From: an uncultured Prevotellaceae bacterium
GTDB lineage: Bacteria; Bacteroidota; Bacteroidia; Bacteroidales; UBA932
Direction of reading: 5' to 3'
Length of the DNA: 64,000 bases
Assembly: GCA_947166905.1 (NCBI GenBank)
Contig: CAMVFZ010000003.1
Span: forward strand, 94,595-158,594
Of this stretch, positions 1 to 64,000 are shown in pieces. The notes under the pieces were generated by a model. The model was not told where the DNA came from and ran no database searches. It was given only the letters and a program-made list of their open reading frames with translations. The position numbers and the translations under genes are program-made. Every line of letters starts with the position of its first letter. Position 1 is the stretch's first letter.

Positions 1-1
1 G

Positions 2-142
2 AACCTGTTCACTTTCACAAACTACTCTGGCTATGATCCTGAGATCGGTGTTTCCACTGCATCTCCCAACGTTATGGGACTTGACAACGGACGTTATCCT
101 TCACCTACCGTTTATTCATTCGGTTTAAACATCACATTCTAA
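2..142 (+). CDS. SusC-like TonB-dependent outer-membrane transporter, C-terminal end only
   Basis: The window opens inside this gene. Only the last 46 codons are present, ending with TAA at 140-142. The translated tail contains DNGRYPSPTVYSFGLNITF, which is the usual last-strand signature of SusC/RagA TonB-dependent porins: a beta strand with a terminal aromatic residue. The gene directly precedes a susD homologue by 16 nt, which is the invariant SusC-SusD order in Bacteroidota. The protein would import oligosaccharides across the outer membrane with the SusD lid. Everything upstream (plug domain, TonB box, any regulator) lies outside the window. Confidence 0.9.
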   Translation, partial: NLFTFTNYSGYDPEIGVSTASPNVMGLDNGRYPSPTVYSFGLNITF

Positions 143-158
143 ACTGGAGGATATGACT

Positions 159-1940
159 ATGAAAAATATGCTTAAAACTTTCGCAATAGCATCTGTAGTT
201 CTTTTTGGTGCAGTTTCCTGCAGCGACTTCCTTGATCGTCCGGCAGAAGACACCTACACCGAGTCCAACTTCTATGCAGATGACAATCAGTGCATCCAGG
301 GTGTGAACTACCTTTACAACTCTCCCTGGTACGACGTTATCCGTGGTTTCTACCGCGTAGGCGAGTGCTTCTCCGGTAACTACTACATGGGTGACAGCCC
401 TTACCTTCAGTTCAATGTGAACGGTTCAGACAAGGAACTTCGTGATATGTCCGCTTCTCTTTGGGCTGTAAACTCGCATTCATCAGTTGTTTACAACCGT
501 ATCAAGAGGTCTTCCGGCGTTTCTAAGGAAGTAAAGGATATGTGCATGGGCGAGGCCCTTGTATGGAAGGCTTACGCTTACTTCTTCCTTGTACGTACCT
601 TCGGTGAAGTTCCTATTATCCACAACATCTCTACAGAGGTTGCTGCCGGTAATTACAACAATATCTACAAGGCTCCCAAGGAGGATGTTTACAACTATAT
701 CGTCCTTGTTCTTGAAGAGGCTATGAACCTCCTTCCCAAGAAGGTTGCAAACAAGGATGGCCGCATTGACTACTACAGTGCAAAGGCCCTTCTTGCAAAG
801 GTTTATCTTCAGAAGGCCGGCGTTACCGGAACTCTCAATCAGGCAGATCTTGACAAGGCCGCAGAGCTTGCAAAGGACGTTATAGAGAACTCTGGACGTA
901 CTCTTCTTGAGAACTACTCTGACGTATTCCGCATGCAGAACAATAAGAACGTTGAGGCTCTCATTTCTTGGCATTGGGATGCTTCTGCACAGCCTTGGAC
1001 CGCTCAGAACTCATTCCAGAGCGACCTTGGTATGAACGGCTTCGACGAGTTCGCAGACGTTTGGGGACAGTGGAACGGTCCTTCAGTAGCCCTTCAGGAT
1101 CAGTTCTTTGACCTTTCCAATACCGAAGGCTCCCTTGCAACCATGGATCCCGCACAGCGTTCAGACTCAGATACCCGCCGCAAAGCTACCATGATGCTTC
1201 CCGGTGACAAGTATGAGTATTTCTGGACCACCAACGGCGGCTTCGACTACCTCCGTTTCTTCTATGATCCGGACTACGGCCCTTCAGGCACCAAGAACGC
1301 ATCCGACGGCGCTATGAACAGCCCTACCGGTGCAGGTTGCGTGAAGTTCCTGTATGGTGACGGCAACGACCACATGGCTGCCCTTGGAGTATCCGCAGGT
1401 CGTATGGCTTATGGTCTTTCAACCCATATCCTTCGTCTTGCCGATGTTTACCTCGTTTACTGCGAGGCTAAACTCAAAGGTCCCAAGACCAGCACTACCG
1501 ACGCCCTTGCCCTCAAGTGCTACAATGACGTTCGTCGTCGTGCCATCTCTTCAGGCTATGTTGACGTTACATCCATAACCTTCGAGCAGGTATGGAAAGA
1601 GCGTAACCTTGAGCTCGCCCTTGAAGGCGACCGCTGGTACGATTATGTTCGCGTAGGTTACTACAACCCCAATTTTGCAGTTGCTGACATCCAGGCACAG
1701 CGTCGTAACGCCCTTACTGGTAGTAATAAGGATCTGAACTCTGTCTACAAGTCTTACTATGAGACTGGTAACTGGGATGCTACAGGAATCTCTTACAACA
1801 AGGATCAGTATCCTATTCCTTCAAGCGAAGCAATCCTTTCCAAGATTAAAGCTTTGCCTTTCCCTTCAGAGGACGTTGTATTCAACCCTCATCTGGAGGA
1901 GGAAGCACAGCCGTTCGATCTTTCTACTATTACTTTCTAA
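159..1940 (+). CDS. SusD/RagB-family glycan-binding outer-membrane lipoprotein
   Basis: This is the SusD-type lid that binds glycan at the cell surface and opens and closes over the SusC porin. The N-terminus is a lipoprotein signal ending GAVSC, with the lipidated Cys at residue 21. The mature protein opens SDFLDRPAEDTYTESNFY, typical of SusD. The rest shows alpha-helical TPR-like segments (ALVWKAYAYFFLVRTFGEVP, YYSAKALLAKVYLQKA) and the late ERNLELALEGDRWYDYVR block that marks the family. Length (593 aa) is normal. ATG 159 is preferred over ATG 153 because the GGAGG at 146-150 is 8 nt from the former and only 2 nt from the latter. It is the second gene of a locus carrying GH5, GH26, GH130, GH2-GH31 and GH3 genes, so the ligand is probably a beta-linked hemicellulose (xyloglucan or mannan). 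The ligand is inferred, the family is clear. Confidence 0.95.
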   Translation: MKNMLKTFAIASVVLFGAVSCSDFLDRPAEDTYTESNFYADDNQCIQGVNYLYNSPWYDVIRGFYRVGECFSGNYYMGDSPYLQFNVNGSDKELRDMSASLWAVNSHSSVVYNRIKRSSGVSKEVKDMCMGEALVWKAYAYFFLVRTFGEVPIIHNISTEVAAGNYNNIYKAPKEDVYNYIVLVLEEAMNLLPKKVANKDGRIDYYSAKALLAKVYLQKAGVTGTLNQADLDKAAELAKDVIENSGRTLLENYSDVFRMQNNKNVEALISWHWDASAQPWTAQNSFQSDLGMNGFDEFADVWGQWNGPSVALQDQFFDLSNTEGSLATMDPAQRSDSDTRRKATMMLPGDKYEYFWTTNGGFDYLRFFYDPDYGPSGTKNASDGAMNSPTGAGCVKFLYGDGNDHMAALGVSAGRMAYGLSTHILRLADVYLVYCEAKLKGPKTSTTDALALKCYNDVRRRAISSGYVDVTSITFEQVWKERNLELALEGDRWYDYVRVGYYNPNFAVADIQAQRRNALTGSNKDLNSVYKSYYETGNWDATGISYNKDQYPIPSSEAILSKIKALPFPSEDVVFNPHLEEEAQPFDLSTITF

Positions 1941-1958
1941 TCCTAATCGCACTGGAAT

Positions 1959-3281
1959 ATGAAAAAGTACATTTCGAAGATCGTCCTTTACGCTGCAGCA
2001 GCCCTCGCACTTGGCTTCGGCCTCACTTCATGCAAAGACGAGCCGGACAAATTCGAGCTTGCCAGCGGAAAGCCTACGATTCACTATATCCGTCCTATAA
2101 ACGTTGAGGCAGCTGATTCCCTCCTTACCGGCGCCTACATGGGCAATGGTATCTGCATTGTCGGTGACAACCTCCGCAGTGTGTACAAGATGCTCTTCAA
2201 CGATCAGGCAGCTGTCCTTAACAACAGCTACATCACAGACCACACCATCCTGGTTGATGTCCCGAACGAGATCCCCGGAGAGGTGTCCAACCTTATTTAC
2301 TTCATCACCAAGGACCGCGACACCGTGAAGTACGACTTCAACGTGCTGGTTCCCGCACCTACCATTTCTGGAATGTCCTGCGAATTCGCAGCTCCCGGTT
2401 CAGTTGCACAGCTCCTTGGCGACTACTTCGTAGACGATCCCAACGTTCCGCTCAAGGTCTTTGTGGGCGATGTTGAGGCCGATGTTAAGAACATCACCAA
2501 GGGTGTTGTAGACTTTGTGGTTCCTGACGGCGTGGCCGATGTTCCCGTAAAAGTAACCAACGTTTACGGCGAGGCTAAGTCTACCTTCCACTACAAGGAT
2601 GCCCGCGGCAGCCTCTTCAACTTCGATAATGATCCCCATCCTGGCAACCACGGTTGGCATGCCCAGGTTATCGAGACCGATGAAACCGCAATTGACGGCA
2701 AATTCCTTCGTCTCGGTGGCGTTGACGTAACTATGAGCGAAGACGGCGGCTGGGATGACGCTCACTTCAGCTTCGAGTACTGGGCAGGCGACTGGGACGA
2801 TCCCAAGACCTATGCCGACAGCCCCAGGCTTATCGACTTTGTCGATTTCTCCGACTGGCAGAACATGTCCCTCAAGTTCGAGCTCTACATTCCTTCTGCA
2901 AATCCTTGGCAGGCAGGTGCAATGCAGCTCATCTTCGCAGGTGTTGACAAGATTACCAACGGTGGCGACGGCGTTGTCGATATCTATGGCGTGAAGACCG
3001 CAGGTGCAAACAACACCTTCTTCAACGGAAACGAGCTGCCTCGTGGTTTGTACGCTCCATGGACCACTACCGGTTCATACGACACTGCAGACCAGTGGAT
3101 TACCGTAACTATTCCGTTCGCGAACTTCCTTTACGGTGCCGACGGCTCCCTGGCAACAGGTTCCCTCTCCGCTTCTGACTTCTCTTCACTCACCATCTTC
3201 GTATGGAGTGGTGGCGTAGCAGGTACGGAGTGCCATCCTGTTATCAAGATAGATAACATCCGTGCAGTTCCTAACAAATAA
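1959..3281 (+). CDS. Surface glycan-binding lipoprotein (SGBP-B-like, IPT/TIG plus C-terminal binding domain)
   Basis: This is a 440-residue lipoprotein with a signal ending GLTSC (Cys25). Residues about 35-220 look like tandem Ig-like IPT/TIG folds (PTIHYIRPINVEAADSLLTG, APTISGMSCEFAAPGSVAQL). After about residue 225 there is an aromatic-rich beta domain (LFNFDNDPHPGNHGWHAQV, WDDAHFSFEYWAGDWDD, VKIDNIRAVP-type ending). This layout is that of the SGBP-B proteins of Bacteroides xyloglucan loci, where the C-terminal beta-sandwich holds the glycan and the Ig domains act as a spacer. It sits 18 nt after susD and 15 nt before the next SGBP in the same transcription unit. It has no catalytic motif. 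The exact ligand is not readable from the sequence. The alternative is an SGBP for mannan. Confidence 0.85.
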   Translation: MKKYISKIVLYAAAALALGFGLTSCKDEPDKFELASGKPTIHYIRPINVEAADSLLTGAYMGNGICIVGDNLRSVYKMLFNDQAAVLNNSYITDHTILVDVPNEIPGEVSNLIYFITKDRDTVKYDFNVLVPAPTISGMSCEFAAPGSVAQLLGDYFVDDPNVPLKVFVGDVEADVKNITKGVVDFVVPDGVADVPVKVTNVYGEAKSTFHYKDARGSLFNFDNDPHPGNHGWHAQVIETDETAIDGKFLRLGGVDVTMSEDGGWDDAHFSFEYWAGDWDDPKTYADSPRLIDFVDFSDWQNMSLKFELYIPSANPWQAGAMQLIFAGVDKITNGGDGVVDIYGVKTAGANNTFFNGNELPRGLYAPWTTTGSYDTADQWITVTIPFANFLYGADGSLATGSLSASDFSSLTIFVWSGGVAGTECHPVIKIDNIRAVPNK

Positions 3282-3296
3282 TAAAGAGCAAGGCAT

Positions 3297-5627
3297 ATGA
3301 AAAATATATTCAAGCTTTCAGCTATTATCGCAGCAGTTGCAGCAGCTTTCACTCTTGCTGCCTGCTCCAACGAGGAACTGGATACCGATCAGTACAGCTC
3401 CAAAGCAGTTTTGCTCCAGGCTTACGGCCCTCAGCCCGTAGTCCGTGGCGGCCTTCTCCGCTTCGTGGGCTCCAACCTGGACCAGGTTGCCACTGTATCA
3501 ATCCCCGGCGTAAGCCCTATCACTCCTGAAGTTATTGCTTCAGGCATGCACTCAGAGATTCGCATAACCGTTCCCAAGGACGGTCCGGAGGTTGGTTATC
3601 CTGTTCTCACACTTAAGGACGGTAGTACCCTCACAGGTAAAACCATACTCAGCTATTCAGAGCCCATCACCATCGAGTCCTTCTCTCCTGCAGCTGTACT
3701 GCCCGGTGAGGTGGTTACTATCAAGGGTGATTATCTGAACAATATCCATGAGGCCATCTTCACCGATAAGGTAAAGGTATCAGAAAAAGACTTCAAGGCC
3801 CATGACAGATATACTATCTCCGTTGTTGTTCCCGATGTTGCCCAGACCGGAAAGATCGGCCTTGGTACAGTGGATGAGCTTGCTGTTGCAGGCACAGAGA
3901 GCGAGGCCAGCCTTCTTGCTACCCTCAATATCGTAGAGACAGAGACTGACCTTGTAGTTACCACGGCAGTAGGCCAGGTTGCAGTTGCTACTCTTAAAGC
4001 CGGAGAAAACGTTGTTATCAACGGTACCAACCTTAAGCTTACTAAGAGCATCAAACTGCAGGGCGCAACAATTACAGAGTTCACCGCAACTGACACCAAG
4101 ATAGAGTTCAAACTTCCTGAAACCGTAGCCGACGGCGACGTTATCCTGGTTATGGCTTCCGGCGTTGAGGTTGTTGCAGGTACTCTTACTACCGTTGTTC
4201 CTACCGAACTTGAAGCTACTCCGGCACCTGTAAAGAACGGTGCAGAACTGATCATCACTGGTAAGGATCTTGACCTTGTAACAAGTGTAGACCTTCCTAA
4301 GGCAAGCGGTGTGGAGACTACTTTTGCAAACGGCAAGATTACCCTTAAAGTTCCCGAGAAGGCTCAGGAAGGTGATATCGTCCTGAATCTGGCAAACGGC
4401 AGCAGCGTAAAGGTTGCTTACACACTTGTGAAGCCCGTACTTACCGCTTACGGGGCCAATCCCGCTTCGGCTGGTTCCGACCTTTCCATCACTGGTAAGG
4501 ATCTGGATCTTGTAGCTGCTGTTACTTTCGGCGGTGGTTTCAAAGTGGAGGTAGAGGCTACCGAAACCCTTATCACCGTGGCTGTTCCTACCGCTGCCGA
4601 GACTGGTAAGCTGGTACTCAACCTCAAGAACGGAACTGATGTAGAGATTGCCGAACTTAAGATTGACAAGCCTGCAGGCGCTTATATAGCATCCTTCCCT
4701 GAGGCAGTTCTTAAGCCTGGTGACATGTTCATCGCAGAAATCCTTAACGCTGAGCATCTTACCGGTGTAAAGGTTGACGATGTAGATGTAAACTACATCC
4801 TTACCAACAATATGCTGTATCTCGCAGTTCCTGAGAAGGCTACAGCCGGCAGCCAGCTCACCCTGGTTTCTGACAACGGTTCTGTAACCTACACCATGAA
4901 CATCGATCCTGGTACAGAGGTAAGCTATGTCATCTGGACCGGCAACGAGGATCTTGGCAGCTGGAGCAACCAGCCTTACGTTGGTGAGTTTGGCTTCTTC
5001 CTGGCTCATCCTGAGGTTGTTCCCGGTGATGTAATCCGCTTCACAGTTGCTCCTAACGCAGACTGGTGGCAGATGCAGATCTACGACGGCAACTGGGGCG
5101 GACAGGTTTGTTCACCTGTTACTGCAGAAACCAATCCGACTGGCGTATTCGATCTGGAACTTACCCAGGAACTCATTGAGAAACTCAATGGTCTTGCCAA
5201 CTGGGGCGGTCTGTTCGTAGTTCAGGGTGAAAACTGCTCTATCCTTCAGCTTACTGTTATCCATTACATCCCGCAGGAAACTGCTATTTGGGAAGGTAAT
5301 GAGGATCTGGGCTCATGGAGCAATCAGCCTTACGTAGGTGCATACGGTTCCCTGGTTACATACAATATCCAGCCTGGTTCAAAGGTTCGCTTCTACGTTA
5401 CTCCTAACTCAGATTGGTGGCAGATGCAGATCTACGACGGTAACTGGGGCGGACAGGTTTGTTCACCTGTTACTGCAGAAACCAATCCGACCGGCGTATT
5501 CGATCTGGATCTTACCCAGGAACTCATCAACCAACTCAACGGTCTTGCCAACTGGGGCGGTCTGTTCGTAGTCCAGGGAGAAAACTGTACTATAACCAAG
5601 GTTTCACTTGTTTACCTTGTGAAATAA
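3297..5627 (+). CDS. Multi-IPT/TIG surface glycan-binding lipoprotein with duplicated C-terminal carbohydrate-binding-like module
   Basis: This is a 776-residue lipoprotein (signal ends TLAAC, Cys23). Residues about 35-535 are a string of roughly six IPT/TIG-like Ig repeats. The clearest adjacent pair shares the phrase ITGKDLDLV. Two nearly identical modules of 118 residues follow, starting at about residues 546 and 664. Each has WxGNEDLGSWSNQPYVG, then NxDWWQMQIYDGNWGGQV, then GLANWGGLFVVQGENC. The dense Trp/Tyr/Asn content suggests a glycan-binding face like a CBM. No hydrolase motif is visible. It is co-transcribed with susCD and probably displays ligand-binding modules away from the cell surface on a long Ig stalk. 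The CBM assignment is inference from composition and context. Confidence 0.8.
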   Translation: MKNIFKLSAIIAAVAAAFTLAACSNEELDTDQYSSKAVLLQAYGPQPVVRGGLLRFVGSNLDQVATVSIPGVSPITPEVIASGMHSEIRITVPKDGPEVGYPVLTLKDGSTLTGKTILSYSEPITIESFSPAAVLPGEVVTIKGDYLNNIHEAIFTDKVKVSEKDFKAHDRYTISVVVPDVAQTGKIGLGTVDELAVAGTESEASLLATLNIVETETDLVVTTAVGQVAVATLKAGENVVINGTNLKLTKSIKLQGATITEFTATDTKIEFKLPETVADGDVILVMASGVEVVAGTLTTVVPTELEATPAPVKNGAELIITGKDLDLVTSVDLPKASGVETTFANGKITLKVPEKAQEGDIVLNLANGSSVKVAYTLVKPVLTAYGANPASAGSDLSITGKDLDLVAAVTFGGGFKVEVEATETLITVAVPTAAETGKLVLNLKNGTDVEIAELKIDKPAGAYIASFPEAVLKPGDMFIAEILNAEHLTGVKVDDVDVNYILTNNMLYLAVPEKATAGSQLTLVSDNGSVTYTMNIDPGTEVSYVIWTGNEDLGSWSNQPYVGEFGFFLAHPEVVPGDVIRFTVAPNADWWQMQIYDGNWGGQVCSPVTAETNPTGVFDLELTQELIEKLNGLANWGGLFVVQGENCSILQLTVIHYIPQETAIWEGNEDLGSWSNQPYVGAYGSLVTYNIQPGSKVRFYVTPNSDWWQMQIYDGNWGGQVCSPVTAETNPTGVFDLDLTQELINQLNGLANWGGLFVVQGENCTITKVSLVYLVK
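4932..5627 (+). repeat. Tandem in-gene duplication, 354-nt period
   Basis: The two C-terminal modules of the preceding lipoprotein start at 4932 and 5286, exactly 354 nt (118 codons) apart. Long stretches are almost identical at DNA level, including silent positions, for example around 5068-5158 versus 5419-5512. This points to a recent duplication or ongoing gene conversion. Confidence 0.9.
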
Positions 5628-5635
5628 TTATTAAT

Positions 5636-5661
5636 CCGGAGGGGGCTGACCCTCCCTCCGG
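5636..5661 (+). other. Intercistronic hairpin between SGBP and GH5 genes
   Basis: CCGGAGGG (5636-5643) and CCCTCCGG (5654-5661) form a perfect 8-bp GC-rich stem with a 10-nt loop. It lies in the 60-nt gap between the binding-protein genes and the first enzyme gene. There is no T-run after it, so it is not a classical terminator. It may be an mRNA-stability or partial-termination element separating highly expressed susCD/SGBP genes from the enzymes. Confidence 0.55.
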
Positions 5662-5687
5662 GTTCCAATACAAAAATCGATGCAGTT

Positions 5688-7238
5688 ATGAAAAAGTTTT
5701 TAATGATCCTTAGCATTGCGGCTATGTCCGTAGTGGCTTTCGCTTGCAGCAAAGGCGGTGGCGGTGAGGATCCCACCCCTCCCGGCCCTGTTGCTCCTAC
5801 TTCAATCTCTATCACCCCGACTACCATCAATGCCGCACAGGCAGGGGAGTCTGTAGAAGTGACAATTACCGCTCCGGCACGTCCTTCGGTAAGCGGCCTG
5901 CCGTCATGGATTACATATACCGACGGTACTTACAACAGCAGCACATACAAGATTACCATCAAGCTTAACTTTACGGCCAATAATACTTACGAGGCCCGTA
6001 CTGCAGAGCTTAAGATTACTGCGGCCGGTGCAACCAGTGTTACATTTACCGTATCCCAGGCCGGAAAAGAGGTTGTAAAAGACCCTACTCTTCCTAACAA
6101 CGATGCCGTTGCAATGGCAAAGAAGATAGGTATGGGCTGGAATCTTGGCAACCAGCTGGAGGCTAATAATAACGGCGTTCCTTCAGAGACAGCCTGGACT
6201 GGAGTTCTCTGTACCCAGGAAACCTTCACAAAGGTTGCTGCAGCCGGTTTTACCTCTGTACGTATTCCTGTTTCTTGGATGAGCCTGATTGGTGAAGCTC
6301 CGGATTATACCCTTGACGCAACCCGTCTTGCTCGCTTGAAAGAGGTTGTCGGCTTTGTGCACAATGCCGGAATGCTTGCCATATTCAATATTCACCATGA
6401 CGGCGCCGAAAGCAAATACTGGCTTTCTATTATGCAGGGCGCAGACAATGCCGAAATCCTGAAAAAGATAGAGGCTGTATGGAGGCAGCTGGCCGAGGCC
6501 TTCAAGGACGAAGGCGACTGGCTGATGTTCGAGTCTTTCAACGAGATCAACGACGGCGGCTGGGGCTACAGCGACGAGTATAAGACCGCTGCCGGCAAGA
6601 AGCGTCAGAACGACATCCTTAACGGCTGGAACCAGAAGTTCGTAGATGTAGTCCGTGCTACTGGCGGCAACAACGCGACCCGTTGGCTGGGCGTTCCCGC
6701 ATACTGCGCATCTCCCGAATTTGCCCTGGAGGATGGTTTCGTGCTTCCTACCGATGCTGCCAAAAAGATTATGGTATCTGTTCACGAATACACTCCTTAT
6801 GCATTCTGCCAGACGGCAGAAGCCAATGAATGGGGCCATACCCGTAAGACCAACCTGAATGACCCTTCATTCGGCGAGGATTATATGAAGGATGTCTTCA
6901 ATAAGCTTTATAAAAAGTACGTTGCCAACAATATTCCTGTTTACATCGGCGAGTTCGGCTGTGCAAACCGTACGGCAGAAAAACCTTTCGCCTTCCAGCT
7001 GTACTGGTACGAATACTTTGCAAAGTGCGCCCGCGTCTTTGGAATGGGCGGAATGCTTTGGGATAACGGCGCCTCAGGCAATGGAAACGAGGTTTACGGT
7101 GTAATCCACCATGGTAACGGCTCTTATCTTGATGCTACCCGCGGTCCCAAGATCGTAGAAAAAATCAAGAAGGGTTTCACTAACACCGACGAAAGCTATA
7201 CCCTCCAGTCCGTTTACGACAACGCACCATCCAACTAG
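5688..7238 (+). CDS. BACON-domain GH5 (subfamily 4-like) endo-beta-1,4-glucanase/xyloglucanase, lipoprotein
   Basis: Lipoprotein signal ends VAFAC (Cys20). A Gly/Pro linker is followed by a BACON-type Ig domain at about residues 38-132 (ISITPTTINAAQAGESVEV ... FTVSQAGKE). The GH5 barrel starts near residue 140 with IGMGWNLGNQLEA, the GH5_4 opening. Predicted acid/base is Glu286 in FESFNEIND and nucleophile is Glu422 in VYIGEFG. Also present are FTSVRIPVSWM and NIHHDG. BACON-GH5_4 is the architecture of the cell-surface xyloglucanase of Bacteroides ovatus. The enzyme would cut the glucan backbone outside the cell before SusCD import. Activity on glucomannan or mixed-linkage glucan is also possible for this subfamily. 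It is followed by the GH26 gene after only 3 nt. Confidence 0.9.
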   Translation: MKKFLMILSIAAMSVVAFACSKGGGGEDPTPPGPVAPTSISITPTTINAAQAGESVEVTITAPARPSVSGLPSWITYTDGTYNSSTYKITIKLNFTANNTYEARTAELKITAAGATSVTFTVSQAGKEVVKDPTLPNNDAVAMAKKIGMGWNLGNQLEANNNGVPSETAWTGVLCTQETFTKVAAAGFTSVRIPVSWMSLIGEAPDYTLDATRLARLKEVVGFVHNAGMLAIFNIHHDGAESKYWLSIMQGADNAEILKKIEAVWRQLAEAFKDEGDWLMFESFNEINDGGWGYSDEYKTAAGKKRQNDILNGWNQKFVDVVRATGGNNATRWLGVPAYCASPEFALEDGFVLPTDAAKKIMVSVHEYTPYAFCQTAEANEWGHTRKTNLNDPSFGEDYMKDVFNKLYKKYVANNIPVYIGEFGCANRTAEKPFAFQLYWYEYFAKCARVFGMGGMLWDNGASGNGNEVYGVIHHGNGSYLDATRGPKIVEKIKKGFTNTDESYTLQSVYDNAPSN

Positions 7239-7241
7239 GCA

Positions 7242-8330
7242 ATGAAATTCTGCGCACTCATAATGACTGTGATACTTGCGGCTTGCACTACGGCTCCCAA
7301 GGCTGTGGAAACGCCCCGGGAGCAACTTCTTGGCCGGCTGAACAGCTTTGTGGCCGATGGTAAGATTGCCTATGGCCACCAGGACGACATCGTGTACGGC
7401 CACAGCTGGAAGGTGGAGGACTGGCAGAACGACTCCCTTGAGCGCTCGGACGTAAAGGACGTGACCGGCAGTTTCCCTATGCTTCTGGGCTTCGACCTTG
7501 GAGGCATAGAGCTGGGAGACAGCTGCAATCTTGACGGCATACCCTTCGGCCTCATCCGCAAGGCTACACTCAAACATATCGGCAGGGGAGGCATAGTTTC
7601 ATTCTCCTGGCATCCGCGCAACATCGTTACCGGCAGCGACTCCTGGGACGTATCAAGCCCCGGAATAGTTGCCGCCGCCCTTGAAGGCGGGCAGAAGCAC
7701 GACGAATTCATGCTATGGCTGCAGCGTGCCGCAGATTTTATAGAGAGCCTTGGCGCCGATGCTTCCGTAATCTTCCGCCCCTGGCACGAGAACCTTGGAA
7801 ACTGGTTCTGGTGGGGCGGGAATCATTGTACGGCCGATGAATACATAGCCCTTTACCGCCTAACCCGCGACTATTTCGCGGGCCGCGGCCTTGCCAATAT
7901 ACTCTGGTGCTATTCGCCCAACGGCAATGCCGGAGCCGACGGCTTCATTAGCCGGTACCCCGGCGACGATTATGTAGATATCCTTGGAATAGACACCTAC
8001 GAAGGCCTTTACGGTGGAATTACCCTTGAGCAGGGTGCAGAATTATACAAGGCAGAGGTAAAGCAGAACCTTACTTATCTGCAAAAGCTTGCCACAGAGC
8101 ACGGCAAGGTGATGTGCTTCTCCGAGACTGGTCTGGAAGGCCTGCCGGACGGCACCTGGTGGACAAATGCACTATACCCCTCTATAAAAGACTTTCCTAT
8201 TGCATACGTGCTTACATGGCGCAATGCCCACGACAAGCCCGGACATTTCTACGCCCCCTGGAAAGGCTTTGAATACGCAGACGACTTCAGGGCCTTCTGC
8301 GAACAGGAAAAGATTGAACTTTTGTATTAG
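7242..8330 (+). CDS. GH26 beta-1,4-mannanase, lipoprotein
   Basis: GH26 family endo- or exo-acting beta-mannanase that cuts mannan or glucomannan, with mannobiose a likely product. The 362-residue protein begins with a short lipoprotein signal (VILAAC, Cys15). Motifs: GHQDD near the start, FSWHPRN, predicted acid/base Glu183 in [15 protein letters not shown], and nucleophile Glu295 in CFSETGLEG. Both residues have the spacing and surroundings of GH26. It starts 3 nt after the GH5 stop and ends 5 nt before GH130, so translation is probably coupled. A GH26 next to GH130 is the known order in the Bacteroides fragilis mannan operon, where the GH26 releases mannobiose for epimerisation and phosphorolysis. 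The mode of attack is inferred from that context. Confidence 0.92.
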
Positions 8331-8335
8331 AACCT

Positions 8336-9487
8336 ATGACCTTTGAGCAAAGAAAGGCGTGGCTGGAAGAAAACCACCGCCAATTGATTGAAAAGAAGAA
8401 TAAGCCCATAGAAGGGAACGGAATCTTTGAACGCTATGAGAATCCCATCCTTACGGGCGAACACGCTCCGCTGGAGTGGAGGTACGACTTTAACAAGGAA
8501 CGCAATCCTTATCTTATGGAGCGCATCCCGGTTCATGCCGCCTTCAATTCCGGAGCAATCAAGTGGAACGGAAAATACATTCTGGTAGTGCGCGTAGAAG
8601 GCGCTGACAGAAAGTCTTTCTTTGCAGTGGCAGAAAGCCCCAACGGAGTTGATAACTTCCGCTTCTGGCCCCGTCCCATCACCATGCCTGAGTGGGGTGA
8701 GCCCGCGACCAACGTGTACGATATGCGTCTTACTGCGCACGAGGACGGCTGGATTTACGGCATCTTCTGCGTGGAGCGCAAGGACCACAGCGCCGAGGGT
8801 GACCTTTCCGCCGCTACGGCAGCTGCCGGCATAGCCCGCACCAAGGACCTTGTGAACTGGGAGCGTCTGCCGGACCTGCGGTCCAGCAGCCAGCAGCGCA
8901 ACGTGGTTCTGCATCCGGAGTTCGTAAACGGCAAATATGCCCTCTACACCCGTCCGCAGGACGGTTTCATCGACGCCGGTAACGGCGGCGGCATCGGCTG
9001 GGCACTTATAGATGACATAACCAATGCCGTTGTAAAAGAGGAAAAGATCATCAACAGGCGTTTTTACCATACCATCAAAGAGGTTAAGAATGGTGAAGGC
9101 CCGCATCCTATCAAGACCGACCGCGGCTGGCTGCATCTGGCTCACGGAGTTCGCGGCTGCGCCAGCGGTCTGCGCTATGTGCTCTATATGTATATGACCT
9201 CCCTGGAAGACCCTTCAGAGGTTATTGCAGAGCCCGGAGGATACTTCATGGTACCGGAGGGCGGCGAGTACATCGGCGACGTAATGAACGTACTCTTCTC
9301 CAATGGTTGGATTTGCGACCCCGACGGCAAGGTATTCATCTACTACGCATCTTCCGATACCCGCATGCACGTAGCAACTTCTACCGTAGACCGCCTTGTT
9401 GACTATTGCTTCAACACTCCGGCCGATGGCCTTCGCACAGGTCTTTCGGTAGAGGCCCTGAACAAGTTTATAGACAGTAACAAGTAA
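8336..9487 (+). CDS. GH130 4-O-beta-D-mannosyl-D-glucose phosphorylase
   Basis: Reversibly phosphorolyses beta-1,4-mannosyl-glucose to mannose 1-phosphate and glucose. The 383-residue protein has no signal peptide, so it is cytoplasmic, in contrast to its exported neighbours. Family signatures are [36 protein letters not shown], the catalytic Asp129 in [17 protein letters not shown], and the phosphate-binding RNVVLHPEF and YTRPQDGF stretches. These resemble the GH130 subfamily 1 enzyme of Bacteroides fragilis rather than the mannan-oligosaccharide phosphorylases of subfamily 2. Its substrate would be made from mannobiose by the AGE epimerase encoded at 17944-19119. The three genes in between break the usual adjacency of this pathway. 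Confidence 0.92.
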
Positions 9488-9490
9488 GAT

Positions 9491-12400
9491 ATGAAGCGCC
9501 TGGCCATAATTCTCCTTTCCGCCCTGCTGGCACTGCCCCTTTCCGCCCAGACATCGTCTTTCGACGACGGATGGCGCTTTGCCTTTGGCAATGCGGCCGA
9601 CCCGGGAAAGGATTTTGGCTGCGGCACAGAATACTTCAACTACTTTACCAAGGCTGCGTCGGTCCACAATGAAGGCCCTTATTCGCCCAAGTTCGACGAT
9701 TCTGCCTGGAGGCCCGTCTCCCTGCCTCACGACTGGGTGGTGGACCTGCCCTTCAGCCCCGATGCCAGCAAGAGCCATGGCTACAAGACAGTAGGCTGGA
9801 AGTATCCACAGACCAGTGTCGGCTGGTATCGCAAGCATTTTAAAGTGCCTGCCGATGCTGCTGGAAAGAAGGTCAGAGTGCGCTTTGACGGCATTTTCCG
9901 TGACTCTCAGGTCTGGGTAAACGGCTTCTGGCTGGGTGGCAACCGCAGCGGCTATACGGGCGCAAGCTATGAGATTTCACCCTACCTCAATTACGGTGGC
10001 GACAATATAATCGCCGTACGGGCCGATGCTACCTTCGAGGAAGGCTGGTTCTATGAGGGCGCCGGTATCTATCGGCACACATGGCTTACCATCGGCGAAG
10101 AACCATTGGCTGATTGCAAAGACCTGCCAGTCATAGAGTTAAGCCCTGAGCAGGGGATACTGGTTAACGGCAAAAGAATCCAGCTACGCGGAGTGAACCT
10201 GCATCAGGATCACGCCGGAGTGGGATCGGCCATACCTGACGAACTTTACGAATATCGTTTGCGCCAGCTGCAAAAACTAGGCGTAAACGCCATTAGAACT
10301 TCCCACAACCCGGCATCGCCGGTACTGCTTGACCTTTGCGACAAGCTTGGAATCTATGTGCTTGAGGAGACCCGCCTCATGGGTATCAACGATGCCCAGC
10401 TGGAGCCTCTGCGCAGTATGATAGAGCGCGACAAACACCATCCCTGCATCATCATGTGGGGTATCGGCAACGAGGAATGGGGCATAGAATGGGATGCCAA
10501 GGGCCAGGAAATCGCCCGCCGCATGACGGAATTCTGCCATTCAATAGACCCTACCCGCCCCGTAGTTGTCGCAACCAGCGGCGGCCCGGAGGTTATCAAG
10601 GGAACAGACATTGCAGGGTATAACTATATTCTTCAGAACCCTATAGAACAGCACAGGGCAGACTATCCGCAGCGCATAGCAGTAGGTACGGAAGAGACCA
10701 CCGGCTGCGGCACCCGCGGAGTTTACTTTTACGGACAGCCTGGCCGAATGCCAGCTAAGAACCGCTTTCCCCAGGGGCCTGACAGCCTCTATAACTGCAT
10801 CGAAAGAGGTATGCGCTTCTATGAAGAGCGCCCCTGGCTTGGCGGTTTCTTTTATTGGACGGGTTTTGACTACCGTGGCGAGCCCGATCCTCTGGTTTAC
10901 CCTGCCACCGGCTCCCAGTTCGGTATACTTGACTATTGCGGCTTCCCCAAGGACGAGGCTTATTACCTAAAATCCTGGTGGACCGATGAGCCTGTGCTCC
11001 ACATACTTCCGCACTGGAATCTTGAGGGCCACGAGGGGGAGACCGTCCCCGTCTGGGTTTACAGCAATTGTGACGAGGTCGCCCTTTTCGTAAACGGGAA
11101 GAATCTTGGCCGCAAGAAGATGCCCCGTTACGGGCATCTGGAATGGACGGCCACCTACAAGCCCGGCAATGTTAGAGCTATAGGATATAAGAACGGCCGC
11201 AAGATTCTGGAAGAGGTGGTTTATACCGCCGGAGAGCCTGCCGGCCTTAAGACCGAATATGACGGAATGGTTATGAATGTGACCGTTGTGGATGCAAAGG
11301 GGAACTTTGTTCCAACAGCCTGCATCCCGGTGACGGTCAAGGTTGACGATTCAGTGCGCATCCTTGGCGCCGGTAACGGCGACAGCGCCTTCAGCGGCGT
11401 GGAACGCCCGTCAGACGCATCGGCAAAATCATTCACGATCAATACCTTCAATGGCCGCGCCCAGTTCCTGCTCCAGGACTATAACGGCGTGGTTAACGTA
11501 GACTGCAACGGAGGATTAAGCCTGCGTCTTCAGGTTATTTCTCCAGAGATTATCCGCGTTTCAGAGGCTCCGGACGGTGATTTTGCAGACAGACAGTCGC
11601 TTGTTGTCCTGCCTCAGAAGGGCTGCGCAAAATTCAATGTAACAGAGTCCGCCGCCACCGCCTCAATTAGCACGGACAAACTTGTTGCAACCGTAGATAA
11701 GGTTTCAGGTACTGTATCATTCAGTCGTCCGGATGGCACTCCGTTAGCAATGGACGGACGCGCCACTTTCAAGGCTAATACGGTAGAAGGCAAGGCCGCC
11801 TGGAGTACAACCGTAAGCTTCGCTTCCCCGGAAGACGAGGCCTTCTACGGCCTTGGCCAGCATCAGGCCGGGGAGTTCAACCATAAAGACCGCAACGAAG
11901 AACTATTCCAGTATAACACAAAGGTCAGCGTACCCTTTGTGGTTTCCAACAAGGGCTACGGCCTTTTGTTCGATGCCTACTCCCTGTCCCGTTGGGGCAA
12001 TCCGGAGCCTTACATGCAACTTGGCAAAGCTTTCAAGCTTTATGATAAAAATGGCTTAGAGGGAGCCCTCACCGGTACTTATAATCCTGCCGGAGGTGAG
12101 CCCGTTGTGCAGAGGGAAGACAGTCTTTACTATGAGAACGAGTTTACTGTAAAGAACCTTCCCAAGATAGCCCTCAGCGGCAGCAGCGTGGTTTACGAGG
12201 GCTTCATCCAGGCTCCTGAGACGGCAGAATATCACTTTATCCAGTACTATGCCGGTTTCCAGAGAACTGTAATTGGCGGTAAGGAAGTAATGTCCCGTCG
12301 CTGGCGTCCGGCATGGAATCCCAACAGCTACAAATATACGGTACATCTGGAGAAGGATGTTAAAACCCCTGTCCGTATCGAATGGGAGCCGGACGGCGAT

Positions 12401-14167
12401 GTCTCATACATCGGCCTGAGGGTGGCAGACGTGGCCGCGGAGCCGCATGGCCGTATAAGCTTCTGGAGTGAATACGAGCCCCAGCTGGATTATTACTTTA
12501 TCGCCGGCGACAACTACGACGGTGTAATAAAGGGTTACCGTCAGCTCACTGGTAAGGCCCAGGTAATGCCTAAATGGGTGCTGGGCTTCTGGCAGAGTCG
12601 CGAGCGTTATTCTACCCAGGAAGACCTGGTAAGTACTCTTGCAGAGTTCCGCCGCAGGCACATCCCAGTAGACAATATCGTCCAGGACTGGCAGTACTGG
12701 AAAGACGACCAGTGGGGAAGCCACGAGTTTGACGAGACCCGTTATCCGGATCCTGAAGCTATGTTAGATACGGTACACGCCATGCATGGCCGCTTTATGA
12801 TATCGGTATGGCCTAAATTCTATACAAATACAGATCATTATAAAGAGCTTAAGGCTGCAGGATACGCTTATACTCATGCAGAAGATGCCGGTCTGGAAGA
12901 CTGGCTCGGCCACAAGCAGAGTTTCTACGACGCTTATGCCCAGGGAGGCCGTGAGATGTTCTGGCACCAGATGGACGAGAGCCTGTATAGCAAGTACGGT
13001 CGCAAGATAGACGCCTGGTGGATGGACGCCAGCGAACCCAACCTGCGTGACTGCCTGCCTCTGGATTACATGAAATGGCTTACTACGCCAAATGCCCTTG
13101 GCTCTTCTACGGAATACCTTAACGCCTATGCTCTTGTAAACGCAAAGGCTATTTACGAGGGCCAGCGCAGCGTAGACCCGGACAAACGAGTCTTCCTGCT
13201 CACCCGTAACGGCTTTGCAGGCCTGCAGCGCTACAGCACTGCAACCTGGAGCGGTGACATAGGCACAACCTGGCTGGATTTGCGTACACAGATGGCCGCC
13301 GGCCTTGATTATAGCATGAGCGGAATTCCTTTCTGGGGCATGGATATAGGCGGATTCTCTGTTCTGAGCAAGTACTACGACAAGGCCAATGAGGCCGAGT
13401 GGCAGGAACTTCAGACCCGCTGGCATCAGGCAGGAACCTTTGTTCCTCTGTTCCGTACCCATGGCCAGTGGCCGCGCAGGGAGCTTTGGAATATCGCTCC
13501 GGAAGGCTCGCCCGCATACGAAAGCATTCTTTACTACATGCGTCTTCGTTACCGTCTGATGCCTTACCTCTATTCGCTTGCCGGCGCAGTGTATTTTAAC
13601 GATGCTACCATTTTGCGTGGTCTGCCGATGGATTATCCCGATGACCCGCAGGTTCGCGACCTTTCCGACCAGTGGATGCTGGGACCGGCGCTGATGACCT
13701 GTCCTGTCTATGAATACCAGGCCCGAAGCCGTAGCGTTTACTTCCCCAAGGGCGGATGGTATGACTTCTACACTAATGAATACATCAAGGGCGGACGCCG
13801 TATGACTGTGGCGGCTCCCTACGAAAGAATACCCCTGTACGTGCGTGCAGGCAGCATTATCCCCACCGGACCCGATATGGAATGGAGCGACCAGCTCCCC
13901 GGTGACGAACTGACACTCCTGGTTTATCCCGGCGCCGATGCCGACTTTACCCTCTATCAGGACGACGGCCTTACCTATGCCTACGAGCATGGGGAGTGTT
14001 CCGCCATCAGGCTCAGCTGGAACGATGCCGGTCGCATCCTTACCATCGGCAGCCGTGAAGGCTCATATCCGGGTATGCCGGAGCAAATCAGGATCAAGGT
14101 GATTTATGCCGATGGCGGCAAGCTCGTAGAAACTGTTTATAACGGAAATTTACTTACCATAAGATGA
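9491..14167 (+). CDS. GH2-GH31 fusion: beta-galactosidase-like half joined to PA14-containing alpha-xylosidase-like half
   Basis: A single 1558-residue frame encodes two glycosidases behind one signal peptide (cleavage about SAQ-TSS, residue 20). The GH2 half has the sugar-binding domain (about 25-195), then a barrel from about 222. Its acid/base is Glu328 in GIGNEEWG and its nucleophile is Glu401 in VGTEETTG. A typical C-terminal Ig domain ends near 670. The usual GH2 Ig domain between HTWLTIG (about 197) and GILVNGK (about 222) is missing: only some 25 residues remain where about 100 are expected. The GH31 half starts near 673 (LRLQVISPEIIRVSEAPD). It has a PA14-like insert at about 880-978, nucleophile Asp1179 in AWWMDASEPN and acid/base Asp1256 in WSGDIGTTW. 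PA14-GH31 is the layout of xyloglucan alpha-xylosidases. Together they could strip galactose and xylose from periplasmic xyloglucan oligosaccharides. Substrates are inferred. No frameshift or repeat marks the junction. Confidence 0.88.
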   Translation: MKRLAIILLSALLALPLSAQTSSFDDGWRFAFGNAADPGKDFGCGTEYFNYFTKAASVHNEGPYSPKFDDSAWRPVSLPHDWVVDLPFSPDASKSHGYKTVGWKYPQTSVGWYRKHFKVPADAAGKKVRVRFDGIFRDSQVWVNGFWLGGNRSGYTGASYEISPYLNYGGDNIIAVRADATFEEGWFYEGAGIYRHTWLTIGEEPLADCKDLPVIELSPEQGILVNGKRIQLRGVNLHQDHAGVGSAIPDELYEYRLRQLQKLGVNAIRTSHNPASPVLLDLCDKLGIYVLEETRLMGINDAQLEPLRSMIERDKHHPCIIMWGIGNEEWGIEWDAKGQEIARRMTEFCHSIDPTRPVVVATSGGPEVIKGTDIAGYNYILQNPIEQHRADYPQRIAVGTEETTGCGTRGVYFYGQPGRMPAKNRFPQGPDSLYNCIERGMRFYEERPWLGGFFYWTGFDYRGEPDPLVYPATGSQFGILDYCGFPKDEAYYLKSWWTDEPVLHILPHWNLEGHEGETVPVWVYSNCDEVALFVNGKNLGRKKMPRYGHLEWTATYKPGNVRAIGYKNGRKILEEVVYTAGEPAGLKTEYDGMVMNVTVVDAKGNFVPTACIPVTVKVDDSVRILGAGNGDSAFSGVERPSDASAKSFTINTFNGRAQFLLQDYNGVVNVDCNGGLSLRLQVISPEIIRVSEAPDGDFADRQSLVVLPQKGCAKFNVTESAATASISTDKLVATVDKVSGTVSFSRPDGTPLAMDGRATFKANTVEGKAAWSTTVSFASPEDEAFYGLGQHQAGEFNHKDRNEELFQYNTKVSVPFVVSNKGYGLLFDAYSLSRWGNPEPYMQLGKAFKLYDKNGLEGALTGTYNPAGGEPVVQREDSLYYENEFTVKNLPKIALSGSSVVYEGFIQAPETAEYHFIQYYAGFQRTVIGGKEVMSRRWRPAWNPNSYKYTVHLEKDVKTPVRIEWEPDGDVSYIGLRVADVAAEPHGRISFWSEYEPQLDYYFIAGDNYDGVIKGYRQLTGKAQVMPKWVLGFWQSRERYSTQEDLVSTLAEFRRRHIPVDNIVQDWQYWKDDQWGSHEFDETRYPDPEAMLDTVHAMHGRFMISVWPKFYTNTDHYKELKAAGYAYTHAEDAGLEDWLGHKQSFYDAYAQGGREMFWHQMDESLYSKYGRKIDAWWMDASEPNLRDCLPLDYMKWLTTPNALGSSTEYLNAYALVNAKAIYEGQRSVDPDKRVFLLTRNGFAGLQRYSTATWSGDIGTTWLDLRTQMAAGLDYSMSGIPFWGMDIGGFSVLSKYYDKANEAEWQELQTRWHQAGTFVPLFRTHGQWPRRELWNIAPEGSPAYESILYYMRLRYRLMPYLYSLAGAVYFNDATILRGLPMDYPDDPQVRDLSDQWMLGPALMTCPVYEYQARSRSVYFPKGGWYDFYTNEYIKGGRRMTVAAPYERIPLYVRAGSIIPTGPDMEWSDQLPGDELTLLVYPGADADFTLYQDDGLTYAYEHGECSAIRLSWNDAGRILTIGSREGSYPGMPEQIRIKVIYADGGKLVETVYNGNLLTIR

Positions 14168-15609
14168 AAAAGTTTTTTGTAACCGCAGTAATGATGATGG
14201 CAGCGTCCCTGGCTTTTGCCGGAGATCTGAAAGTGGCTCACGTGTTCTCCGACCATGCCGTGATGCAGCGTGAGACCAGCGTCCCCGTCTGGGGCTGGGG
14301 AACTCCCGGAGCTAAGGTAAGTGTTACCACATCCTGGGATGGGAAGACCGTAAGCACTTCTGTATCAAGTGATGGCGCCTGGCGCGTAAAGGTAACCACC
14401 GCTCAGGCCGGCGGCTCCCATACAATTACTGTCAAGAGTGGAAAAGAGACTGTAGAAGTTAAGGACATCGCCTTTGGCGAGGTCTGGGTCTGCAGCGGCC
14501 AGTCCAATATGGAAATGCCGATGCAAGGCTATGGCTTCCAGGAGATTGAGGGTTTTCGCAATCATCTTATGGAGTCCCACGAGTTCGCTTCCCGCGTTCG
14601 CGTATTCAACATCAAGGCCGATACCACCCATGTCGCCCAGCTTGATGTAGAGACCGTATGGGAGTATACAGAGCCCAATGCCTTCTGCAACACATCGGCT
14701 GTGGGCTATATGTTTGCAAAGAGGCTTGCCCAGAACCTGGACGTACCTGTCGGCATCATCAGCAATGCCTGGGGCGGCAGCAGAATCGAGCCCTGGATGA
14801 GCCAGGAGGCTGTTGAGGGCGCAGGCCTTACCGACGATGAACTCACCTTCGTAAAGAGCCTCAAGGAGCATGCAAACCGCTGGCCGAACAGCATCGCAAC
14901 GTGCTGGAACGGTCGTATGCTTCCAGTCGCCGGCTATCCTGTAAAGGGCTTTATCTGGTATCAGGGCTGCTCCAACATCGGCCAGGCTTGCTACGACAAG
15001 TTGCAGACAGCAATGGTTAAACTTTGGCGTGAAACCTGGGGCTGTGGGGACGTTCCGTTCATCTTTGCCCTGCTGGCTCCGTACGAGCACGGGGACGTTG
15101 ACGGACGCTGGCGTCCGCAGTTCGTCCGTACCCAGATGAATGCGCTGAAGACTACCCCTAACTCTTATGCCGTTTGCACTGAAACCATCGGCAAAAAAGA
15201 AACTGTACATCCCCCTTATAAGCAGGAGGTGGCTGATATGATGGCGATGCGTGCCTTCAGCTGCGCCTATGGCCAGCAGAGCGGCATCACCCTGGATTAT
15301 CCGGAGCCCAAGAGCATAGAGTATCTGGAGGATGGCCGCGTCCGTATAAAATTCACCAATGTGTGGAGCAACCTTATGAGCATCTGCGCAAGGGATATAC
15401 GTGGTTTTGAACTGGCTGGCGAAGACAGGGTTTTCCATCTGGCCGATGCCTACGTGGACTGGGATGGAGAGACCGTTTACGTCAAGTGCGATTCCGTTGC
15501 CAAGCCTGTTGCGGTGCGCTATAGCTTCCGCAACTGGATGGATCCCAATCTGCAGACATCCTACGGCATTCCGGTGCCGCCATTCCGTACGGATGATTGG
15601 AACTTGTAA
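14164..15609 (+). CDS. SASA-family (sialate O-acetylesterase-like) carbohydrate acetylesterase
   Basis: A 481-residue exported SGNH-type esterase. The signal peptide ends SLAFA-GD (residue 20). A short Ig-like N-terminal domain (about 22-105) precedes the catalytic domain, which has Ser114 in the block CSGQSNMEMPM. The oxyanion Gly/Asn are in ISNAWGGSRIEPW and GFIWYQGCSN, and the probable catalytic His is in ETVHPPYKQE. The family removes O-acetyl groups from sugars. Members in hemicellulose loci deacetylate xyloglucan or mannan rather than sialic acid, and that is the likely job here. ATG overlaps the TGA of the GH2-GH31 gene (ATGA at 14164-14167), so translation is coupled. Acetylated galactoglucomannan is the alternative substrate. 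Confidence 0.85.
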   Translation: MKKFFVTAVMMMAASLAFAGDLKVAHVFSDHAVMQRETSVPVWGWGTPGAKVSVTTSWDGKTVSTSVSSDGAWRVKVTTAQAGGSHTITVKSGKETVEVKDIAFGEVWVCSGQSNMEMPMQGYGFQEIEGFRNHLMESHEFASRVRVFNIKADTTHVAQLDVETVWEYTEPNAFCNTSAVGYMFAKRLAQNLDVPVGIISNAWGGSRIEPWMSQEAVEGAGLTDDELTFVKSLKEHANRWPNSIATCWNGRMLPVAGYPVKGFIWYQGCSNIGQACYDKLQTAMVKLWRETWGCGDVPFIFALLAPYEHGDVDGRWRPQFVRTQMNALKTTPNSYAVCTETIGKKETVHPPYKQEVADMMAMRAFSCAYGQQSGITLDYPEPKSIEYLEDGRVRIKFTNVWSNLMSICARDIRGFELAGEDRVFHLADAYVDWDGETVYVKCDSVAKPVAVRYSFRNWMDPNLQTSYGIPVPPFRTDDWNL

Positions 15610-15624
15610 ATAATTATCAACGAT

Positions 15625-17940
15625 ATGAAAATAAAGACTTTTTTTAAGATGACTTCTGTGGTTTTGACGGCTGCCGCCCTTTCCGGTTGCAAAAATGACA
15701 ATGAGTCAAAGGTAATCCCTTCCGATTCTGCCGTTGAGGCAAAGGTTGAGAGCGTACTTAAGGGTATGAGCCTTAAGGATAAGGCCGGCCAGATGGTTCA
15801 GTTAAACATCTCCGTCCTTGAGGACGAGACCCGCGAGGCGATCGACCCTGCCAAGCTGGACAAGATAATAGGGGAGTACCGCGTAGGCTCCATCCTTAAC
15901 GTAATGCACGACGCAGCCCATAGCCGCGAAGCTACTGCAGCCATGGTTCGCCAGATTCAGCAAAAGAGTATGGAGGCCATCGGCATACCGTGTATCTATG
16001 GTTTGGATATGATTCATGGTGCCACCTACCTTACCGATGGTTCCTTTTATCCGCAGGAGGTCAATATTGCGGCTACTTTCAATCGTGAATATGCCCGCCA
16101 GCTTGGTGCTGCAATGGCTTATGAGACCCGCGCCGCCCAGGTTCCTTGGGTGTTCTCTCCAGTAATGGACCTTGGTCGCGATCCACGCTGGCCTCGTATC
16201 TGGGAGAGCTTCGGAGAAGATCCCTACCTGCAGGCAGAAATGGCTAAAGAAGAGACTGTAGCCATCCAGGGTGCAGACCCCAACCATATCGACATGGAGC
16301 ATGCAGCTGTTTCTATCAAGCATTTCATGGGCTATGGCGTTCCGGCTTCCGGCAAGGACCGTACTCCGGCCATTATTGCCAGAAACGATCTCCGCGAGAA
16401 GTTCTTCGCTCCCTTCCTTGCCTGCTTCAAGGCTGGTGCGCTTACCGCAATGGTTAACTCCGCATCAATCAACGGTGTTCCTACCCATGCCAACAAGGAG
16501 CTCCTTACCGGCTGGGTCAAGGAAGATCTTGGATGGGACGGTATGCTTGTAACGGACTGGGCCGATATCGACAATCTTTACAATCGTGACCACGTTGCTG
16601 CCGACAAGCGTGAAGCCGTAGCCATGGGTATCAATGCCGGTATTGATATGATTATGGACCCTTACGATCCCGAATGCGTCAATGACCTTATTGCAGTAGT
16701 CGAGTCCGGTGATGTTCCTATGTCACGTATTGACGATGCTGTACGTCGTATTCTTCGTCTGAAGGTTCGTCTTGGCCTATTTGACAACCCTGTATGGGAT
16801 TATGATTACAAGGAGTTCGCCTCTGAGCGTTTTGCCAAGGAGTCTTACGCAGCTGCCGTAGAGTCTGAGGTTCTGCTTAAGAATGAGGGCATACTGCCGC
16901 TCAAGGGAACTGAGCGCATCCTTGTTACCGGTCCCAATGCCAACTCTATGCGTACTTTGAATGGCGGTTGGAGTTATACCTGGCAGGGTTATGCCGATGA
17001 CTTCGCTCCTCAGTACAATACTATTCTGGAGGCCATGCAGGCCCGTTTCAAGAATGTTGGCTATGAGCCTGGCGTGGTTTACAAAACCGGTGCTGACTGG
17101 CAGGCAGAGGATGCTTCCGGCATCTCCCGCGCAGTTGCTGCCGCCCGTGCTGCAGATGTGATTATCGCTTGCGTTGGAGAGAATTCTTACTGCGAGACTC
17201 CTGGTAATATGGACGACCTTAACCTTTCTTCCAACCAGAAGGAACTGGTAAAGGCTCTTGCCGCTACAGGCAAGCCGATAGTGCTTGTTCTGAACGAGGG
17301 CCGTCCCCGCCTTATCGGCGACATCGAGCCCCTTGCAAAGGCTGTAGTAGATGTTCTGCTGCCTTCCAACTACGGAGCGGATGCTCTTGCTGCCCTTTTG
17401 GCTGGCGACGAGAACTTCTCTGGCAAGTTGCCTTTCACTTATTCCAAGCATATCAACGCCCTGCACACCTACGATTATAAGGTTTCAGAGTATCGTGAGA
17501 CTATGGAAGGCTCCTACAATTACGATGCTGTCATGGATGTTCAGTGGCCCTTCGGTCATGGTCTCAGCTATACCAGCTTCCAGTATGCTAACCTTCGCGT
17601 CTCTGCAAATGAGTTCACTGCCGATGATGTATTGAAGGTATCGGTAGATGTTACCAATACCGGCAAGGTGGCTGGCAAGGAGGCTGTTCTGTTCTATAGT
17701 TCAGACCTTGTAGCTTCACTCATTCCCGATGTAAAGCGTCTGCGTGCCTTTGAAAAGGTTGCCATTGAGCCCGGCAAGACCGTTACCGTAGAGGTTGAGG
17801 TTCCTGCTTCCGCTCTTGCATTCGTTGGTAACGATGGCAAGTGGCGTCTTGAGAAGGGTGATTTCCGTATCAGCTGCGGCGGACAGTCTGCCATGGTCAA
17901 GTGTATCAAAACAAAAGTTTGGGATGAGCCCAATATCTAA
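15625..17940 (+). CDS. GH3 beta-glucosidase-like exo-glycosidase, lipoprotein
   Basis: A 771-residue lipoprotein (signal ends ALSGC, Cys22) with the usual GH3 three-domain order: N-terminal barrel (about 35-385) with catalytic nucleophile Asp311 in GMLVTDWADIDN, alpha/beta domain (about 410-640) with the acid/base region CVGENSYCETPGN, and C-terminal fibronectin-III-like domain (about 670-765, VSVDVTNTGKVAGKEAVLFY). Further marks are KHFMGYG and FGHGLSYTSF. It would release glucose from the non-reducing ends of cello- or de-branched xyloglucan oligosaccharides in the periplasm. The lipid anchor probably faces the periplasm. It lies 15 nt after the esterase and 3 nt before the epimerase gene. 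Confidence 0.9.
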   Translation: MKIKTFFKMTSVVLTAAALSGCKNDNESKVIPSDSAVEAKVESVLKGMSLKDKAGQMVQLNISVLEDETREAIDPAKLDKIIGEYRVGSILNVMHDAAHSREATAAMVRQIQQKSMEAIGIPCIYGLDMIHGATYLTDGSFYPQEVNIAATFNREYARQLGAAMAYETRAAQVPWVFSPVMDLGRDPRWPRIWESFGEDPYLQAEMAKEETVAIQGADPNHIDMEHAAVSIKHFMGYGVPASGKDRTPAIIARNDLREKFFAPFLACFKAGALTAMVNSASINGVPTHANKELLTGWVKEDLGWDGMLVTDWADIDNLYNRDHVAADKREAVAMGINAGIDMIMDPYDPECVNDLIAVVESGDVPMSRIDDAVRRILRLKVRLGLFDNPVWDYDYKEFASERFAKESYAAAVESEVLLKNEGILPLKGTERILVTGPNANSMRTLNGGWSYTWQGYADDFAPQYNTILEAMQARFKNVGYEPGVVYKTGADWQAEDASGISRAVAAARAADVIIACVGENSYCETPGNMDDLNLSSNQKELVKALAATGKPIVLVLNEGRPRLIGDIEPLAKAVVDVLLPSNYGADALAALLAGDENFSGKLPFTYSKHINALHTYDYKVSEYRETMEGSYNYDAVMDVQWPFGHGLSYTSFQYANLRVSANEFTADDVLKVSVDVTNTGKVAGKEAVLFYSSDLVASLIPDVKRLRAFEKVAIEPGKTVTVEVEVPASALAFVGNDGKWRLEKGDFRISCGGQSAMVKCIKTKVWDEPNI

Positions 17941-17943
17941 GAT

Positions 17944-19119
17944 ATGACTTTAGATCAAATGAAATTGGAGGTCAGGGAAAACCTGACCTCCAATATATTA
18001 CCTTACTGGCTTCGATTGCTGGATCCTAGAGGGGGATTCTACGGAGAGGTTAAGGCTGATGGTACCGTGCTTCGCGACGCATCGCGTGGCGTTATTCTGA
18101 ACGCCCGCATCATCTGGTCCTTCGCTGCAGCCTATCAGGCAATACCGGAAAAGCGTTACCTCATGGCAGCAGTCCACGCCAAAGACTGGTTCCTAAAGCA
18201 TTTCTGCGACCATAAATACGGTGGTGTCTACTGGTCAGTAGCTGCCGACGGCACCCGCGAAGATACCAAGAAGCAGCTTTATGCCCAGGGCTTTGCCATC
18301 TATGGCCTTTCAGAGCTGTATAAGGTTACCAAAGACGATGAAGTCCTGAAAGCGGCGGTTAATATCTACCGTGTGGTAGAAACCTTCTTTGCAGACAAAG
18401 AGTTCGGCGGCTATACAGAAGCCCTCGCAAGGGATTTCTCTCCTCTGGAAGACATGTCCTTGAGCGCCCACGATATCAATGCAGACAAGACAATGAATTC
18501 CCATCTGCATATACTGGAAGCCTATGCCAACCTTTATCAGGTATGGCCCGATGCCGGCCTGAAAAAGGCTGTTGAGAGGCTTCTGGATATCATCGGCACC
18601 AAGGTAATGAATACCGACGGCCACCTTCAACTCTACTTCCGCAGGGACTGGAGCGTACTTCCCGGAGGCATTTCCTATGGTCACGACATAGAGACTTCCT
18701 GGCTGGCACTGGAATGCGCTTTCGCACTTAAAGACGATGCCGTAGTGGAGCGCGTGCGCCCCTGGGCCCTTGCTATGGCTCAGGCTGGCAACGAGGGCCT
18801 GCTCCCGGACGGTTCAATGCGCTACGAGCGTCTTCTTGACGGTACCTTCGACGATTCCCGCCAGTGGTGGGTTCAAGCCGAAACCGTCGTGGGCAACCTC
18901 TGGCTTTGGAAATACCACGGCATTGCAGGTAATTTGCCCTGCAATGCCGTAAGGGCGTGGGAGTATATTAGAGAGAATCTGGTAGATCCGATAGGCGGCG
19001 AATGGTGGTGGGCTATACTGCCGGACGGCAGCAAGGACCTCTCCCAGCCCAAGGCCGGTTTCTGGAAGTGCCCCTACCACAACACCCGCATGTGCCTCCA
19101 AGTACTATCGCTACTTTAG
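17944..19119 (+). CDS. AGE-family cellobiose 2-epimerase
   Basis: Epimerises the reducing-end sugar of beta-1,4-disaccharides. In mannan pathways it turns mannobiose into mannosyl-glucose for GH130. The 391-residue cytoplasmic (alpha/alpha)6 barrel has the family marks RENLTSNILPYWLRL, PRGGFYGEV, NARIIWSFAAAY, GFAIYGLSELY, the catalytic His in YGHDIETSWLALE and the C-terminal His in FWKCPYHNTRMCL. The start is supported by the conserved first helix and by the 3-nt gap to the GH3 stop. The DNA of codons 7-17 forms a perfect 13-bp hairpin. The 3' end overlaps the convergent transporter gene by 9 nt. N-acylglucosamine 2-epimerase is a less likely alternative given the GH26/GH130 context. Confidence 0.9.
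   Translation: MTLDQMKLEVRENLTSNILPYWLRLLDPRGGFYGEVKADGTVLRDASRGVILNARIIWSFAAAYQAIPEKRYLMAAVHAKDWFLKHFCDHKYGGVYWSVAADGTREDTKKQLYAQGFAIYGLSELYKVTKDDEVLKAAVNIYRVVETFFADKEFGGYTEALARDFSPLEDMSLSAHDINADKTMNSHLHILEAYANLYQVWPDAGLKKAVERLLDIIGTKVMNTDGHLQLYFRRDWSVLPGGISYGHDIETSWLALECAFALKDDAVVERVRPWALAMAQAGNEGLLPDGSMRYERLLDGTFDDSRQWWVQAETVVGNLWLWKYHGIAGNLPCNAVRAWEYIRENLVDPIGGEWWWAILPDGSKDLSQPKAGFWKCPYHNTRMCLQVLSLL
17964..17994 (+). other. Perfect 13-bp stem-loop inside the first codons of the epimerase gene
   Basis: The left arm, ATTGGAGGTCAGG (17964-17976), pairs without mismatch to the right arm (17982-17994) around a 5-nt GAAAA loop, a GNRA-like tetraloop plus one. It starts 20 nt after the epimerase ATG, in conserved coding sequence. 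It is not followed by a T-run, so a simple terminator is unlikely. It could slow ribosomes or RNA polymerase, or stabilise the upstream message. Confidence 0.75.
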
Positions 19120-20487
19120 GAAGCTGGCAAAATAGCCGGTAAAGAAGACGTTGGTGATCAGATAGCCTAGGATAGTGGACACCGTCACACAGATTAGTCC
19201 AGGCATCATGAAACTATGATTCAGCAGGTACTTGCCTATAACCGTTGTGCCGCTTCGGTCAAAGTTCACCGTGGCGATATCTGACGGATAGTTAGGAATG
19301 AAGAAGTAACCGTAAACGCTGGGAAGTATACCAAGCAGGACCGGACCGGCAATGCCCAACTCATAGGCCAGTGGCAGCATGGCCACAACCACGGCTCCTT
19401 GTGAATTAATGAGCACCGACACCATGAAGAACACCAGTGCGATGGTCCAAGGCGCGTTAGTAACCAGGTCTGTCAGCATTGCCTTCATTGAGTCCAGGTA
19501 ATTGCCAAAGTAGGTATCGGCCAGCCAGGCAATTCCGTAGATGGCAATCACGGCCACCATACCGGACTTCCATACCGATCCTGACACGCAGTTCTTAAGA
19601 TCTACCTTGCACAACATAATGTTCAGGGCCGCTGCCACAAGCATAATAATCTGGATACAGATGTTCATCTTGGGCAGGTTGATGGCTTGGGCCAGAGTCT
19701 CTCCGCTAGAGACGTGAATCATCTGACAAAAAGCAAAGCACACGATTACCAGCAGGGCAAAAAGGAAAACGATAACTGAAAGCTTGGCCGATGAAGAGAT
19801 TTCCTTGTCCAACGTGGTGGCTTTATTCACGTACATGTACTTGTAAATCTTAGGATCGGCTTTACGAGCCTGGAATTCGGGGTCGTCGTCCAGATCTTTG
19901 CCACGCTTGTAAGATGCCAAGGAAGCACACATAAGACCTATCACACAGGAAGGAATGGTTACCATCAGAACCTGCGGGATGCTTACCATATAACCATTGG
20001 CGTTGGAGATGGTAACGAAGGCCACTACTGCGGCTGCAATGGGGCTGCAGGTAATACCTACCTGAGAAGCGATGGACGCTACGCCACAGGGACGTTCGGG
20101 CCTGATGTTCTTTTTAAGCGCTATGTCACAGATTATGGGCATAATGGTATACACCACGTGGCCAGTACCAACCAGAACCGTAAGGAAGAAGGTAACCAGC
20201 GGGCCCAGGAAGGTGATGTGCTCCGGATGTTTTCGCAACACTTTTTCGGCAATCTGTATCATCCAGTCCATACCGCCCGAAGCCTGTAGCGTGCCTGCGC
20301 AGGTAACGGCTGCAATGATGATATAGATAACGTCGGTAGGAGGCGTGCCCGGCTTTAGACCAAAGCCAAATACAAGAATGGCCAGGCCGATACCGCTGAT
20401 GGCGCCAAGGGCCAGGGACCCGTAGCGAGATCCTACATACAGTGCTGCCAGAACAATTAGCAGCTCAATAATCATGGTGATAGTCAT
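19111..20487 (-). CDS. dcuB: Anaerobic C4-dicarboxylate transporter, DcuA/DcuB family
   Basis: A 458-residue polytopic inner-membrane protein with about a dozen hydrophobic segments. The family signatures are near-identical to DcuB: LKPGTPPTDVIYIIIA, TLQASGGMDWMIQIAEK, GTGHVVYTIMPIICDIA, RPERPCGVASIASQVGI, KGKDLDDDPEF-type loop. It exchanges fumarate, malate or aspartate for succinate during anaerobic fumarate respiration. It is divergently placed to the sugar symporter gene and converges on the epimerase gene, with a 9-nt overlap of the two 3' ends. It thus splits the hemicellulose locus and is not obviously part of it, although succinate export would suit a fermenting polysaccharide degrader. 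A GGAGA ribosome-binding site lies upstream of the ATG. Confidence 0.9.
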   Translation of the reverse strand: MTITMIIELLIVLAALYVGSRYGSLALGAISGIGLAILVFGFGLKPGTPPTDVIYIIIAAVTCAGTLQASGGMDWMIQIAEKVLRKHPEHITFLGPLVTFFLTVLVGTGHVVYTIMPIICDIALKKNIRPERPCGVASIASQVGITCSPIAAAVVAFVTISNANGYMVSIPQVLMVTIPSCVIGLMCASLASYKRGKDLDDDPEFQARKADPKIYKYMYVNKATTLDKEISSSAKLSVIVFLFALLVIVCFAFCQMIHVSSGETLAQAINLPKMNICIQIIMLVAAALNIMLCKVDLKNCVSGSVWKSGMVAVIAIYGIAWLADTYFGNYLDSMKAMLTDLVTNAPWTIALVFFMVSVLINSQGAVVVAMLPLAYELGIAGPVLLGILPSVYGYFFIPNYPSDIATVNFDRSGTTVIGKYLLNHSFMMPGLICVTVSTILGYLITNVFFTGYFASFLK

Positions 20488-20514
20488 AGTGCTTAATGTT
20501 TATCTCCTGCTAAT

Positions 20515-20531
20515 ATACAAAATTTTTGTAT
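20515..20531. promoter_or_regulatory. 17-bp palindrome in dcuB-symporter intergenic region
   Basis: ATACAAAA (20515-20522), one central T, then TTTTGTAT (20524-20531) form a perfect inverted repeat, 27 nt upstream of the dcuB start codon. Its position and symmetry fit a dimeric repressor or activator site such as a Crp/Fnr-type or LacI-type operator, but no regulator is identifiable. Confidence 0.45.
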
Positions 20532-20570
20532 CAAAGCATCTGAATTACAATACAATAATGATCCTGCCGG

Positions 20571-20609
20571 TTTTATCCTTGATAAAATTCACAAAATAAT
20601 TTATATTTG
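20571..20609 (+). promoter_or_regulatory. Bacteroidota-type promoter of the symporter gene, with overlapping inverted repeat
   Basis: TTG at 20579-20581 and TATATTTG at 20602-20609 are separated by 20 nt, matching the -33 / -7 (TAnnTTTG) consensus of the Bacteroidota primary sigma factor. TTTTATC (20571-20577) and GATAAAA (20581-20587) form a perfect 7-bp inverted repeat straddling the -33 element, a plausible operator position. The start codon follows at 20630. Confidence 0.7.
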
Positions 20610-20629
20610 TGAACTAAATACTAAGATCA

Positions 20630-22009
20630 ATGGCAAAAGCAAAACTATCAGAGAAAATCGGCTATGGATTCGGTGACTTCGCGTCATCAATGTTCTGGAA
20701 AATCTTTTCCTATTATCTGCCCATTTTCTATTCCGATGTCTTTGGTTTGAAACCGGTTCACGCTGCAACCCTGTTGCTGGTAACCAAGCTGTACGATGCG
20801 ATATCGGACCCTCTGATGGGTATAATAGCAGACCGTACCAACTCCAAGTGGGGTAAATATCGTCCCTATCTGCTTTGGATAGCCATCCCCTTTGCCATCA
20901 TCGGCGTGCTGTCCTTCTATGTGCCGGACAGCTCCTATTCCTTCAAGCACGTATACGCCTATGTGATGTACATACTTATGATGACGGTGTACACTGCCAT
21001 CAACGTGCCTTACGGGGCCATGTTGGGCGTTGTGACGGACGACTCCAGGGAAAAGAGCGTATTCTCTTCCTTCAGGATGTTCTTCGCCTATATCGGCAGC
21101 TTCGTGGCCATGGGTATCTTCTGGATCTTCGAGAAGATTGTCATCGGCCAGGGTGGCAGGGGAGTAGGTGATGCATCGCCTTCGCAGTGGACGTTTACCG
21201 TTGCCATAGTGGCCCTGTTGTGCGCCATACTGTTCTTCCTGTCCTTCTTTATGACTCGTGAGCATGTGAAGATAGAGAAGAAGGAAACCGGATCCTCCAT
21301 CGGCAAAGACCTTAAATCCCTTGTACACAACGGTCCCTGGTGGCTGCTTCTTGGCGCCGCAATCGGCCAGCTGCTCTGTGGTTCTATCCGCGGCGGCGCT
21401 GCTGCATACTATTTTGCAAATATCCTTGGGGCCGATATCTGGCTTACCTGCGCAGTATATCTAACCATCGGAGAAATAGCCCAGATGATAGGTGTAACCT
21501 TTGCCGTGCCGCTATCTGAACGCTATGGCAAGCGCAATACCTTCATCGGTTCTCTTGTGGCCGTTATCATATTCAGCAGCTTGATTTGGTTCATCCCCGT
21601 TGGGGCACCTTCAGGCCTTTGGATACTCATCGGACTGCAGATACTGGTCAGCCTTGCCTTCGGCGTTGCCGCTCCTCTTACCTGGAGTATGTTTGCCGAT
21701 GTCGCCGATTACAGCGAGCTCCGCAACGGCAATGCCTCCACTGGCCTTATCTTCTCTTCTTCATCGATGGCCCAGAAGTTTGGCGGCGCCATCGGTGGCT
21801 GGCTGCTGTTGACGCTGCTTGGTATCTTCGGCTATAACAAAGACCTTATGGTTCAGGCTCCTGAGACGCTTGGCGCCATCAAGGCCGTTATGAGCTGGGT
21901 ACCTGCCATCGGAGCCCTCATTTCAATAGGCTTCCTTGCCGTTTATCCCCTTACATCTGCAAAGATGAAGGAGATTCAGGCAGAGCTCCAGGCAAAGCGC
22001 GCTGCGTAA
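20630..22009 (+). CDS. GPH-family (glycoside-pentoside-hexuronide) cation:sugar symporter, MFS
   Basis: A 459-residue inner-membrane protein with about 12 transmembrane helices. It opens LSEKIGYGFGDFASSMFWKI, then LYDAISDPLMGIIADRTNSK and WGKYRPYLLWIAIPF, which are the GPH (MelB-like) family signatures. It would carry a di- or oligosaccharide into the cytoplasm with Na+ or H+. In Bacteroides mannan operons a symporter sits with GH26, GH130 and the epimerase, so mannobiose is the best guess. A xyloglucan-derived disaccharide is the alternative. It has its own promoter and is separated from the main enzyme operon by the divergent dcuB. Confidence 0.88.
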   Translation: MAKAKLSEKIGYGFGDFASSMFWKIFSYYLPIFYSDVFGLKPVHAATLLLVTKLYDAISDPLMGIIADRTNSKWGKYRPYLLWIAIPFAIIGVLSFYVPDSSYSFKHVYAYVMYILMMTVYTAINVPYGAMLGVVTDDSREKSVFSSFRMFFAYIGSFVAMGIFWIFEKIVIGQGGRGVGDASPSQWTFTVAIVALLCAILFFLSFFMTREHVKIEKKETGSSIGKDLKSLVHNGPWWLLLGAAIGQLLCGSIRGGAAAYYFANILGADIWLTCAVYLTIGEIAQMIGVTFAVPLSERYGKRNTFIGSLVAVIIFSSLIWFIPVGAPSGLWILIGLQILVSLAFGVAAPLTWSMFADVADYSELRNGNASTGLIFSSSSMAQKFGGAIGGWLLLTLLGIFGYNKDLMVQAPETLGAIKAVMSWVPAIGALISIGFLAVYPLTSAKMKEIQAELQAKRAA

Positions 22010-22020
22010 GTTTTTGGCAT

Positions 22021-22055
22021 TATAAAGACGTAAACGTCGCTCTTCTGTGTTTATA
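22021..22055 (+). promoter_or_regulatory. Hairpin leader before lipoprotein 1 of the radical SAM locus
   Basis: The 50-nt gap after the symporter gene contains alternative base pairings. TATAAA (22021-22026) pairs with TTTATA (22050-22055), and TAAAC (22031-22035) pairs with GTTTA (22049-22053). A GACGTAAA block at 22027-22034 recurs in the leader of lipoprotein 2. No clear TAnnTTTG box was seen, so transcription may enter from the symporter gene. Confidence 0.4.
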
Positions 22056-22059
22056 GGGT

Positions 22060-22569
22060 ATGAAACAGAAAGCAATTAGTTTTTATAGAATTCTCCTTGG
22101 AGCCTTGATGGGGCTTCTGGGTTTTGGCTCCTGTGCCAAGAGCGACACTGACCCTGACGATTATCGCGTTATGTATGGCCAGCCTACTGCCACCTATAAG
22201 TTTACTGGTACAGTAAAGGATGAAGCCGGTAAGCCGATAAAGGGGATTAGGGTAGTATTCCACCCTGATTCAAGGATAACCCCGGAATCGGAATCTTTTA
22301 AGGATTATTGCAAATATGAAGTGGATACCCTTTATACGAATGATAAGGGTGAGTTCTCTACGAACAGGCTAAAGTATGACGGGATCACTTTAATGAACGA
22401 GACTCTGGTTGTTTTTGACGATGTTGACGGTGCCGCAGGCGGCGGAGAGTTCCAGAGTGTGAGCCTTGACAAGAATCAGGTAAGCGTAAAGGTAATTGAA
22501 AAGAAGGAAGGCTGGAACACCGGAACTTACGGAATTACCGCCAATGCCGTTTTAAAAAAGAAGGACTAG
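22060..22569 (+). CDS. Putative lipoprotein of an rSAM/lipoprotein system (paralogue 1)
   Basis: A 169-residue lipoprotein starting MKQKAISFYRILLGALMG with lipobox LGFGSC (Cys25). After a short acidic stretch comes MYGQPTATYKFTGTVKDEAG, then a beta-sandwich-like region resembling the carboxypeptidase-regulatory (CnaB-like) fold (GKPIKGIRVVF, VDTLYTNDKGEFSTNRLKYD). Near the C-terminus is the strongly conserved DDVDGAAGGGEFQSVSLDK block. It matches the lipoprotein partner defined by comparative genomics next to a specific radical SAM/SPASM family. The rSAM gene starts 3 nt after its stop, so the pair is surely co-expressed. It could be the modified substrate of the enzyme or a surface partner; the sequence does not decide. 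It has only one Cys, the lipidated one. Confidence 0.8.
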   Translation: MKQKAISFYRILLGALMGLLGFGSCAKSDTDPDDYRVMYGQPTATYKFTGTVKDEAGKPIKGIRVVFHPDSRITPESESFKDYCKYEVDTLYTNDKGEFSTNRLKYDGITLMNETLVVFDDVDGAAGGGEFQSVSLDKNQVSVKVIEKKEGWNTGTYGITANAVLKKKD

Positions 22570-22572
22570 CCT

Positions 22573-23649
22573 ATGGCAGAGCTTTCGCTCAGAAAGCGCC
22601 TGGCGCTTGAAATACACAGAAAGCTGCAGGACGATGTTGATAAAGAGCATCCTCTCCGGCAGCTTTTTTGGGAATGTACGCTTCGATGCAACCTTTCCTG
22701 CCGCCACTGCGGCAGCGACTGCAAGACCGTAAACACGGTTAAGGACATGCCGATAGAAGACTTCTGCAAGGTCCTGGATTCAGTAGCAAAGGTGTATGAT
22801 TCGCATAAGGTGATGATTAACATTACCGGTGGAGAGCCACTGATGCGCCCGGATTTGGAGCGCTGCGGCCGGGCTATCTATGAGCGGGAATTCCCCTGGG
22901 GCATGGTGACCAACGGCTTTGCACTTACTCCTGCGCGCTATAAATCCCTGCTTCAAAGTGGCCTAAGGGCCATGACAATATCCCTTGACGGCCTAAAGGA
23001 AGATCACGACTGGATGCGAGGCCGGATGGGCTCGTTCGACCGCGCTGCTGCGGCCATTAAAATGGTGGTGGACAGTGGAGAAATAGAATTCGACGTAGTC
23101 ACCTGCGTAAACCGCCGAAACCTTGGCCTTCTGTCAGAAATAAAAGAATACCTGATTAGTCTAGGCGTCAAGGAGTGGCGTCTCTTTACCATATTCCCTG
23201 CCGGCCGTGCGGCCTCTGATCCGGACATGAAGCTGGGTGGCGAAGGCCTGCGCACCATGATGGAGTTTATCAAGGCAACCCGCAAGGAGGGCCGGATTAA
23301 ATGCTCCTACGGCTGCGAGGGCTTCATGGGAAGATATGAGGGCGAGGTCCGCGACCACTTCTTCAAATGCCATGCGGGCGTTACGGTTGCCGGCATCCTG
23401 GCCGATGGCTCCATATCCGCCTGCCCCAGCATCCGCGCCGACTATCACCAGGGCAACATTTACACCGATGATTTCATGACTGTCTGGAAAAACGGTTACA
23501 AGCAGTATAGGGACCGCTCCTGGATGAAAAAAGGTGTTTGCGCAGATTGCAAGTACTTCAAATTCTGCCAGGGCAATGGCATGCATCTGCGTGATGCAGA
23601 CGGCAATCTCCTGACTTGCCGACTTTTGGAAATCAACTCAGTAAAATAA
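22573..23649 (+). CDS. Radical SAM/SPASM enzyme of the rSAM/lipoprotein system
   Basis: A 358-residue cytoplasmic radical SAM protein. The [4Fe-4S] cysteines are C39, C43 and C46 in CTLRCNLSCRHCGSDC. The SAM-binding GGEP is in INITGGEPLMRPDL, and further core strands are MVTNGFAL and MTISLDGLKEDHDWMRG. The C-terminal SPASM-type cluster region has CHAGVTVAGILADGSISACP, then GVCADCKYFKFCQGNGMHLR and a final LLTCRL. This resembles the family paired with small lipoproteins in Bacteroidota, whose reaction is unknown. SPASM enzymes usually modify ribosomally made peptides. It starts 3 nt after lipoprotein 1 and ends tail-to-tail with lipoprotein 2 across a shared terminator. Modification of the lipoproteins is inferred, not shown. 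A heme- or PQQ-type maturase role is less likely from sequence. Confidence 0.88.
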   Translation: MAELSLRKRLALEIHRKLQDDVDKEHPLRQLFWECTLRCNLSCRHCGSDCKTVNTVKDMPIEDFCKVLDSVAKVYDSHKVMINITGGEPLMRPDLERCGRAIYEREFPWGMVTNGFALTPARYKSLLQSGLRAMTISLDGLKEDHDWMRGRMGSFDRAAAAIKMVVDSGEIEFDVVTCVNRRNLGLLSEIKEYLISLGVKEWRLFTIFPAGRAASDPDMKLGGEGLRTMMEFIKATRKEGRIKCSYGCEGFMGRYEGEVRDHFFKCHAGVTVAGILADGSISACPSIRADYHQGNIYTDDFMTVWKNGYKQYRDRSWMKKGVCADCKYFKFCQGNGMHLRDADGNLLTCRLLEINSVK

Positions 23650-23650
23650 A

Positions 23651-23680
23651 AAACCGCTCTGAACCCAGAGCGGTTTTTTC
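23651..23680. terminator. Bidirectional intrinsic terminator between rSAM gene and lipoprotein 2
   Basis: AAACCGCTCTG (23651-23661) pairs with CAGAGCGGTTT (23666-23676) around an AACC loop, with a T-run after the stem and an A-run before it. It can therefore end transcription from both converging genes. It begins 2 nt after the rSAM stop codon and ends at the stop of the minus-strand lipoprotein gene. Confidence 0.93.
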
Positions 23681-24174
23681 TATTTCTTCAAGGTGGCGTC
23701 GGCTGTAATGGTGTATCGGCCTTTATAATAAGTGCCGGAGCCTTCTTCGTGCTCTATTTTCATCTGCCTCTTTTCAAGAATCTGGCTCTTGAATTCTCCG
23801 CCGCCTGCGGCGCCATCCACATCGTCCAGGGCTACAATGGCATCACCGGGAAGGGAACCTGCCGCATACTTGAGCCTTTCGGAACAGAATTCTCCTTTTT
23901 CATCGGTATACAAGGTGTCTACATTCCCTTTGACGTAGAATTCGTAATTGGGAGAGCTGGGATCCACCTTTGATTCCGGATTGAATACGATGCGAATACC
24001 TTTGATGGGATTACCGGACTCGTCCTTTACCGTACCGACAAGTTTGAAAATCGCATACGGCTGACCGTACATTTCTTTGCGGGGGGAAGAGAACTTAGAA
24101 CAGCTTCCAAAGCCAAGAATTGTCATGAGTGAGCCAAGAATAATCCTGTAAATAGTATGTGCTTTTTGTTTCAT
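23680..24174 (-). CDS. Putative lipoprotein of an rSAM/lipoprotein system (paralogue 2)
   Basis: A 164-residue paralogue of the lipoprotein at 22060-22569. It starts MKQKAHTIYRIILGSLMT with the same lipobox LGFGSC (Cys25), followed by MYGQPYAIFKLVGTVKDESG, NPIKGIRIVFNPESK, VDTLYTDEKGEFCSERLKY and the conserved LDDVDGAAGGGEF block. It ends YTITADATLKK, against YGITANAVLKK in paralogue 1. Unlike paralogue 1 it has a second Cys (in GEFCSERL). The ATG at 24172-24174 is chosen because it begins the signal peptide shared with paralogue 1; the frame is open further upstream. It has its own promoter and faces the rSAM gene. Two lipoproteins flanking one enzyme suggests alternative substrates or a duplication with divergence. 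Confidence 0.8.
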   Translation of the reverse strand: MKQKAHTIYRIILGSLMTILGFGSCSKFSSPRKEMYGQPYAIFKLVGTVKDESGNPIKGIRIVFNPESKVDPSSPNYEFYVKGNVDTLYTDEKGEFCSERLKYAAGSLPGDAIVALDDVDGAAGGGEFKSQILEKRQMKIEHEEGSGTYYKGRYTITADATLKK

Positions 24175-24193
24175 AGGTTGTCTGTCTTTACGT

Positions 24194-24233
24194 GTAAAAC
24201 ACCAGCAGGTCCGTTTTACGTCGCGCAAAGATA
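24194..24233 (-). promoter_or_regulatory. Promoter -7 box and hairpin leader of lipoprotein 2
   Basis: On the minus strand TATCTTTG (plus 24226-24233) matches the TAnnTTTG box. The leader just after it has GTAAAAC and GTTTTAC (plus 24213-24219 and 24194-24200) as a 7-bp stem with a 12-nt loop. The block GACGTAAA at the 5' side of this stem is also present in the lipoprotein 1 leader. No -33 TTG is visible at the expected distance. Confidence 0.5.
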
Positions 24234-24237
24234 GAAA

Positions 24238-25260
24238 TTATTTTGATATTTCCTTGCAGCAGAGTTCAGCGGCTGCGCGGTCCGGAAGGCAGGAGAGATG
24301 GAAGACCTTTACGGAGCTGACAATCTTTTCTACGGAACTGGTGATGGCATCCATTATTGGACGGTTCCAGCGTATTGCAGAGACGGAGCCGTAAAGGGCG
24401 GCGTAGGCGTTGAGACCGGAGTCGCGTGCAATGCTGTTTTCCGGGGCCTGCTCCAGACGGACGATGGCATTAAGCGGGGCGCAAACATTTCTGTAGCAGG
24501 GAGTTTTGCCACTCCACGGGGTGCCGTAAACGCAGGGCTTTCCGTCCTGGGCAAAGCCAAGTGCGGGGTTGTCGTCGTTCAGAAGGTCCGTTCCCTGAAT
24601 ATTCTCCAGCCAAAGGCGGCTGTGGGTGCTCTTGCCTGTACCGCTCTTACCCAGGAAGATATTGGCCTTGCCCTTGTATCCAATGACCGATGCGTGAATC
24701 AGTAGAACCCCTTTCAGCGCGCTCACGTAGGTAAAATTCATCATCAGGGCGGTAGAAAGCTGGAATACAATCGCCGATGCCCCAAGGCTCTTCGCTACGT
24801 AAAGCTCGCTTTCCCTGAAGTCTTCGCTCATGCTCAGAATTGCCGATGGTTCCCCGGTTTCCGGATGCTCGTCCAGAGTAAAACGGGGGCAATTGTCGTG
24901 CTCGTAAATACTGAAGTAGGGGAGTTGCGACTGCACATGAGTCATAAGCTTGCCCAGCTGAGGAGCCTTGTCAAGTCCGCGGCGTACGGTTATGGTAAAA
25001 GCCGGATCGCCGCTGTCGCAGATAAACGGGGCGTATTGTGAAAGATCCAGGCCGCGGGCTCCGGGGAGGATCTCCTCGCGGGTCTGGATTAGCGTACGGT
25101 GGGGAACATCGTCGCCGGCTCTAGTGGGGCGGATATCCAGGCCAGCCTCTCCGCGGCTTGCCCTGGCAATACGATCCTGAACCACCGGGGAGTACTCCAT
25201 CTCGCAAAGCGGAGCCTCCAGTTTCACTTCAAACACTATCCCAGCTACTTTGTATTTCAT
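24238..25260 (-). CDS. HPr kinase/phosphorylase C-terminal-domain-like P-loop protein
   Basis: A 340-residue cytoplasmic protein. The C-terminal half (about 175-340) resembles the HprK kinase fold: GVLLIHASVIGYKGKANIFL, then the Walker A GKSGTGKSTHSRLW, then LLNDDNPALGF and the GTPWSGKTPCYRN stretch. Stand-alone HprK-like domains of this type occur in several peptide-modification clusters; there is no PTS context here. The N-terminal half (about 1-165) has no family I recognise. It starts with a beta-rich stretch (YKVAGIVFEVKLEAP). The gene lies 24 nt after truB on the same strand, so it may be read from the truB transcript. It lies 63 nt before lipoprotein 2, which has its own promoter. A link to the rSAM/lipoprotein genes is therefore plausible from adjacency but not proven. 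It is more likely a protein or small-molecule kinase than true HprK. Confidence 0.72.
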   Translation of the reverse strand: MKYKVAGIVFEVKLEAPLCEMEYSPVVQDRIARASRGEAGLDIRPTRAGDDVPHRTLIQTREEILPGARGLDLSQYAPFICDSGDPAFTITVRRGLDKAPQLGKLMTHVQSQLPYFSIYEHDNCPRFTLDEHPETGEPSAILSMSEDFRESELYVAKSLGASAIVFQLSTALMMNFTYVSALKGVLLIHASVIGYKGKANIFLGKSGTGKSTHSRLWLENIQGTDLLNDDNPALGFAQDGKPCVYGTPWSGKTPCYRNVCAPLNAIVRLEQAPENSIARDSGLNAYAALYGSVSAIRWNRPIMDAITSSVEKIVSSVKVFHLSCLPDRAAAELCCKEISK

Positions 25261-25284
25261 ACGCTTCTTCTGATTTTCAATTCA

Positions 25285-26223
25285 TTACGCTTTGGGTGGA
25301 GCAAAAAGTTCTGCGGCGTCAGCCAAAGACAGCGCAGATTCTACCCTGAAGCCGCCGCAGGCGGTGCGGCACAGGCTGTCCAGGTGGGCGCCTGTGCCCA
25401 GGGCTTCGCCCAGATCGCGTGCAAAGGCACGTACATACGTGCCTTTGCTGCACGCGATGCGCACCTCTGCGCGCGGCAGCCCCAAACCGCTATAATCGTT
25501 CACGCAAATGCGTGAACTTGCGGTTTGGGGACTGCCTGATTTGTCAATACTGGGGGAGGGGCTCCCCCAAACCCCCACGGCCTCCGGCCGTATCTTTTTC
25601 TCCGTGGCAAAGCTCAGTATCTCTACCTCCGTGATGCGTATTATCTGCTTGCTAAGCAGGGTCTCGGCGGCACTGTCCAGAGATTGCCGGTCGGAGCCGG
25701 CAATGACGGTCATGCCCGACCCTGATCGGGCATCCCGGTACATCTTACGTGCAAGCTCATAAGCCCGCACCCCATCAACGCTCTTGGCAGAAAACAGCGG
25801 AGCAATTTGCTCCTGCTCTCCCACGAAACCCTTTAGCGCCTCAGCCACAGAAGCCTCGCAAACCCCATCCACGGGATAAAACCTGTCAATCGGCTTCTCC
25901 AAATCGTAAGACGGCGTAGTAGCCCCGAAGGTCACCCCAGCCACATACTCCTTATCGCTTCTTTGGATTTCCTCTGCAAGACGCGTAGCCTTGCCAACAC
26001 ATATAATAAGCACCCCGGTAGCCAAAGGATCCAGCGTACCGGCGTGCCCAACTTTCAAATTCTTCTGTCCGAAGTGCTTCTTTGCGGCAAACTTGAGTTT
26101 TCTAACAACATCGGCCGACGTCCATCTGTAAGGCTTGTCCACAGGGATAATTATACCCTCCGGGTAGTCGCCGATGTCCCGGGACAGTACACCCGTCCCA
26201 CGGTTTGCCACAAGCGCCGCCAT
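25285..26223 (-). CDS. truB: tRNA pseudouridine-55 synthase TruB, with two in-frame repeat-derived insertions
   Basis: Converts U55 in the T-loop of tRNAs to pseudouridine. Core motifs are intact: PVDKPYRWTSADVVRKLK, catalytic Asp65 in GHAGTLDPLATGVL, KEYVAGVTFG, RAYELAR and CSKGTYVRAFARDLGEALG. At 312 residues it is about 70 longer than usual for Bacteroidota TruB. The excess sits in two places: residues about 164-183 and about 212-248. Both are encoded by clusters of perfect inverted repeats (25683-25733 and 25480-25590). There is also an extra N-terminal stretch of about 20 residues. The start ATG overlaps the rpiB stop (TAATG at 26221-26225). The insertions are in a peripheral part of the fold, so activity is probably kept. 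Confidence 0.93.
   Translation of the reverse strand: MAALVANRGTGVLSRDIGDYPEGIIIPVDKPYRWTSADVVRKLKFAAKKHFGQKNLKVGHAGTLDPLATGVLIICVGKATRLAEEIQRSDKEYVAGVTFGATTPSYDLEKPIDRFYPVDGVCEASVAEALKGFVGEQEQIAPLFSAKSVDGVRAYELARKMYRDARSGSGMTVIAGSDRQSLDSAAETLLSKQIIRITEVEILSFATEKKIRPEAVGVWGSPSPSIDKSGSPQTASSRICVNDYSGLGLPRAEVRIACSKGTYVRAFARDLGEALGTGAHLDSLCRTACGGFRVESALSLADAAELFAPPKA
25480..25590. repeat. Cluster of palindromic repeats inside truB (insert 2)
   Basis: Perfect inverted repeats in a row: CCCCAAACCGC (25480-25490) with its complement at 25520-25530, enclosing GTTCACGC/GCGTGAAC (25498-25505 and 25510-25517). TGGGGGAG/CTCCCCCA (25551-25558 and 25562-25569) follows, then ACGGCC/GGCCGT near 25577-25591. 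The unit with the TACTGGGGG...CTCCCCCAA core recurs at 63761-63788. Confidence 0.85.
25683..25733. repeat. Pair of palindromes inside truB (insert 1)
   Basis: ATTGCCGG/CCGGCAAT (25683-25690 and 25697-25704) and ATGCCCGA/TCGGGCAT (25712-25719 and 25726-25733) are two perfect 8-bp inverted repeats, each with a 6-nt loop. They encode the non-conserved TruB stretch containing TVIAGSDRQS. Confidence 0.85.
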
Positions 26224-26675
26224 TACTTGCAGTCTATCTTGTCTATTCTTCTCTGGTGGCGTCCACCCTCGAACTCGGTCTCGAGCCAGGTCTTGACAAG
26301 CTCCTGAGCAACCTCGTAAGGGATGAATCTGGCCGGCATAACAAGCACGTTAGCGTTGTTGTGACGCTTTACCAGGGCGGCGATTTCCGGAGCCCATGCA
26401 AGGCCTGCGCGGATGCCCTTATGCTTGTTCAGAGTGATAGCCATTCCGTTTCCGGTGCCGCAAAGCGCAATACCAAGGTCTACCTTTCCGGCCAGTACGG
26501 CCTCTGCCAGCGGATGGGCAACATCAGTGTAGTCCATGCTGTCGGTAGTATCGGTGCCAAAGTTTACAACCTCTACTCCATTGCCCTTAAGCCAGGCGAC
26601 AAGGTTGTTCTTATATTCCACTCCGGCGTGGTCGTTGGCAATGCCAATCTTTCCGGAAAATGCTAACTTGCTCAT
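26223..26675 (-). CDS. rpiB: Ribose-5-phosphate isomerase B (RpiB/LacAB family)
   Basis: Interconverts ribose 5-phosphate and ribulose 5-phosphate in the pentose phosphate pathway. The 150-residue protein is of normal RpiB length. Motifs: KIGIANDHAGVEYK at the N-terminus, and the catalytic Cys and anion hole in GIALCGTGNGMAITLNKHKGIRAGL, with HNNANVLVMPARFI following. It is cytoplasmic. It lies between gltX (2-nt gap) and truB (overlap) in what looks like the tail of the dcw transcript. Allose-6-phosphate isomerase activity is a known side activity of the family. Confidence 0.93.
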   Translation of the reverse strand: MSKLAFSGKIGIANDHAGVEYKNNLVAWLKGNGVEVVNFGTDTTDSMDYTDVAHPLAEAVLAGKVDLGIALCGTGNGMAITLNKHKGIRAGLAWAPEIAALVKRHNNANVLVMPARFIPYEVAQELVKTWLETEFEGGRHQRRIDKIDCK

Positions 26676-26677
26676 AT

Positions 26678-28237
26678 TTAGCTGTTTTTGGTTTTAGCAA
26701 AGTCAAGACGGGCTGCAAACTCGTCGCGTCCGATAAAGGACACGATGTCTGCGATTCCAAGGCCGCTGGATGCGCCGGTAAGGGCCAGGCGCAGGCAGTT
26801 CATAACCTTGCCCATCGGCCATTCACGCTCGCGGATATAGGCCTCAAGATGCTCTTCCACGTTCTCTTTGGTAAGCGGGAAGTCACCCTTGATAATGCAG
26901 TCAGCAGCCTCGTAGGCCATGGCCACATTCTCTTCTCTCCAAAACTTGTCCACGTCCTTCTGCACGAACTCCTTAGGTGCTGCAAACAGATAGGAAGCGA
27001 TATCCCAGAAGTCTGCTACGAAGGTAGCCCTCTCTTTGATAAGGGCCACTACCTTTTCTACGTAGGCGGCATCGGCCTTTACGCCGTGAGCCTCAAGAAC
27101 AGGCATGAAAAGCTTTGCAAGCTCTGCGTCGGACTTCATCCTAAGATACTCGCGGTTGTACCAGCGGGCCTTCTCGGGGTTGAAGCGTGCGCCTGATTTA
27201 ACTATACGGTCAAGTGAGAATACAGGGATGAGCTCATCTATGGTAAAGAGCTCGCGGTCGTCGCCGGGATTCCAGCCAAGGAAGGCCAGAAGGTTTACGA
27301 AGGCCTCCGGGAAGTATCCGTCCTCGCGGTAGCCACGGGAAACCTCGCCCTCCGGGTTAACCCATTTGAGCGGGAATACGGGGAAGCCCAGCTTGTCGCC
27401 GTCACGCTTGCTCAGTTTACCCTTTCCGTCCGGCTTAAGCAGCAGGGAAAGGTGGGCGAAGCGCGGCTGGGTATCTGTCCAGCCAAAGGCCTTGTACAGC
27501 AGGTAATGAAGCGGCAGCGAAGGCAGCCACTCCTCACCGCGGATAACCTCTGAAATCTCCATCAGATGGTCGTCCACAATGTTGGCCAGGTGGTAAGTGG
27601 GGAGCTCGTCGGCACGCTTCCAAAGCACTTTGTCGTCAAGCGTAGAGGTATTTACCTCAATATGGCCGCGGATAAGGTCGTCCATTGCGACCACGGTATC
27701 CTCCGGCATCTTGAAACGTACTGTCCAGTCTGTACGCTCCTCCAGCAGGCGCGCGGTCTCTTCTGCGCTAAGCGTCAGGGAGTTACGCAGCTCCATGCGG
27801 GTCTTCTGGTTATAGATGAAGGTCTGTCCTGCGGCCTCTGCTGCAGCACGGCGCTCGTTCAGTTCTTCTGCGGTATCGAAGGCATAGTAAGCGTTGCCGC
27901 TTGCAACCAGCTGGTCTGCGTACTGCCTGTATATGGGCTTGCGCTCGCTCTGGCGGTAAGGGGCATGCGGGTGTTTTGCCGATGCTACGGAAACGACGTT
28001 TCCTGCCTCGTCTACGCCCTCATCGGCCTTGATGCCACACCATGCAAGGGCCTCGATGATGTATTTTTCTGCACCCGGAACAAAGCGGTGTGAATCAGTA
28101 TCCTCAATCCTTATTATGAAATCTCCGCCGTTCTGCTTGGCATACAGGTAGTTGTAAAGCGCAGTACGTACGCCGCCCATGTGAAGCGGGCCGGTAGGCG
28201 AGGGAGCAAATCTTACTCTTGTCCTTCTCTTATCCAT
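26678..28237 (-). CDS. gltX: Glutamyl-tRNA synthetase
   Basis: Class I aminoacyl-tRNA synthetase that charges tRNA-Glu. The 519-residue protein starts RTRVRFAPSPTGPLHMGGVRT with the HIGH-like site (residues about 11-20), has IIRIEDTDSHRF, and the KMSKS-like loop in GKLSKRDGDKLGFPVF. The C-terminal helical anticodon-binding part runs to the end. The four-Cys zinc knuckle of proteobacterial GltX is absent, as is common in Bacteroidota. Start codon ATG overlaps the ftsZ stop (TAATG at 28235-28239), so the dcw cluster runs into gltX without a gap. Confidence 0.95.
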   Translation of the reverse strand: MDKRRTRVRFAPSPTGPLHMGGVRTALYNYLYAKQNGGDFIIRIEDTDSHRFVPGAEKYIIEALAWCGIKADEGVDEAGNVVSVASAKHPHAPYRQSERKPIYRQYADQLVASGNAYYAFDTAEELNERRAAAEAAGQTFIYNQKTRMELRNSLTLSAEETARLLEERTDWTVRFKMPEDTVVAMDDLIRGHIEVNTSTLDDKVLWKRADELPTYHLANIVDDHLMEISEVIRGEEWLPSLPLHYLLYKAFGWTDTQPRFAHLSLLLKPDGKGKLSKRDGDKLGFPVFPLKWVNPEGEVSRGYREDGYFPEAFVNLLAFLGWNPGDDRELFTIDELIPVFSLDRIVKSGARFNPEKARWYNREYLRMKSDAELAKLFMPVLEAHGVKADAAYVEKVVALIKERATFVADFWDIASYLFAAPKEFVQKDVDKFWREENVAMAYEAADCIIKGDFPLTKENVEEHLEAYIREREWPMGKVMNCLRLALTGASSGLGIADIVSFIGRDEFAARLDFAKTKNS

Positions 28238-29499
28238 TATTCGTCGTCGTTGTGTTTTTTAATAACTCTTCTAATTGCTGCAATATTCTCCAGCTCGCTC
28301 TTGCTCTCTCCCGGGTTCAGGATAAGGACAGGCTTGTTCTCCGGAGAAAATGCAAATTTACGAACATTTTCCGTAGTACTGTAACCAATCTTATTAATGT
28401 TGATGTCATCATCGGGTAGAATTATCTCTCCGACGGGCTCATCTTTATGATATTCAAAGTCTTTGTCGACGATGATAAGTTTGCCAAGATCGGCTCCTGT
28501 AATGCCGATAAGGTTCATTTTGAAGCCTGTGGCGATGACTGTAATCTGCACTTTGTCGCCGAATGCAGGGTCGTCCTCCAGTACCAGTCCGTGTTTGAAG
28601 CGGCGGGTTCCACCGGTACGCTCTGCGATGAGGTCTTCAATTATCTTGATTTCGTCCATCTTGAGCCCCTTCTCGTTGTTACCGCAAGTAACGTTCACAA
28701 GCAGGTTCTGGGAAGTCTTAAGATCGTAGTCGTTGAGGAGCGGGGAATCAAGGGCTCCGTTAACTGCCATCTGCAGACGGTCAGGGCCTTCTCCAACTCC
28801 GCAACCCATCAGGGCCATGCCGCTGTTCTTCATCATATTGCGCACGTCCTTGAAGTCCACGTTGCGGTAGCCTGTGGTGGAAATAATCTCCGTAATACCC
28901 TTTACGGCTGTTGCAAGTACTTCATCTGCAAGCGGATAAGCATCCTGAACAAGCAGGTTTCCGTAGTACTCGTACAACTTCTCGTTATTGATGATGAGCA
29001 GGCTGTCTACATTGTGCTCAAGCTCGTGTATTCCGTCAATTGCCTTGGAAATGGTATCATCGCCCTCTGTGCGGAAGGGTATGGTAACAACGGCAACGGT
29101 AAGTATGCCCTTGTCCTTTGCCATCTTTGCGATAACCGGGGATGCTCCTGTTCCGGTACCGCCTCCCATACCGGCGGTAATGAAGACCATCTTGGTCTCA
29201 GGGGTAAGCAGTTTGGCCTCTATCAGCTCCTGGGATTCCAGTGCGGCATTACGGCCTTCGGTAGGGTTGGTACCTGCACCAAGGCCTTCTCCAAGCTGAA
29301 TCTTATGCGGAACCGGGCACTTGTTCAGCGCCTGGGCGTCGGTGTTGCAAACTATAAAGTTGCAACCCTTCACACGCTGCCTGTACATATAAGAAACGGC
29401 ATTGCAACCGCCTCCTCCTACGCCGATGACTTTAATGATGGCGGGCTCGGCGTCCCAATCGGAAGGAGTAACGTCAAAATTGTTGATATAGTCGTTCAT
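28237..29499 (-). CDS. ftsZ: Cell division GTPase FtsZ
   Basis: Tubulin-like GTPase that forms the division ring. Residues about 20-330 hold the core: IKVIGVGGGGCNAV, the tubulin signature GMGGGTGTGASPVIA, NVDFKDVRNMM and the T7-loop region. The C-terminal linker is followed by a short tail ending RRVIKKHNDDE, the usual Bacteroidota form of the FtsA-binding tail. ATG 29497-29499 gives the typical start MNDYINNFDV and lies 4 nt after the ftsA stop. The frame is open upstream but only with a TTG. Final dcw gene before gltX. Confidence 0.96.
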   Translation of the reverse strand: MNDYINNFDVTPSDWDAEPAIIKVIGVGGGGCNAVSYMYRQRVKGCNFIVCNTDAQALNKCPVPHKIQLGEGLGAGTNPTEGRNAALESQELIEAKLLTPETKMVFITAGMGGGTGTGASPVIAKMAKDKGILTVAVVTIPFRTEGDDTISKAIDGIHELEHNVDSLLIINNEKLYEYYGNLLVQDAYPLADEVLATAVKGITEIISTTGYRNVDFKDVRNMMKNSGMALMGCGVGEGPDRLQMAVNGALDSPLLNDYDLKTSQNLLVNVTCGNNEKGLKMDEIKIIEDLIAERTGGTRRFKHGLVLEDDPAFGDKVQITVIATGFKMNLIGITGADLGKLIIVDKDFEYHKDEPVGEIILPDDDININKIGYSTTENVRKFAFSPENKPVLILNPGESKSELENIAAIRRVIKKHNDDE

Positions 29500-29503
29500 A
29501 GCC

Positions 29504-30985
29504 TTATACGTTATCGTTATCCATTTCGTTTGACAAGTTGTCAATCATATTCTTAAACCTATCCCAGGTAAGTTTGACAAAACCAGGACCCTTAGGCTTG
29601 CTCTCCTTGGGCTCTTTGGCCTCCTTGGTCTTCTTGGGATCTTCAGTCTCCTTAACAACCTCATCGGTAAAGAGTGACGCCTCCTTAGTTTCCTCTGCGT
29701 TATTCTCTACAGGAGCGTGCTCCGGCTCGTGATGAGGAGTCTCTTCTGCGGGTTTGGCGTCTTCCTTCTGCTGAATCATATCCGGATCCGGAAGCGGCTC
29801 GTCTATGCAGCTTATCAGGTTGTCATCCTTAGCCATGAATATCATTCCAAGGGCGGTAGAGGCATCCGGATCAAAGATTCCGGGATAGCCCGATGCAGAG
29901 AACTTCCTGCGGGGATAACCTACCCTTACGTTATAGCCCGATATATCCTTTACATACATGGCCATGTTGGTAAGGTTTGCACAACCTCCGGTGATGACCA
30001 CGCCGCCACGGAGTTTGTCGGCCAGACCACTCTTCTGGATCTCGTACAGCATGGCGTCGGTAAGCTCCTTGACGCGAGCCGTGATAATCTCTGAAAGGTA
30101 CTTGACAGGAATCTGCTTGAAGCCCTCAAGTTCGCTGCCCTCTATCTGGATAATCTTTTCTCCAAGGGTCTGCAGCTTCTCCGGAATGCAGGCGCCGTAA
30201 GCCAGCTTAAGGTTTTCTGCCAGCTTCTCCGGTATAAAACACTCGCTGCGGATATCGGAAGTGATGACCTTGCCGCCAAACGGTATGGAGGCATAGTAGC
30301 GCAGTATATTGCCCTCGTAGATGGTAACGGAGGTGGCACCGGAACCATAATCAAGAAGGGCTACGCCGCTTGACATCTCGTCTTCTGTAAGCACGGCCTT
30401 TGCCTGAGCGATAGGGGAGAAGTACTTCTTGGCCAGGGCTACTCCAATGATATTGAAGACCTTGTCGACGTTCTTTACCGCACTTTTCTTGCCGATGAAC
30501 AATTTGAAGTTGCCTTCGAAGTTACGGCTGATTACGCCGATGATGTCGTCTTCGATCAACTGGAAATTCTCGTCGTCAGAGAAAGACTGGGCTATGGCAC
30601 CGTAGATAACCTCCCTTTCAGAATCCTGAAGGGGATAATCGTTCTGTGCAAGGGACTTCAGGCTTTCTACCTCTTCCTTGGTAATGCTGTCGTCCGGGTT
30701 GCTGCGCTCTACGCGTGCGGTTGCGGTCTCCTGGCGGACATCGCAGCGCGGCAGGCCTACGACAACTTGCAAAATCCTGATTTTCAGCTCTTTCTCGGCC
30801 TCGTCGATGGCGGCTTTGATAGGAACTGAAGCCTTCAGCGGGTTAAGAACGGCGCTGTTGGGGATACCGTCGGATTTGTGTTTCTTGTAGTAGACAATTT
30901 GAACGTCGTCGCCGGTAATACGGGCCACCGTCAGCGTTATGAACGCCGATCCCATATCTATCGCGGCTATGTATTTCTCTTCCAT
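29504..30985 (-). CDS. ftsA: Cell division protein FtsA
   Basis: Actin-like ATPase that tethers FtsZ filaments to the membrane. Residues 1-390 hold the fold: YIAAIDMGSAFITLTVARI (phosphate 1), the 1C subdomain near 85-165, GVALLDYGSGATSVTIYE (phosphate 2) and GGVVITGGCANLTNM (adenosine). A charged linker of about 65 residues, rich in Glu, Lys and Pro, follows. The C-terminal amphipathic segment FVKLTWDRFKNMIDNL probably binds the membrane. The long linker is common in Bacteroidota FtsA. Cotranscribed with ftsQ (12-nt gap) and ftsZ. Confidence 0.95.
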   Translation of the reverse strand: MEEKYIAAIDMGSAFITLTVARITGDDVQIVYYKKHKSDGIPNSAVLNPLKASVPIKAAIDEAEKELKIRILQVVVGLPRCDVRQETATARVERSNPDDSITKEEVESLKSLAQNDYPLQDSEREVIYGAIAQSFSDDENFQLIEDDIIGVISRNFEGNFKLFIGKKSAVKNVDKVFNIIGVALAKKYFSPIAQAKAVLTEDEMSSGVALLDYGSGATSVTIYEGNILRYYASIPFGGKVITSDIRSECFIPEKLAENLKLAYGACIPEKLQTLGEKIIQIEGSELEGFKQIPVKYLSEIITARVKELTDAMLYEIQKSGLADKLRGGVVITGGCANLTNMAMYVKDISGYNVRVGYPRRKFSASGYPGIFDPDASTALGMIFMAKDDNLISCIDEPLPDPDMIQQKEDAKPAEETPHHEPEHAPVENNAEETKEASLFTDEVVKETEDPKKTKEAKEPKESKPKGPGFVKLTWDRFKNMIDNLSNEMDNDNV

Positions 30986-30997
30986 ATAGTGTTAGTT

Positions 30998-31777
30998 TTA
31001 TCTGCAGATTATTTGGCCTTTGTACCTTACATTCACGGTCTTGTACTTTTTGCCTTCCTCCCTGGGGGCAATGTATTCGTAGTACTTTTCAATCTTCTTG
31101 AACTTCTCTTTCCAGTGCTCCGGATAGCCAAAGAGGAAGACCTCTTCTCCCTGGGCCGGTACAAGCGTCAGGGAACCATCGGCTGCCGATGTTATCTGGA
31201 CTATGGCGTTACGCCAAGTTTTGTTCCCCTCTATATACTTCAGCAGGCCTATCATTCCGTTCATCCACTCGCGGCCCTTCTTGTCAGTAATCTCGCCTCT
31301 GAACTCGCGGTCTTCCTTGAAGGGGAACTCTCCGTCCACGATGGGAATCCTGGCGGAATAAATCTTCCTTATCGGGAAAATGTAACCGGAAGCATCGGCA
31401 TAGAAGCTGCTTGAAGAACTGTGGAAGCGGGCCAGGGGCTTGCGCTGCCTGATTTCTATGTTAAGTATGCCATCCGTGCTCATATATGCCTCGCTGCCAA
31501 GAATGGCGGCCTTGCGGTTCAGAATCTCTTCCAGTTTCCACAGTTTGATGCTATCAAGCCTGCGGCCCTTCCAGGGACCTGCCTCCGCAACTATATACTC
31601 CTTTACATCTGCGGCGGATACAAAAGAGCCCATGGTGCTGTCCACTATGGTAATCTTCAGGTCCTGGCATGTAAGCAGGGCGCGGCGTCTGGAATTCTCT
31701 TTGTTAAGAACTACCAGAAGCGCGATGCAAACTACGGCCGCAGCGGCGTATATGGCATATTTAAGCGAAGCCTTCAT
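30998..31777 (-). CDS. ftsQ: Cell division protein FtsQ/DivIB-like
   Basis: A 259-residue bitopic membrane protein: short cytoplasmic N-terminus, one transmembrane segment (residues about 7-24, YAIYAAAAVVCIALLVVL), then a periplasmic part with a POTRA-like start (DLKITIVDSTMGSFVSAADV) and a beta domain. It scaffolds FtsL and the FtsWI synthase in the divisome. Sequence is weakly conserved, and the call leans on its place between murC (shared base at 31777) and ftsA plus the topology. Confidence 0.88.
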   Translation of the reverse strand: MKASLKYAIYAAAAVVCIALLVVLNKENSRRRALLTCQDLKITIVDSTMGSFVSAADVKEYIVAEAGPWKGRRLDSIKLWKLEEILNRKAAILGSEAYMSTDGILNIEIRQRKPLARFHSSSSSFYADASGYIFPIRKIYSARIPIVDGEFPFKEDREFRGEITDKKGREWMNGMIGLLKYIEGNKTWRNAIVQITSAADGSLTLVPAQGEEVFLFGYPEHWKEKFKKIEKYYEYIAPREEGKKYKTVNVRYKGQIICR

Positions 31778-33129
31778 TATCTTTTTTCAAGCATTTCAGT
31801 TATAGGGCCGATGTATCTGTCAACGTTGCCTGCGCCAAAGCTTACAAGCACGTCAATCTTCTCGTTTTCAAGTGTTTGCATCAGCTCTTCCTTCTTAATC
31901 AATATCTTTTCCGGGGCGGTCACCTTGTCAAAGATAATCTCCGATGTCACCCCGGGAATGGGCTCTTCCCTTGCTGGATAGATATCCAGCAGTATAAGTT
32001 TGTCCACTGCGCTAAGGGAGCGGGCAAAATCGGCCGCAAAGTCCCTTGTCCTTGTGTAAAGGTGGGGCTGGAAGATGGCGGTGAGCTTGCGTCCCGGGAA
32101 GATATCCCTGATGGAACGGATGGCCGATGCCAACTCTTCCGGATGATGGGCATAGTCGTCGATGTATGCAAGGCCCGGTTTGTTCACGTGGATGTCCATC
32201 CTTCTGGAAACCCCCTTGAATGTGCCGATGCCGGCCTTTACTGCCGCAGGCTCAAGTCCGTAGCTAAGGCAAAGTGCGGCTGCTGCTACGCTGTTTTCTG
32301 CATTGAAGCGTCCGGGAGTGCCAACCTTTACGTCCTTGATTACTCCGCCCGGCCAAACCAGGTCAAAGATATAGTGGCCTGTTTCGTCGATGTGGGTGTT
32401 CTCCGGGTGGAAGTCAGCCGTGGCGCTGTTCAGGCTGTATGTCTGTATGCGTGCGTTAGTGTCGCCTTTGGATATCGGCAGCCCCTCTTTTATGATGAGG
32501 GTGTTGCTGGTAAGGGCTGCGAAGTCCCTGAAGGCCTGCTGATAGCTCTCCAGCGTGCCATAAATATCCAGATGGTCCGCATCCATGGCGGTAATGACCG
32601 CTATGGCCGGACGAAGCTGCAGGAAGGAGCGGTCGAATTCATCGGCCTCCACTACAACTACAGGGTTGTGGCTAACCAGAAGATTGGTGCCGTAATTCTT
32701 GGAGATGCCGCCAAGGAAGGCGCTGCAACCCTCTCCGCAATCGGTGAAGATATGGGCTGCGAGGGTGGATGTAGAGGTCTTTCCGTGGGTGCCGGCAACT
32801 GCAAGGCAGCGCTGTCCCTGGGTAATCTCGCCCAAAATAGCGGAGCGCTTGATTACAGTGTAACCATGGGCGTTCACATAAACCAGTTCTCCCATGTCGT
32901 GGGGGATTGCAGGAGTGTAAACCACAAGGGTATGGTCGCGGTCGGCCGGTACAAAGAGAGAGTTATCCGTATAGTGGATTTTGATGCCCTCCTGCTCCAG
33001 CTCTTTGGTAAGGGCGGACGGCGTCTTGTCGTATCCGCTGACCTTCAAGCCTTTGCGATGGTAATACCTAGCGATGGCGCTCATTCCAATGCCGCCGATT
33101 CCAATGAAATATACCTCTTTCCAGTCCAT
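31777..33129 (-). CDS. murC: UDP-N-acetylmuramate--L-alanine ligase
   Basis: Adds L-Ala to UDP-MurNAc, the first peptide step of peptidoglycan synthesis. 450 residues with the three Mur ligase domains: nucleotide-binding N-domain (YFIGIGGIGMSAIARYY), ATPase domain with P-loop AVAGTHGKTSTSTLAAHI and ITAMDADHLDIYGTLE, and C-domain with YIDDYAHHPEELASAI and FQPHLYTRTRDF. Cytoplasmic. Overlaps ftsQ and murG by one base at each end. Confidence 0.96.
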   Translation of the reverse strand: MDWKEVYFIGIGGIGMSAIARYYHRKGLKVSGYDKTPSALTKELEQEGIKIHYTDNSLFVPADRDHTLVVYTPAIPHDMGELVYVNAHGYTVIKRSAILGEITQGQRCLAVAGTHGKTSTSTLAAHIFTDCGEGCSAFLGGISKNYGTNLLVSHNPVVVVEADEFDRSFLQLRPAIAVITAMDADHLDIYGTLESYQQAFRDFAALTSNTLIIKEGLPISKGDTNARIQTYSLNSATADFHPENTHIDETGHYIFDLVWPGGVIKDVKVGTPGRFNAENSVAAAALCLSYGLEPAAVKAGIGTFKGVSRRMDIHVNKPGLAYIDDYAHHPEELASAIRSIRDIFPGRKLTAIFQPHLYTRTRDFAADFARSLSAVDKLILLDIYPAREEPIPGVTSEIIFDKVTAPEKILIKKEELMQTLENEKIDVLVSFGAGNVDRYIGPITEMLEKR

Positions 33130-34274
33130 TATCTGTCAAGTACTTTATAAATTTCGTCAACTATTGTCCTGCCGGCATCGGTAAGTGCCAGTGCCGATAT
33201 ATTCTTTTCAAGTGTCTGGATTCTCTCCTCGTCTTTTATAAGGGCAAGGGCCGTGGGCATAAGGTCCTTTACGGCGTCCGCGTCCTTTACGATTAGGGCT
33301 GCGTCCTTGCGTACAAGAGCCATCGCATTGTGGGTCTGATGGTCCTCAGCTACGTTCGGTGAGGGAACGAAGATGGAAGCCTTACCGGCTGCGCAAAGCT
33401 CCGATACGGTGCTGGCGCCAGAACGGGAAATAACCACGTCCGCCATCGCATAAGCCAGGTCCATGCGGCCGATGAAGTCTGTATGGTGGATGTTTTCCAG
33501 GTTCATGCCCTTGGCCTTCATTTCCTCCATGAAGGCATCCACGCCGGCCTTGTAATACTTGCCGCACTGCCACAGAACCTCTGTGTTTTCTCCTCCGGGG
33601 CAACCGGCCTCTATCCACGCCTTCATGGCGTTGTTCAGGGTGCCGCTGCCAAGGCTTCCGCCAAGGATAAGAATGTGGTCCATTCCCGGATTCAGCCTGT
33701 AATACTCTATTCCGTCATGTACCATCTGCACAGTTGCGGGAACGATGTCGCTGCGGATGGGGTTGCCGGTCATTACTATCTTGTCTTTAGGAAAGAATCG
33801 CTCCATGCCCTCGTAGGCCACGCAGATGCAGTCTGCCTTGCCGCCCAGCAGTTTGTTGGTAAGGCCTGCAAAGCCGTTCTGCTCCTGAAGCAGGGTAGGG
33901 ATGCCCAACTTCTGGGCTGCCTTGAGCAGCGGTCCGCTGGCGTATCCGCCCACGCCCACTGCAATCTCTGGCTTGAATTCCTTCAATACCTTCTTGGCCT
34001 TGCGGGAGCTGGCCAAAAGCTTGAAGGGAACCTTCAGGTCGTTGATTATATTGTGAAGGTTAAGCTGGCGCTGAAGGCCTACTATCGGCAGGCCAACAAT
34101 CTTGTATCCTGCGGCCGGAACCTTTTCCATTTCCATTTTGCCATCGGCGCCCACAAACAGTATCTCTGTCTCCGGGTTGGCCTCCTTGAGGGCGTTTGCA
34201 ATGGATATGGCCGGGAAAATGTGTCCACCCGTGCCGCCGCCGCTGATTATTACTCTTAACTTCCTGTATTCCAT
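33129..34274 (-). CDS. murG: UDP-GlcNAc--lipid I N-acetylglucosaminyltransferase
   Basis: Peripheral membrane GT28 enzyme that makes lipid II. 381 residues in two Rossmann-like domains. The glycine-rich ISGGGTGGHIFPAISIA begins the protein, GVGGYASGPLLKAA and the first-domain LQEQNGFAG follow. The donor site has ILGGSLGSGTLNNAM, DVVISRSGASTVSELCAAG and PSPNVAEDHQTHNAMAL. All expected family blocks are present. It follows ftsW with a 1-nt gap. Confidence 0.96.
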   Translation of the reverse strand: MEYRKLRVIISGGGTGGHIFPAISIANALKEANPETEILFVGADGKMEMEKVPAAGYKIVGLPIVGLQRQLNLHNIINDLKVPFKLLASSRKAKKVLKEFKPEIAVGVGGYASGPLLKAAQKLGIPTLLQEQNGFAGLTNKLLGGKADCICVAYEGMERFFPKDKIVMTGNPIRSDIVPATVQMVHDGIEYYRLNPGMDHILILGGSLGSGTLNNAMKAWIEAGCPGGENTEVLWQCGKYYKAGVDAFMEEMKAKGMNLENIHHTDFIGRMDLAYAMADVVISRSGASTVSELCAAGKASIFVPSPNVAEDHQTHNAMALVRKDAALIVKDADAVKDLMPTALALIKDEERIQTLEKNISALALTDAGRTIVDEIYKVLDR

Positions 34275-34275
34275 A

Positions 34276-35703
34276 TTATACTTCTTCTGAAGGTTCTTGT
34301 TCGTCTATCTGATCCTCTATGTTGTTCAGGCTTTCAAGCTGGTCAAGGTCGTTCAGGCTATCCTGGACATGGTCTCCGCTGGAAAGCAGCGGGGTAGCGT
34401 CTTCAACCTCCTTGTCCATCTTCTTTTTGACCATGCGCGATACGGCCAGTATAATTCCAAAGGCCATACTGAAGGCTATGAACGACGCCTTTCCGTGACT
34501 GATCATCGGTAGCGTCTGGCCTGTCAAAGGTCCAAGGTCCACGTTGATGAACATGTGCATCAGCGCCTGCCCGGATATCATCACCACAAGGCCTGCGATT
34601 GCCGTCTTGGTAAAGGTATTGGAAGAATTCCTGACAAGGATCGTTCCCCTGGCCAGAAGGCTGCCGTACAGTATAATGACTAGCAATGCGCCCAGAATTC
34701 CATATTCCTCTACTATGAAGCTGAACATATAGTCTTCAAACATAATCGGCACTACGTACCTCTGGGTACTGCCGCCCGGGCCTTTTCCAAAGATACCGCC
34801 CTCGCTGACTGCTACCTTTGCGCTTATCGGCTGCTTGACTCGGCCCTCCGCCTCTTTGAACTCCTTGGTGTTGCGCTTACCCTCTTTTACCAGTCGGACA
34901 AGCTCTTCCTCCGGGTTCTCCTTGGCCATGGAAAGCCTTTCTATGGCTGTTCCAATACGTCCGAATACTTTTCCGTCACTAATTCTATAAATGCCGATAC
35001 ATCCTATGAACAGTCCCGCGCCGAAAGCCGCCAGGCCCATTATATACTTGAACTTGATACCTCCGATCATTATGGTAACCGTCATCACCAGGGCTACGAA
35101 CAGCGTACTGGATACGCCTCCAAGCAGGGTGAGAAGGCAAACTACCACCATCGGCAGGAAAATATATAATATTAGCCGATATCCATTCTTGGCCATGAAC
35201 TTCCATCCCCATCGAACCATGCGGTCCGCAAGGCGCATACGACCCTCGTTGTAAGCTTGGATCGCCCAGGCTAAGTACATGATCATCAGTACCTTGGTAA
35301 ACTCGAATACATGCAGCTGGAAGCCGAATATTGACAGCGTTCGCACTGCGTCGTTCACCCTTAGCGCCCTTACAAACGGGGTATTGACTCGTATGGCCAG
35401 CAAGGATAGCATTATAAAGGAGAACAGGAAGCCCAGCTTGGAGAAGAAGCGCAATACCCCTATCTTCTTTACAAAGGTGTAGAAGAACATTATGATGCCC
35501 AGTCCCAGCAGTGAAATGATAACCTGCTCGTGGATGATGGCGCCTCTGGTGCTCTTGTTCATAAGGGCAAGGAGCGGGGTAGAGGAGGATATGGTCACGA
35601 TGGATATCATAATCAGCATGAATACGATAATCCAGATGACCTTGTCACCCTCGATCCTGTCAATCAGACGGAATATGTCCATTTTTTTCTTGTTCTCGCT
35701 CAT
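34276..35703 (-). CDS. ftsW: Lipid II polymerase FtsW (SEDS family)
   Basis: Septal peptidoglycan glycosyltransferase with about ten transmembrane segments, working with the class B PBP encoded at 39816-41957. Length 475. SEDS features include the FxxH-like region, KFKYIMGLAAFGAGLF, the large periplasmic loop with SEGGIFGKGPGGSTQRYVVP and DYMFSFIVEEYGILGALLVI, and the end LPMISHGKASFIAFSMAFGI. The latter has HGK where GGS is usual in proteobacteria, a variant common to Bacteroidota. The acidic C-terminal tail is cytoplasmic. Confidence 0.94.
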   Translation of the reverse strand: MSENKKKMDIFRLIDRIEGDKVIWIIVFMLIMISIVTISSSTPLLALMNKSTRGAIIHEQVIISLLGLGIIMFFYTFVKKIGVLRFFSKLGFLFSFIMLSLLAIRVNTPFVRALRVNDAVRTLSIFGFQLHVFEFTKVLMIMYLAWAIQAYNEGRMRLADRMVRWGWKFMAKNGYRLILYIFLPMVVVCLLTLLGGVSSTLFVALVMTVTIMIGGIKFKYIMGLAAFGAGLFIGCIGIYRISDGKVFGRIGTAIERLSMAKENPEEELVRLVKEGKRNTKEFKEAEGRVKQPISAKVAVSEGGIFGKGPGGSTQRYVVPIMFEDYMFSFIVEEYGILGALLVIILYGSLLARGTILVRNSSNTFTKTAIAGLVVMISGQALMHMFINVDLGPLTGQTLPMISHGKASFIAFSMAFGIILAVSRMVKKKMDKEVEDATPLLSSGDHVQDSLNDLDQLESLNNIEDQIDEQEPSEEV

Positions 35704-35719
35704 TGCCTTCTGATGGGTT

Positions 35720-37066
35720 TTAAAGGTTCCTTACGGCCTCTTTGAATTTCTTTCCGCGGTCTTCGTAGCTCTTGAAAAGGTCGAAGCTTGCGCAGCAGGG
35801 GCTGAGCAGTACTACGTCACCGTCGGCAGCGAACTCGCTGGCAATCTTGACGGCTTCTTCTGCGCTGCCTGCATCCTTGATCTTGGACTCGCCAAGTATG
35901 GGGCCGAAGCTGGCGTGGAGTTTCGTGTTGTCTACGCCAAGGCATACAAGGGCCTTGACCTTATCGCGTACAAGGTCGTTCAGTACGCTGTAGTCATTGC
36001 CTTTGTCTTTGCCGCCGGCTATCCAAACCACCGGCTTCTTCTGGCACTCAAGTGCGTACCATGCAGAGTCTACGTTGGTGGCCTTGGAGTCGTTGATATA
36101 AAGTACTCCCTTTACGCTGAGTACCGGCTCAAGCCTGTGCTCAATGGGCTGGAAGGTCTCCAGGGAGTTGCGGATTATCTTGTTGTCTATGCCGGAAGCC
36201 TTTGCTGCCAGGGCTGCTGCCATGGAGTTGTAGATATTGTGCTTTCCGCCAAGGGCCAGTTCCTCAAGGTAGATGTCGCAGTCATCCTTCTCGTAGCGTA
36301 CAACCATCTTATCGCCCTTGATAAAGGCTCCCTGCTCCAGTTCTACGTTCTCTTTCTGGGTGAAGGGCAGCATCTTGGCCTGGGTCACTATCTTGCTCAG
36401 ATGGCCCACGGTAATGGCGTCGTCGGAGTCGAAGATAAAGCAGTCGTCGCTACGCAAATTCCTGATAATACGGAACTTGGAGCGTACGTAGTTCTCCATC
36501 TTGTACTCGTAGCGGTCAAGGTGGTCCGGGGTTATATTGGTTATGATAGCGATGTCCGGGCGGAAGTCGTAGCAGTTGTCAAGTTGGAAGCTGCTTATCT
36601 CCAGCACGTAGTAGTCGTGCTGCTCCGTTGCAACCTGGTAGGCATAGCTGGTGCCAATGTTTCCTCCAAGTCCAACGTTCAGGCCTGCCTGCTTCAGCAG
36701 ATAGTAGATAAGGGAGGTGGTGGTTGTCTTGCCGTTGCTGCCGGTGATGCAGATCTTCTTTGCAGTGTCGTATCGGCCTGCAAATTCAATTTCCGATATG
36801 ATATGGGTGCCCCTGTCTTCCAGAAGCTTTACCATCGGCGCCGATGAAGGGATACCGGGGCTTTTTACAACCTCGTCGGCAGAGAGGATAAGACTCTCTG
36901 TGTGGCCACCCTCTTCGAAGGGGATGTCCCATTTCTTAAGCATCTCCACATATTTGTCGGCGATTTTGCCATTGTCAGACAAAAAAACGTCAAATCCTTT
37001 CACCTTGGCAAGCACTGCAGCTCCAACGCCGCTTTCAGCTCCACCCAATACAACCAGTCTAGACAT
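35720..37066 (-). CDS. murD: UDP-N-acetylmuramoyl-L-alanine--D-glutamate ligase
   Basis: Adds D-Glu in the second peptide step. 448 residues with N-domain VVLGGAESGVGAAVLAKVKG, P-loop ICITGSNGKTTTTSLIYYLL, ITNITPDHLDRYEYKME and C-domain YINDSKATNVDSAWYAL, IAGGKDKGNDYS, CCASFDLFKSYEDRG. All Mur ligase catalytic positions appear kept. It lies between mraY (16-nt gap) and ftsW (16-nt gap). Confidence 0.96.
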   Translation of the reverse strand: MSRLVVLGGAESGVGAAVLAKVKGFDVFLSDNGKIADKYVEMLKKWDIPFEEGGHTESLILSADEVVKSPGIPSSAPMVKLLEDRGTHIISEIEFAGRYDTAKKICITGSNGKTTTTSLIYYLLKQAGLNVGLGGNIGTSYAYQVATEQHDYYVLEISSFQLDNCYDFRPDIAIITNITPDHLDRYEYKMENYVRSKFRIIRNLRSDDCFIFDSDDAITVGHLSKIVTQAKMLPFTQKENVELEQGAFIKGDKMVVRYEKDDCDIYLEELALGGKHNIYNSMAAALAAKASGIDNKIIRNSLETFQPIEHRLEPVLSVKGVLYINDSKATNVDSAWYALECQKKPVVWIAGGKDKGNDYSVLNDLVRDKVKALVCLGVDNTKLHASFGPILGESKIKDAGSAEEAVKIASEFAADGDVVLLSPCCASFDLFKSYEDRGKKFKEAVRNL

Positions 37067-37082
37067 AATCTATCTCTATCTT

Positions 37083-38384
37083 TTATCTTACTTTCAACAA
37101 AGCCATTGTGGCAACTGCCAGAATAATTCCTATAATCCAGAAACGGGTAACAATCTTGGCCTCCGGGATGGCCCTGACGGGCTTTTGAATCTTTGCGGGG
37201 ATGCCCTCTTTCTGGAAATGATGGTGCAGGGGAGACATCTTGAAGATGCGCTGGCCCTCGCCGTATTTCTTACGTGTATACTTGAAGTAGAAGCGCTGCA
37301 TCAGCACTGACAGGCTTTCTACGAAGAAGATTCCGCATAGAAGCGGGAGCAGCAGCTCCTTTCTGATAAGCACTGCGCAAACGCCAATTATACCGCCGAT
37401 GGTAAGGCTTCCGGTATCTCCCATGAATACCTGTGCCGGGTAGGAATTGTACCAGAGGAAGCCAATCAGCGCGCCCACGAAGGCGGACATGAACACTGCT
37501 ATCTCTCCGGAGCCCGGTATATACATTATATTCAAGTAGTCGGAGTCTACCAGGTTACCTCCCAGGTAGGCCAGTATTCCAAGTACTATACCCACTATCG
37601 CCGATGTTCCCGCGGCCAGTCCGTCCATTCCGTCGGTAAGGTTGGTTCCGTTGGAGCATGCGGTTATTACGATTGCAATCATAAGTACGTAGAACAGCCA
37701 TTTGAAGTACCAGCCCCACTTGCCGCTGAAGGGGGAGAGGCTCTTGTAATCGAACTCGTGGCTGCTTACGAAGGGGATTGTAGTCTTTGTGCTTTTGACT
37801 ACATCCTCGTTCTTCCACTTAACGTGAAGCTCTGTATCGCGGGTAAGCTCCTGCTGGCCATCCGCCTGCAATGCCACTACGGCTGCCTCGTTTGTTGCGG
37901 GAACCTTTTCACGTACGGCGATGCTGTCGCTCTGCCATACGGTGATACCTACTATAAGGCCAAGGATAATCTGCAGTACAAGCTTCATGCGCTCGCTCAT
38001 GCCTTCCTTGTTATGCTTGAAAACCTTTATATAGTCGTCCCTGAAGCCGATGGCGCCACACCAGATGGTGGTGAAGATTAGCAAGAGTACGTAAATGTTG
38101 GTCAGGTCGCAAACCAGAAGCGCCGATGCCAGTACTGCAATGATAATGATGACTCCGCCCATGGTAGGGGTGCCCTTCTTGCTGAGCTGGCCTTCCAGGC
38201 CCAGGTCGCGGATAGTCTCGCCAATCTGGTGCTTCTGCAGCCTGCGGATAATGTTCTTGCCTGCAAACAGGGCAATCAGCATTGCAATTACAGCTGCGGC
38301 AAAGGCCCTGAACGACAGATAGGTCATCAGGCCCTGGCCGGGGATGTCTACACCTTTCAGTGCTTCAAACAAGTGATAAATCAT
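37083..38384 (-). CDS. mraY: Phospho-N-acetylmuramoyl-pentapeptide transferase
   Basis: Ten-helix inner-membrane enzyme that transfers phospho-MurNAc-pentapeptide to undecaprenyl phosphate (lipid I). Motifs: KKGTPTMGGVIII, the Asp pair in IGFRDDYIKVFKHNKEGM, TACSNGTNLTDGMDGLAAG, and FMGDTGSLTIGG with SPLHHHFQKEG. At 433 residues it is longer than the E. coli enzyme. The extra 70-80 residues form a soluble insert at about 155-225 between helices, as in other Bacteroidota. ATG overlaps the murE stop by 4 nt. Confidence 0.96.
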   Translation of the reverse strand: MIYHLFEALKGVDIPGQGLMTYLSFRAFAAAVIAMLIALFAGKNIIRRLQKHQIGETIRDLGLEGQLSKKGTPTMGGVIIIIAVLASALLVCDLTNIYVLLLIFTTIWCGAIGFRDDYIKVFKHNKEGMSERMKLVLQIILGLIVGITVWQSDSIAVREKVPATNEAAVVALQADGQQELTRDTELHVKWKNEDVVKSTKTTIPFVSSHEFDYKSLSPFSGKWGWYFKWLFYVLMIAIVITACSNGTNLTDGMDGLAAGTSAIVGIVLGILAYLGGNLVDSDYLNIMYIPGSGEIAVFMSAFVGALIGFLWYNSYPAQVFMGDTGSLTIGGIIGVCAVLIRKELLLPLLCGIFFVESLSVLMQRFYFKYTRKKYGEGQRIFKMSPLHHHFQKEGIPAKIQKPVRAIPEAKIVTRFWIIGIILAVATMALLKVR

Positions 38385-39814
38385 AACGCCTCTATGCTAT
38401 TAAATATGTCTCTTACAATCTCTCTTTCGTCAAAGTGACGGTGCTCTGTGCCTATAATCTGATAGGTCTCATGGCCCTTGCCTGCAAGCAGGATAGCCGC
38501 TCCGTCCGGAGATGTCATTATCGCGGTGCGGATAGCCTCTGCCCTGTCTGCGATGCAAAGAGTCTTGGCCAGGCCACGGGGACTCAGGCCGGTTTTCATC
38601 TCTGCGATAATATCTTCTGTCTTCTCTGAACGGCTGTTGTCCGATGTCAGTATTATCCTGTCGGCGTACTTCTCTGCCACTGCGGCCATTTCCGGGCGCT
38701 TTGTGCGGTCACGGTCTCCGCCGCAGCCGAATACTGCTACCAGCTGTTGGCCGTCGCAGGCGATGTCCTTGAGCGTGGTGAGTACGTTCTCAAGCGCATC
38801 CGGGGTGTGGGCGTAGTCCAGAATAATGGACAGGTTCCTGGGGCCGCGGATGGTCTCAAGACGGCCCTTGGCAGACTCCAGCTTGCTGATGCCCACAAGA
38901 GCCTCCTGCTTTGTGGCGCCAAGCTCGATAGCCGTAGAATAAATGGCCAGTATGTTATATGCGTTGTGGCGGCCGATCAGGCGGGTCCACACTTCTTCTC
39001 CGTCAATCTTGAGCAGCATGCCGTCGAAGCTCTCTTCCATAATGCGGCAGCTGTGGTCCGCCATCTTGCCAAGGGAGTAGGTGATAACCCTTGCGGCAGT
39101 GTTCTGAACCATTACGGGGCCGTTTTTGTCATCTACGTTGATGATGGCCACGGCATCCTTGGGCAGGCTGTCAAAGAAGAGCTTCTTGCAACGCAGGTAC
39201 TCTGCGAAGGTCTTGTGGTAGTCCAGGTGGTCGTGGGTAAGGTTAGAGAAGATACCGGCCCTGAATTTAAGGGCGGCAACCCTCTGCTGCTCCATGCCGA
39301 TGGAGCTGACCTCCATGAAGCAATACTCGCAGCCTTCCTTCACCATCTGCGCCATAAGTCTGTTTATGGTCACCGGGTCCGATGTGGTATTGGTGGTCTC
39401 CGTCTCTGTGCGTCCAACATAGTTGGCGATGGTGGAGAGCAGTCCGCAGTTGTATCCAAGGTTCATGAACAGCTGGTACAGAAGCGTAACTGTAGTGGTC
39501 TTTCCGTTGGTGCCGGTAATACCCACAAGTTTGAGTTTCTGTGAAGGGTGGTCGTAGAACTCGTCTGCGGCCTGGGCCAGGGCAAGCCTGGAATCCTCTA
39601 CCTTTACTGCCTCTACCTTTTCAAGTGCGGCCTTGGCCTCCGGGGTAAGGTCGTCGGAGTCGTACATTACAACGGCAGCTCCTTTTCCCACTGCCTGGGG
39701 AATGTAGGCATGACCGTCGCCGGCGTAACCCCTGACAGCCACGAAGAGGCTGCCGGGAACCACCTTCCTTGAATCGGCGGTAACAAGACTTATATTTATT
39801 CCGTTTATCGTCAT
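38381..39814 (-). CDS. murE: UDP-MurNAc-tripeptide synthetase (MurE)
   Basis: Adds the third residue (probably meso-diaminopimelate) to the stem peptide. 477 residues. N-domain with VPGSLFVAVRGYAGDGHAYI, P-loop GITGTNGKTTTVTLLYQLF, FSNLTHDHLDYHKTFAEY, C-domain LDYAHTPDALENVL and FGCGGDRDRTKRPEMA. The substrate-selecting loop, usually DNPR in DAP-adding enzymes, reads DNSR here (residues about 392-395). The Arg that contacts the DAP carboxylate is kept but Pro is replaced by Ser. DAP is still the better guess than Lys. Confidence 0.95.
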   Translation of the reverse strand: MTINGINISLVTADSRKVVPGSLFVAVRGYAGDGHAYIPQAVGKGAAVVMYDSDDLTPEAKAALEKVEAVKVEDSRLALAQAADEFYDHPSQKLKLVGITGTNGKTTTVTLLYQLFMNLGYNCGLLSTIANYVGRTETETTNTTSDPVTINRLMAQMVKEGCEYCFMEVSSIGMEQQRVAALKFRAGIFSNLTHDHLDYHKTFAEYLRCKKLFFDSLPKDAVAIINVDDKNGPVMVQNTAARVITYSLGKMADHSCRIMEESFDGMLLKIDGEEVWTRLIGRHNAYNILAIYSTAIELGATKQEALVGISKLESAKGRLETIRGPRNLSIILDYAHTPDALENVLTTLKDIACDGQQLVAVFGCGGDRDRTKRPEMAAVAEKYADRIILTSDNSRSEKTEDIIAEMKTGLSPRGLAKTLCIADRAEAIRTAIMTSPDGAAILLAGKGHETYQIIGTEHRHFDEREIVRDIFNSIEAL

Positions 39815-39815
39815 T

Positions 39816-41957
39816 TTATTTAAGTGTTATCTGAACTGTCTGTCCTTTGCCCAACTTGCTGCCTGCCGCCGGGGTCTGGCTCTTAACGTGGCCGGTGCCG
39901 TTCCATACTGCCGTGTATCCGCGGCTTTCAAGTGCGTAAACGGCATCCATCAGGCCCAGGCCTCTTACGTCAGGAATATGGCCTTCCTCTGCTTCCGGCA
40001 TCTGGGCTGCTTCAATTTTAGGAGCTTCTCCGCTGGATTCCAGAACTTCTCCGCCGTCGGGGTCAAACGCATATATATTGTCTACAAGCTCCCTGAAGGC
40101 GAGCGCAGGGTTGTTACCTCCGTAAACTGCCTGTGAAACGTATACGGGCACGGTGTACATGGTAACTATGGCGCTGTACTTGGGCTTGTCTGCCGGGAAG
40201 AAGCCTACGAAGGTAGCCTGATACTGGCGCTTGCCGTCCAGCTCCCTGGTTGCTATCTTCTTGCCGTTCAGGTATTTGGGCTCAATCACCATCTGGGCTG
40301 TACCGGTCTTTCCGGCTATCGGCACTCTGGCTTTGAAAAGCTTGGAGTGACCGGTTCCCTTAGGGTTGCTGACTACGCCTGCAAGCGCAGAACGCAGGGT
40401 GTCCGCCGTCTTGCGGGAGCATACGCTGGCGCTAAGTACTGTGGGGCCAAGTTTCTTTACCACGTTGGGCCCGCGGTCCAGGCTTTCTACCAGGTACGGC
40501 TTCATCATCTTGCCACCGTTTGCGATGGCGTTGTAGAACATAAGTATATGCAGCGGGGTCTCCTTCACAGTATAGCCGATGGCTACTGAAGGAAGGTCCG
40601 TAAGGCTCCAGGTCTGGCGGTTGTCCGGGTTAGGCAGCAGCGGCGTCGCAAGGCCGTCAAGGTCGAACTCCATCGGCTCGTCACCCAGTTTGTAGCGGTA
40701 AAGCTTGTCCAGCATCTGCTTGGGGGTCTTGCCATAATACTTGAGAGCAAGGTAGCGGAATGCGTAGTTGGACGAGATCTCAAGGCAGTGCCTGATGGTG
40801 ATGGAATCGCTCTTGGTCCTGGCCATGTAGTTGGTAATGTAGTGGTCGGATCCGAACATTGAGTATCCGGGCACTATACCGCGGTTGGTAGGTATCTGGT
40901 CGTCAACCTTAATAAAACCGTCTTCCAAAAGGCTCATAACGGTGGTTACCTTGAATACTGAACCCGGCTCGCCGGCCCTGGTAACCGCCATGTTGTAGGT
41001 CTCAGTGAGCGAACCGTCGTCGCCGCGAAGCAGGTTGACCATTGCGCGGATGCCACCAGTTTCCACGTCCATTACCACCATACATCCGCCGTAGATGTTC
41101 TCGTTCAGGTTCATGCTGTTACGCATGGCGTTGTCGGCTATGTCCTGAATGTCGATATCCAGGGTAGTGCGAAGGTCAAGTCCGTTTTCTGCGGCAACCC
41201 AGGTGCTGTCGTAATTCTGTATCTTGCCGTGGAGGTCGGTGTCCTTCATCCACTTGTGGCCGTCCTTTCCATGAAGGTAGAAATCGAATTTTCCCTCCAG
41301 TCCGATGTGGCTGTTGGTCTCCTGGTTATTCTTTACATAACCGATGGTTCTGCGGGCCAGGCTTCCGTACGGATACTGACGGGTATCTTCGCTTTCCACT
41401 ATCATTCCGCCCTTGTTGGGATCTTCGTTGAAGAGCGGAAGTTTCTTGAGTTCCAGCAGGAATTCATGGTCTACAAGGCCTCCAATCCTGAGGTGACGCC
41501 TGTTGGTCTCGCGGCCTTTCAGTATCTCTTTGTAATACTCGGCGCCAGACTTGTCTTTGTAGAGTTTTGCAAGGCCATCGGCCAGTATCTTGGCCTTTTC
41601 CTTCCATTCCTTCTCCTTGGCTTCTCCCTTTTCCTTACGCTTGGGGTTGGAGCTCTTCATCATGTCTGCGAATTCCTCTTTCCTTACGGTGCAGTCGATG
41701 AATACTCGGTACATGGGTATGGACATAGCCAGTAGCCTGCCGTCGCGTGCAAGAATGGAGCCTCGCTCCGGGTACAGGGGCTGTTTGATGCTCCTTGGCT
41801 TGAAGAGGCTGGCTATCGTCGGATCCGGTTCATAGCGCAGCTGAATATCCACGATCCTGAGCAACAGGATCACTCCTGCCACCAGATATCCCAGATATAT
41901 CACATAGAGGAATCTCCCTATGTGCCTTCCTTTGTCGCTATTTCCAGTTTTTGCCAT
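39816..41957 (-). CDS. ftsI: Class B penicillin-binding protein, FtsI-type, with one PASTA domain
   Basis: Septal transpeptidase that crosslinks lipid II polymerised by FtsW. 713 residues: one N-terminal transmembrane helix (about 13-37), PBP dimer domain (RGSILARDGRLLAMSIPMYR onward), and a transpeptidase domain with active-site Ser in GEPGSVFKVTTV, ISSNYAF (SxN) and AGKTGTAQ (KTG). The C-terminus carries one PASTA domain (IPDVRGLGLMDAVYALESRG ... VQITLK). The Glu/Lys-rich stretch at about 100-125 is in the pedestal. ATG shares bases with the ftsL stop. Confidence 0.94.
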   Translation of the reverse strand: MAKTGNSDKGRHIGRFLYVIYLGYLVAGVILLLRIVDIQLRYEPDPTIASLFKPRSIKQPLYPERGSILARDGRLLAMSIPMYRVFIDCTVRKEEFADMMKSSNPKRKEKGEAKEKEWKEKAKILADGLAKLYKDKSGAEYYKEILKGRETNRRHLRIGGLVDHEFLLELKKLPLFNEDPNKGGMIVESEDTRQYPYGSLARRTIGYVKNNQETNSHIGLEGKFDFYLHGKDGHKWMKDTDLHGKIQNYDSTWVAAENGLDLRTTLDIDIQDIADNAMRNSMNLNENIYGGCMVVMDVETGGIRAMVNLLRGDDGSLTETYNMAVTRAGEPGSVFKVTTVMSLLEDGFIKVDDQIPTNRGIVPGYSMFGSDHYITNYMARTKSDSITIRHCLEISSNYAFRYLALKYYGKTPKQMLDKLYRYKLGDEPMEFDLDGLATPLLPNPDNRQTWSLTDLPSVAIGYTVKETPLHILMFYNAIANGGKMMKPYLVESLDRGPNVVKKLGPTVLSASVCSRKTADTLRSALAGVVSNPKGTGHSKLFKARVPIAGKTGTAQMVIEPKYLNGKKIATRELDGKRQYQATFVGFFPADKPKYSAIVTMYTVPVYVSQAVYGGNNPALAFRELVDNIYAFDPDGGEVLESSGEAPKIEAAQMPEAEEGHIPDVRGLGLMDAVYALESRGYTAVWNGTGHVKSQTPAAGSKLGKGQTVQITLK

Positions 41958-42289
41958 TAATCGTCAAGTCTGTTTGCCGGTTTTTCCGGAAGTGTTATTT
42001 CTGAGCCCTGCTCCCTGAGCAGTTTCTCAACGGTCTGCAGCCTGCCCAGGCCTACCAGTTTGACTGTTTTCTGGGCGTGGAAGATTTTGAGGTCGTTCAC
42101 TGCGCTGCGGTTCTTTTCTACTTTGGCAAGGGTATTCTGCACCATCATGCTGTACAGTATTATAAGCCATACCAGCAGGAAGGTGTATGCAATGTGGATG
42201 AAGTACTTGTCCAGGCGCATCCTAAGGAGCAACTCTCCTTTCAGAATCGCCATGAACGTGTTCTTTATGCCGACAAATACCCTTTTCAT
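41957..42289 (-). CDS. ftsL: FtsL-like divisome protein
   Basis: A 110-residue bitopic protein. The cytoplasmic part is Lys/Arg-rich, one transmembrane segment lies at about 34-52 (AYTFLLVWLIILYSMMVQ), and a short periplasmic helix with heptad-like leucines follows (LAKVEKNRSAVNDLKIFH ... VGLGRLQTVEKLL). Its place between rsmH (4-nt overlap) and ftsI (shared base) is that of ftsL. The sequence is too divergent to recognise alone. Confidence 0.85.
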   Translation of the reverse strand: MKRVFVGIKNTFMAILKGELLLRMRLDKYFIHIAYTFLLVWLIILYSMMVQNTLAKVEKNRSAVNDLKIFHAQKTVKLVGLGRLQTVEKLLREQGSEITLPEKPANRLDD

Positions 42290-43203
42290 ATTCTTACAGC
42301 AGTTCTAAGTTTTGCGCTGCGGGCGCGTGTATTGCTTTGTATTTCCTCTTCGGAGGGGAGTACCGGTTTACGGTCCAGAGCCTCGAAGGGAGTTATGAGG
42401 CGGCCGAAGGTGTCTTTCTCCTGGCGGCCTTCTACATTGCCAGTCTTAATAAAGTTCTTCACCATCCTGTCCTCCAGGGAGTGATAGGTGATGATGGATA
42501 TTCTTCCTCCCGGAGCTACCACAGAGGGTAGGGCCTTCAGGAATTTTTCCAGGGAGCGCATTTCCTGGTTCACTTCTATGCGCAGGGCCTGGTAAACCTT
42601 TGCCAGGAACTTGTGCTCCGCCATCTTGGGCAGGGCGGGCTCCAGGGCCTTGTCAAGGTCTCCGGTTGTCACAATCGGGGCCTTGGACCTGGCTGCAACT
42701 ATCAGGGAGGCCAGGCGGCCGGGTTTGTCTGCTTCTCCGTACAGGCGCAGTATCCTTTCAAGGTCTGCTGCCTCGTAGTTGTTCACTACGTCTGCGGCGC
42801 TAAGCGGGGCCTGGGTGTTCATTCTCATGTCCAGCGGTGCGTCGTAGCGGAAGGAGAAACCGCGCTCGGGGGTGTCGAACTGGTGGGAGGATACTCCCAG
42901 GTCTGCCAGTACGCCATCGGCCAAAGCGGGCGTGCCCTGTTCCTTTGCAAACAGTTGCAGGTAGTTCTGAACGAAGCGGAAGTTGTTGTGTACCAACAGC
43001 AGTCGTTTGTCTTCCGGAGCGTTCCGGAGGGCATCGGTGTCACGATCGAAGGCGATGACCTTGCCACTGCCATCTAAGCGTGAAAGTATCTCGGCGGTGT
43101 GACCACCGCCTCCGAAGGTGGCGTCGATGTATAGTCCTGATGGATTGGTAATCAGTGCGCTTACGCTCGCGTCAAGCAGAACGGGTATATGATATTCGCT
43201 CAT
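42286..43203 (-). CDS. rsmH: 16S rRNA (cytosine-1402-N4)-methyltransferase
   Basis: SAM-dependent methyltransferase acting on C1402 of 16S rRNA. 305 residues. Opens YHIPVLLDASVSALI, with SAM-binding YIDATFGGGGHTAEIL, VIAFDRDTDAL, ADLGVSSHQFDTPERGFSFR and the late LRIEVNQEMRSLEKFL and RISIITYHSLEDRMVKNFI blocks. All RsmH signatures are present. Second gene of the dcw cluster, 11 nt after mraZ. Confidence 0.96.
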   Translation of the reverse strand: MSEYHIPVLLDASVSALITNPSGLYIDATFGGGGHTAEILSRLDGSGKVIAFDRDTDALRNAPEDKRLLLVHNNFRFVQNYLQLFAKEQGTPALADGVLADLGVSSHQFDTPERGFSFRYDAPLDMRMNTQAPLSAADVVNNYEAADLERILRLYGEADKPGRLASLIVAARSKAPIVTTGDLDKALEPALPKMAEHKFLAKVYQALRIEVNQEMRSLEKFLKALPSVVAPGGRISIITYHSLEDRMVKNFIKTGNVEGRQEKDTFGRLITPFEALDRKPVLPSEEEIQSNTRARSAKLRTAVRI

Positions 43204-43214
43204 TTCTTGCCCTC

Positions 43215-43673
43215 CTATCTCTGCTGAGATAATTCTTGGGCAAGTGCTTGATAATCTGAATTGGACATCTCCTTCTCCCTATAGGCGGCTGCGTCCCAGA
43301 TCTCTATCTTAAAGCCTTTGCCTGCGAATATCACGTCTTTGGTTAAACCTGACATTTCTTTCAGATTTCCGGGGATGGATATGCGGCCAAGCTTCGGATC
43401 AGGAATCACAATAGCGCTGTCCTGCATATATTTCCTCCAGAAGTTGGCGTGATTGGGATTGAAGAAGTTTAGTTTGCTTTTGATAGACTCTGCCTGCTCC
43501 TGCCATTCCTGGAATGTGTACATTTCAAGGCAGTTCTGGTAGATGTCTTTGTGCAGGACGAACTTCATCTCGTACTCATCGGCCACGAGAGCCTTCAGGG
43601 CGGCAGGGAAGACTACTCTTCCCTTGTCGTCCAACTTGGCTGCGAAGTCGCCTATGAATGTGGATGTGTTCAT
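43215..43673 (-). CDS. mraZ: Transcriptional regulator MraZ
   Basis: First gene of the dcw cluster. MraZ (152 residues) has two AbrB-like swapped-hairpin DNA-binding repeats, seen as FIGDFAAKLDDKGRVVFPAAL near the start and DPKLGRISIPGNL in the second half. The family binds direct repeats upstream of its own operon and represses it. A matching 10-nt-period repeat sits just upstream (43718-43758), so autoregulation is likely here too. Confidence 0.95.
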   Translation of the reverse strand: MNTSTFIGDFAAKLDDKGRVVFPAALKALVADEYEMKFVLHKDIYQNCLEMYTFQEWQEQAESIKSKLNFFNPNHANFWRKYMQDSAIVIPDPKLGRISIPGNLKEMSGLTKDVIFAGKGFKIEIWDAAAYREKEMSNSDYQALAQELSQQR

Positions 43674-43701
43674 TATCTTCGTTATTCTTTCACGCTGGGC
43701 A

Positions 43702-43758
43702 CAAAGATAATAAAAAGTTTTCCACTTTCTTCCACTTTTTTACAAAATTTTCCACAAA
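43702..43758 (-). promoter_or_regulatory. dcw promoter with MraZ-box operator
   Basis: On the minus strand TATCTTTG (plus 43702-43709) fits the TAnnTTTG box, 29 nt before the mraZ ATG. Just upstream lie AAAGTGG repeats separated by 3 nt (plus 43722-43728 and 43732-43738) and a third GTGG copy 20 nt further out (plus 43752-43755), all on a 10-nt period. This matches the AAAGTGK-N3 direct-repeat MraZ box described in other bacteria. No -33 TTG is seen, as often in activated or repressed promoters. Confidence 0.75.
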
Positions 43759-43803
43759 ACTATTAACAGGGAAAATTTGAGTGGATGGCAACCGACAGAA
43801 AAC

Positions 43804-45123
43804 CTACTCGTTGAAGGTAATTACCTGCCCCGGACCGCGGTAAAGTTGCACGGGGCCGTCCATTTCTATGGCGATTACGGTTATGGCGCTGTCAAGGGCT
43901 TCTTCCGGCACTGTAATCTCCAGCAGGCCGGGTACTTCCGTCCAAGACAACTTGTTGAATATCTTCCACTTAGGAGCAATATCGCTGCCCACTACGCGGA
44001 TGTTTTTAATATGGTCAATCAGACCTTTGACTTCTACCGGACCGATGGGTTTATATGGCAGGTAAAGGTAGAGCACATCACCTTTTGCATTCACGGCGGT
44101 GTAAGCCTTTACATGATCTCCGGGGATACCGGCGCGCGTACCATAGACAGCCTCTGAGTGCTTGGCTGTCCAGCGCCCTAGTTCGCGCAGAACTTCCACC
44201 TCTTCTTCCGGAATGGTGCCGTCCTCGCGCGGGCCTATGTCCAGAAGCAGGTTTCCGCCGTTGGAGATGCAGTCTACCAGTGTGCGGAGCACCATCTGCG
44301 GGCTCTTGAAATTGACGTCCCTGTGCTGGAAGCCCCAGGAGTCGTTGATGGTATAGCAAAGCTCCCAGTATCTGTCCGCCGGACGTACTACCGGCACGCC
44401 AATTTCCGGGGTGCCGTAGTCTCCGTAACCCTGTATGCGTGAATTGATTATGCACTTTGGATTCTGGCTGCGAAGTTTGTCTGTAATCTCCTTTGCCTTC
44501 CAGGTTTCGGCGTCCTGCTCCCAGTCGCCGTCAAACCACCAGAGGTCTGGCTGATAGGCGTTGTAAAGCTCTTGAAGCTGGGCGTCGTCAAAGTCCAGGA
44601 ATCGCTGCCAGCGGGCAGGATCGGCCTTGATGTCGTATTTGGCCGGGCCGTCCCTGTAGATGTTGGGATAGTCAGGGTGGGACCAGTCCAACAGGGAGTA
44701 ATAGAGCCCGAGCTTTATTCCGCGGGTGCGCACCGCCTCTGCGAAGGGGGTCAGTACGTCGCGCGCAGCGGGGGACATCTTGGCTATGGATTTGTCATCG
44801 GCCCTGGTGTCCCAAAGGGCTACGCCGTCATGATGCTTGGATGTAATGACGGTATACTTTGCTCCGGAGGATGCAATCAGGTCCGCCCAGGCCTGCGGGT
44901 CGTACTTTGCGGCAGTGAACCTTTTGGCCTGCGCCATATAATCCTCGTGCGTTAGCTGCCTGTTGTAAAAGGACCAGCTTTCACCTACGCCGTCAACGGC
45001 ATAAATGCCCCAATGGATGAAGATACCCAGCTTGGCATCGTCGAACCATTGCATTTTACCGGCCTCCTGTGCATTGCAAAGGAAAGCCGGTAAAACTAAA
45101 AATAATATTAAAAAGCGTTTCAT
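43804..45123 (-). CDS. GH29 alpha-L-fucosidase
   Basis: Exported GH29 enzyme (signal peptide MKRFLILFLVLPAFLCNA, cleaved about residue 18) that removes terminal alpha-linked L-fucose. 439 residues. Barrel motifs are KLGIFIHWGIYAVDG, YTVITSKHHDGVALW and YYSLLDWSHPDY. The predicted nucleophile is the first Asp in DLWWFDGDWEQD. A beta-sandwich domain follows from about 340. The acid/base is variable in this family and is not assigned. The ATG overlaps the purA TGA by 4 nt, which puts a glycosidase in the same transcript as a nucleotide-synthesis gene. Fucosylated xyloglucan or host glycans are possible substrates. Confidence 0.9.
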   Translation of the reverse strand: MKRFLILFLVLPAFLCNAQEAGKMQWFDDAKLGIFIHWGIYAVDGVGESWSFYNRQLTHEDYMAQAKRFTAAKYDPQAWADLIASSGAKYTVITSKHHDGVALWDTRADDKSIAKMSPAARDVLTPFAEAVRTRGIKLGLYYSLLDWSHPDYPNIYRDGPAKYDIKADPARWQRFLDFDDAQLQELYNAYQPDLWWFDGDWEQDAETWKAKEITDKLRSQNPKCIINSRIQGYGDYGTPEIGVPVVRPADRYWELCYTINDSWGFQHRDVNFKSPQMVLRTLVDCISNGGNLLLDIGPREDGTIPEEEVEVLRELGRWTAKHSEAVYGTRAGIPGDHVKAYTAVNAKGDVLYLYLPYKPIGPVEVKGLIDHIKNIRVVGSDIAPKWKIFNKLSWTEVPGLLEITVPEEALDSAITVIAIEMDGPVQLYRGPGQVITFNE

Positions 45124-46406
45124 ACTCTTTCGATAGTGGCCTCGCGGTCAGGACCAAGGGAGATGATAGAAATTCTAGTACCTAAGTAATTCTCAATGAA
45201 TTTAACGTAGTTCATAAATACTTCCGGCAGGTCTTCTTCCTTGCGGATGTCAGCCAGGCAGGTCTTCCAGCCGGGGAAATCTGTGTAAACCGGAGTTACG
45301 CGGCCGTCTGAAATATCAAACGGGAAGCGGTCAGTCTCTTTGCCGTCCACTATGTAAGAGGTGCATGCGCGGATGGTGTCGAAGGTATCCAGGCAGTCGG
45401 ACTTCATCATGATAAGATCTGTAACGCCGCTAAGTGTAACTGCATACTTGAGGGCAACCAGGTCTATCCATCCGCAGCGGCGGGGACGTCCTGTTACTGC
45501 GCCGTACTCGTGGCCGATGCGCCTGAGCTCCTCTCCCGTAGCGTCGAACAGCTCTGTAGGGAAGGGACCGCTACCAACTCTGGTGCAGTATGCCTTGAAG
45601 ATACCGTATACCTTGCCGATGCGGCTGGGGGCTGCGCCAAGACCGGTGCAAACGCCTCCGGCGGTGGTGTTGGAAGAGGTTACGAACGGATAAGAACCGT
45701 AATCTACATCCAGCATTGAGCCCTGAGCGCCCTCTGCAAGAATGGGCTGCTCCTTAAGAACATCGTCTACAAAGAACTCGCAGTCTACGAACTTGAAGGC
45801 CTTCATGCGCTCTATTGCAGCGAAGAACTTCTCTTCCTCAAGATCTTTCTCTTCATAAGTGAAGCCAAGGTCTTTAAGCTGCTCTTTATGCTTTGCGGTA
45901 AGCTTCTGGTATTTTTCTTTGAAGTCCGGGAGCTCAATATCACCTACGCGAACTCCGTTGCGGCCGGTTTTGTCACTGTAGCACGGGCCGATGCCTTTAA
46001 GTGTAGAGCCGATCTTACCCTTGCCGGCTGCGGCCTCGCGGGCAGCGTCCAGCAGCCTGTGGGTAGGAAGGATCAGGTGGGCCTTACGGCCGATGACCAA
46101 CTTCTTCTCCGGCTGGATACCGGTGGCTTCGCGGATGCTGTCGCATTCAGAAATGAAGGAGATGGGATCCAGTACTACACCGTTACCCACGATATTGGTA
46201 GAGCCCTCCCTGAAGATACCGGAAGGGATACTTCTTACTACGAATGACTTGCCGTCAAAATGCAGGGAGTGACCTGCGTTGGGGCCGCCCTGGAAACGCG
46301 CTACTACGCCGTAACGGCCGGCCAATACATCAACAATCTTTCCTTTGCCCTCGTCACCCCACTGGAGGCCGAGAACCACGTCTACCTTGTGCATATCTTT
46401 CTTCAT
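45120..46406 (-). CDS. purA: Adenylosuccinate synthetase
   Basis: Makes adenylosuccinate from IMP, aspartate and GTP in AMP synthesis. 428 residues, typical length. Motifs: VVLGLQWGDEGKGKIVDVLA, FQGGPNAGHS, GSTLKGIGPCYSDKTGRNGV, EGAQGSMLDVDYGSYPFVTSS (shown in part), TGRPRRCGWIDLVALKYA. The start at 46406 keeps four residues before the conserved HKVDVVLGLQ; ATG 46394 is an alternative. Lies 5 nt after ssb and overlaps the fucosidase gene. Confidence 0.96.
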   Translation of the reverse strand: MKKDMHKVDVVLGLQWGDEGKGKIVDVLAGRYGVVARFQGGPNAGHSLHFDGKSFVVRSIPSGIFREGSTNIVGNGVVLDPISFISECDSIREATGIQPEKKLVIGRKAHLILPTHRLLDAAREAAAGKGKIGSTLKGIGPCYSDKTGRNGVRVGDIELPDFKEKYQKLTAKHKEQLKDLGFTYEEKDLEEEKFFAAIERMKAFKFVDCEFFVDDVLKEQPILAEGAQGSMLDVDYGSYPFVTSSNTTAGGVCTGLGAAPSRIGKVYGIFKAYCTRVGSGPFPTELFDATGEELRRIGHEYGAVTGRPRRCGWIDLVALKYAVTLSGVTDLIMMKSDCLDTFDTIRACTSYIVDGKETDRFPFDISDGRVTPVYTDFPGWKTCLADIRKEEDLPEVFMNYVKFIENYLGTRISIISLGPDREATIERV

Positions 46407-46411
46407 GATTT

Positions 46412-46849
46412 TTAGAAAGGAAGATCATCGCCCTCCTGGACTGCAGGAGCCGACGGAGCTGAGCTCTGGGCGGTGAAACCTGCGGGAACATCATTTTCCC
46501 TGTCTTTGCGGTTGAGGAGCTGCAGGGTGTCTGCTACGATCTCTGTGATGTAGCGTTTTTGGCCTGCCTGGTCCGTCCAGCTGCGGGAACGCAGATGGCC
46601 CTCTATGTAAAGCTGGCTGCCCTTCTTTACGAAGCGCTCCACTGTGTCTGCCAGGCCTCTCCAGGCTACGATGTTGTGCCATTCCGTATTCTCCTGAAGA
46701 TTGCCGGAGCGGTCGCGGTAACGCTCTGTTGTTGCAAGTGTAAAGGTTGCTACTTTGGCATTTGCGCCGTTGGTTGAATTTCCATCAAGGTAACGTACTG
46801 TAGGATCCTGACCCACGTTACCGATAAGCATTGCTTTGTTAAGTGACAT
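46412..46849 (-). CDS. ssb: Single-stranded DNA-binding protein
   Basis: A 145-residue OB-fold protein protecting ssDNA in replication and repair. Starts SLNKAMLIGNVGQDPTVRYL, with FTLATTERYRDRSGNLQENT, WHNIVAWRGLADTVERFVKKG and QLYIEGHLRSRSW. A short disordered linker leads to the acidic partner-binding tail EGDDLPF. All typical of bacterial Ssb. Transcribed with purA. Confidence 0.95.
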   Translation of the reverse strand: MSLNKAMLIGNVGQDPTVRYLDGNSTNGANAKVATFTLATTERYRDRSGNLQENTEWHNIVAWRGLADTVERFVKKGSQLYIEGHLRSRSWTDQAGQKRYITEIVADTLQLLNRKDRENDVPAGFTAQSSAPSAPAVQEGDDLPF

Positions 46850-46952
46850 AGTATTATATAGGTTTTATTCGTATCGAAAAACAGCCGTTTCAGATAACGT
46901 TCAAAGTTACGGAAAAAATTCGTATATTCGCGAAGAATAATTCCAGAAAAAT

Positions 46953-47585
46953 ATGAAAAAATTCCTTGTTTTGTCCGCAGTAATTGCAGTGGCTCTGTTG
47001 ACCGCTTGCAAAGGTCAGGAAAACGTGGCCAAAGAGCCATCGGCACTTGAAGTAATCATGACCAGAACCAGCATTCGCGCCTTCACCGGAGAGCCGGTTG
47101 CAAAGGAACAGCTGGAGACCATCCTCAAGGCCGGTATGGCAGCCCCTACCGCCATTAATATGCAGCCCTGGCGCTTTGTGGTTGTAACAGACAAGGCCAA
47201 GATTGCCGATATCTTCGGACAGGGCCCGCGTAGCGGAATGTTCACTACCGCTGGTGCGGTTATCGTAGTTTGTGGCCAGACCACATCGATGCGCAAGCCT
47301 TTCGGCCAGCCCGATGCCCCTGAGACCGAGCAGCCCAATATATTCTGGTACGAAGACTGCTCAGCCGCAGCAGAGAACATACTCCTTGCCGCCCATGCCA
47401 TCGGCCTTGGAGCCGTTTGGACAGCCGGTTATCCCGCCCAGGAGCGCATTGCGCCCATCGCAGAGGCTCTGGGCCTGCCGCAGAACGTTGTGCCGCTTTG
47501 CATTATTCCAATAGGCGTACCGGCAGAGAATCCGGAGCCCAAGGATAAATGGAAACCGGAAAACATCCACTGGGAGCAGTGGTAA
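46953..47585 (+). CDS. Nitroreductase-family lipoprotein
   Basis: A 210-residue FMN-dependent nitroreductase fold with a lipoprotein signal (LLTAC, Cys19), so it is unusual in being membrane-anchored outside the cytoplasm. Core motifs: RTSIRAFTGEPVAKEQLETI (FMN phosphate site), AAPTAINMQPWRFVVV, CSAAAENILLAAHAIGLGAVW and IPIGVPAENPEPKDKW. Lipid-anchored members occur in many Bacteroidales. Their electron donor is unknown to me. TATATTCG at 46923-46930 is a near-match to the -7 box, 22 nt before ATG. Convergent with aroE, 2-nt gap. Confidence 0.88.
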   Translation: MKKFLVLSAVIAVALLTACKGQENVAKEPSALEVIMTRTSIRAFTGEPVAKEQLETILKAGMAAPTAINMQPWRFVVVTDKAKIADIFGQGPRSGMFTTAGAVIVVCGQTTSMRKPFGQPDAPETEQPNIFWYEDCSAAAENILLAAHAIGLGAVWTAGYPAQERIAPIAEALGLPQNVVPLCIIPIGVPAENPEPKDKWKPENIHWEQW

Positions 47586-47587
47586 TA

Positions 47588-48478
47588 TTATAATTCAGGA
47601 AACTCTCCTGTAAGAACCGGATAGCCTGCGAAGGCCTGGAGAACCAGCCAGGCATGGCCGTCCATGAGAATTGCGCCGCCACGTTTGGCGGTTTCAAGAA
47701 GGGCCCCGCTGAATGCGGGGTTTTTGTAGTTGGCCTCGACTATAATCTTGGCCGGATGTCCCGGTTTGGGTTCAAAATCGGCCGGAGTAAGGCTCTCGAG
47801 GCCGGCCAGCGGGCCCGATGCGGCGTAAACCAGTACGTCGCAGTCGCGTACCGCTCCGCGAAGAAGACTTGCCGGGCAAACCGCAACCTCGTACTCCGGA
47901 ATATCCATAACAAAGCTTGCCGCCTTTTCTATGGTGCGGTTCATAAGCATTGTCTTGAACCCCAGCTCCGCTGCGGCTACAGTGGCAGCCTTGCCAGCCC
48001 CGCCGCAGCCGATTATAAGTGCCGCAGGCTTTTCGGGGTAAACATTTCCGCGCTGCTCCTTGAAGAACTGATGAACTTTTCTGTGGAAGCCGGTGCCGAA
48101 GGTGTCGGACATCTCCGTGACAATGCCGGGGAAGGTGGCTTCTGCAATGCAAAGCACTACGGCAGAAAAGTCTGTATTGTCGCCCAGAATGCCTTCCGGA
48201 GTCTTTACGGCAAGGTTGATAGCCCCTGCCTTAAGCGACGGGCCGGTAAGCGCACCCTGGCCGTTGGCTGTAAGCGCAGCTACCTGCTCAAAAGCCTTTT
48301 CCTTGAAAGGTGCGGTTATGTTAACTCCTTGATAATCTTTAAGAAACGTTTGCCAAAGAGGCTCAAATTCGGGGCCTTCTATAAGGTCATAAGCCCAGCG
48401 CCCCTGATAGGCGCCGCGGAACATTTCCGGGCTTCCGGAATGGGCAATATCGTGGCCTATGAGTCCGAACTTTTTCAT
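47588..48478 (-). CDS. aroE: Shikimate dehydrogenase
   Basis: Reduces 3-dehydroshikimate to shikimate with NADPH. 296 residues. FGLIGHDIAHSGSPEMFR (substrate site), GVNITAPFKEKAF with the catalytic Lys, LGDNTDFSAV with the catalytic Asp, then the NADP-binding ALIIGCGGAGKAATVAAAEL and LMNRTIEKA. It is longer than average because of an insert around residues 115-145 between the two domains. Start ATG overlaps the stop of the upstream methyltransferase gene. Confidence 0.92.
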   Translation of the reverse strand: MKKFGLIGHDIAHSGSPEMFRGAYQGRWAYDLIEGPEFEPLWQTFLKDYQGVNITAPFKEKAFEQVAALTANGQGALTGPSLKAGAINLAVKTPEGILGDNTDFSAVVLCIAEATFPGIVTEMSDTFGTGFHRKVHQFFKEQRGNVYPEKPAALIIGCGGAGKAATVAAAELGFKTMLMNRTIEKAASFVMDIPEYEVAVCPASLLRGAVRDCDVLVYAASGPLAGLESLTPADFEPKPGHPAKIIVEANYKNPAFSGALLETAKRGGAILMDGHAWLVLQAFAGYPVLTGEFPEL

Positions 48479-49293
48479 TGACGCTGCCTTACGGCTTCAA
48501 AAAGAAGTATTGCGGCCGATACCGATACGTTCAGGGAATCAAGCCTGCCCAGCATAGGTATGCGGATGTGCGCATCGGCGGCCTCGCGCCAGGCTTGTGA
48601 CAGGCCGGTAGCTTCAGTTCCCATAACCAGCGCAACCCCGTGGCGCATATCGGATTCGTAGTAAAGCACGGAGTCCTGAAGCTGCGCTGTAAGTATGCGT
48701 ATACCTTTGTCTTTCAGGTATTTGATTGCCTCTTCCGATGTTGCTGTGACTACCGGTACGGTAAACACCGCACCGATTGAAGCACGTATCAGATTGGGAT
48801 TGAAAAGGTCTGTCAGAGGGTCGCAGATAATAACTGCGTCTGCCTTGGCTGCATCGGCGCTCCTGAGTACTGCGCCAAGGTTGCCGGGCTTTTCTACAGC
48901 CTCCAGAACCATAACCAGCGGGTTCTCCGGAAGGTTTAACTTAGCCAGTGTAAGCTCCGGTGTAACCACCTCTGCTACAATGCCTTCCGTACCTTCGCGG
49001 TAGGCTATTTTGCCGTAAACGGCAGGGGAGACCTCGAAGACGGTGAGATTTCTCCGCTCGCTCTGCTCGGTCGAAATGACATTCTTAAGCAGCGGCGTCT
49101 CATCGGTCAGCTCCAGGATATCGGGACACACGAAAAGGGTGTCAATCTGATATCCGGCCTCAAGGCAGTGTTCAAGTTCACGTCGGCCTTCTACCACAAA
49201 AAGACCCTTCTCGCGGCGCAGTCTTGATTTTTCCTGCAACGCCAGCAAATCTTTTATCTTAGGATTCTGACCGGATGTGATTAACTCTGCCAT
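48475..49293 (-). CDS. SpoU/TrmH-family RNA 2'-O-methyltransferase
   Basis: SPOUT-fold enzyme methylating a ribose in rRNA or tRNA. N-terminal substrate-binding domain with KIKDLLALQEKSRLRREKGL and FVVEGRRELEHCLEAG, catalytic domain with EAVEKPGNLGAVLRSADAA, VALVMGTEATGLS and IPMLGRLDSLNVSVSAAILL (the knot). ATG 49293 starts the natural sequence MAELITSGQNPKIKDL. The longer open frame begins inside an inverted repeat and is not preferred. Residues about 71-83 (ISTEQSERRNLTV) are encoded by a repeat-like stretch at 49045-49081. The exact target nucleotide cannot be told. Confidence 0.9.
   Translation of the reverse strand: MAELITSGQNPKIKDLLALQEKSRLRREKGLFVVEGRRELEHCLEAGYQIDTLFVCPDILELTDETPLLKNVISTEQSERRNLTVFEVSPAVYGKIAYREGTEGIVAEVVTPELTLAKLNLPENPLVMVLEAVEKPGNLGAVLRSADAAKADAVIICDPLTDLFNPNLIRASIGAVFTVPVVTATSEEAIKYLKDKGIRILTAQLQDSVLYYESDMRHGVALVMGTEATGLSQAWREAADAHIRIPMLGRLDSLNVSVSAAILLFEAVRQRQ
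49045..49081. repeat. Repeat-like element inside the SpoU methyltransferase gene
   Basis: A 37-nt stretch beginning GAGATTTCTCCGCTCG and ending GGTCGAAATGACA. I recognise its form as an interspersed repeat of Bacteroidales genomes that is usually intergenic. Here it is read in frame in the N-terminal domain region. Confidence 0.45.
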
Positions 49294-49312
49294 AAGTTGT
49301 TGATAGTTGTTG

Positions 49313-49426
49313 TAATAGTACAGGGGTCTAAAACTCATGCCACCCTCGGCAATGTTAGAGGGAGGGGCCCATCGCCTGCGATGGGAGGGATGAGCGAAGC
49401 GAAAGTTTTAGACCCCTATACTATTA
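49313..49426. repeat. Long inverted-repeat element between lysS and the SpoU methyltransferase gene
   Basis: Arms of 23 nt (49313-49335 and 49404-49426) pair with a single mismatch. The core of each arm is AGGGGTCTAAAACT or its complement. The loop contains a second perfect hairpin CCCATCGC-CT-GCGATGGG (49368-49385). The element fills the gap downstream of lysS and could serve as its terminator, but it looks like a small mobile or REP-like palindromic element. Confidence 0.8.
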
Positions 49427-50944
49427 TTACAGAGTCTTTTCAGGACGCATCTGAGGGAAGAACAGAACATCCTGAATGGTGGTCTGGCCGGTCATGAACA
49501 TGGTCAGACGGTCGATACCCATACCAAGACCGGAAGTCGGAGGCATACCATATTCAAGAGCACGAACAAAATCGTAATCAATGAACATAGCCTCATCGTC
49601 ACCACCGGCCTTAAGCTTAGCCTGATCCTCAAAGCGCTCAAGCTGGTCTACAGGATCATTCAACTCTGAGTAAGCGTTAGCCAGCTCCTTACCGCAAACA
49701 AAGAGCTCAAAACGCTCTGTAAGGGCAGGATTGCTTCTGTGCCTCTTGGTAAGAGGGGACATCTCTACGGGATAGTCAATCACGAAGGTAGGCTGAACGA
49801 AGTTCTTCTCGCAGTACTCGCCGAAGATAGCGTCAATCAGCTTGCCAACGCCCATGGAAGGGGTAATCTCTACGTTCAGCTTCTTGCAGACTGCGCGAAG
49901 CTCGTCAACACCCATGCCTGCAACATCAACACCTGCATACTCCTTGATGGCATCAAGAATGCCGATGCGGCGGTAAGGAGCCTTGAAGTCTACCTCGTTG
50001 CCGTTGATGGTAACCTTGGTGGTGCCGTTGACGGCAGTGGAAACCTTCTCCAGCATCTTCTCTACAAACTCCATCATCCAGATGTAATCCTTGTATGCGA
50101 CATAGATTTCCATACAGGTGAACTCAGGGTTGTGAGTCTTGTCCATACCCTCGTTGCGGAAGTCCTTTGCGAACTCGTAAACGCCAGGGAAACCGCCCAC
50201 GATGAGCCTCTTGAGGTAAAGCTCGTTGGCGATTCTCATGTAAAGAGGAATGTCAAGAGCGTTATGGTGTGTGATGAAAGGACGTGCGGTTGCGCCGCCA
50301 GGGATGGCCTGAAGGATAGGAGTCTCTACCTCAAGGCAGCCGGCTGCGTTAAAGTATTCGCGCATGGTGGCAATAATCTTGGCCCTCTTTACGAATACGT
50401 CCTTAACCTGGGGATTCACGATAAGATCCACATACCTCTGACGGTAGCGGAGCTCCGGATCGGTGAAGGCGTCGTGTACCTTGCCATCGGCCTCCTTTAC
50501 GATAGGAAGCACTTTGAGGGACTTGCTAAGTACGGTAAGTTCTTTTGCGTGAACCGACAGCTGGCCGGTCTGGGTAATGAAGGCAAAGCCTTTTATACCA
50601 ACGATATCGCCGATATCCAAAAGTTTTTTGAATACGGTGTTATACATTGTCTTGTCCTCTCCGGGGCAGATTTCGTCACGCTTTACATATACTTGAATGC
50701 GGCCAGACTCGTCCTGAAGCTCCATGAAAGAAGCGGCGCCCATGATACGGCGGGACATAATACGGCCGGCAATGCACAAATCCTGGAGGTTGTTCTCTTC
50801 CGGTTTATACTCTGCTGCAATCTGCGCTGCAGATGCGTTTACGGGGTATAACGGGGCGGGGTAGGGCTCAATGCCCAGCTCGCGCAATTTGTTCATAGAC
50901 TCACGTCTCAGGATTTCCTGTTCACTTAGCTGTTGTGTTGCCAT
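49427..50944 (-). CDS. lysS: Lysyl-tRNA synthetase, class II
   Basis: Charges tRNA-Lys. 505 residues from ATG 50942-50944 ([20 protein letters not shown]). The frame continues open upstream but that part is non-conserved. OB-fold anticodon domain at about 55-165 ([20 protein letters not shown]), then catalytic core with motif 2 [19 protein letters not shown] and motif 3 [18 protein letters not shown] long inverted repeat lies directly after the stop. Divergent from recJ with 84 nt between start codons. Confidence 0.96.
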
Positions 50945-50968
50945 TTTTCCTATTTTAATTCCAAACTG

Positions 50969-50976
50969 CAAATATA
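50969..50976 (-). promoter_or_regulatory. -7 box of the lysS promoter
   Basis: On the minus strand TATATTTG matches TAnnTTTG and lies 24 nt before the lysS ATG. A -33 TTG is not visible at the expected spacing. Confidence 0.6.
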
Positions 50977-50991
50977 GGAAAATTATTTCAC

Positions 50992-51022
50992 TTTGATTTC
51001 CCGACAAAAAATTATATATTTG
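50992..51022 (+). promoter_or_regulatory. recJ promoter, near-consensus and probably giving a leaderless mRNA
   Basis: TTTG (50992-50995) and TATATTTG (51015-51022) are 19 nt apart, a full match to the Bacteroidota consensus. The recJ ATG begins at 51029, only 6 nt after the box, about where transcription should start. The message would have no, or almost no, 5' leader. Confidence 0.75.
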
Positions 51023-51028
51023 CAAAAT

Positions 51029-52768
51029 ATGGAGAACGCCGTAGACAGGAAATGGATAATACGCGAGGCCCCGGATCCCGAGGCCGTCAGCCGTTTGTCT
51101 GCAGAGCTGGGTATAGACCCGGTTCTGTCTCAGCTTCTTGTCCAGCGCGGGGTAGAAACCTTCGAGCAGGCCCGCGCCTTCTTCCGCCCGGATCTTGATT
51201 CGCTTCACGACCCCTTCCTTATGAAGGACATGGACAAGGCTGTAGAGCGTCTTCGCAAGGCTGTAATCTCTGGAGAGAAAATCCTGGTTTACGGAGACTA
51301 CGACGTAGACGGCACCACAGCCGTTGCGCTTGTCTACTCCTTCCTTCGCCGCTTTACTTCCCGTGTAGATTTCTATATCCCCGACAGGTATGACGAGGGT
51401 TACGGAGTATCCCGCAAGGGTATCGAGTGGGCCGCAGAGAATGGCTTCAAGCTGATTATTACTCTGGATTGCGGAATCAAGGCCATAGAGAAGGTAGAGT
51501 ATGCGGCCTCCAAGGGCATCGACGTGGTTATTTGTGACCACCATCTGCCGGAGGAAGGCCTTCCCAACGCCGTGGCCGTACTGGACCCCAAGCGCGAAGA
51601 CTGCCACTATCCGTTCGATGACTTATGCGGATGCGGCGTCGGATTCAAGCTTGTCCAGGCCTATTCCCAGGTAGAGGGCCTTCCCTTCGAGGAACTCATT
51701 CCTCTTCTGGACCTTTTGGTTGTAAGTATCGCATCCGATCTTGTATCGGTCCGCGGAGAAAACCGCGTGCTGGCGCACTTCGGCCTCAAGAGGCTTAACG
51801 AACAGCCCCGCAAGGGCCTCCAGGCCATAATCAACCTTTCCAACCTGGAAAGCAGCCATGTTACCATAGACGATATAGTCTTCAAGATTGGCCCGCGTAT
51901 CAACGCTGCCGGACGTATTGAGTCCGGCCGTCTTGCAGTTGAGCTTCTCACTGCTCAGGACGATGCAGAGGCTGCGCGCATCGCCTCCCAGATCAACGAC
52001 AACAACAACGAGCGCAAGAGTATAGACCGCGAGATTACCCGTGAGGCCATAGAGATGGTTATGACGGGCAACTGTATATCCTCAGAGAATGCCACCATAG
52101 TTTACAACCCGTCCTGGAACAAGGGCGTTGTGGGCATTGTGGCATCCCGCCTGGTCGAGGCCTTCTACAAGCCTACTTTCGTGCTTACAAAGTCTAACGG
52201 CTTCGTTACCGGTTCTGCCCGCAGTGTCCGTGGCTTTGACCTTTACGATTCCATCGAGAGCCAGGCAGACCTTCTGGAGAACTTCGGAGGCCATATTTAT
52301 GCCGCCGGTCTTACCATGAAGGAAGAAAATCTGCCGGAGTTCGCCCGCCGTATAGACGAGTACGTCGCCACCCACCTTAGCAAAGAGATGTCTACGCCGG
52401 TCGTTGAGGTAGATTCAGTGCTGGATTTCTCTCACATCACCCCCAAGTTCTTCAGGATCCTGAAGCAGTTCCAGCCCTTTGGCCCCGGCAACAGCGCTCC
52501 TGTATTCATGACAGAGAACGTATACGACGACGGCAACGGCCGCAAGGTCGGTCCCGCCGCCCAGCACCTTAAACTGGAACTTATCCAGGAGAGCCAGCCG
52601 TACCATCAGATCGGTGCCATCGGCTTCAACATGTCGGAGTACTTCGACCATATAAAGGCCGGCAATCCCTTCGACATCTGTTATTCTATCGTGGAGAACT
52701 ACTACCGCGGCAACTCCACCATCCAACTCCGCATCAAGGACATCCGCGAGCGCGAGGATGTCATCTGA
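51029..52768 (+). CDS. recJ: Single-stranded-DNA-specific exonuclease RecJ
   Basis: 5'-3' ssDNA exonuclease for recombination and repair. 579 residues from ATG 51029 ([15 protein letters not shown]). DHH phosphoesterase motifs: [62 protein letters not shown]. The DHHA1 domain has [20 protein letters not shown] and [19 protein letters not shown], with a C-terminal OB-fold ([18 protein letters not shown]). All metal-binding residues are present. Earlier TTG at 50993 falls inside the promoter and is rejected as start. Confidence 0.95.
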
Positions 52769-52867
52769 TTATTCTCAGCTCGAACTATTTCATTTTTAGT
52801 AATCAGCTCTTCTTCATTATACAAATAAAAAACTATTCGTATACTCTTAACTGTACGAAGAACTGGG

Positions 52868-52913
52868 GAGGCTACAAATCACGATAGTATTATAAATGAG
52901 TCAGCCTCTTTTT
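52868..52913 (+). terminator. Weak terminator-like hairpin downstream of recJ
   Basis: GAGGCT (52868-52873) can pair with AGCCTC (52903-52908), followed by a T-run. The loop is 29 nt, so the structure is weak. The surrounding 169-nt gap is AT-rich and otherwise shows nothing. Confidence 0.3.
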
Positions 52914-52937
52914 ATACAGTTTACTCTATTATAATAA

Positions 52938-53477
52938 TCAGTTCCTAGAGAAAACAAAAGTCCAATTATTTTCAATATTGAATGGATCGGGTTTTTTTAA
53001 ATAGAATAAACTCTTTTTCTGGATAACACCCAAATAATACAAAGTATCTGTTTGAATTTTTGGAATAAGACAATACTTATCATAATCACTTAAAATGATA
53101 CGACCAAATAACGAAGAGTGCGTTTGATTATTTTGCTTAAACACTTCACATTCACAATCTTTTTGTGGCGGGATCCTAATGTAATCCAACTTGGCAGTAT
53201 CATTATCTTTTGAAACAAAGATAATGTTTTTCCCGTCTCTTTTATACTTACAATGCTGAGTTATGGTACGATATTCATTCGGAAGAGTGTTGCAGTAAAA
53301 TGTATTAACTAAAACACAATTTATACTATCCTGAATAATGATTTCCATTTTTCTGTAAGGATTGCTCTCCCCTACAGGTAGCAATTCTTCTTCATATCGC
53401 TCAATTCCAGAGTTTGAGTTCTGAATCAATGAGCAGGAGACCAATGCAAAAACCGTTAATAATAATATATTACGCAT
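52938..53477 (-). CDS. Hypothetical small lipoprotein, AT-rich
   Basis: A 179-residue protein with a lipoprotein signal ending ALVSC (Cys15). No domain is recognised. Seen features are a predicted beta-rich middle (MEIIIQDSINCVLVNTFYC), a CECEV cysteine pair and a C-terminal LYYLGVIQKKSLFYLKK stretch. Base composition is clearly lower in GC than both neighbours and codon choice is AT-ended, which suggests recent acquisition. It lies alone between recJ and aroK with AT-rich gaps on both sides (169 and 99 nt). Confidence 0.7.
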   Translation of the reverse strand: MRNILLLTVFALVSCSLIQNSNSGIERYEEELLPVGESNPYRKMEIIIQDSINCVLVNTFYCNTLPNEYRTITQHCKYKRDGKNIIFVSKDNDTAKLDYIRIPPQKDCECEVFKQNNQTHSSLFGRIILSDYDKYCLIPKIQTDTLYYLGVIQKKSLFYLKKPDPFNIENNWTFVFSRN

Positions 53478-53576
53478 TTTTAATAAAAAGGATAAATAAG
53501 CGTTTGATTAATTCCAGGATTGTCGACTAAAGTACGTAACCAATAGATATTTATTTGATACATTTCTGTTAATTTA

Positions 53577-54071
53577 TTATACAGACGTAGTTTCCCTGAT
53601 CCTAACTTCTTTGGATGCAGCCATGTAAGACGGTTTGCGGGATTCGTAGATTGATTGCAGGAGCTCCTGGAGCTCCTTTTTTGTTTTGGCCGATGCCAGC
53701 AGCGGCCTTGCGCCGATGTCTCCATGAGCCCACAGACGCTCCGCGATGGTTTCCAGCGGAGTATTCAGCCAGATGCAATACGTCTGCTCCTTTACCAGCT
53801 CCAGATTCTCCGGATCCTGCAGAGTTCCTCCGCCAAGTGATATAATCAGGTCTGGTGCAGTCGTTCCGACCAGACCTTTTAGGGCGTCTTTTTCCAGCTG
53901 TCTGAACGCTTCCTCGCCATCTTCGGCAAAAATACGCGCGATGCTTTTTCCAGCACGGCTCTCAACTTCTGCATCAAGGTCTACCCATTTGCAGGAAAGC
54001 TGCGCCGCAAGGTCTCTTGCAGCACAGCTTTTTCCACTTCCGGGCATTCCGGCAAAAGTTATAATTCTCAT
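53577..54071 (-). CDS. aroK: Shikimate kinase
   Basis: Phosphorylates shikimate in the chorismate pathway. A 164-residue P-loop kinase: Walker A GMPGSGKS (residues 8-15), DLDAEVESRAGKSIARIF (shikimate-binding Asp), FRQLEKDAL with the conserved Arg, ISLGGGTLQDPENL, and lid Arg in GARPLLAS. Shorter than some homologues but complete. The start overlaps the parC stop by 4 nt. Together with aroE at 47588 it gives two separate shikimate-pathway genes in this window. Confidence 0.92.
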   Translation of the reverse strand: MRIITFAGMPGSGKSCAARDLAAQLSCKWVDLDAEVESRAGKSIARIFAEDGEEAFRQLEKDALKGLVGTTAPDLIISLGGGTLQDPENLELVKEQTYCIWLNTPLETIAERLWAHGDIGARPLLASAKTKKELQELLQSIYESRKPSYMAASKEVRIRETTSV

Positions 54072-56899
54072 ATATTGAAGAGATTCGGCTCGTCTCCGTC
54101 AAAGGTCAGGTCGTCGATACCCAGATCAATCACGTCTCCAGCCACAGCCTCCCGTTTCTTGGAAGGTTTCTCTTCTGTCTTCTTTGCGGGTTTCTCTGCA
54201 GGTTTCTCTGCGACTTCGACCTGATCTCCTTCCGGATCCTCAATCAGATCGATAGCTTCTTCAACAACCTCCTCGGCAGTATCCTCAACAGCAGTATCCT
54301 CTTCCTGAACCGGCTCATCCTCGTGCTCTACCGGCAGAGGCTCTCCGAAGGCCACGCTCTTAAGGTCGTAAGCACTACACTTCTTGCCCTTGGCAGCTAC
54401 GCCCTTCTTGCCGATAAACTCCTCTGCGTCAATTGTTTCCGGCTGCCTGTGGGCGAACTTTCCACCGAAGGTAAGCTCTATCACCGGACGCTCGTCATCG
54501 GACAGTGCAACAAGGTAACTGCCCTTGGAATCGGAAATGAAATCAAGCGGGGTATTGTCGCTTACAGGGAAGCTGAAGCGCTTCACATAGTAGGCTTTAG
54601 CTGCGCCGTCCCAATAAAGGGCGGTGTAGGTCTTGTTGGTGTCCAGCTTTTCTATTAGCAGTACATCTCCCTGATAGCGGTTGCTAAGGTCGAATGATGT
54701 AGTATAGAAGGTTCCGTTCTTGAATACTGCAAGAACCTTGTCCTCTGAACCGAACTGGCCAAGATGTATTCCGCGGCCGTCCTCGTTAAGGCGCTGAACA
54801 TCGGCATCGTACCAGATATCCTTGCCGCTGATGGTGGATACGCCCTTGCTCTTAAGGGTAATCCTCTGGATGGCATTCTTGGTCACCAGGTTACCACGGC
54901 TGCTACGGCCCTTGATAGCCAGGCCGGAGAAATCGTATTCGATGGAGCTCTTCTTAAGCATCGGCTTCGGGCGGAAGGTAACCCTTATGCTCTCTGCCTC
55001 GCCGTTGTGGTTCACCGTCATCCACATAATCTGGCTGCCCGGTTTGCCCTGGGTGATATCGTACTCCTTGTCGCGGGTGACAGAGGTGATGCTGAAACGC
55101 TTGGCGTAGTAGATAGATGACTTGCCGTCGCGGTAGATCACGTTGTAGATGGTACGGTCGTCGCCGCGGTTGAAGACATCGGCATAAATCAATTCCTTGG
55201 CGATGAAGGCCTTGTCGGTAACCTTGGTTACCCGGTACTTGCCATCCTTGCCGATGGTGATGATTTCGCTAAGGTCTGAGCAGTCGCAGACATACTCGCC
55301 GCCGTCGTCTTTCTTGAGGCCGATGCCCACGAAGCCCTCTTCCAGGTTGGCGTAGAGCTTGGCGTTGTTGTTGACCACCTTGGTGGCTGCAATCGTCTCA
55401 AAATTAGTTATTTCCGTCTGGCGAGGGAACATGTCGCCGTACTTCTTCTTAAGGGACTTGAACCAGTCGATGGTATACCTTGTAAGGTGCTCCAGATTGT
55501 CGCGGAGAACTGCAATCTGCTCCTCAATTCCGCGAATCTTTTCTTCTACGGCCTTGACGTCGAACTTGGAGATCTTACGTACCGGCTTTTCTACCAGCTT
55601 CAGAATGTCGTCCATCACAATCTCGCGGCGTACCATGTTCTGGTACTGCTTCATTGCGTCGAAGACTTCCTGCAACTGGATTTCCCAGGTCTTCTGATCC
55701 TGCTCCAGAACCTTGTAGATGCGGTTCTCGAAGAAGATCTTCTCCAGGGAATTGTAGTGCCAGTCGTCCTCAAGTTCATCCAGGCGTATCTGCAGCTGGC
55801 GGCCCAAAAGCTCCTTGGTGTGGTTGGTGCTGTATTCCAGAACGTCGTTTACGCTAAGGAACTGGGGCTTGTTGTCTACGATAACGCAGGCGTTGGGGGC
55901 GATGGTAGTCTCGCAGTCGGTAAAGGCGTAAAGGGCGTCGATAGTCTTGTCCGGGGATACGTCGTTGGGCAGATGGATAAGGATCTCCACCTTCTCCGTT
56001 GTCATATCCTCGATCTTCTTGATCTTGATCTTGCCCTTGTCCTTGGCCTTCAGTATTGTATCAATCACCTGTCCCGATGTCTTTCCGTAAGGAATCTCGG
56101 TGATGGCGATGGTGTTCTTGTCTATCTTTTCGATTCGGGCGCGAACCTTAACTACGCCACCGCGCTTGCCGGCCATGTACTTTGAGCACTCGGCAAAGCC
56201 GCCGGTAGGGAAGTCAGGGTAAATCTCGTATGGCTCACCCTTGAGGATGGAGATGGATGCGTCCAGAAGTTCGTTGAAGTTGTGGGGCAGAATCTTGGAA
56301 GCCATACCTACGGCGATGCCCTCCGTACCCTGCGCAAGCAGCAACGGGAAGCGTACCGGGAGCTCTGTAGGCTCCTGGTTTCGGCCGTCGTAAGACGTCA
56401 TCCAGTTGGTGATCTTGGGGTCGAAGACAACCTCCTTGGCAAACTTGCTAAGGCGCGCCTCTATGTATCGCGGCGCGGCGTTGCTGTCGCCGGTAAGGAT
56501 GTTACCCCAGTTTCCCTGGCAGTCTACCGTGTAGCCCTTCTGGCCCAACTGCACCAGTGCGCCCAGGATTGATGCGTCACCATGCGGATGGTACTGCATT
56601 GCCTGTCCAACGATGTTGGCGACCTTTGTGAATCGGCCGTCATCCATCTTGTACATTGCGTGGAGCACACGCCTCTGAACAGGCTTAAGACCGTCCACGA
56701 TGTGGGGCACGGCCCTGGCCAGGATTACATACGACGAGTAGTCAAGGAACCAGTCCTTGAACATTCCGGAAAGCTTGAATTTTGCGCTGTCTTCTCCCAA
56801 AAGGCGGTTGTAACGCCCGCTGGGCGCTGCCGAATCGTCCAAAGGTTCGCCGGCATCGTCGTCATCGACTGTCTTGATATCGTCCCAATCTTCGCTCAT
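54068..56899 (-). CDS. parC: DNA topoisomerase IV subunit A (ParC)
   Basis: Type IIA topoisomerase A subunit, which decatenates chromosomes with ParE. 943 residues. The breakage-reunion domain has DGLKPVQRRVLHAMYKM, QYHPHGDASILGALVQLGQ and the catalytic Tyr in AAPRYIEARLSK. The coiled-coil tower is at about 400-480. The C-terminal domain has degenerate beta-pinwheel blades, lacking a clear GyrA box (QRRGGKG), which argues for ParC over GyrA. An acidic/Lys-rich tail (about 855-943) ends LTFDGDEPNLFNI. The quinolone-contact positions read A109 and G113 (E. coli Ser80 and Glu84). The gene is flanked by aroK and era. Confidence 0.9.
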   Translation of the reverse strand: MSEDWDDIKTVDDDDAGEPLDDSAAPSGRYNRLLGEDSAKFKLSGMFKDWFLDYSSYVILARAVPHIVDGLKPVQRRVLHAMYKMDDGRFTKVANIVGQAMQYHPHGDASILGALVQLGQKGYTVDCQGNWGNILTGDSNAAPRYIEARLSKFAKEVVFDPKITNWMTSYDGRNQEPTELPVRFPLLLAQGTEGIAVGMASKILPHNFNELLDASISILKGEPYEIYPDFPTGGFAECSKYMAGKRGGVVKVRARIEKIDKNTIAITEIPYGKTSGQVIDTILKAKDKGKIKIKKIEDMTTEKVEILIHLPNDVSPDKTIDALYAFTDCETTIAPNACVIVDNKPQFLSVNDVLEYSTNHTKELLGRQLQIRLDELEDDWHYNSLEKIFFENRIYKVLEQDQKTWEIQLQEVFDAMKQYQNMVRREIVMDDILKLVEKPVRKISKFDVKAVEEKIRGIEEQIAVLRDNLEHLTRYTIDWFKSLKKKYGDMFPRQTEITNFETIAATKVVNNNAKLYANLEEGFVGIGLKKDDGGEYVCDCSDLSEIITIGKDGKYRVTKVTDKAFIAKELIYADVFNRGDDRTIYNVIYRDGKSSIYYAKRFSITSVTRDKEYDITQGKPGSQIMWMTVNHNGEAESIRVTFRPKPMLKKSSIEYDFSGLAIKGRSSRGNLVTKNAIQRITLKSKGVSTISGKDIWYDADVQRLNEDGRGIHLGQFGSEDKVLAVFKNGTFYTTSFDLSNRYQGDVLLIEKLDTNKTYTALYWDGAAKAYYVKRFSFPVSDNTPLDFISDSKGSYLVALSDDERPVIELTFGGKFAHRQPETIDAEEFIGKKGVAAKGKKCSAYDLKSVAFGEPLPVEHEDEPVQEEDTAVEDTAEEVVEEAIDLIEDPEGDQVEVAEKPAEKPAKKTEEKPSKKREAVAGDVIDLGIDDLTFDGDEPNLFNI

Positions 56900-56908
56900 T
56901 ATTGTCTC

Positions 56909-57805
56909 CTATTCTTCGTATCCGAATCTTCTCAATTCCTTGCGGCTGGTGCGCCAGTCGCTGTCTACCTTTACAAACAGGCTCAGGAAAACCTTCTTCT
57001 GGAAGAAGTCTTCCATTTCTATGCGGGCGGCGGTGCCAAGGCGCTTCATGGCCTCTCCCTTCCTGCCTATCAGGATGCCCTTCTGGGAATCCCTCATCAC
57101 GTAGATTACTGCGTTGATGTCGTACTTCTCCTGGCCTTCCAGGAACTGCTCCACTACAACCTCGCAGCTGTAAGGAATCTCCTTGTCGTAAAGAAGAAGT
57201 ATTTTCTCGCGGATAATCTCCGATGCAAAGAACCGGAGGTTCCTGTCGGTAAAAGTATCCTTGTCATACCAGGGCGGGCTCACGGGGAGCTTTTCCACTA
57301 TGGTATTGTAAACGTTTTCCAGGTTGAACCTTTCCTGGGCCGATACAGGGAAGATGATAGCTTTGGGAAGCTGCTCCTGCCACCACTGCATCAGACCGGT
57401 AACGGTCTTCTGGTCGCTTATGTCAATTTTATTGATTACCAGTATAACCGGGCACTCCAGCTTCTTCAGCTTCTCTATATACTCCACGTTCTTGTCTGCC
57501 TTCTCCACCACGTCGGTTACATACAGAATAAGGTCTGCGTCACCGATAGCGGTGTCAACGAAGTTCATCATATTCTGCTGCAGGCGGTAGCTTGGCTGCA
57601 GAATACCCGGAGTGTCGGAGTATACGATCTGGTAATCATCGGTATTGACGATACCCATGATCCTGTGCCTGGTGGTCTGGGCCTTGGCCGTCACGATGGA
57701 CAGCTTTTCGCCCACCAGGGCATTCATAAGGGTAGATTTGCCAACATTCGGGTTACCGATGATGTTGACAAATCCTGCCTTGTGTTTCTTTTGCGTTCCT
57801 TCCAT
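56909..57805 (-). CDS. era: GTPase Era
   Basis: Ribosome-assembly GTPase that binds the 3' end of 16S rRNA. 298 residues. G1 GNPNVGKSTLMNALVG, G2 QTTRHRIMGIV, G3 SDTPGILQPSY, G4 LVINKIDISD, then the C-terminal KH domain with YVMRDSQKGILIGRKGEAMK. All motifs intact. It lies between parC (9-nt gap) and the pseudouridine synthase gene (shared base at 57805). Confidence 0.96.
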   Translation of the reverse strand: MEGTQKKHKAGFVNIIGNPNVGKSTLMNALVGEKLSIVTAKAQTTRHRIMGIVNTDDYQIVYSDTPGILQPSYRLQQNMMNFVDTAIGDADLILYVTDVVEKADKNVEYIEKLKKLECPVILVINKIDISDQKTVTGLMQWWQEQLPKAIIFPVSAQERFNLENVYNTIVEKLPVSPPWYDKDTFTDRNLRFFASEIIREKILLLYDKEIPYSCEVVVEQFLEGQEKYDINAVIYVMRDSQKGILIGRKGEAMKRLGTAARIEMEDFFQKKVFLSLFVKVDSDWRTSRKELRRFGYEE

Positions 57806-59109
57806 TAAATGTAGGCTCCCATTTTAAGGATGTTGGCCTCGTTCTCCGTAAGATAACGCCATTCGCCGCGCTTCAGGCCCTTCTTGGTAAGACCTGCGAA
57901 GTAAACCCTGTCAAGGCCCTTCACGTCATAGCCAAGGTGCTCGAAAATCCTGCGTACGATGCGGTTCTTTCCGGAGTGAATCTCTATGCCAAGTTTCTTG
58001 TGGTTGCCCTCGTCTACGTACTCGAGCTCATCGGCTGCGATGGTACCGTCTGCCAGCTCTACGCCGGACATGATCTGGTCGAAGTCTTCCTGGCTCAGGT
58101 CGCGGTCAAGGGTTACCTGATAGATTTTCTTCTTGTCGTAAGAAGGGTGTGCAAGTTTCTCTGCTACGTCGCCGTCGTTGGTAAACATGAGTACGCCGGT
58201 GGTGTTCTTGTCCAGACGGCCTACGGGGAATACCCTTGAGGTGCAGTTCTTGAGGAGATCCATCACGGTCTTGTCTGCGTGGGAATCGCTGGCTGTTGTA
58301 ACATAGCCCTTGGGCTTGTTCATTACGATGTATACCTTGTTCTCTCCGCGGAGGAGCTCGCCGTTGAAGCGAACCTCGTCGTTGAAGACGTTAACCTTGG
58401 TACCGAGCTCGGTTACTACTACACCGTTTACAGAAACTACACCTGCCTGAATCATGGTGTCTGCCTCCCTGCGGGAGCAAACGCCTGAATTGGCGATGAA
58501 TTTGTTAAGACGAACCTCGTCCTTTGCGATAACTTCCACCTCTTTGGGTGCCTGCATCTTGGAAACAAGAGGTTTGCGGCTGATCATTCTCTCTATGCCG
58601 TCCTCGCGGTTAGGCTTGCGGCCGAATGAAGGTTTGCGGCCACCGAAGCCGGGCTTGCGGCTGCCGCCGAAGCTCTTGCGGTCTCCGTATGATTTGCGCT
58701 CGCCGCCGAAGCTGCTGTTGCTTCTGCGCTCGCCATAAGGCTTGCGGCTCTCGCCGGCCTCGTTGGAGTCATAGCTGCGGAAGGGCTTGCGCTCTCCATA
58801 GGATTTGCGCTCACCGTAAGTCTTGTGCTCACCATAAGTCTTGTGTTCACCATAAGACTTGCGCTCTCCAAAAGACTTGTGCTCGCCAAATGCGGGCTTG
58901 TGGTCTCCGAAGGATTTACGCTCGCCGTAAGCTTTGTGCTCACCGTAAGACTTGTGCTCGCCAAATGCGGGTTTATGATCTCCGTAGCTTTTGCGCTCTC
59001 CGAATGATTTACGTTCGCCGTAGCTGCTGTTGCTTCTGCGCTCGCCGTACGGCTTGTGCTCGCCACTGTTGTGGCTGCTGAATGTTCTTTTTTTCTTAAA
59101 TTCTTCCAT
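57805..59109 (-). CDS. RluB/RsuA-type pseudouridine synthase with long N-terminal hexapeptide-repeat region
   Basis: A 434-residue protein. Residues about 20-165 are a low-complexity basic tail. The catalytic part follows: S4 RNA-binding domain (about 195-255, RLNKFIANSGVCSRREADTM), then the synthase domain with YIVMNKPKGYVTTASD, the catalytic Asp in FPVGRLDKNTTGVLMFTNDG, and KNRIVRRIFEHLGYDVKGLDRV. It would make pseudouridine in 23S (RluB-like) or 16S rRNA. The repeats, of form [YF]G[ED][RH]K[STPA], are probably a disordered RNA-binding extension; such tails are common but variable in Bacteroidota. ATG 59107-59109 (MEEFKKKRTF) is chosen over an upstream TTG. Its leader holds two hairpin repeats. 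Confidence 0.9.
   Translation of the reverse strand: MEEFKKKRTFSSHNSGEHKPYGERRSNSSYGERKSFGERKSYGDHKPAFGEHKSYGEHKAYGERKSFGDHKPAFGEHKSFGERKSYGEHKTYGEHKTYGERKSYGERKPFRSYDSNEAGESRKPYGERRSNSSFGGERKSYGDRKSFGGSRKPGFGGRKPSFGRKPNREDGIERMISRKPLVSKMQAPKEVEVIAKDEVRLNKFIANSGVCSRREADTMIQAGVVSVNGVVVTELGTKVNVFNDEVRFNGELLRGENKVYIVMNKPKGYVTTASDSHADKTVMDLLKNCTSRVFPVGRLDKNTTGVLMFTNDGDVAEKLAHPSYDKKKIYQVTLDRDLSQEDFDQIMSGVELADGTIAADELEYVDEGNHKKLGIEIHSGKNRIVRRIFEHLGYDVKGLDRVYFAGLTKKGLKRGEWRYLTENEANILKMGAYI
58780..59054. repeat. In-frame hexapeptide-coding tandem repeats
   Basis: About 14 imperfect 18-nt units encode YGERKS, FGERKS, YGEHKT, FGEHKS and YGDHKPA variants. Some multi-unit blocks are themselves duplicated, such as the order FGDHKPA-FGEHKS. 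The region is a good candidate for length variation by slippage or recombination. Confidence 0.9.
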
Positions 59110-59114
59110 TGTAA

Positions 59115-59170
59115 AGACCCTCTCGGGCGTTTTAAAAATAAAGTTAATCAAAGGCCCTCACGGGCGTTTA
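59115..59170 (-). repeat. Two hairpin-forming direct repeats in the leader of the RluB-type gene
   Basis: AGACCCTCTCGGGCGTTTTA (59115-59134) and AGGCCCTCACGGGCGTTTA (59152-59170) are near-identical copies about 37 nt apart. On the minus strand each gives a short GCCC/GGGC-type stem followed by a few T residues. They fill the 65-nt gap after tonB and could act as weak terminators or attenuators. Confidence 0.6.
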
Positions 59171-59174
59171 TCTG

Positions 59175-59957
59175 TTATTTTAAATTAAACTTGTAAGTAA
59201 TTGTGCCGTCCTGCAGTACCGGGGCGTCGGCGGCCTGGTTGAAGACGGTCTTCATTGCCGCCTTTCTGGCCTCTGCCCACAGGGTGCTGTTGGATGTGGT
59301 GGTTCCCGGTGCTCCGGGCTTGGCTTCCACCACCTTTCCGTACTGGTTAACCTTCACGGCTACCACTACGATACCGGATTCCTGAACCGGGTAGTTGGGG
59401 ACAGGGATGTTACCGTTCACAATCGAGCGGCCTTTCACTCCGTTGGGGTCTCCGTCAACTTTACCGTAGGTGGTATTGCCCTTTGGATGTCCTGCCTTTA
59501 ATTTGTCGCTCACCGATGATGCCGTCTGGGCTGCCAGGGTGTCCTTATCGGCCTTGTTCTTGGCCGCGCTGAAGAGGGCCCTGTTGTCTATGGGTTTCTC
59601 CCTATCCGGTTCCTTGACCTCTACGTCGCCTTTGTCTCCCACTGTGGCTTCGGGGGCCTTGTTGGGCTTCTTGCCAACGTGCTGGGCCTTGGATTTCTGG
59701 ACAAGCTCGTGGTCGCGGCTGGGATCCGGCTCCTCTACCTGAGGCTGCTGGCTGGTGACTTTCTGCTCCATCGGCTCTTCCTCTACAACCTGGGTGAAGT
59801 CTATCAGGAAGGTGTCTTCCGGCGGCGGGGGATCCAGGTAGGTAAGGCCGCTGCTAAGCAACGTCACGGCCAGGCCGGCATGTAACGCCACGGCCAGGAT
59901 GACGCCGCTCACAGTGCTGGTGCGGTTGTTCTTTTCCCTTAACTGCCTGTAGTCCAT
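59175..59957 (-). CDS. TonB-family energy-transducing protein
   Basis: A 260-residue protein: cytoplasmic N-terminus, one transmembrane helix (about 17-40, VSGVILAVALHAGLAVTLL), an acidic/Pro-rich periplasmic linker with Gln/Glu/Lys repeats, and a C-terminal domain (about 185-260) with IPVPNYPVQESGIVVVAVKV and GTITYKFNLK. The Bacteroidota version couples ExbBD to outer-membrane receptors such as SusC. It starts 1 nt after the exbD stop region. A TolA-like role cannot be excluded because the C-terminal domain is divergent. Confidence 0.85.
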   Translation of the reverse strand: MDYRQLREKNNRTSTVSGVILAVALHAGLAVTLLSSGLTYLDPPPPEDTFLIDFTQVVEEEPMEQKVTSQQPQVEEPDPSRDHELVQKSKAQHVGKKPNKAPEATVGDKGDVEVKEPDREKPIDNRALFSAAKNKADKDTLAAQTASSVSDKLKAGHPKGNTTYGKVDGDPNGVKGRSIVNGNIPVPNYPVQESGIVVVAVKVNQYGKVVEAKPGAPGTTTSNSTLWAEARKAAMKTVFNQAADAPVLQDGTITYKFNLK

Positions 59958-59958
59958 T

Positions 59959-60372
59959 CTATTCCGGTGATGTTGCAAGAATTACCTTGTAATGATTTCT
60001 CTTTGCTATGTTCATCAGGGCCACAACCTCCTTTACGGGTACGCTTTCGTCAGAGTAAATAGAGAAAGTGGGATCCTCCTCTGCCTGCAGAAGGTCGATG
60101 AGCTTGTCTTCAACCTCTGCGAAGGGTACGGGAGTCTCGTCCCCGTTGATGTGGTATGTGAACTTGTCGTCCTGATGCCAATCCTTCACGGATACGCTAA
60201 CGCTGGCTTTGTCCGATACTTGCCCGGTGCTCTTGGGGAGCAGGAGCTTGAGTGCGTTGGGGTTAACCAGGGTAGATGTAAGCAGGAAGAATATAAGCAG
60301 CAGGAACACCAGGTCTGTCATTGAAGACATACCGGTTTCCGACAGTACTCTTGTGCTTCTTTTCAATGCCAT
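59959..60372 (-). CDS. exbD: ExbD/TolR-family proton-channel subunit
   Basis: A 137-residue inner-membrane protein with one transmembrane helix (about 17-38, SSMTDLVFLLLIFFLLTSTL) that carries the functional Asp in SMTDLVF. A periplasmic domain follows. The leading MALKRSTRVLSETGMSSM is typical. Works with ExbB to harvest proton-motive force for TonB. Located 3 nt after exbB and next to tonB in one operon. Confidence 0.92.
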   Translation of the reverse strand: MALKRSTRVLSETGMSSMTDLVFLLLIFFLLTSTLVNPNALKLLLPKSTGQVSDKASVSVSVKDWHQDDKFTYHINGDETPVPFAEVEDKLIDLLQAEEDPTFSIYSDESVPVKEVVALMNIAKRNHYKVILATSPE

Positions 60373-60375
60373 AGT

Positions 60376-61104
60376 TTACTCCTCCGATGCGGGCTCGTGA
60401 AGAACGTCCATGAACTCGATGGTTGCGTTCTCCATCTTGAATACCAGGTTGGAAATATTGGATGTAAGATAATTGTAGCCGAAGTATGCGATGATACCTA
60501 CGACAAGACCGCCTACGGTGGTGATCATTGCGGTGAAGATACCTCCGGACAGGGTGGCGATATCAACGTTGCTGCCTGCGGTGTACATGTTGAAGAATGC
60601 CTGTACCATACCGATTACGGTACCAAGGAATCCGATCATAGGTGCGCCGCCGGCGATGGTTGCAAGCATGGGCAGGCCTTTCTCAAGGCGTGCTACCTCT
60701 GCGTTGCCGGTATTCTCTACCGATGCCTGGATGTCACTCAGAGGACGGCCAAGACGCTCGATGCCTTTCTGGACAAGGCGGGCGACGGGGGAGTCATAGT
60801 GCTCGCACAGGTCGATTGCAGATTTGATTTTGCCGTCGTGGATGTAGTCGCGGATGTCTTTCATGAAGTTCTTGTCAATCTGGCCGGCCTTGTGGATCAT
60901 CCACCACTTCTGGCCGAAGATGTAGATTGCAATTATTGAAAGCACTGCAAGGACAATCATCAGGAAACCTCCCTTGGCTGCCATGCTAAGCAGGTCGAAG
61001 CTCTGCTCTGTTACTGCCGGAGCAGCAGCGGTAACATTTTCTGTTACGTTGTTGACTGCTTCTACGACGCTGTCGCTCTGAATGAACAAAAGATTTGAAA
61101 TCAT
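60376..61104 (-). CDS. exbB: ExbB/TolQ/MotA-family proton-channel subunit
   Basis: A 242-residue protein with three transmembrane segments: about 52-70 (GGFLMIVLAVLSIIAIYIF), about 150-170 (GFLGTVIGMVQAF) and about 185-210 (TAMITTVGGLVVGIIAYFGY). Family signature GFLGTVIGMVQAFFNM and TLSGGIFTAMITTVGGL are present. It forms the stator with ExbD. An extra hydrophobic N-terminus precedes the first helix, perhaps a signal or linker. First gene of the exbB-exbD-tonB operon. Confidence 0.93.
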   Translation of the reverse strand: MISNLLFIQSDSVVEAVNNVTENVTAAAPAVTEQSFDLLSMAAKGGFLMIVLAVLSIIAIYIFGQKWWMIHKAGQIDKNFMKDIRDYIHDGKIKSAIDLCEHYDSPVARLVQKGIERLGRPLSDIQASVENTGNAEVARLEKGLPMLATIAGGAPMIGFLGTVIGMVQAFFNMYTAGSNVDIATLSGGIFTAMITTVGGLVVGIIAYFGYNYLTSNISNLVFKMENATIEFMDVLHEPASEE

Positions 61105-61215
61105 ATTTTTGCAAAAATTTAATTACTTATTCAGCGGTGTTTTTGGCGCCTTTTGCGCCTATTTTACACCAATCTGCAAAAATAGTGAAAATCTTATAGA
61201 TTTTGAAAAAATGTT

Positions 61216-61223
61216 TATATTTG
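61216..61223 (+). promoter_or_regulatory. -7 box of the orphan lipoprotein gene
   Basis: TATATTTG matches the TAnnTTTG box and ends 18 nt before ATG 61242. A GGAG lies directly before the ATG. No -33 TTG at 19-21 nt. Confidence 0.55.
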
Positions 61224-61241
61224 CTCCTCAAAAAAACGGAG

Positions 61242-62297
61242 ATGGCTAATCGTGGTGTGATTTTTTTGGGAATTATATTCCTTTCGATGATTTCATGTGG
61301 CAGAGATATGAATACCGTTGAGCCGGTAAAGCCTTCGGATTCAGATGAGAAAACTGTTGTTGTCCATTGCGTTATCCATGCGCAGTATCCCGATTGGCCG
61401 AAGTCCTCTTTTTCCCAGTATGCCAGGGAGGCTAACCTTCAGCGTTTGTACTTGTGTTACAATACTTTCAAGAATGGGAAACCAGAGAAGGTAGAGAATG
61501 CCGTTCCCGTGTTGTACAACGAGACTATGGACAGCCCGATCGGCACTTTTGAGCGGGTGTCAGACTATGAATGGCAGCTCCGTTATCTGCCCACCGGAAC
61601 CGTTATTGACGACAACTACAAGCATTATTCGCTTAAGTATCGGCTGGATATTACCGGTATCCCTGGCAAGGATATTATTTCTTCGTATGCAGAGGTCAAT
61701 GAGACCTTCCCCAGGAATTATTTTGTCATAGATTACGACAATACTGAATACGATTCCAGGAAGTTCACTTATCATCCTTTTTCGCAGAGCGATGCGTACA
61801 ATTTTAATGCATGGCTCTTTGTCAATTCCTATGAGGTGCTTTACAATGGCGCCACTGTTACAAGTGCAAAAAAGCTGACGCCTCCGTCTTATTTGCTGAC
61901 GGATTATCTTAACTGCGATCAGTTCAATTTTCAGGGCAAGAACACCGGTTATCAGTTTGCCATCAGGCTGCAGGAGTACAAAAAGAAGGATGAGGATGGC
62001 CGATACCACCTGTTGCAGAAGCCTTATGACGGCACTTCCTCCTTCATCGGCGGTGCCATCTCTGTCCACAAGACGGAGGCTACAATCAGCTATGTCTCAG
62101 AGGACTTTGACAAATTCCTTAAAACCGGCATTTCCTATTGCGCGAAAAAAGGACTTACACCCTTCTCTGACGAGGGCCTTCCCGGTATTCTGCCCAATAG
62201 CTCCACTCATTCCAACATAGAAGGCGGCATCGGCATCTTCGGCGTCCAGGTCGTCACCTTCTTCGCCGACGAATGGACCTCCACCGGCGCTATCTAG
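61242..62297 (+). CDS. Hypothetical lipoprotein, possibly DUF4249-like
   Basis: A 351-residue lipoprotein (MANRGVIFLGIIFLSMISC, Cys19). No catalytic motif is visible. The segment after the lipobox is acidic. The body is predicted beta-rich, and the C-terminus has SNIEGGIGIFGVQVV. That phrase resembles the end of DUF4249-type lipoproteins, which often accompany TonB-dependent receptors; the match is from memory and only local. ATG 61242 is preferred over an upstream TTG that overlaps the promoter. It stands alone, followed by a REP array, and divergent to exbB. Confidence 0.65.
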   Translation: MANRGVIFLGIIFLSMISCGRDMNTVEPVKPSDSDEKTVVVHCVIHAQYPDWPKSSFSQYAREANLQRLYLCYNTFKNGKPEKVENAVPVLYNETMDSPIGTFERVSDYEWQLRYLPTGTVIDDNYKHYSLKYRLDITGIPGKDIISSYAEVNETFPRNYFVIDYDNTEYDSRKFTYHPFSQSDAYNFNAWLFVNSYEVLYNGATVTSAKKLTPPSYLLTDYLNCDQFNFQGKNTGYQFAIRLQEYKKKDEDGRYHLLQKPYDGTSSFIGGAISVHKTEATISYVSEDFDKFLKTGISYCAKKGLTPFSDEGLPGILPNSSTHSNIEGGIGIFGVQVVTFFADEWTSTGAI

Positions 62298-62351
62298 TCC
62301 CCACATCCGTGCATTTTAGTCTCCTGAATTGTGTCTGCTATCGCGCCTTAG

Positions 62352-62497
62352 AGGGATAGCGCAGATAATTACGCGTATTTCTGCGCTATCCTTGTTTTTT
62401 GAGGGGGATAACGCAGAAAAACCAATAAATACTTGCGCTATACCCTGCTTTTTTGAGGTATAACGCAAATTATGTTGCGATTTTCTGCGCATTATCT
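62352..62497. repeat. REP-like palindromic array, downstream side of the RAYT gene
   Basis: Three related units in the same orientation. Unit 1 is a perfect 12-bp stem GGATAGCGCAGA/TCTGCGCTATCC (62354-62365 and 62380-62391). Units 2 and 3, near 62404-62445 and 62456-62497, are diverged (GGGATAACGCAG ... TTGCGCTATACCC and GGTATAACGCAA ... CTGCGCATTATC). The last unit touches the stop codon of the transposase. Confidence 0.88.
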
Positions 62498-63334
62498 AAG
62501 CGAGGGAAGTGCATTTCCGAGTATTCTTTCAATCTGTTTTTTGGAGGCACCCCAGCGGTCACGCAGGGAGCGAGTAAGAGCCCGCACTTCAATCGTTGTT
62601 AGTTGTTCTACTCTGTCAACGCCGTTAATCGTACAGTATTCCTGCACCTTTGACAGGATAAAGCTATCGTTATGTAAGTTCTTTTCTACCTGCTCCATTT
62701 TGCTTTCCTCTTCATTCTCTATGCCGTATTTACTCAGTAGTTTAGATAGTTCTATAGGCCGGCCAAAGACCTGCTCTACTTTCTTGTAGCTGCACCATTG
62801 CACGGGGTTGAAGATTCCATCCAGTATTGTTATATCTGTTGGCAATTCATTGCGTCGGCTGGTTTCGGCACGCAGTTTTGTGATTCCGTATTCCTTGACA
62901 GAAATACCGTTAAACTGATTCAGCCAGGGATTAAAGTATAGGAACGCGGAACTCCATTTATAACTCGTTACACTCCCTAGTCCGGCTGCAACTGGATTTC
63001 TCAAAATATAGGCTACAACCGTTCTGAAGTCCTCCTCGCCTTTTATCAGCCTCATCGATATATCAAACCCATCAAGGTCGACCTCTATCGGGCCGCGGGA
63101 ACGGCTCAACCAGCGTCCGTATTCCCGTTTGACATCGGCAAATAGCTTCATTATGGAAGCTTCTTCTCCGCTGATCAAGAAATGGATATGGTTGTCCATC
63201 AGGCAATAAGCATAAATCCGGATGTTCGTGCCTAGCAGGCAGAGAACAATTCGATTCAGGAAAAAGCGACGATCCGCGTCATCCCTGAACAGCGGACAAT
63301 TTCGTAACGGCGAGGAATAAACGTGGTAATACAT
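62492..63334 (-). CDS. REP-associated tyrosine transposase (RAYT, Y1/IS200-like fold)
   Basis: A HUH-type Y1 transposase domestically linked to REP palindromes. 280 residues from ATG 63334 (MYYHVYSSPLRNCPLFRDD); an earlier TTG at 63376 is possible. Core: YHVYSSPLRNCPLF, the HUH metal site in YCLMDNHIHFLIS, a helix with candidate catalytic Tyr (VKREYGRWLSRS) and FRTVVAYILRNPVAAGLG with YKWSSAFLYF, the RAYT signature. The C-terminal extension (about 190-280) ends in a helix-turn-helix-like LRDRWGASKKQIERILG, as in DnaA-like DNA-binding tails. REP-like arrays lie on both sides (62352-62497 and 63530-63680), so this is a complete REPtron-like unit. No terminal inverted repeats or target duplication were seen. 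Confidence 0.88.
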   Translation of the reverse strand: MYYHVYSSPLRNCPLFRDDADRRFFLNRIVLCLLGTNIRIYAYCLMDNHIHFLISGEEASIMKLFADVKREYGRWLSRSRGPIEVDLDGFDISMRLIKGEEDFRTVVAYILRNPVAAGLGSVTSYKWSSAFLYFNPWLNQFNGISVKEYGITKLRAETSRRNELPTDITILDGIFNPVQWCSYKKVEQVFGRPIELSKLLSKYGIENEEESKMEQVEKNLHNDSFILSKVQEYCTINGVDRVEQLTTIEVRALTRSLRDRWGASKKQIERILGNALPSLR

Positions 63335-63376
63335 AACAAGTTTCACTAAAAGATTTCGCGAACATTTTTTTTGCAA

Positions 63377-63529
63377 GATGGCATTTTTCCCGTTACGATA
63401 ATCAGCACATGCCTCATCTTTTTACGAAACTTATAAAAATTTTTACAAATCTTATGATTCGTCAAAAAAAGCCATATTATTTGCTGTCAATATGAACTTA
63501 TGCTGATAGACTTTGTCAGTGCTTAGGCG
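63377..63529. other. AT-rich upstream region of the RAYT gene
   Basis: About 150 nt of AT-rich sequence with runs of A and T. I see no gene and no clear promoter box. The whole stretch 63335-64000 holds no credible gene; it contains this segment, the REP array, GC-rich palindromes, a minus-strand terminator and a possible IS end. Confidence 0.5.
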
Positions 63530-63680
63530 AAAGAGGATAGCGCAAGTTTTGGGGCGAATATTTGCGTAGTCTCGGTTTTTGGAGGGGGATAGCGCAGAAA
63601 AATGGCTAAATACTTGCGCAATACCACCCTTTTTAAGGGGATAGCGCAGATAATTGACCAAAAACTTGCGTAATCCCCGG
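63530..63680. repeat. REP-like palindromic array, upstream side of the RAYT gene
   Basis: Three units of the same family as those downstream of the RAYT gene: GAGGATAGCGCAAG ... TTTGCGTAGTCTC (63531-63572), GGGGATAGCGCAGA ... TTGCGCAATACC (63584-63627) and GGGGATAGCGCAGA ... TTGCGTAATCCCC (63637-63678). Each has complementary outer ends around a variable centre of about 14-20 nt. Orientation is the same as in the other array. Confidence 0.88.
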
Positions 63681-63732
63681 AAGAAGCGGGGCGGGAGGTA
63701 GGCACCGCGGCCGCTCGACCACGAAGAGCGTC

Positions 63733-63787
63733 GGTTGCTGCGCAACCACGGGGGTTGTCTATACTGGGGGAACTATTCGCTCCCCCA
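63733..63787. repeat. GC-rich palindromic repeats related to those in truB
   Basis: GGTTGC/GCAACC (63733-63738 and 63742-63747) and TGGGGGA/TCCCCCA (63765-63771 and 63781-63787). The second, within a TATACTGGGGG...CTCCCCCAAGCCCC context, closely resembles the unit at 25546-25575 in truB. Confidence 0.7.
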
Positions 63788-63859
63788 AGCCCCTAAACTT
63801 CCCAACGCACTCCGTTAAAGGGCCCAGTCCTACCGGCCCGTTGCACCTGCCATACGCAC

Positions 63860-63888
63860 AAAAAAGCCATCCCAATCGAGGGGTGGCT
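63860..63888 (-). terminator. Intrinsic terminator for a minus-strand transcript entering from the right
   Basis: AGCCATCCC (63866-63874) pairs with GGGGTGGCT (63880-63888) with one G-T pair. The A-run at 63860-63865 is a T-run on the minus strand. No gene in this window ends here, so the transcript would come from beyond 64000 or from a lost gene. Confidence 0.55.
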
Positions 63889-63945
63889 AAACTGAAATAA
63901 AGTTGGAGGCCATAGGCCGACGCAGGGGGAGGTCCGCAGGACCGG

Positions 63946-64000
63946 TGATGTGCACCCCAAAAGTTAGACAAAACTTTATGGGGTTATGCCTGGAACAAAA
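63946..64000 (+). mobile_element. Possible left end of an IS3-family (IS150-group-like) insertion sequence
   Basis: The sequence from TGATGTGCACCCCAAAAG (63946) resembles the terminal inverted repeats of IS150-type elements (TG...GCACCCC...AAGTTGGAC), and AAAGTTAGACAAAACTTT forms a short palindrome right after. The window ends before any transposase frame. The call rests on the end motif alone. Confidence 0.35.

Follow-up and report, generated by a model that had tools for sequence, protein, structure and literature searches.

Lipoprotein partners of a radical SAM/SPASM enzyme in Bacteroidales share an X-Tyr-Gly-x-Pro motif, a predicted site of tyramine excision

The window analysed here is a 64,000-nucleotide stretch of contig CAMVFZ010000003.1 from an uncultured Prevotellaceae bacterium, and all positions refer to it. 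On the plus strand, a lipoprotein of 169 aa (lipoprotein 1; 22060..22569) is followed after a gap of 3 nt by a radical SAM (rSAM)/SPASM enzyme of 358 aa (22573..23649). A second lipoprotein (lipoprotein 2; 23680..24174, minus strand), 53% identical to the first, converges on the enzyme gene from 30 nt away. Between them lies a putative bidirectional terminator (23648..23679) with a perfect 14-pair stem and a T-tract on both strands. The region has five terminator-like sites where 4.2 are expected, so the count itself is uninformative. Lipoprotein 2 is 164 aa long when counted from its ATG, the mechanical ORF start being a TTG at 24228. The -7 box of Bacteroidota has the consensus TAnnTTTG. The sequence TATCTTTG (24226..24233, minus strand) resembles it, suggesting that lipoprotein 2 may have its own, putative promoter. 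The description of the locus in an earlier note, which was made from the DNA alone, was confirmed for the enzyme with its C39/C43/C46 cluster (CxxxCxxC is present, and SPASM matches in Pfam at E 7.1e-8), for the paralogy of the lipoproteins and for their arrangement across one shared terminator.

The same note described the neighbouring gene as HprK-like and proposed that this kinase prepares or uses the product of the enzyme. The gene (24238..25260, minus strand) encodes a PEPCK/HprK-like P-loop protein and does adjoin lipoprotein 2, preceding it by 63 nt on the same strand. The HprK label is weak, with 19.2 bits to HprK-related kinase A (TIGR04352; cut-off 200) and 18.8 bits to PEPCK_ATP (cut-off 26.5). 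The note had named in advance a failure of the kinase to co-occur as refuting its proposal. The kinase gene was found at 0/139 relative rSAM loci. Conversely, among 19 kinase loci that were fetched, three have truB, rpiB and gltX as neighbours, and no rSAM or lipoprotein gene adjoins any of the 19; one kinase homologue (P0033) is a fusion with TruB. Apart from adjacency at this one locus, these counts run against the proposal, and we consider a role for the kinase extremely improbable and place the gene outside the system.

A pair of NCBIfam families, TIGR04133 (rSAM_w_lipo) and TIGR04134 (lipo_with_rSAM), covers the enzyme and the two lipoproteins, whose scores all exceed the curated cut-offs. 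The enzyme matched TIGR04133 with 557.1 bits (E 1.3e-167; cut-off 425), and lipoproteins 1 and 2 matched TIGR04134 with 92.2 bits (E 3e-26) and 77.8 bits (E 8.6e-22; cut-off 39.8 for both). Among 393 genomes, the rSAM occurred in 94, the lipoprotein in 80 and both in 69 (Fisher 1.7e-43). The two are also the sole widely recurring gene families at rSAM loci (135/140 and 107/140), the next family reaching 12/140. The association of enzyme and lipoprotein is thus well borne out, and the pair as such is already described, the earlier note having taken the locus as its best candidate for an undescribed system. Nor does the duplicated lipoprotein set this copy apart, since at least two lipoproteins lie within 3 kb of 28/123 rSAM genes. 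We found no reaction for either family in the sources consulted, and an open-access search for the two identifiers returned 0 papers. Viral contigs held 38 rSAM relatives (best identity 36%), six of which were searched for motif ORFs with nothing convincing; phage records held no rSAM relative at E 1e-40.

In the enzyme, the predicted cluster-binding stretch C39-x3-C43-x2-C46-G-S-D-C50 (22687..22722, plus strand) is conserved: C39, C43, C46, G47, S48 and C50 are invariant in 46 aligned TIGR04133 members, as are the SPASM cysteines C266, C284, C323, C326, C332 and C349. CGSxC was present in 113/114 sequences readable at this position; the other 28/142 were unread, their called start lying behind the stretch. 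Pfam rSAM and SPASM domains were matched, and scores to other families were 131.9 bits for TIGR04053, 122.1 for heme b synthase and 124.6 for TIGR04103 (cut-off 725), which we take to be the same model as IPR026482. Mycofactocin-type and PqqE-type families were also matched. In a phylogenetic tree, TIGR04133 grouped with nif11_3/GDL-like rows, apart from NirJ/AhbD-, MftC-, StsB- and ScmE-like rows, with support of 100/98; PlpX itself is absent from this tree, and five long-branch rows (L002, L042, L044, L039 and L041) and three near copies (L241, L043 and L036) were left out. With the long-branch rows kept, the same grouping had a support of 59. An X-Tyr-Gly partner is present at 3/11 loci of the sister clade (L232, L234 and L236; within 2.7-4.1 kb per locus). 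At L236, which has the same gene order, it carries six KYGYPC/KYGYPG repeats.

Both lipoproteins contain the sequence Met-Tyr-Gly-Gln-Pro, at residues 38-42 of lipoprotein 1 (22171..22185, plus strand) and residues 35-39 of lipoprotein 2 (24058..24072, minus strand), which the alignment columns place at the predicted target motif. Lipoprotein 1 consists of a signal helix, the lipobox Cys25, a disordered tether with the motif and a beta-sandwich from residue 43. Its AlphaFold2 model has a mean pLDDT of 88.3, falling to 57 for residues 31-40; an alignment picked by the motif (A3) served structure modelling alone. The model matched common beta-sandwiches (catechol dioxygenases, pilin and CnaB domains), with a TM-score by query of at most 0.46 among the 50 matches listed. 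Relatives were gathered with a profile seeded only from sequence behind the motif, later rounds using the matched stretches. Among the 137 lipoproteins found, YG occurred anywhere in 132 (one of them, the 63-aa fragment L203, by chance) and YGxP in 119, compared with 2.6 after shuffling; three of those found (L179, L185, L201) are without YG. In the alignment of 134, from which three proteins shorter than 100 aa were left out, Y39 and G40 were each conserved in 132 and P42 in 120, at a mean identity of 26%. All three named records from a search that did not rest on the motif, one of them from a spirochaete, agree with it. WP_036633130.1 and WP_005853865.1 are carried by Parabacteroides distasonis. 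In lipoprotein-like ORFs the motif was present in 117/187 within 600 nt of the rSAM and in 3/282 at more than 3 kb. The signal peptide pattern L/M/I-G-[FILV] before the Cys was likewise seen in 62/153 near and 7/257 far ORFs, an enrichment that is only a hint because the near ORFs were selected by YG and chance ORFs are among the far ones.

The motif is also found in partners of a different build. Coiled coils and tiny lipoproteins that have no beta-sandwich share only the signal and the motif, some with two or three copies, and the L140 partner is a repeat protein with the motif and no signal. The partners at L132, L135 and L205-L208 are 51-71 aa long and leave little beyond the motif to modify. 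A strict script, demanding a signal or a match to the beta-sandwich profile, assigned a believable motif partner to 122/142 rSAM genes, or 127/142 with five added by eye (L111, L205, L208, L162, L169). A looser count of any motif ORF within 2.5 kb gave 131/142, including chance frames (e.g. L150, L172, L198, L211, L147). The partner has YG without the Pro at six loci (L137, L150, L157, L166, L172, L186), contig ends cut three others (L113, L182, L212), and at L116, L121, L147, L198, L199 and L211 there was no motif partner although more than 1.3 kb lies on each side.

Since YG is near-invariant, the same motif recurs in unrelated partners and the enzyme groups with nif11_3/GDL-like proteins when long-branch rows are omitted, we predict tyrosine excision in the tether. 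Our main reading, to which we assign a probability of roughly one half, is a two-gene module in which the rSAM/SPASM enzyme acts before export on the tether Tyr of X-Tyr-Gly-x-Pro, likely excising tyramine in the manner of the PlpX splicease. Both lipoproteins are made with a signal helix, as modelled, and carry the motif Tyr 14 (lipoprotein 1) or 11 (lipoprotein 2) residues behind the lipobox Cys. In the cytoplasm, the enzyme would bind this motif, the conserved L-G-F of the signal peptide perhaps helping. Cleavage of SAM would then generate a radical at the motif Tyr, Tyr39 being the predicted excision site in lipoprotein 1. Most of the Tyr would be cut from the chain with a loss of C8H9NO (~135.07 Da), leaving a reactive ketone. 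Modification in the cytoplasm before export, as the earlier note had also suggested, is plausible and now has a likely site; with export and lipidation following, the ketoamide would come to lie next to the membrane anchor. Speculatively, it might there trap proteases or bond covalently with an amine partner.

The motif could instead be the target of another reaction, on Tyr, Gly or X, such as epimerisation, beta-hydroxylation, decarboxylative cleavage or thioether formation. Enzymes of the rSAM/SPASM class are chemically diverse, in keeping with the mycofactocin- and PqqE-type matches. The modelled enzyme matched several SPASM peptide enzymes at tied Z-scores of 25.6-26.6, so fold alone does not discriminate between chemistries. 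The structural matches include the epimerase EpeE and the cross-linking enzyme SuiB (5why); none of those listed was named as a splicease. Chemistry on X is unlikely because X varies freely (E 52, C 39, M 29, K 19, V 15, A 8, L 7 and others in 179 XYGxP instances, YG being invariable). Among the reactions considered, the constancy of YG best fits tyramine excision, and we regard another reaction as unlikely. A shade lower still we place a cross-link of the motif Tyr, for example a three-residue cyclophane in which its ring is bonded to the beta-carbon of the residue that follows Gly (-2 Da). SuiB as a structural neighbour is consistent with this, as is a beta-carbon on that residue in 178 of the 179 XYGxP sites that pass the partner filter (T 66, V 26, S 24 and others). 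Three-residue cyclophane (triceptide) maturases would act on an aromatic residue together with the one two positions further along; they are not known to require Y-G, and a fixed Gly and a mostly fixed Pro would not be needed. Moreover, at each of L130 and L126 one small protein has a second Gly, which lacks a beta-carbon, directly after the motif Gly (the L126 protein being outside the filtered set), although both loci hold other motifs too, and no cyclophane maturase family was recognised by name among the 25 NCBIfam families listed.

The motif might also be a docking site or a lipoprotein feature unrelated to the rSAM, with modification elsewhere or an enzyme acting on another target. Positions of the beta-sandwich are likewise near-constant (G97 in 134/134, D121 in 128/134), as such a reading would allow. 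Against it stand the partners without a beta-sandwich, in which only the motif is common, and the 51-71-aa proteins with little else to offer; we consider it distinctly improbable. Returning to tyramine excision, a broader proposal, which we hold slightly more tentatively than the main reading, is that ketoamide lipoproteins are made by many Bacteroidales and also by at least one spirochaete. A stand-alone splicease would remove tyramine from the tether, in one branch from the position immediately after the lipidated Cys (Cys-Tyr-Gly), and the ketone would be displayed at the envelope. If so, backbone splicing would modify structural envelope proteins, rather than natural-product peptides, in gut bacteria such as Phocaeicola, Parabacteroides and relatives. 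On the same condition, an enzyme seemingly without a partner protein beside it would offer an easy way of introducing ketones into proteins.

The closest known systems are the PlpXY spliceases (Morinaka 2018, Scott 2022). As described in PMC10533398, PlpXY acts on X-Tyr-Gly with X free, its natural sites being MYG and LYG, and splice tags read ...PIRP(L/G)YGLPI, several tag placements not being accepted; TyrEx labelling made use of a GYG site. An rSAM/SPASM enzyme, a free X and a natural MYG are thus common to both systems, and the LYGLP of the tag has the YGxP spacing of the window motif. The substrates of PlpXY are Nif11/nitrile-hydratase-leader peptides, whereas those proposed here are mostly exported lipoproteins, with activity only predicted. 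PMC11002830 gives the PlpX family model as IPR026482, and ketoamide spliceotides are reported as protease inhibitors. The window enzyme lies far below the TIGR04103 cut-off (124.6 vs 725 bits). No PlpY-like partner was seen to recur, as no third widely recurring family was detected within 4 kb at 140 TIGR04133 loci (ORFs of at least 60 aa; shorter or very diverse ones could escape). The TIGR04133 family may already be covered in the 2022 work on widespread spliceases (Scott). The GDL-motif rSAM/DUF1843 system (TIGR03913) has an enzyme of the sister clade, in which the L232 locus encodes DUF1843 peptides with PYGV/LYGV. These peptides differ in being 57-58 aa long, with no evident signal peptide and no Pro two places behind the Gly, and the L232 enzyme is itself under the TIGR03913 cut-off (525.9 vs 591.75 bits). 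TIGR04133/TIGR04134 is the pair to which the adjacent genes of the window belong. The names of the two families reflect nothing more than their association (kind hypoth_equivalog); the pair itself was already known, and what is new here, as read from sequence, is the likely target site of the enzyme. The present analysis identifies the shared motif, adds partners of other builds and excludes the kinase. With a near-invariant site, common to partners that differ in build and like the one published for spliceases, an association that had a name but, as far as we found, no reaction can be tested in a single experiment for which the expected mass is exact.

The gene arrangement described in the earlier note was confirmed. 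Lipoprotein 1 (22060-22569, + strand; TIGR04134, 92.2 bits) is followed by the radical SAM/SPASM enzyme, rSAM (22573-23649, + strand; TIGR04133, 557.1 bits, cut-off 425), a two-way terminator (23648-23679), lipoprotein 2 (23680-24174, - strand; TIGR04134, 77.8 bits; cut-off 39.8 for both lipoproteins) and a P-loop, HPr kinase-like gene (24238-25260, - strand). These are the only TIGR04133 enzyme and the only two TIGR04134 lipoproteins above curated cut-offs in the 2.1-Mb genome (29 contigs). The genome also codes for the His-Xaa-Ser system rSAM HxsB (L002, G000:C1:113003-113668; 555.5 bits to TIGR03978). At three relative loci (L006, L007, L008), the sole lipoprotein found converges on the rSAM at 1-2 nt, an arrangement like that of lipoprotein 2.

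TIGR04133 enzymes above cut-off were present in 87 of 393 genomes sampled from the order and in 2 of 296 sampled from the phylum, one of them the window's own. Using E 1e-80 for the rSAM and E 1e-5 for the lipoprotein family, the 393 order genomes gave the rSAM in 94, the lipoprotein family in 80 and both in 69, with the rSAM alone in 25 and the lipoprotein alone in 11 (Fisher 1.7e-43). The neighbourhoods of 139 rSAM loci from relatives (batches of 8, 112 and 19) were then compared with that of the window. Within 4 kb, the rSAM family recurred in 135 of these 140 loci and the lipoprotein in 107, the next-best family reaching 12; RRE proteins, proteases, transporters and kinases did not recur widely. 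The association of rSAM and lipoprotein proposed earlier thus holds, and the unit is two genes.

The kinase, which had been proposed as a further member, is not part of this system. It was found in none of the 139 relative rSAM loci (flanks up to 8 kb, many ended by contig ends), and neither rSAM nor lipoprotein lay beside its homologue in any of 19 kinase loci fetched. Homologues occur in 20 of 41 genomes searched, the window's own included. Two of the 19 loci have the gltX-rpiB-truB-kinase order of the window, one has the same four genes rearranged, and 16 hold 35-50% paralogues located elsewhere; one homologue (P0033) is fused to TruB. In the window, this run occupies 24238-28237 (- strand), the P-loop gene last.

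Side-by-side reading of the lipoproteins revealed X-Tyr-Gly-x-Pro behind the lipobox, common to all builds and present as MYGQP in both window lipoproteins. To make selection independent of the motif, a profile was seeded only with the part behind it and run for four rounds. It collected 137 proteins, with YG in 132 and YGxP in 119, against 2.6 expected after shuffling. Among the 134 aligned (three under 100 aa were left out; mean identity 26%), G97 of the beta-sandwich was found in 134, Y39 and G40 (lipoprotein 1 numbering) in 132 each, D121 in 128 and P42 in 120. The spacing between lipobox Cys and Tyr could be resolved for 120 proteins and not for 17; 36 of the 120 have the Tyr at +1, and most of the others have it at 6 to 16. 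The motif occurred in 117 of 187 lipoprotein-like ORFs near an rSAM compared to 3 of 282 far from one. A strict recount gave 122 of 142 rSAM genes a believable motif partner, or 127 with five by-eye additions. A further six had YG but no Pro, three lay at contig ends, and for six of the 142 no motif partner was found, three of these (L198, L199, L211) being from the window's own genus. Collectively, these sequence patterns suggest that the Tyr of the motif is very probably the target site. The recount to 127 of 142 leaves the odds for target and excision unchanged, because the motif-free collection carries the argument.

At some rSAM loci the beta-sandwich protein is missing and other proteins bear the motif. 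Coiled-coil-like lipoproteins have one to three YGSP/YGPP sites (L101, L104, L106, L111, L118, L123, L124); beside the rSAM at L104, L106, L111, L118 and L123, YGSPE sites are spread along the chain, with one more close to the C-terminus in some. At L114, L122, L125, L126, L130, L132, L135 and L141, short lipoproteins rich in Lys/Asp/Ser have KYGxP-like sites close to the C-terminus, and at the first three of these loci beta-sandwich proteins are present as well. Tiny proteins carry TACYGPxP at the lipobox (L205-L208), and the beta-sandwich is kept with AQYG at the lipobox position at L117, L127 and L137. Directly downstream of one TIGR04133 enzyme, a 118-aa proline-rich protein with no evident signal peptide (L140:2037-2393, - strand) has three ECIYGPPPGF-type repeats and resembles a classical peptide precursor.

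When plasmid records were searched at the protein level (E 1e-40), independently of the motif, three records came up, and all three have the motif: one from Phocaeicola massiliensis (CEYGTP; here the lipoprotein lies downstream), one from Parabacteroides distasonis (CEYGSP), and plasmid pTS1 of Treponema saccharophilum (L281; SCYGMP). Phocaeicola oris (L005) is likewise consistent with the pattern. Since a copy is present in a spirochaete, these results suggest that the pair moves between phyla, and the pTS1 pair was likely acquired from Bacteroidota. On pTS1, a 424-kb plasmid, the gene next to the pair has the annotation Mpi-family invertase.

In a tree of 36 rSAM rows named by best NCBIfam match, 19 TIGR04133 and 10 nif11_3/GDL-like enzymes grouped against seven NirJ/AhbD-, MftC-, StsB- and ScmE-like rows, with support of 100/98 when long rows were left out and 59 when they were retained. 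One sister-clade enzyme from the same order (L236; L187:7016-9147, genome G238; TIGR03913 233 bits, TIGR04103 218 bits) shares an HCGSxC stretch with TIGR04133 enzymes; downstream lies a 214-aa protein with six KYGYPC/KYGYPG repeats at its end, likely a multi-site precursor. At L232, where the enzyme matches TIGR03913 at 525.9 bits (under the cut-off of 591.75), DUF1843 peptides contain PYGV and LYGV.

By analogy with the PlpXY spliceases, we predict that the rSAM excises tyramine from the motif Tyr before export, at about even odds (roughly 0.5). Across 179 motif instances X is free to vary and YG is constant, which is what a splicease would need. Three observations count against it: an XYG partner is found in just 3 of 11 sister-clade loci, the rSAM matches TIGR04103 about equally to TIGR04053 or heme b synthase, and no PlpY-like gene recurs within 4 kb of the rSAM in the 140 loci. 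The novelty of the splicease reading depends on the content of Scott et al. 2022, for which PMC10533398 gives a figure of 939 predicted systems. Spliceotides have been reported to inhibit proteases (PMC10373908, PMC11117315). As described in PMC10533398, PIRP(L/G)YGLPI-type splice tags contain the splicease site, but a tag was not accepted at several of the positions tried in a test protein. The site itself is given there as X-Tyr-Gly, with the natural forms MYG and LYG; the MYGQP of the window has the same MYG.
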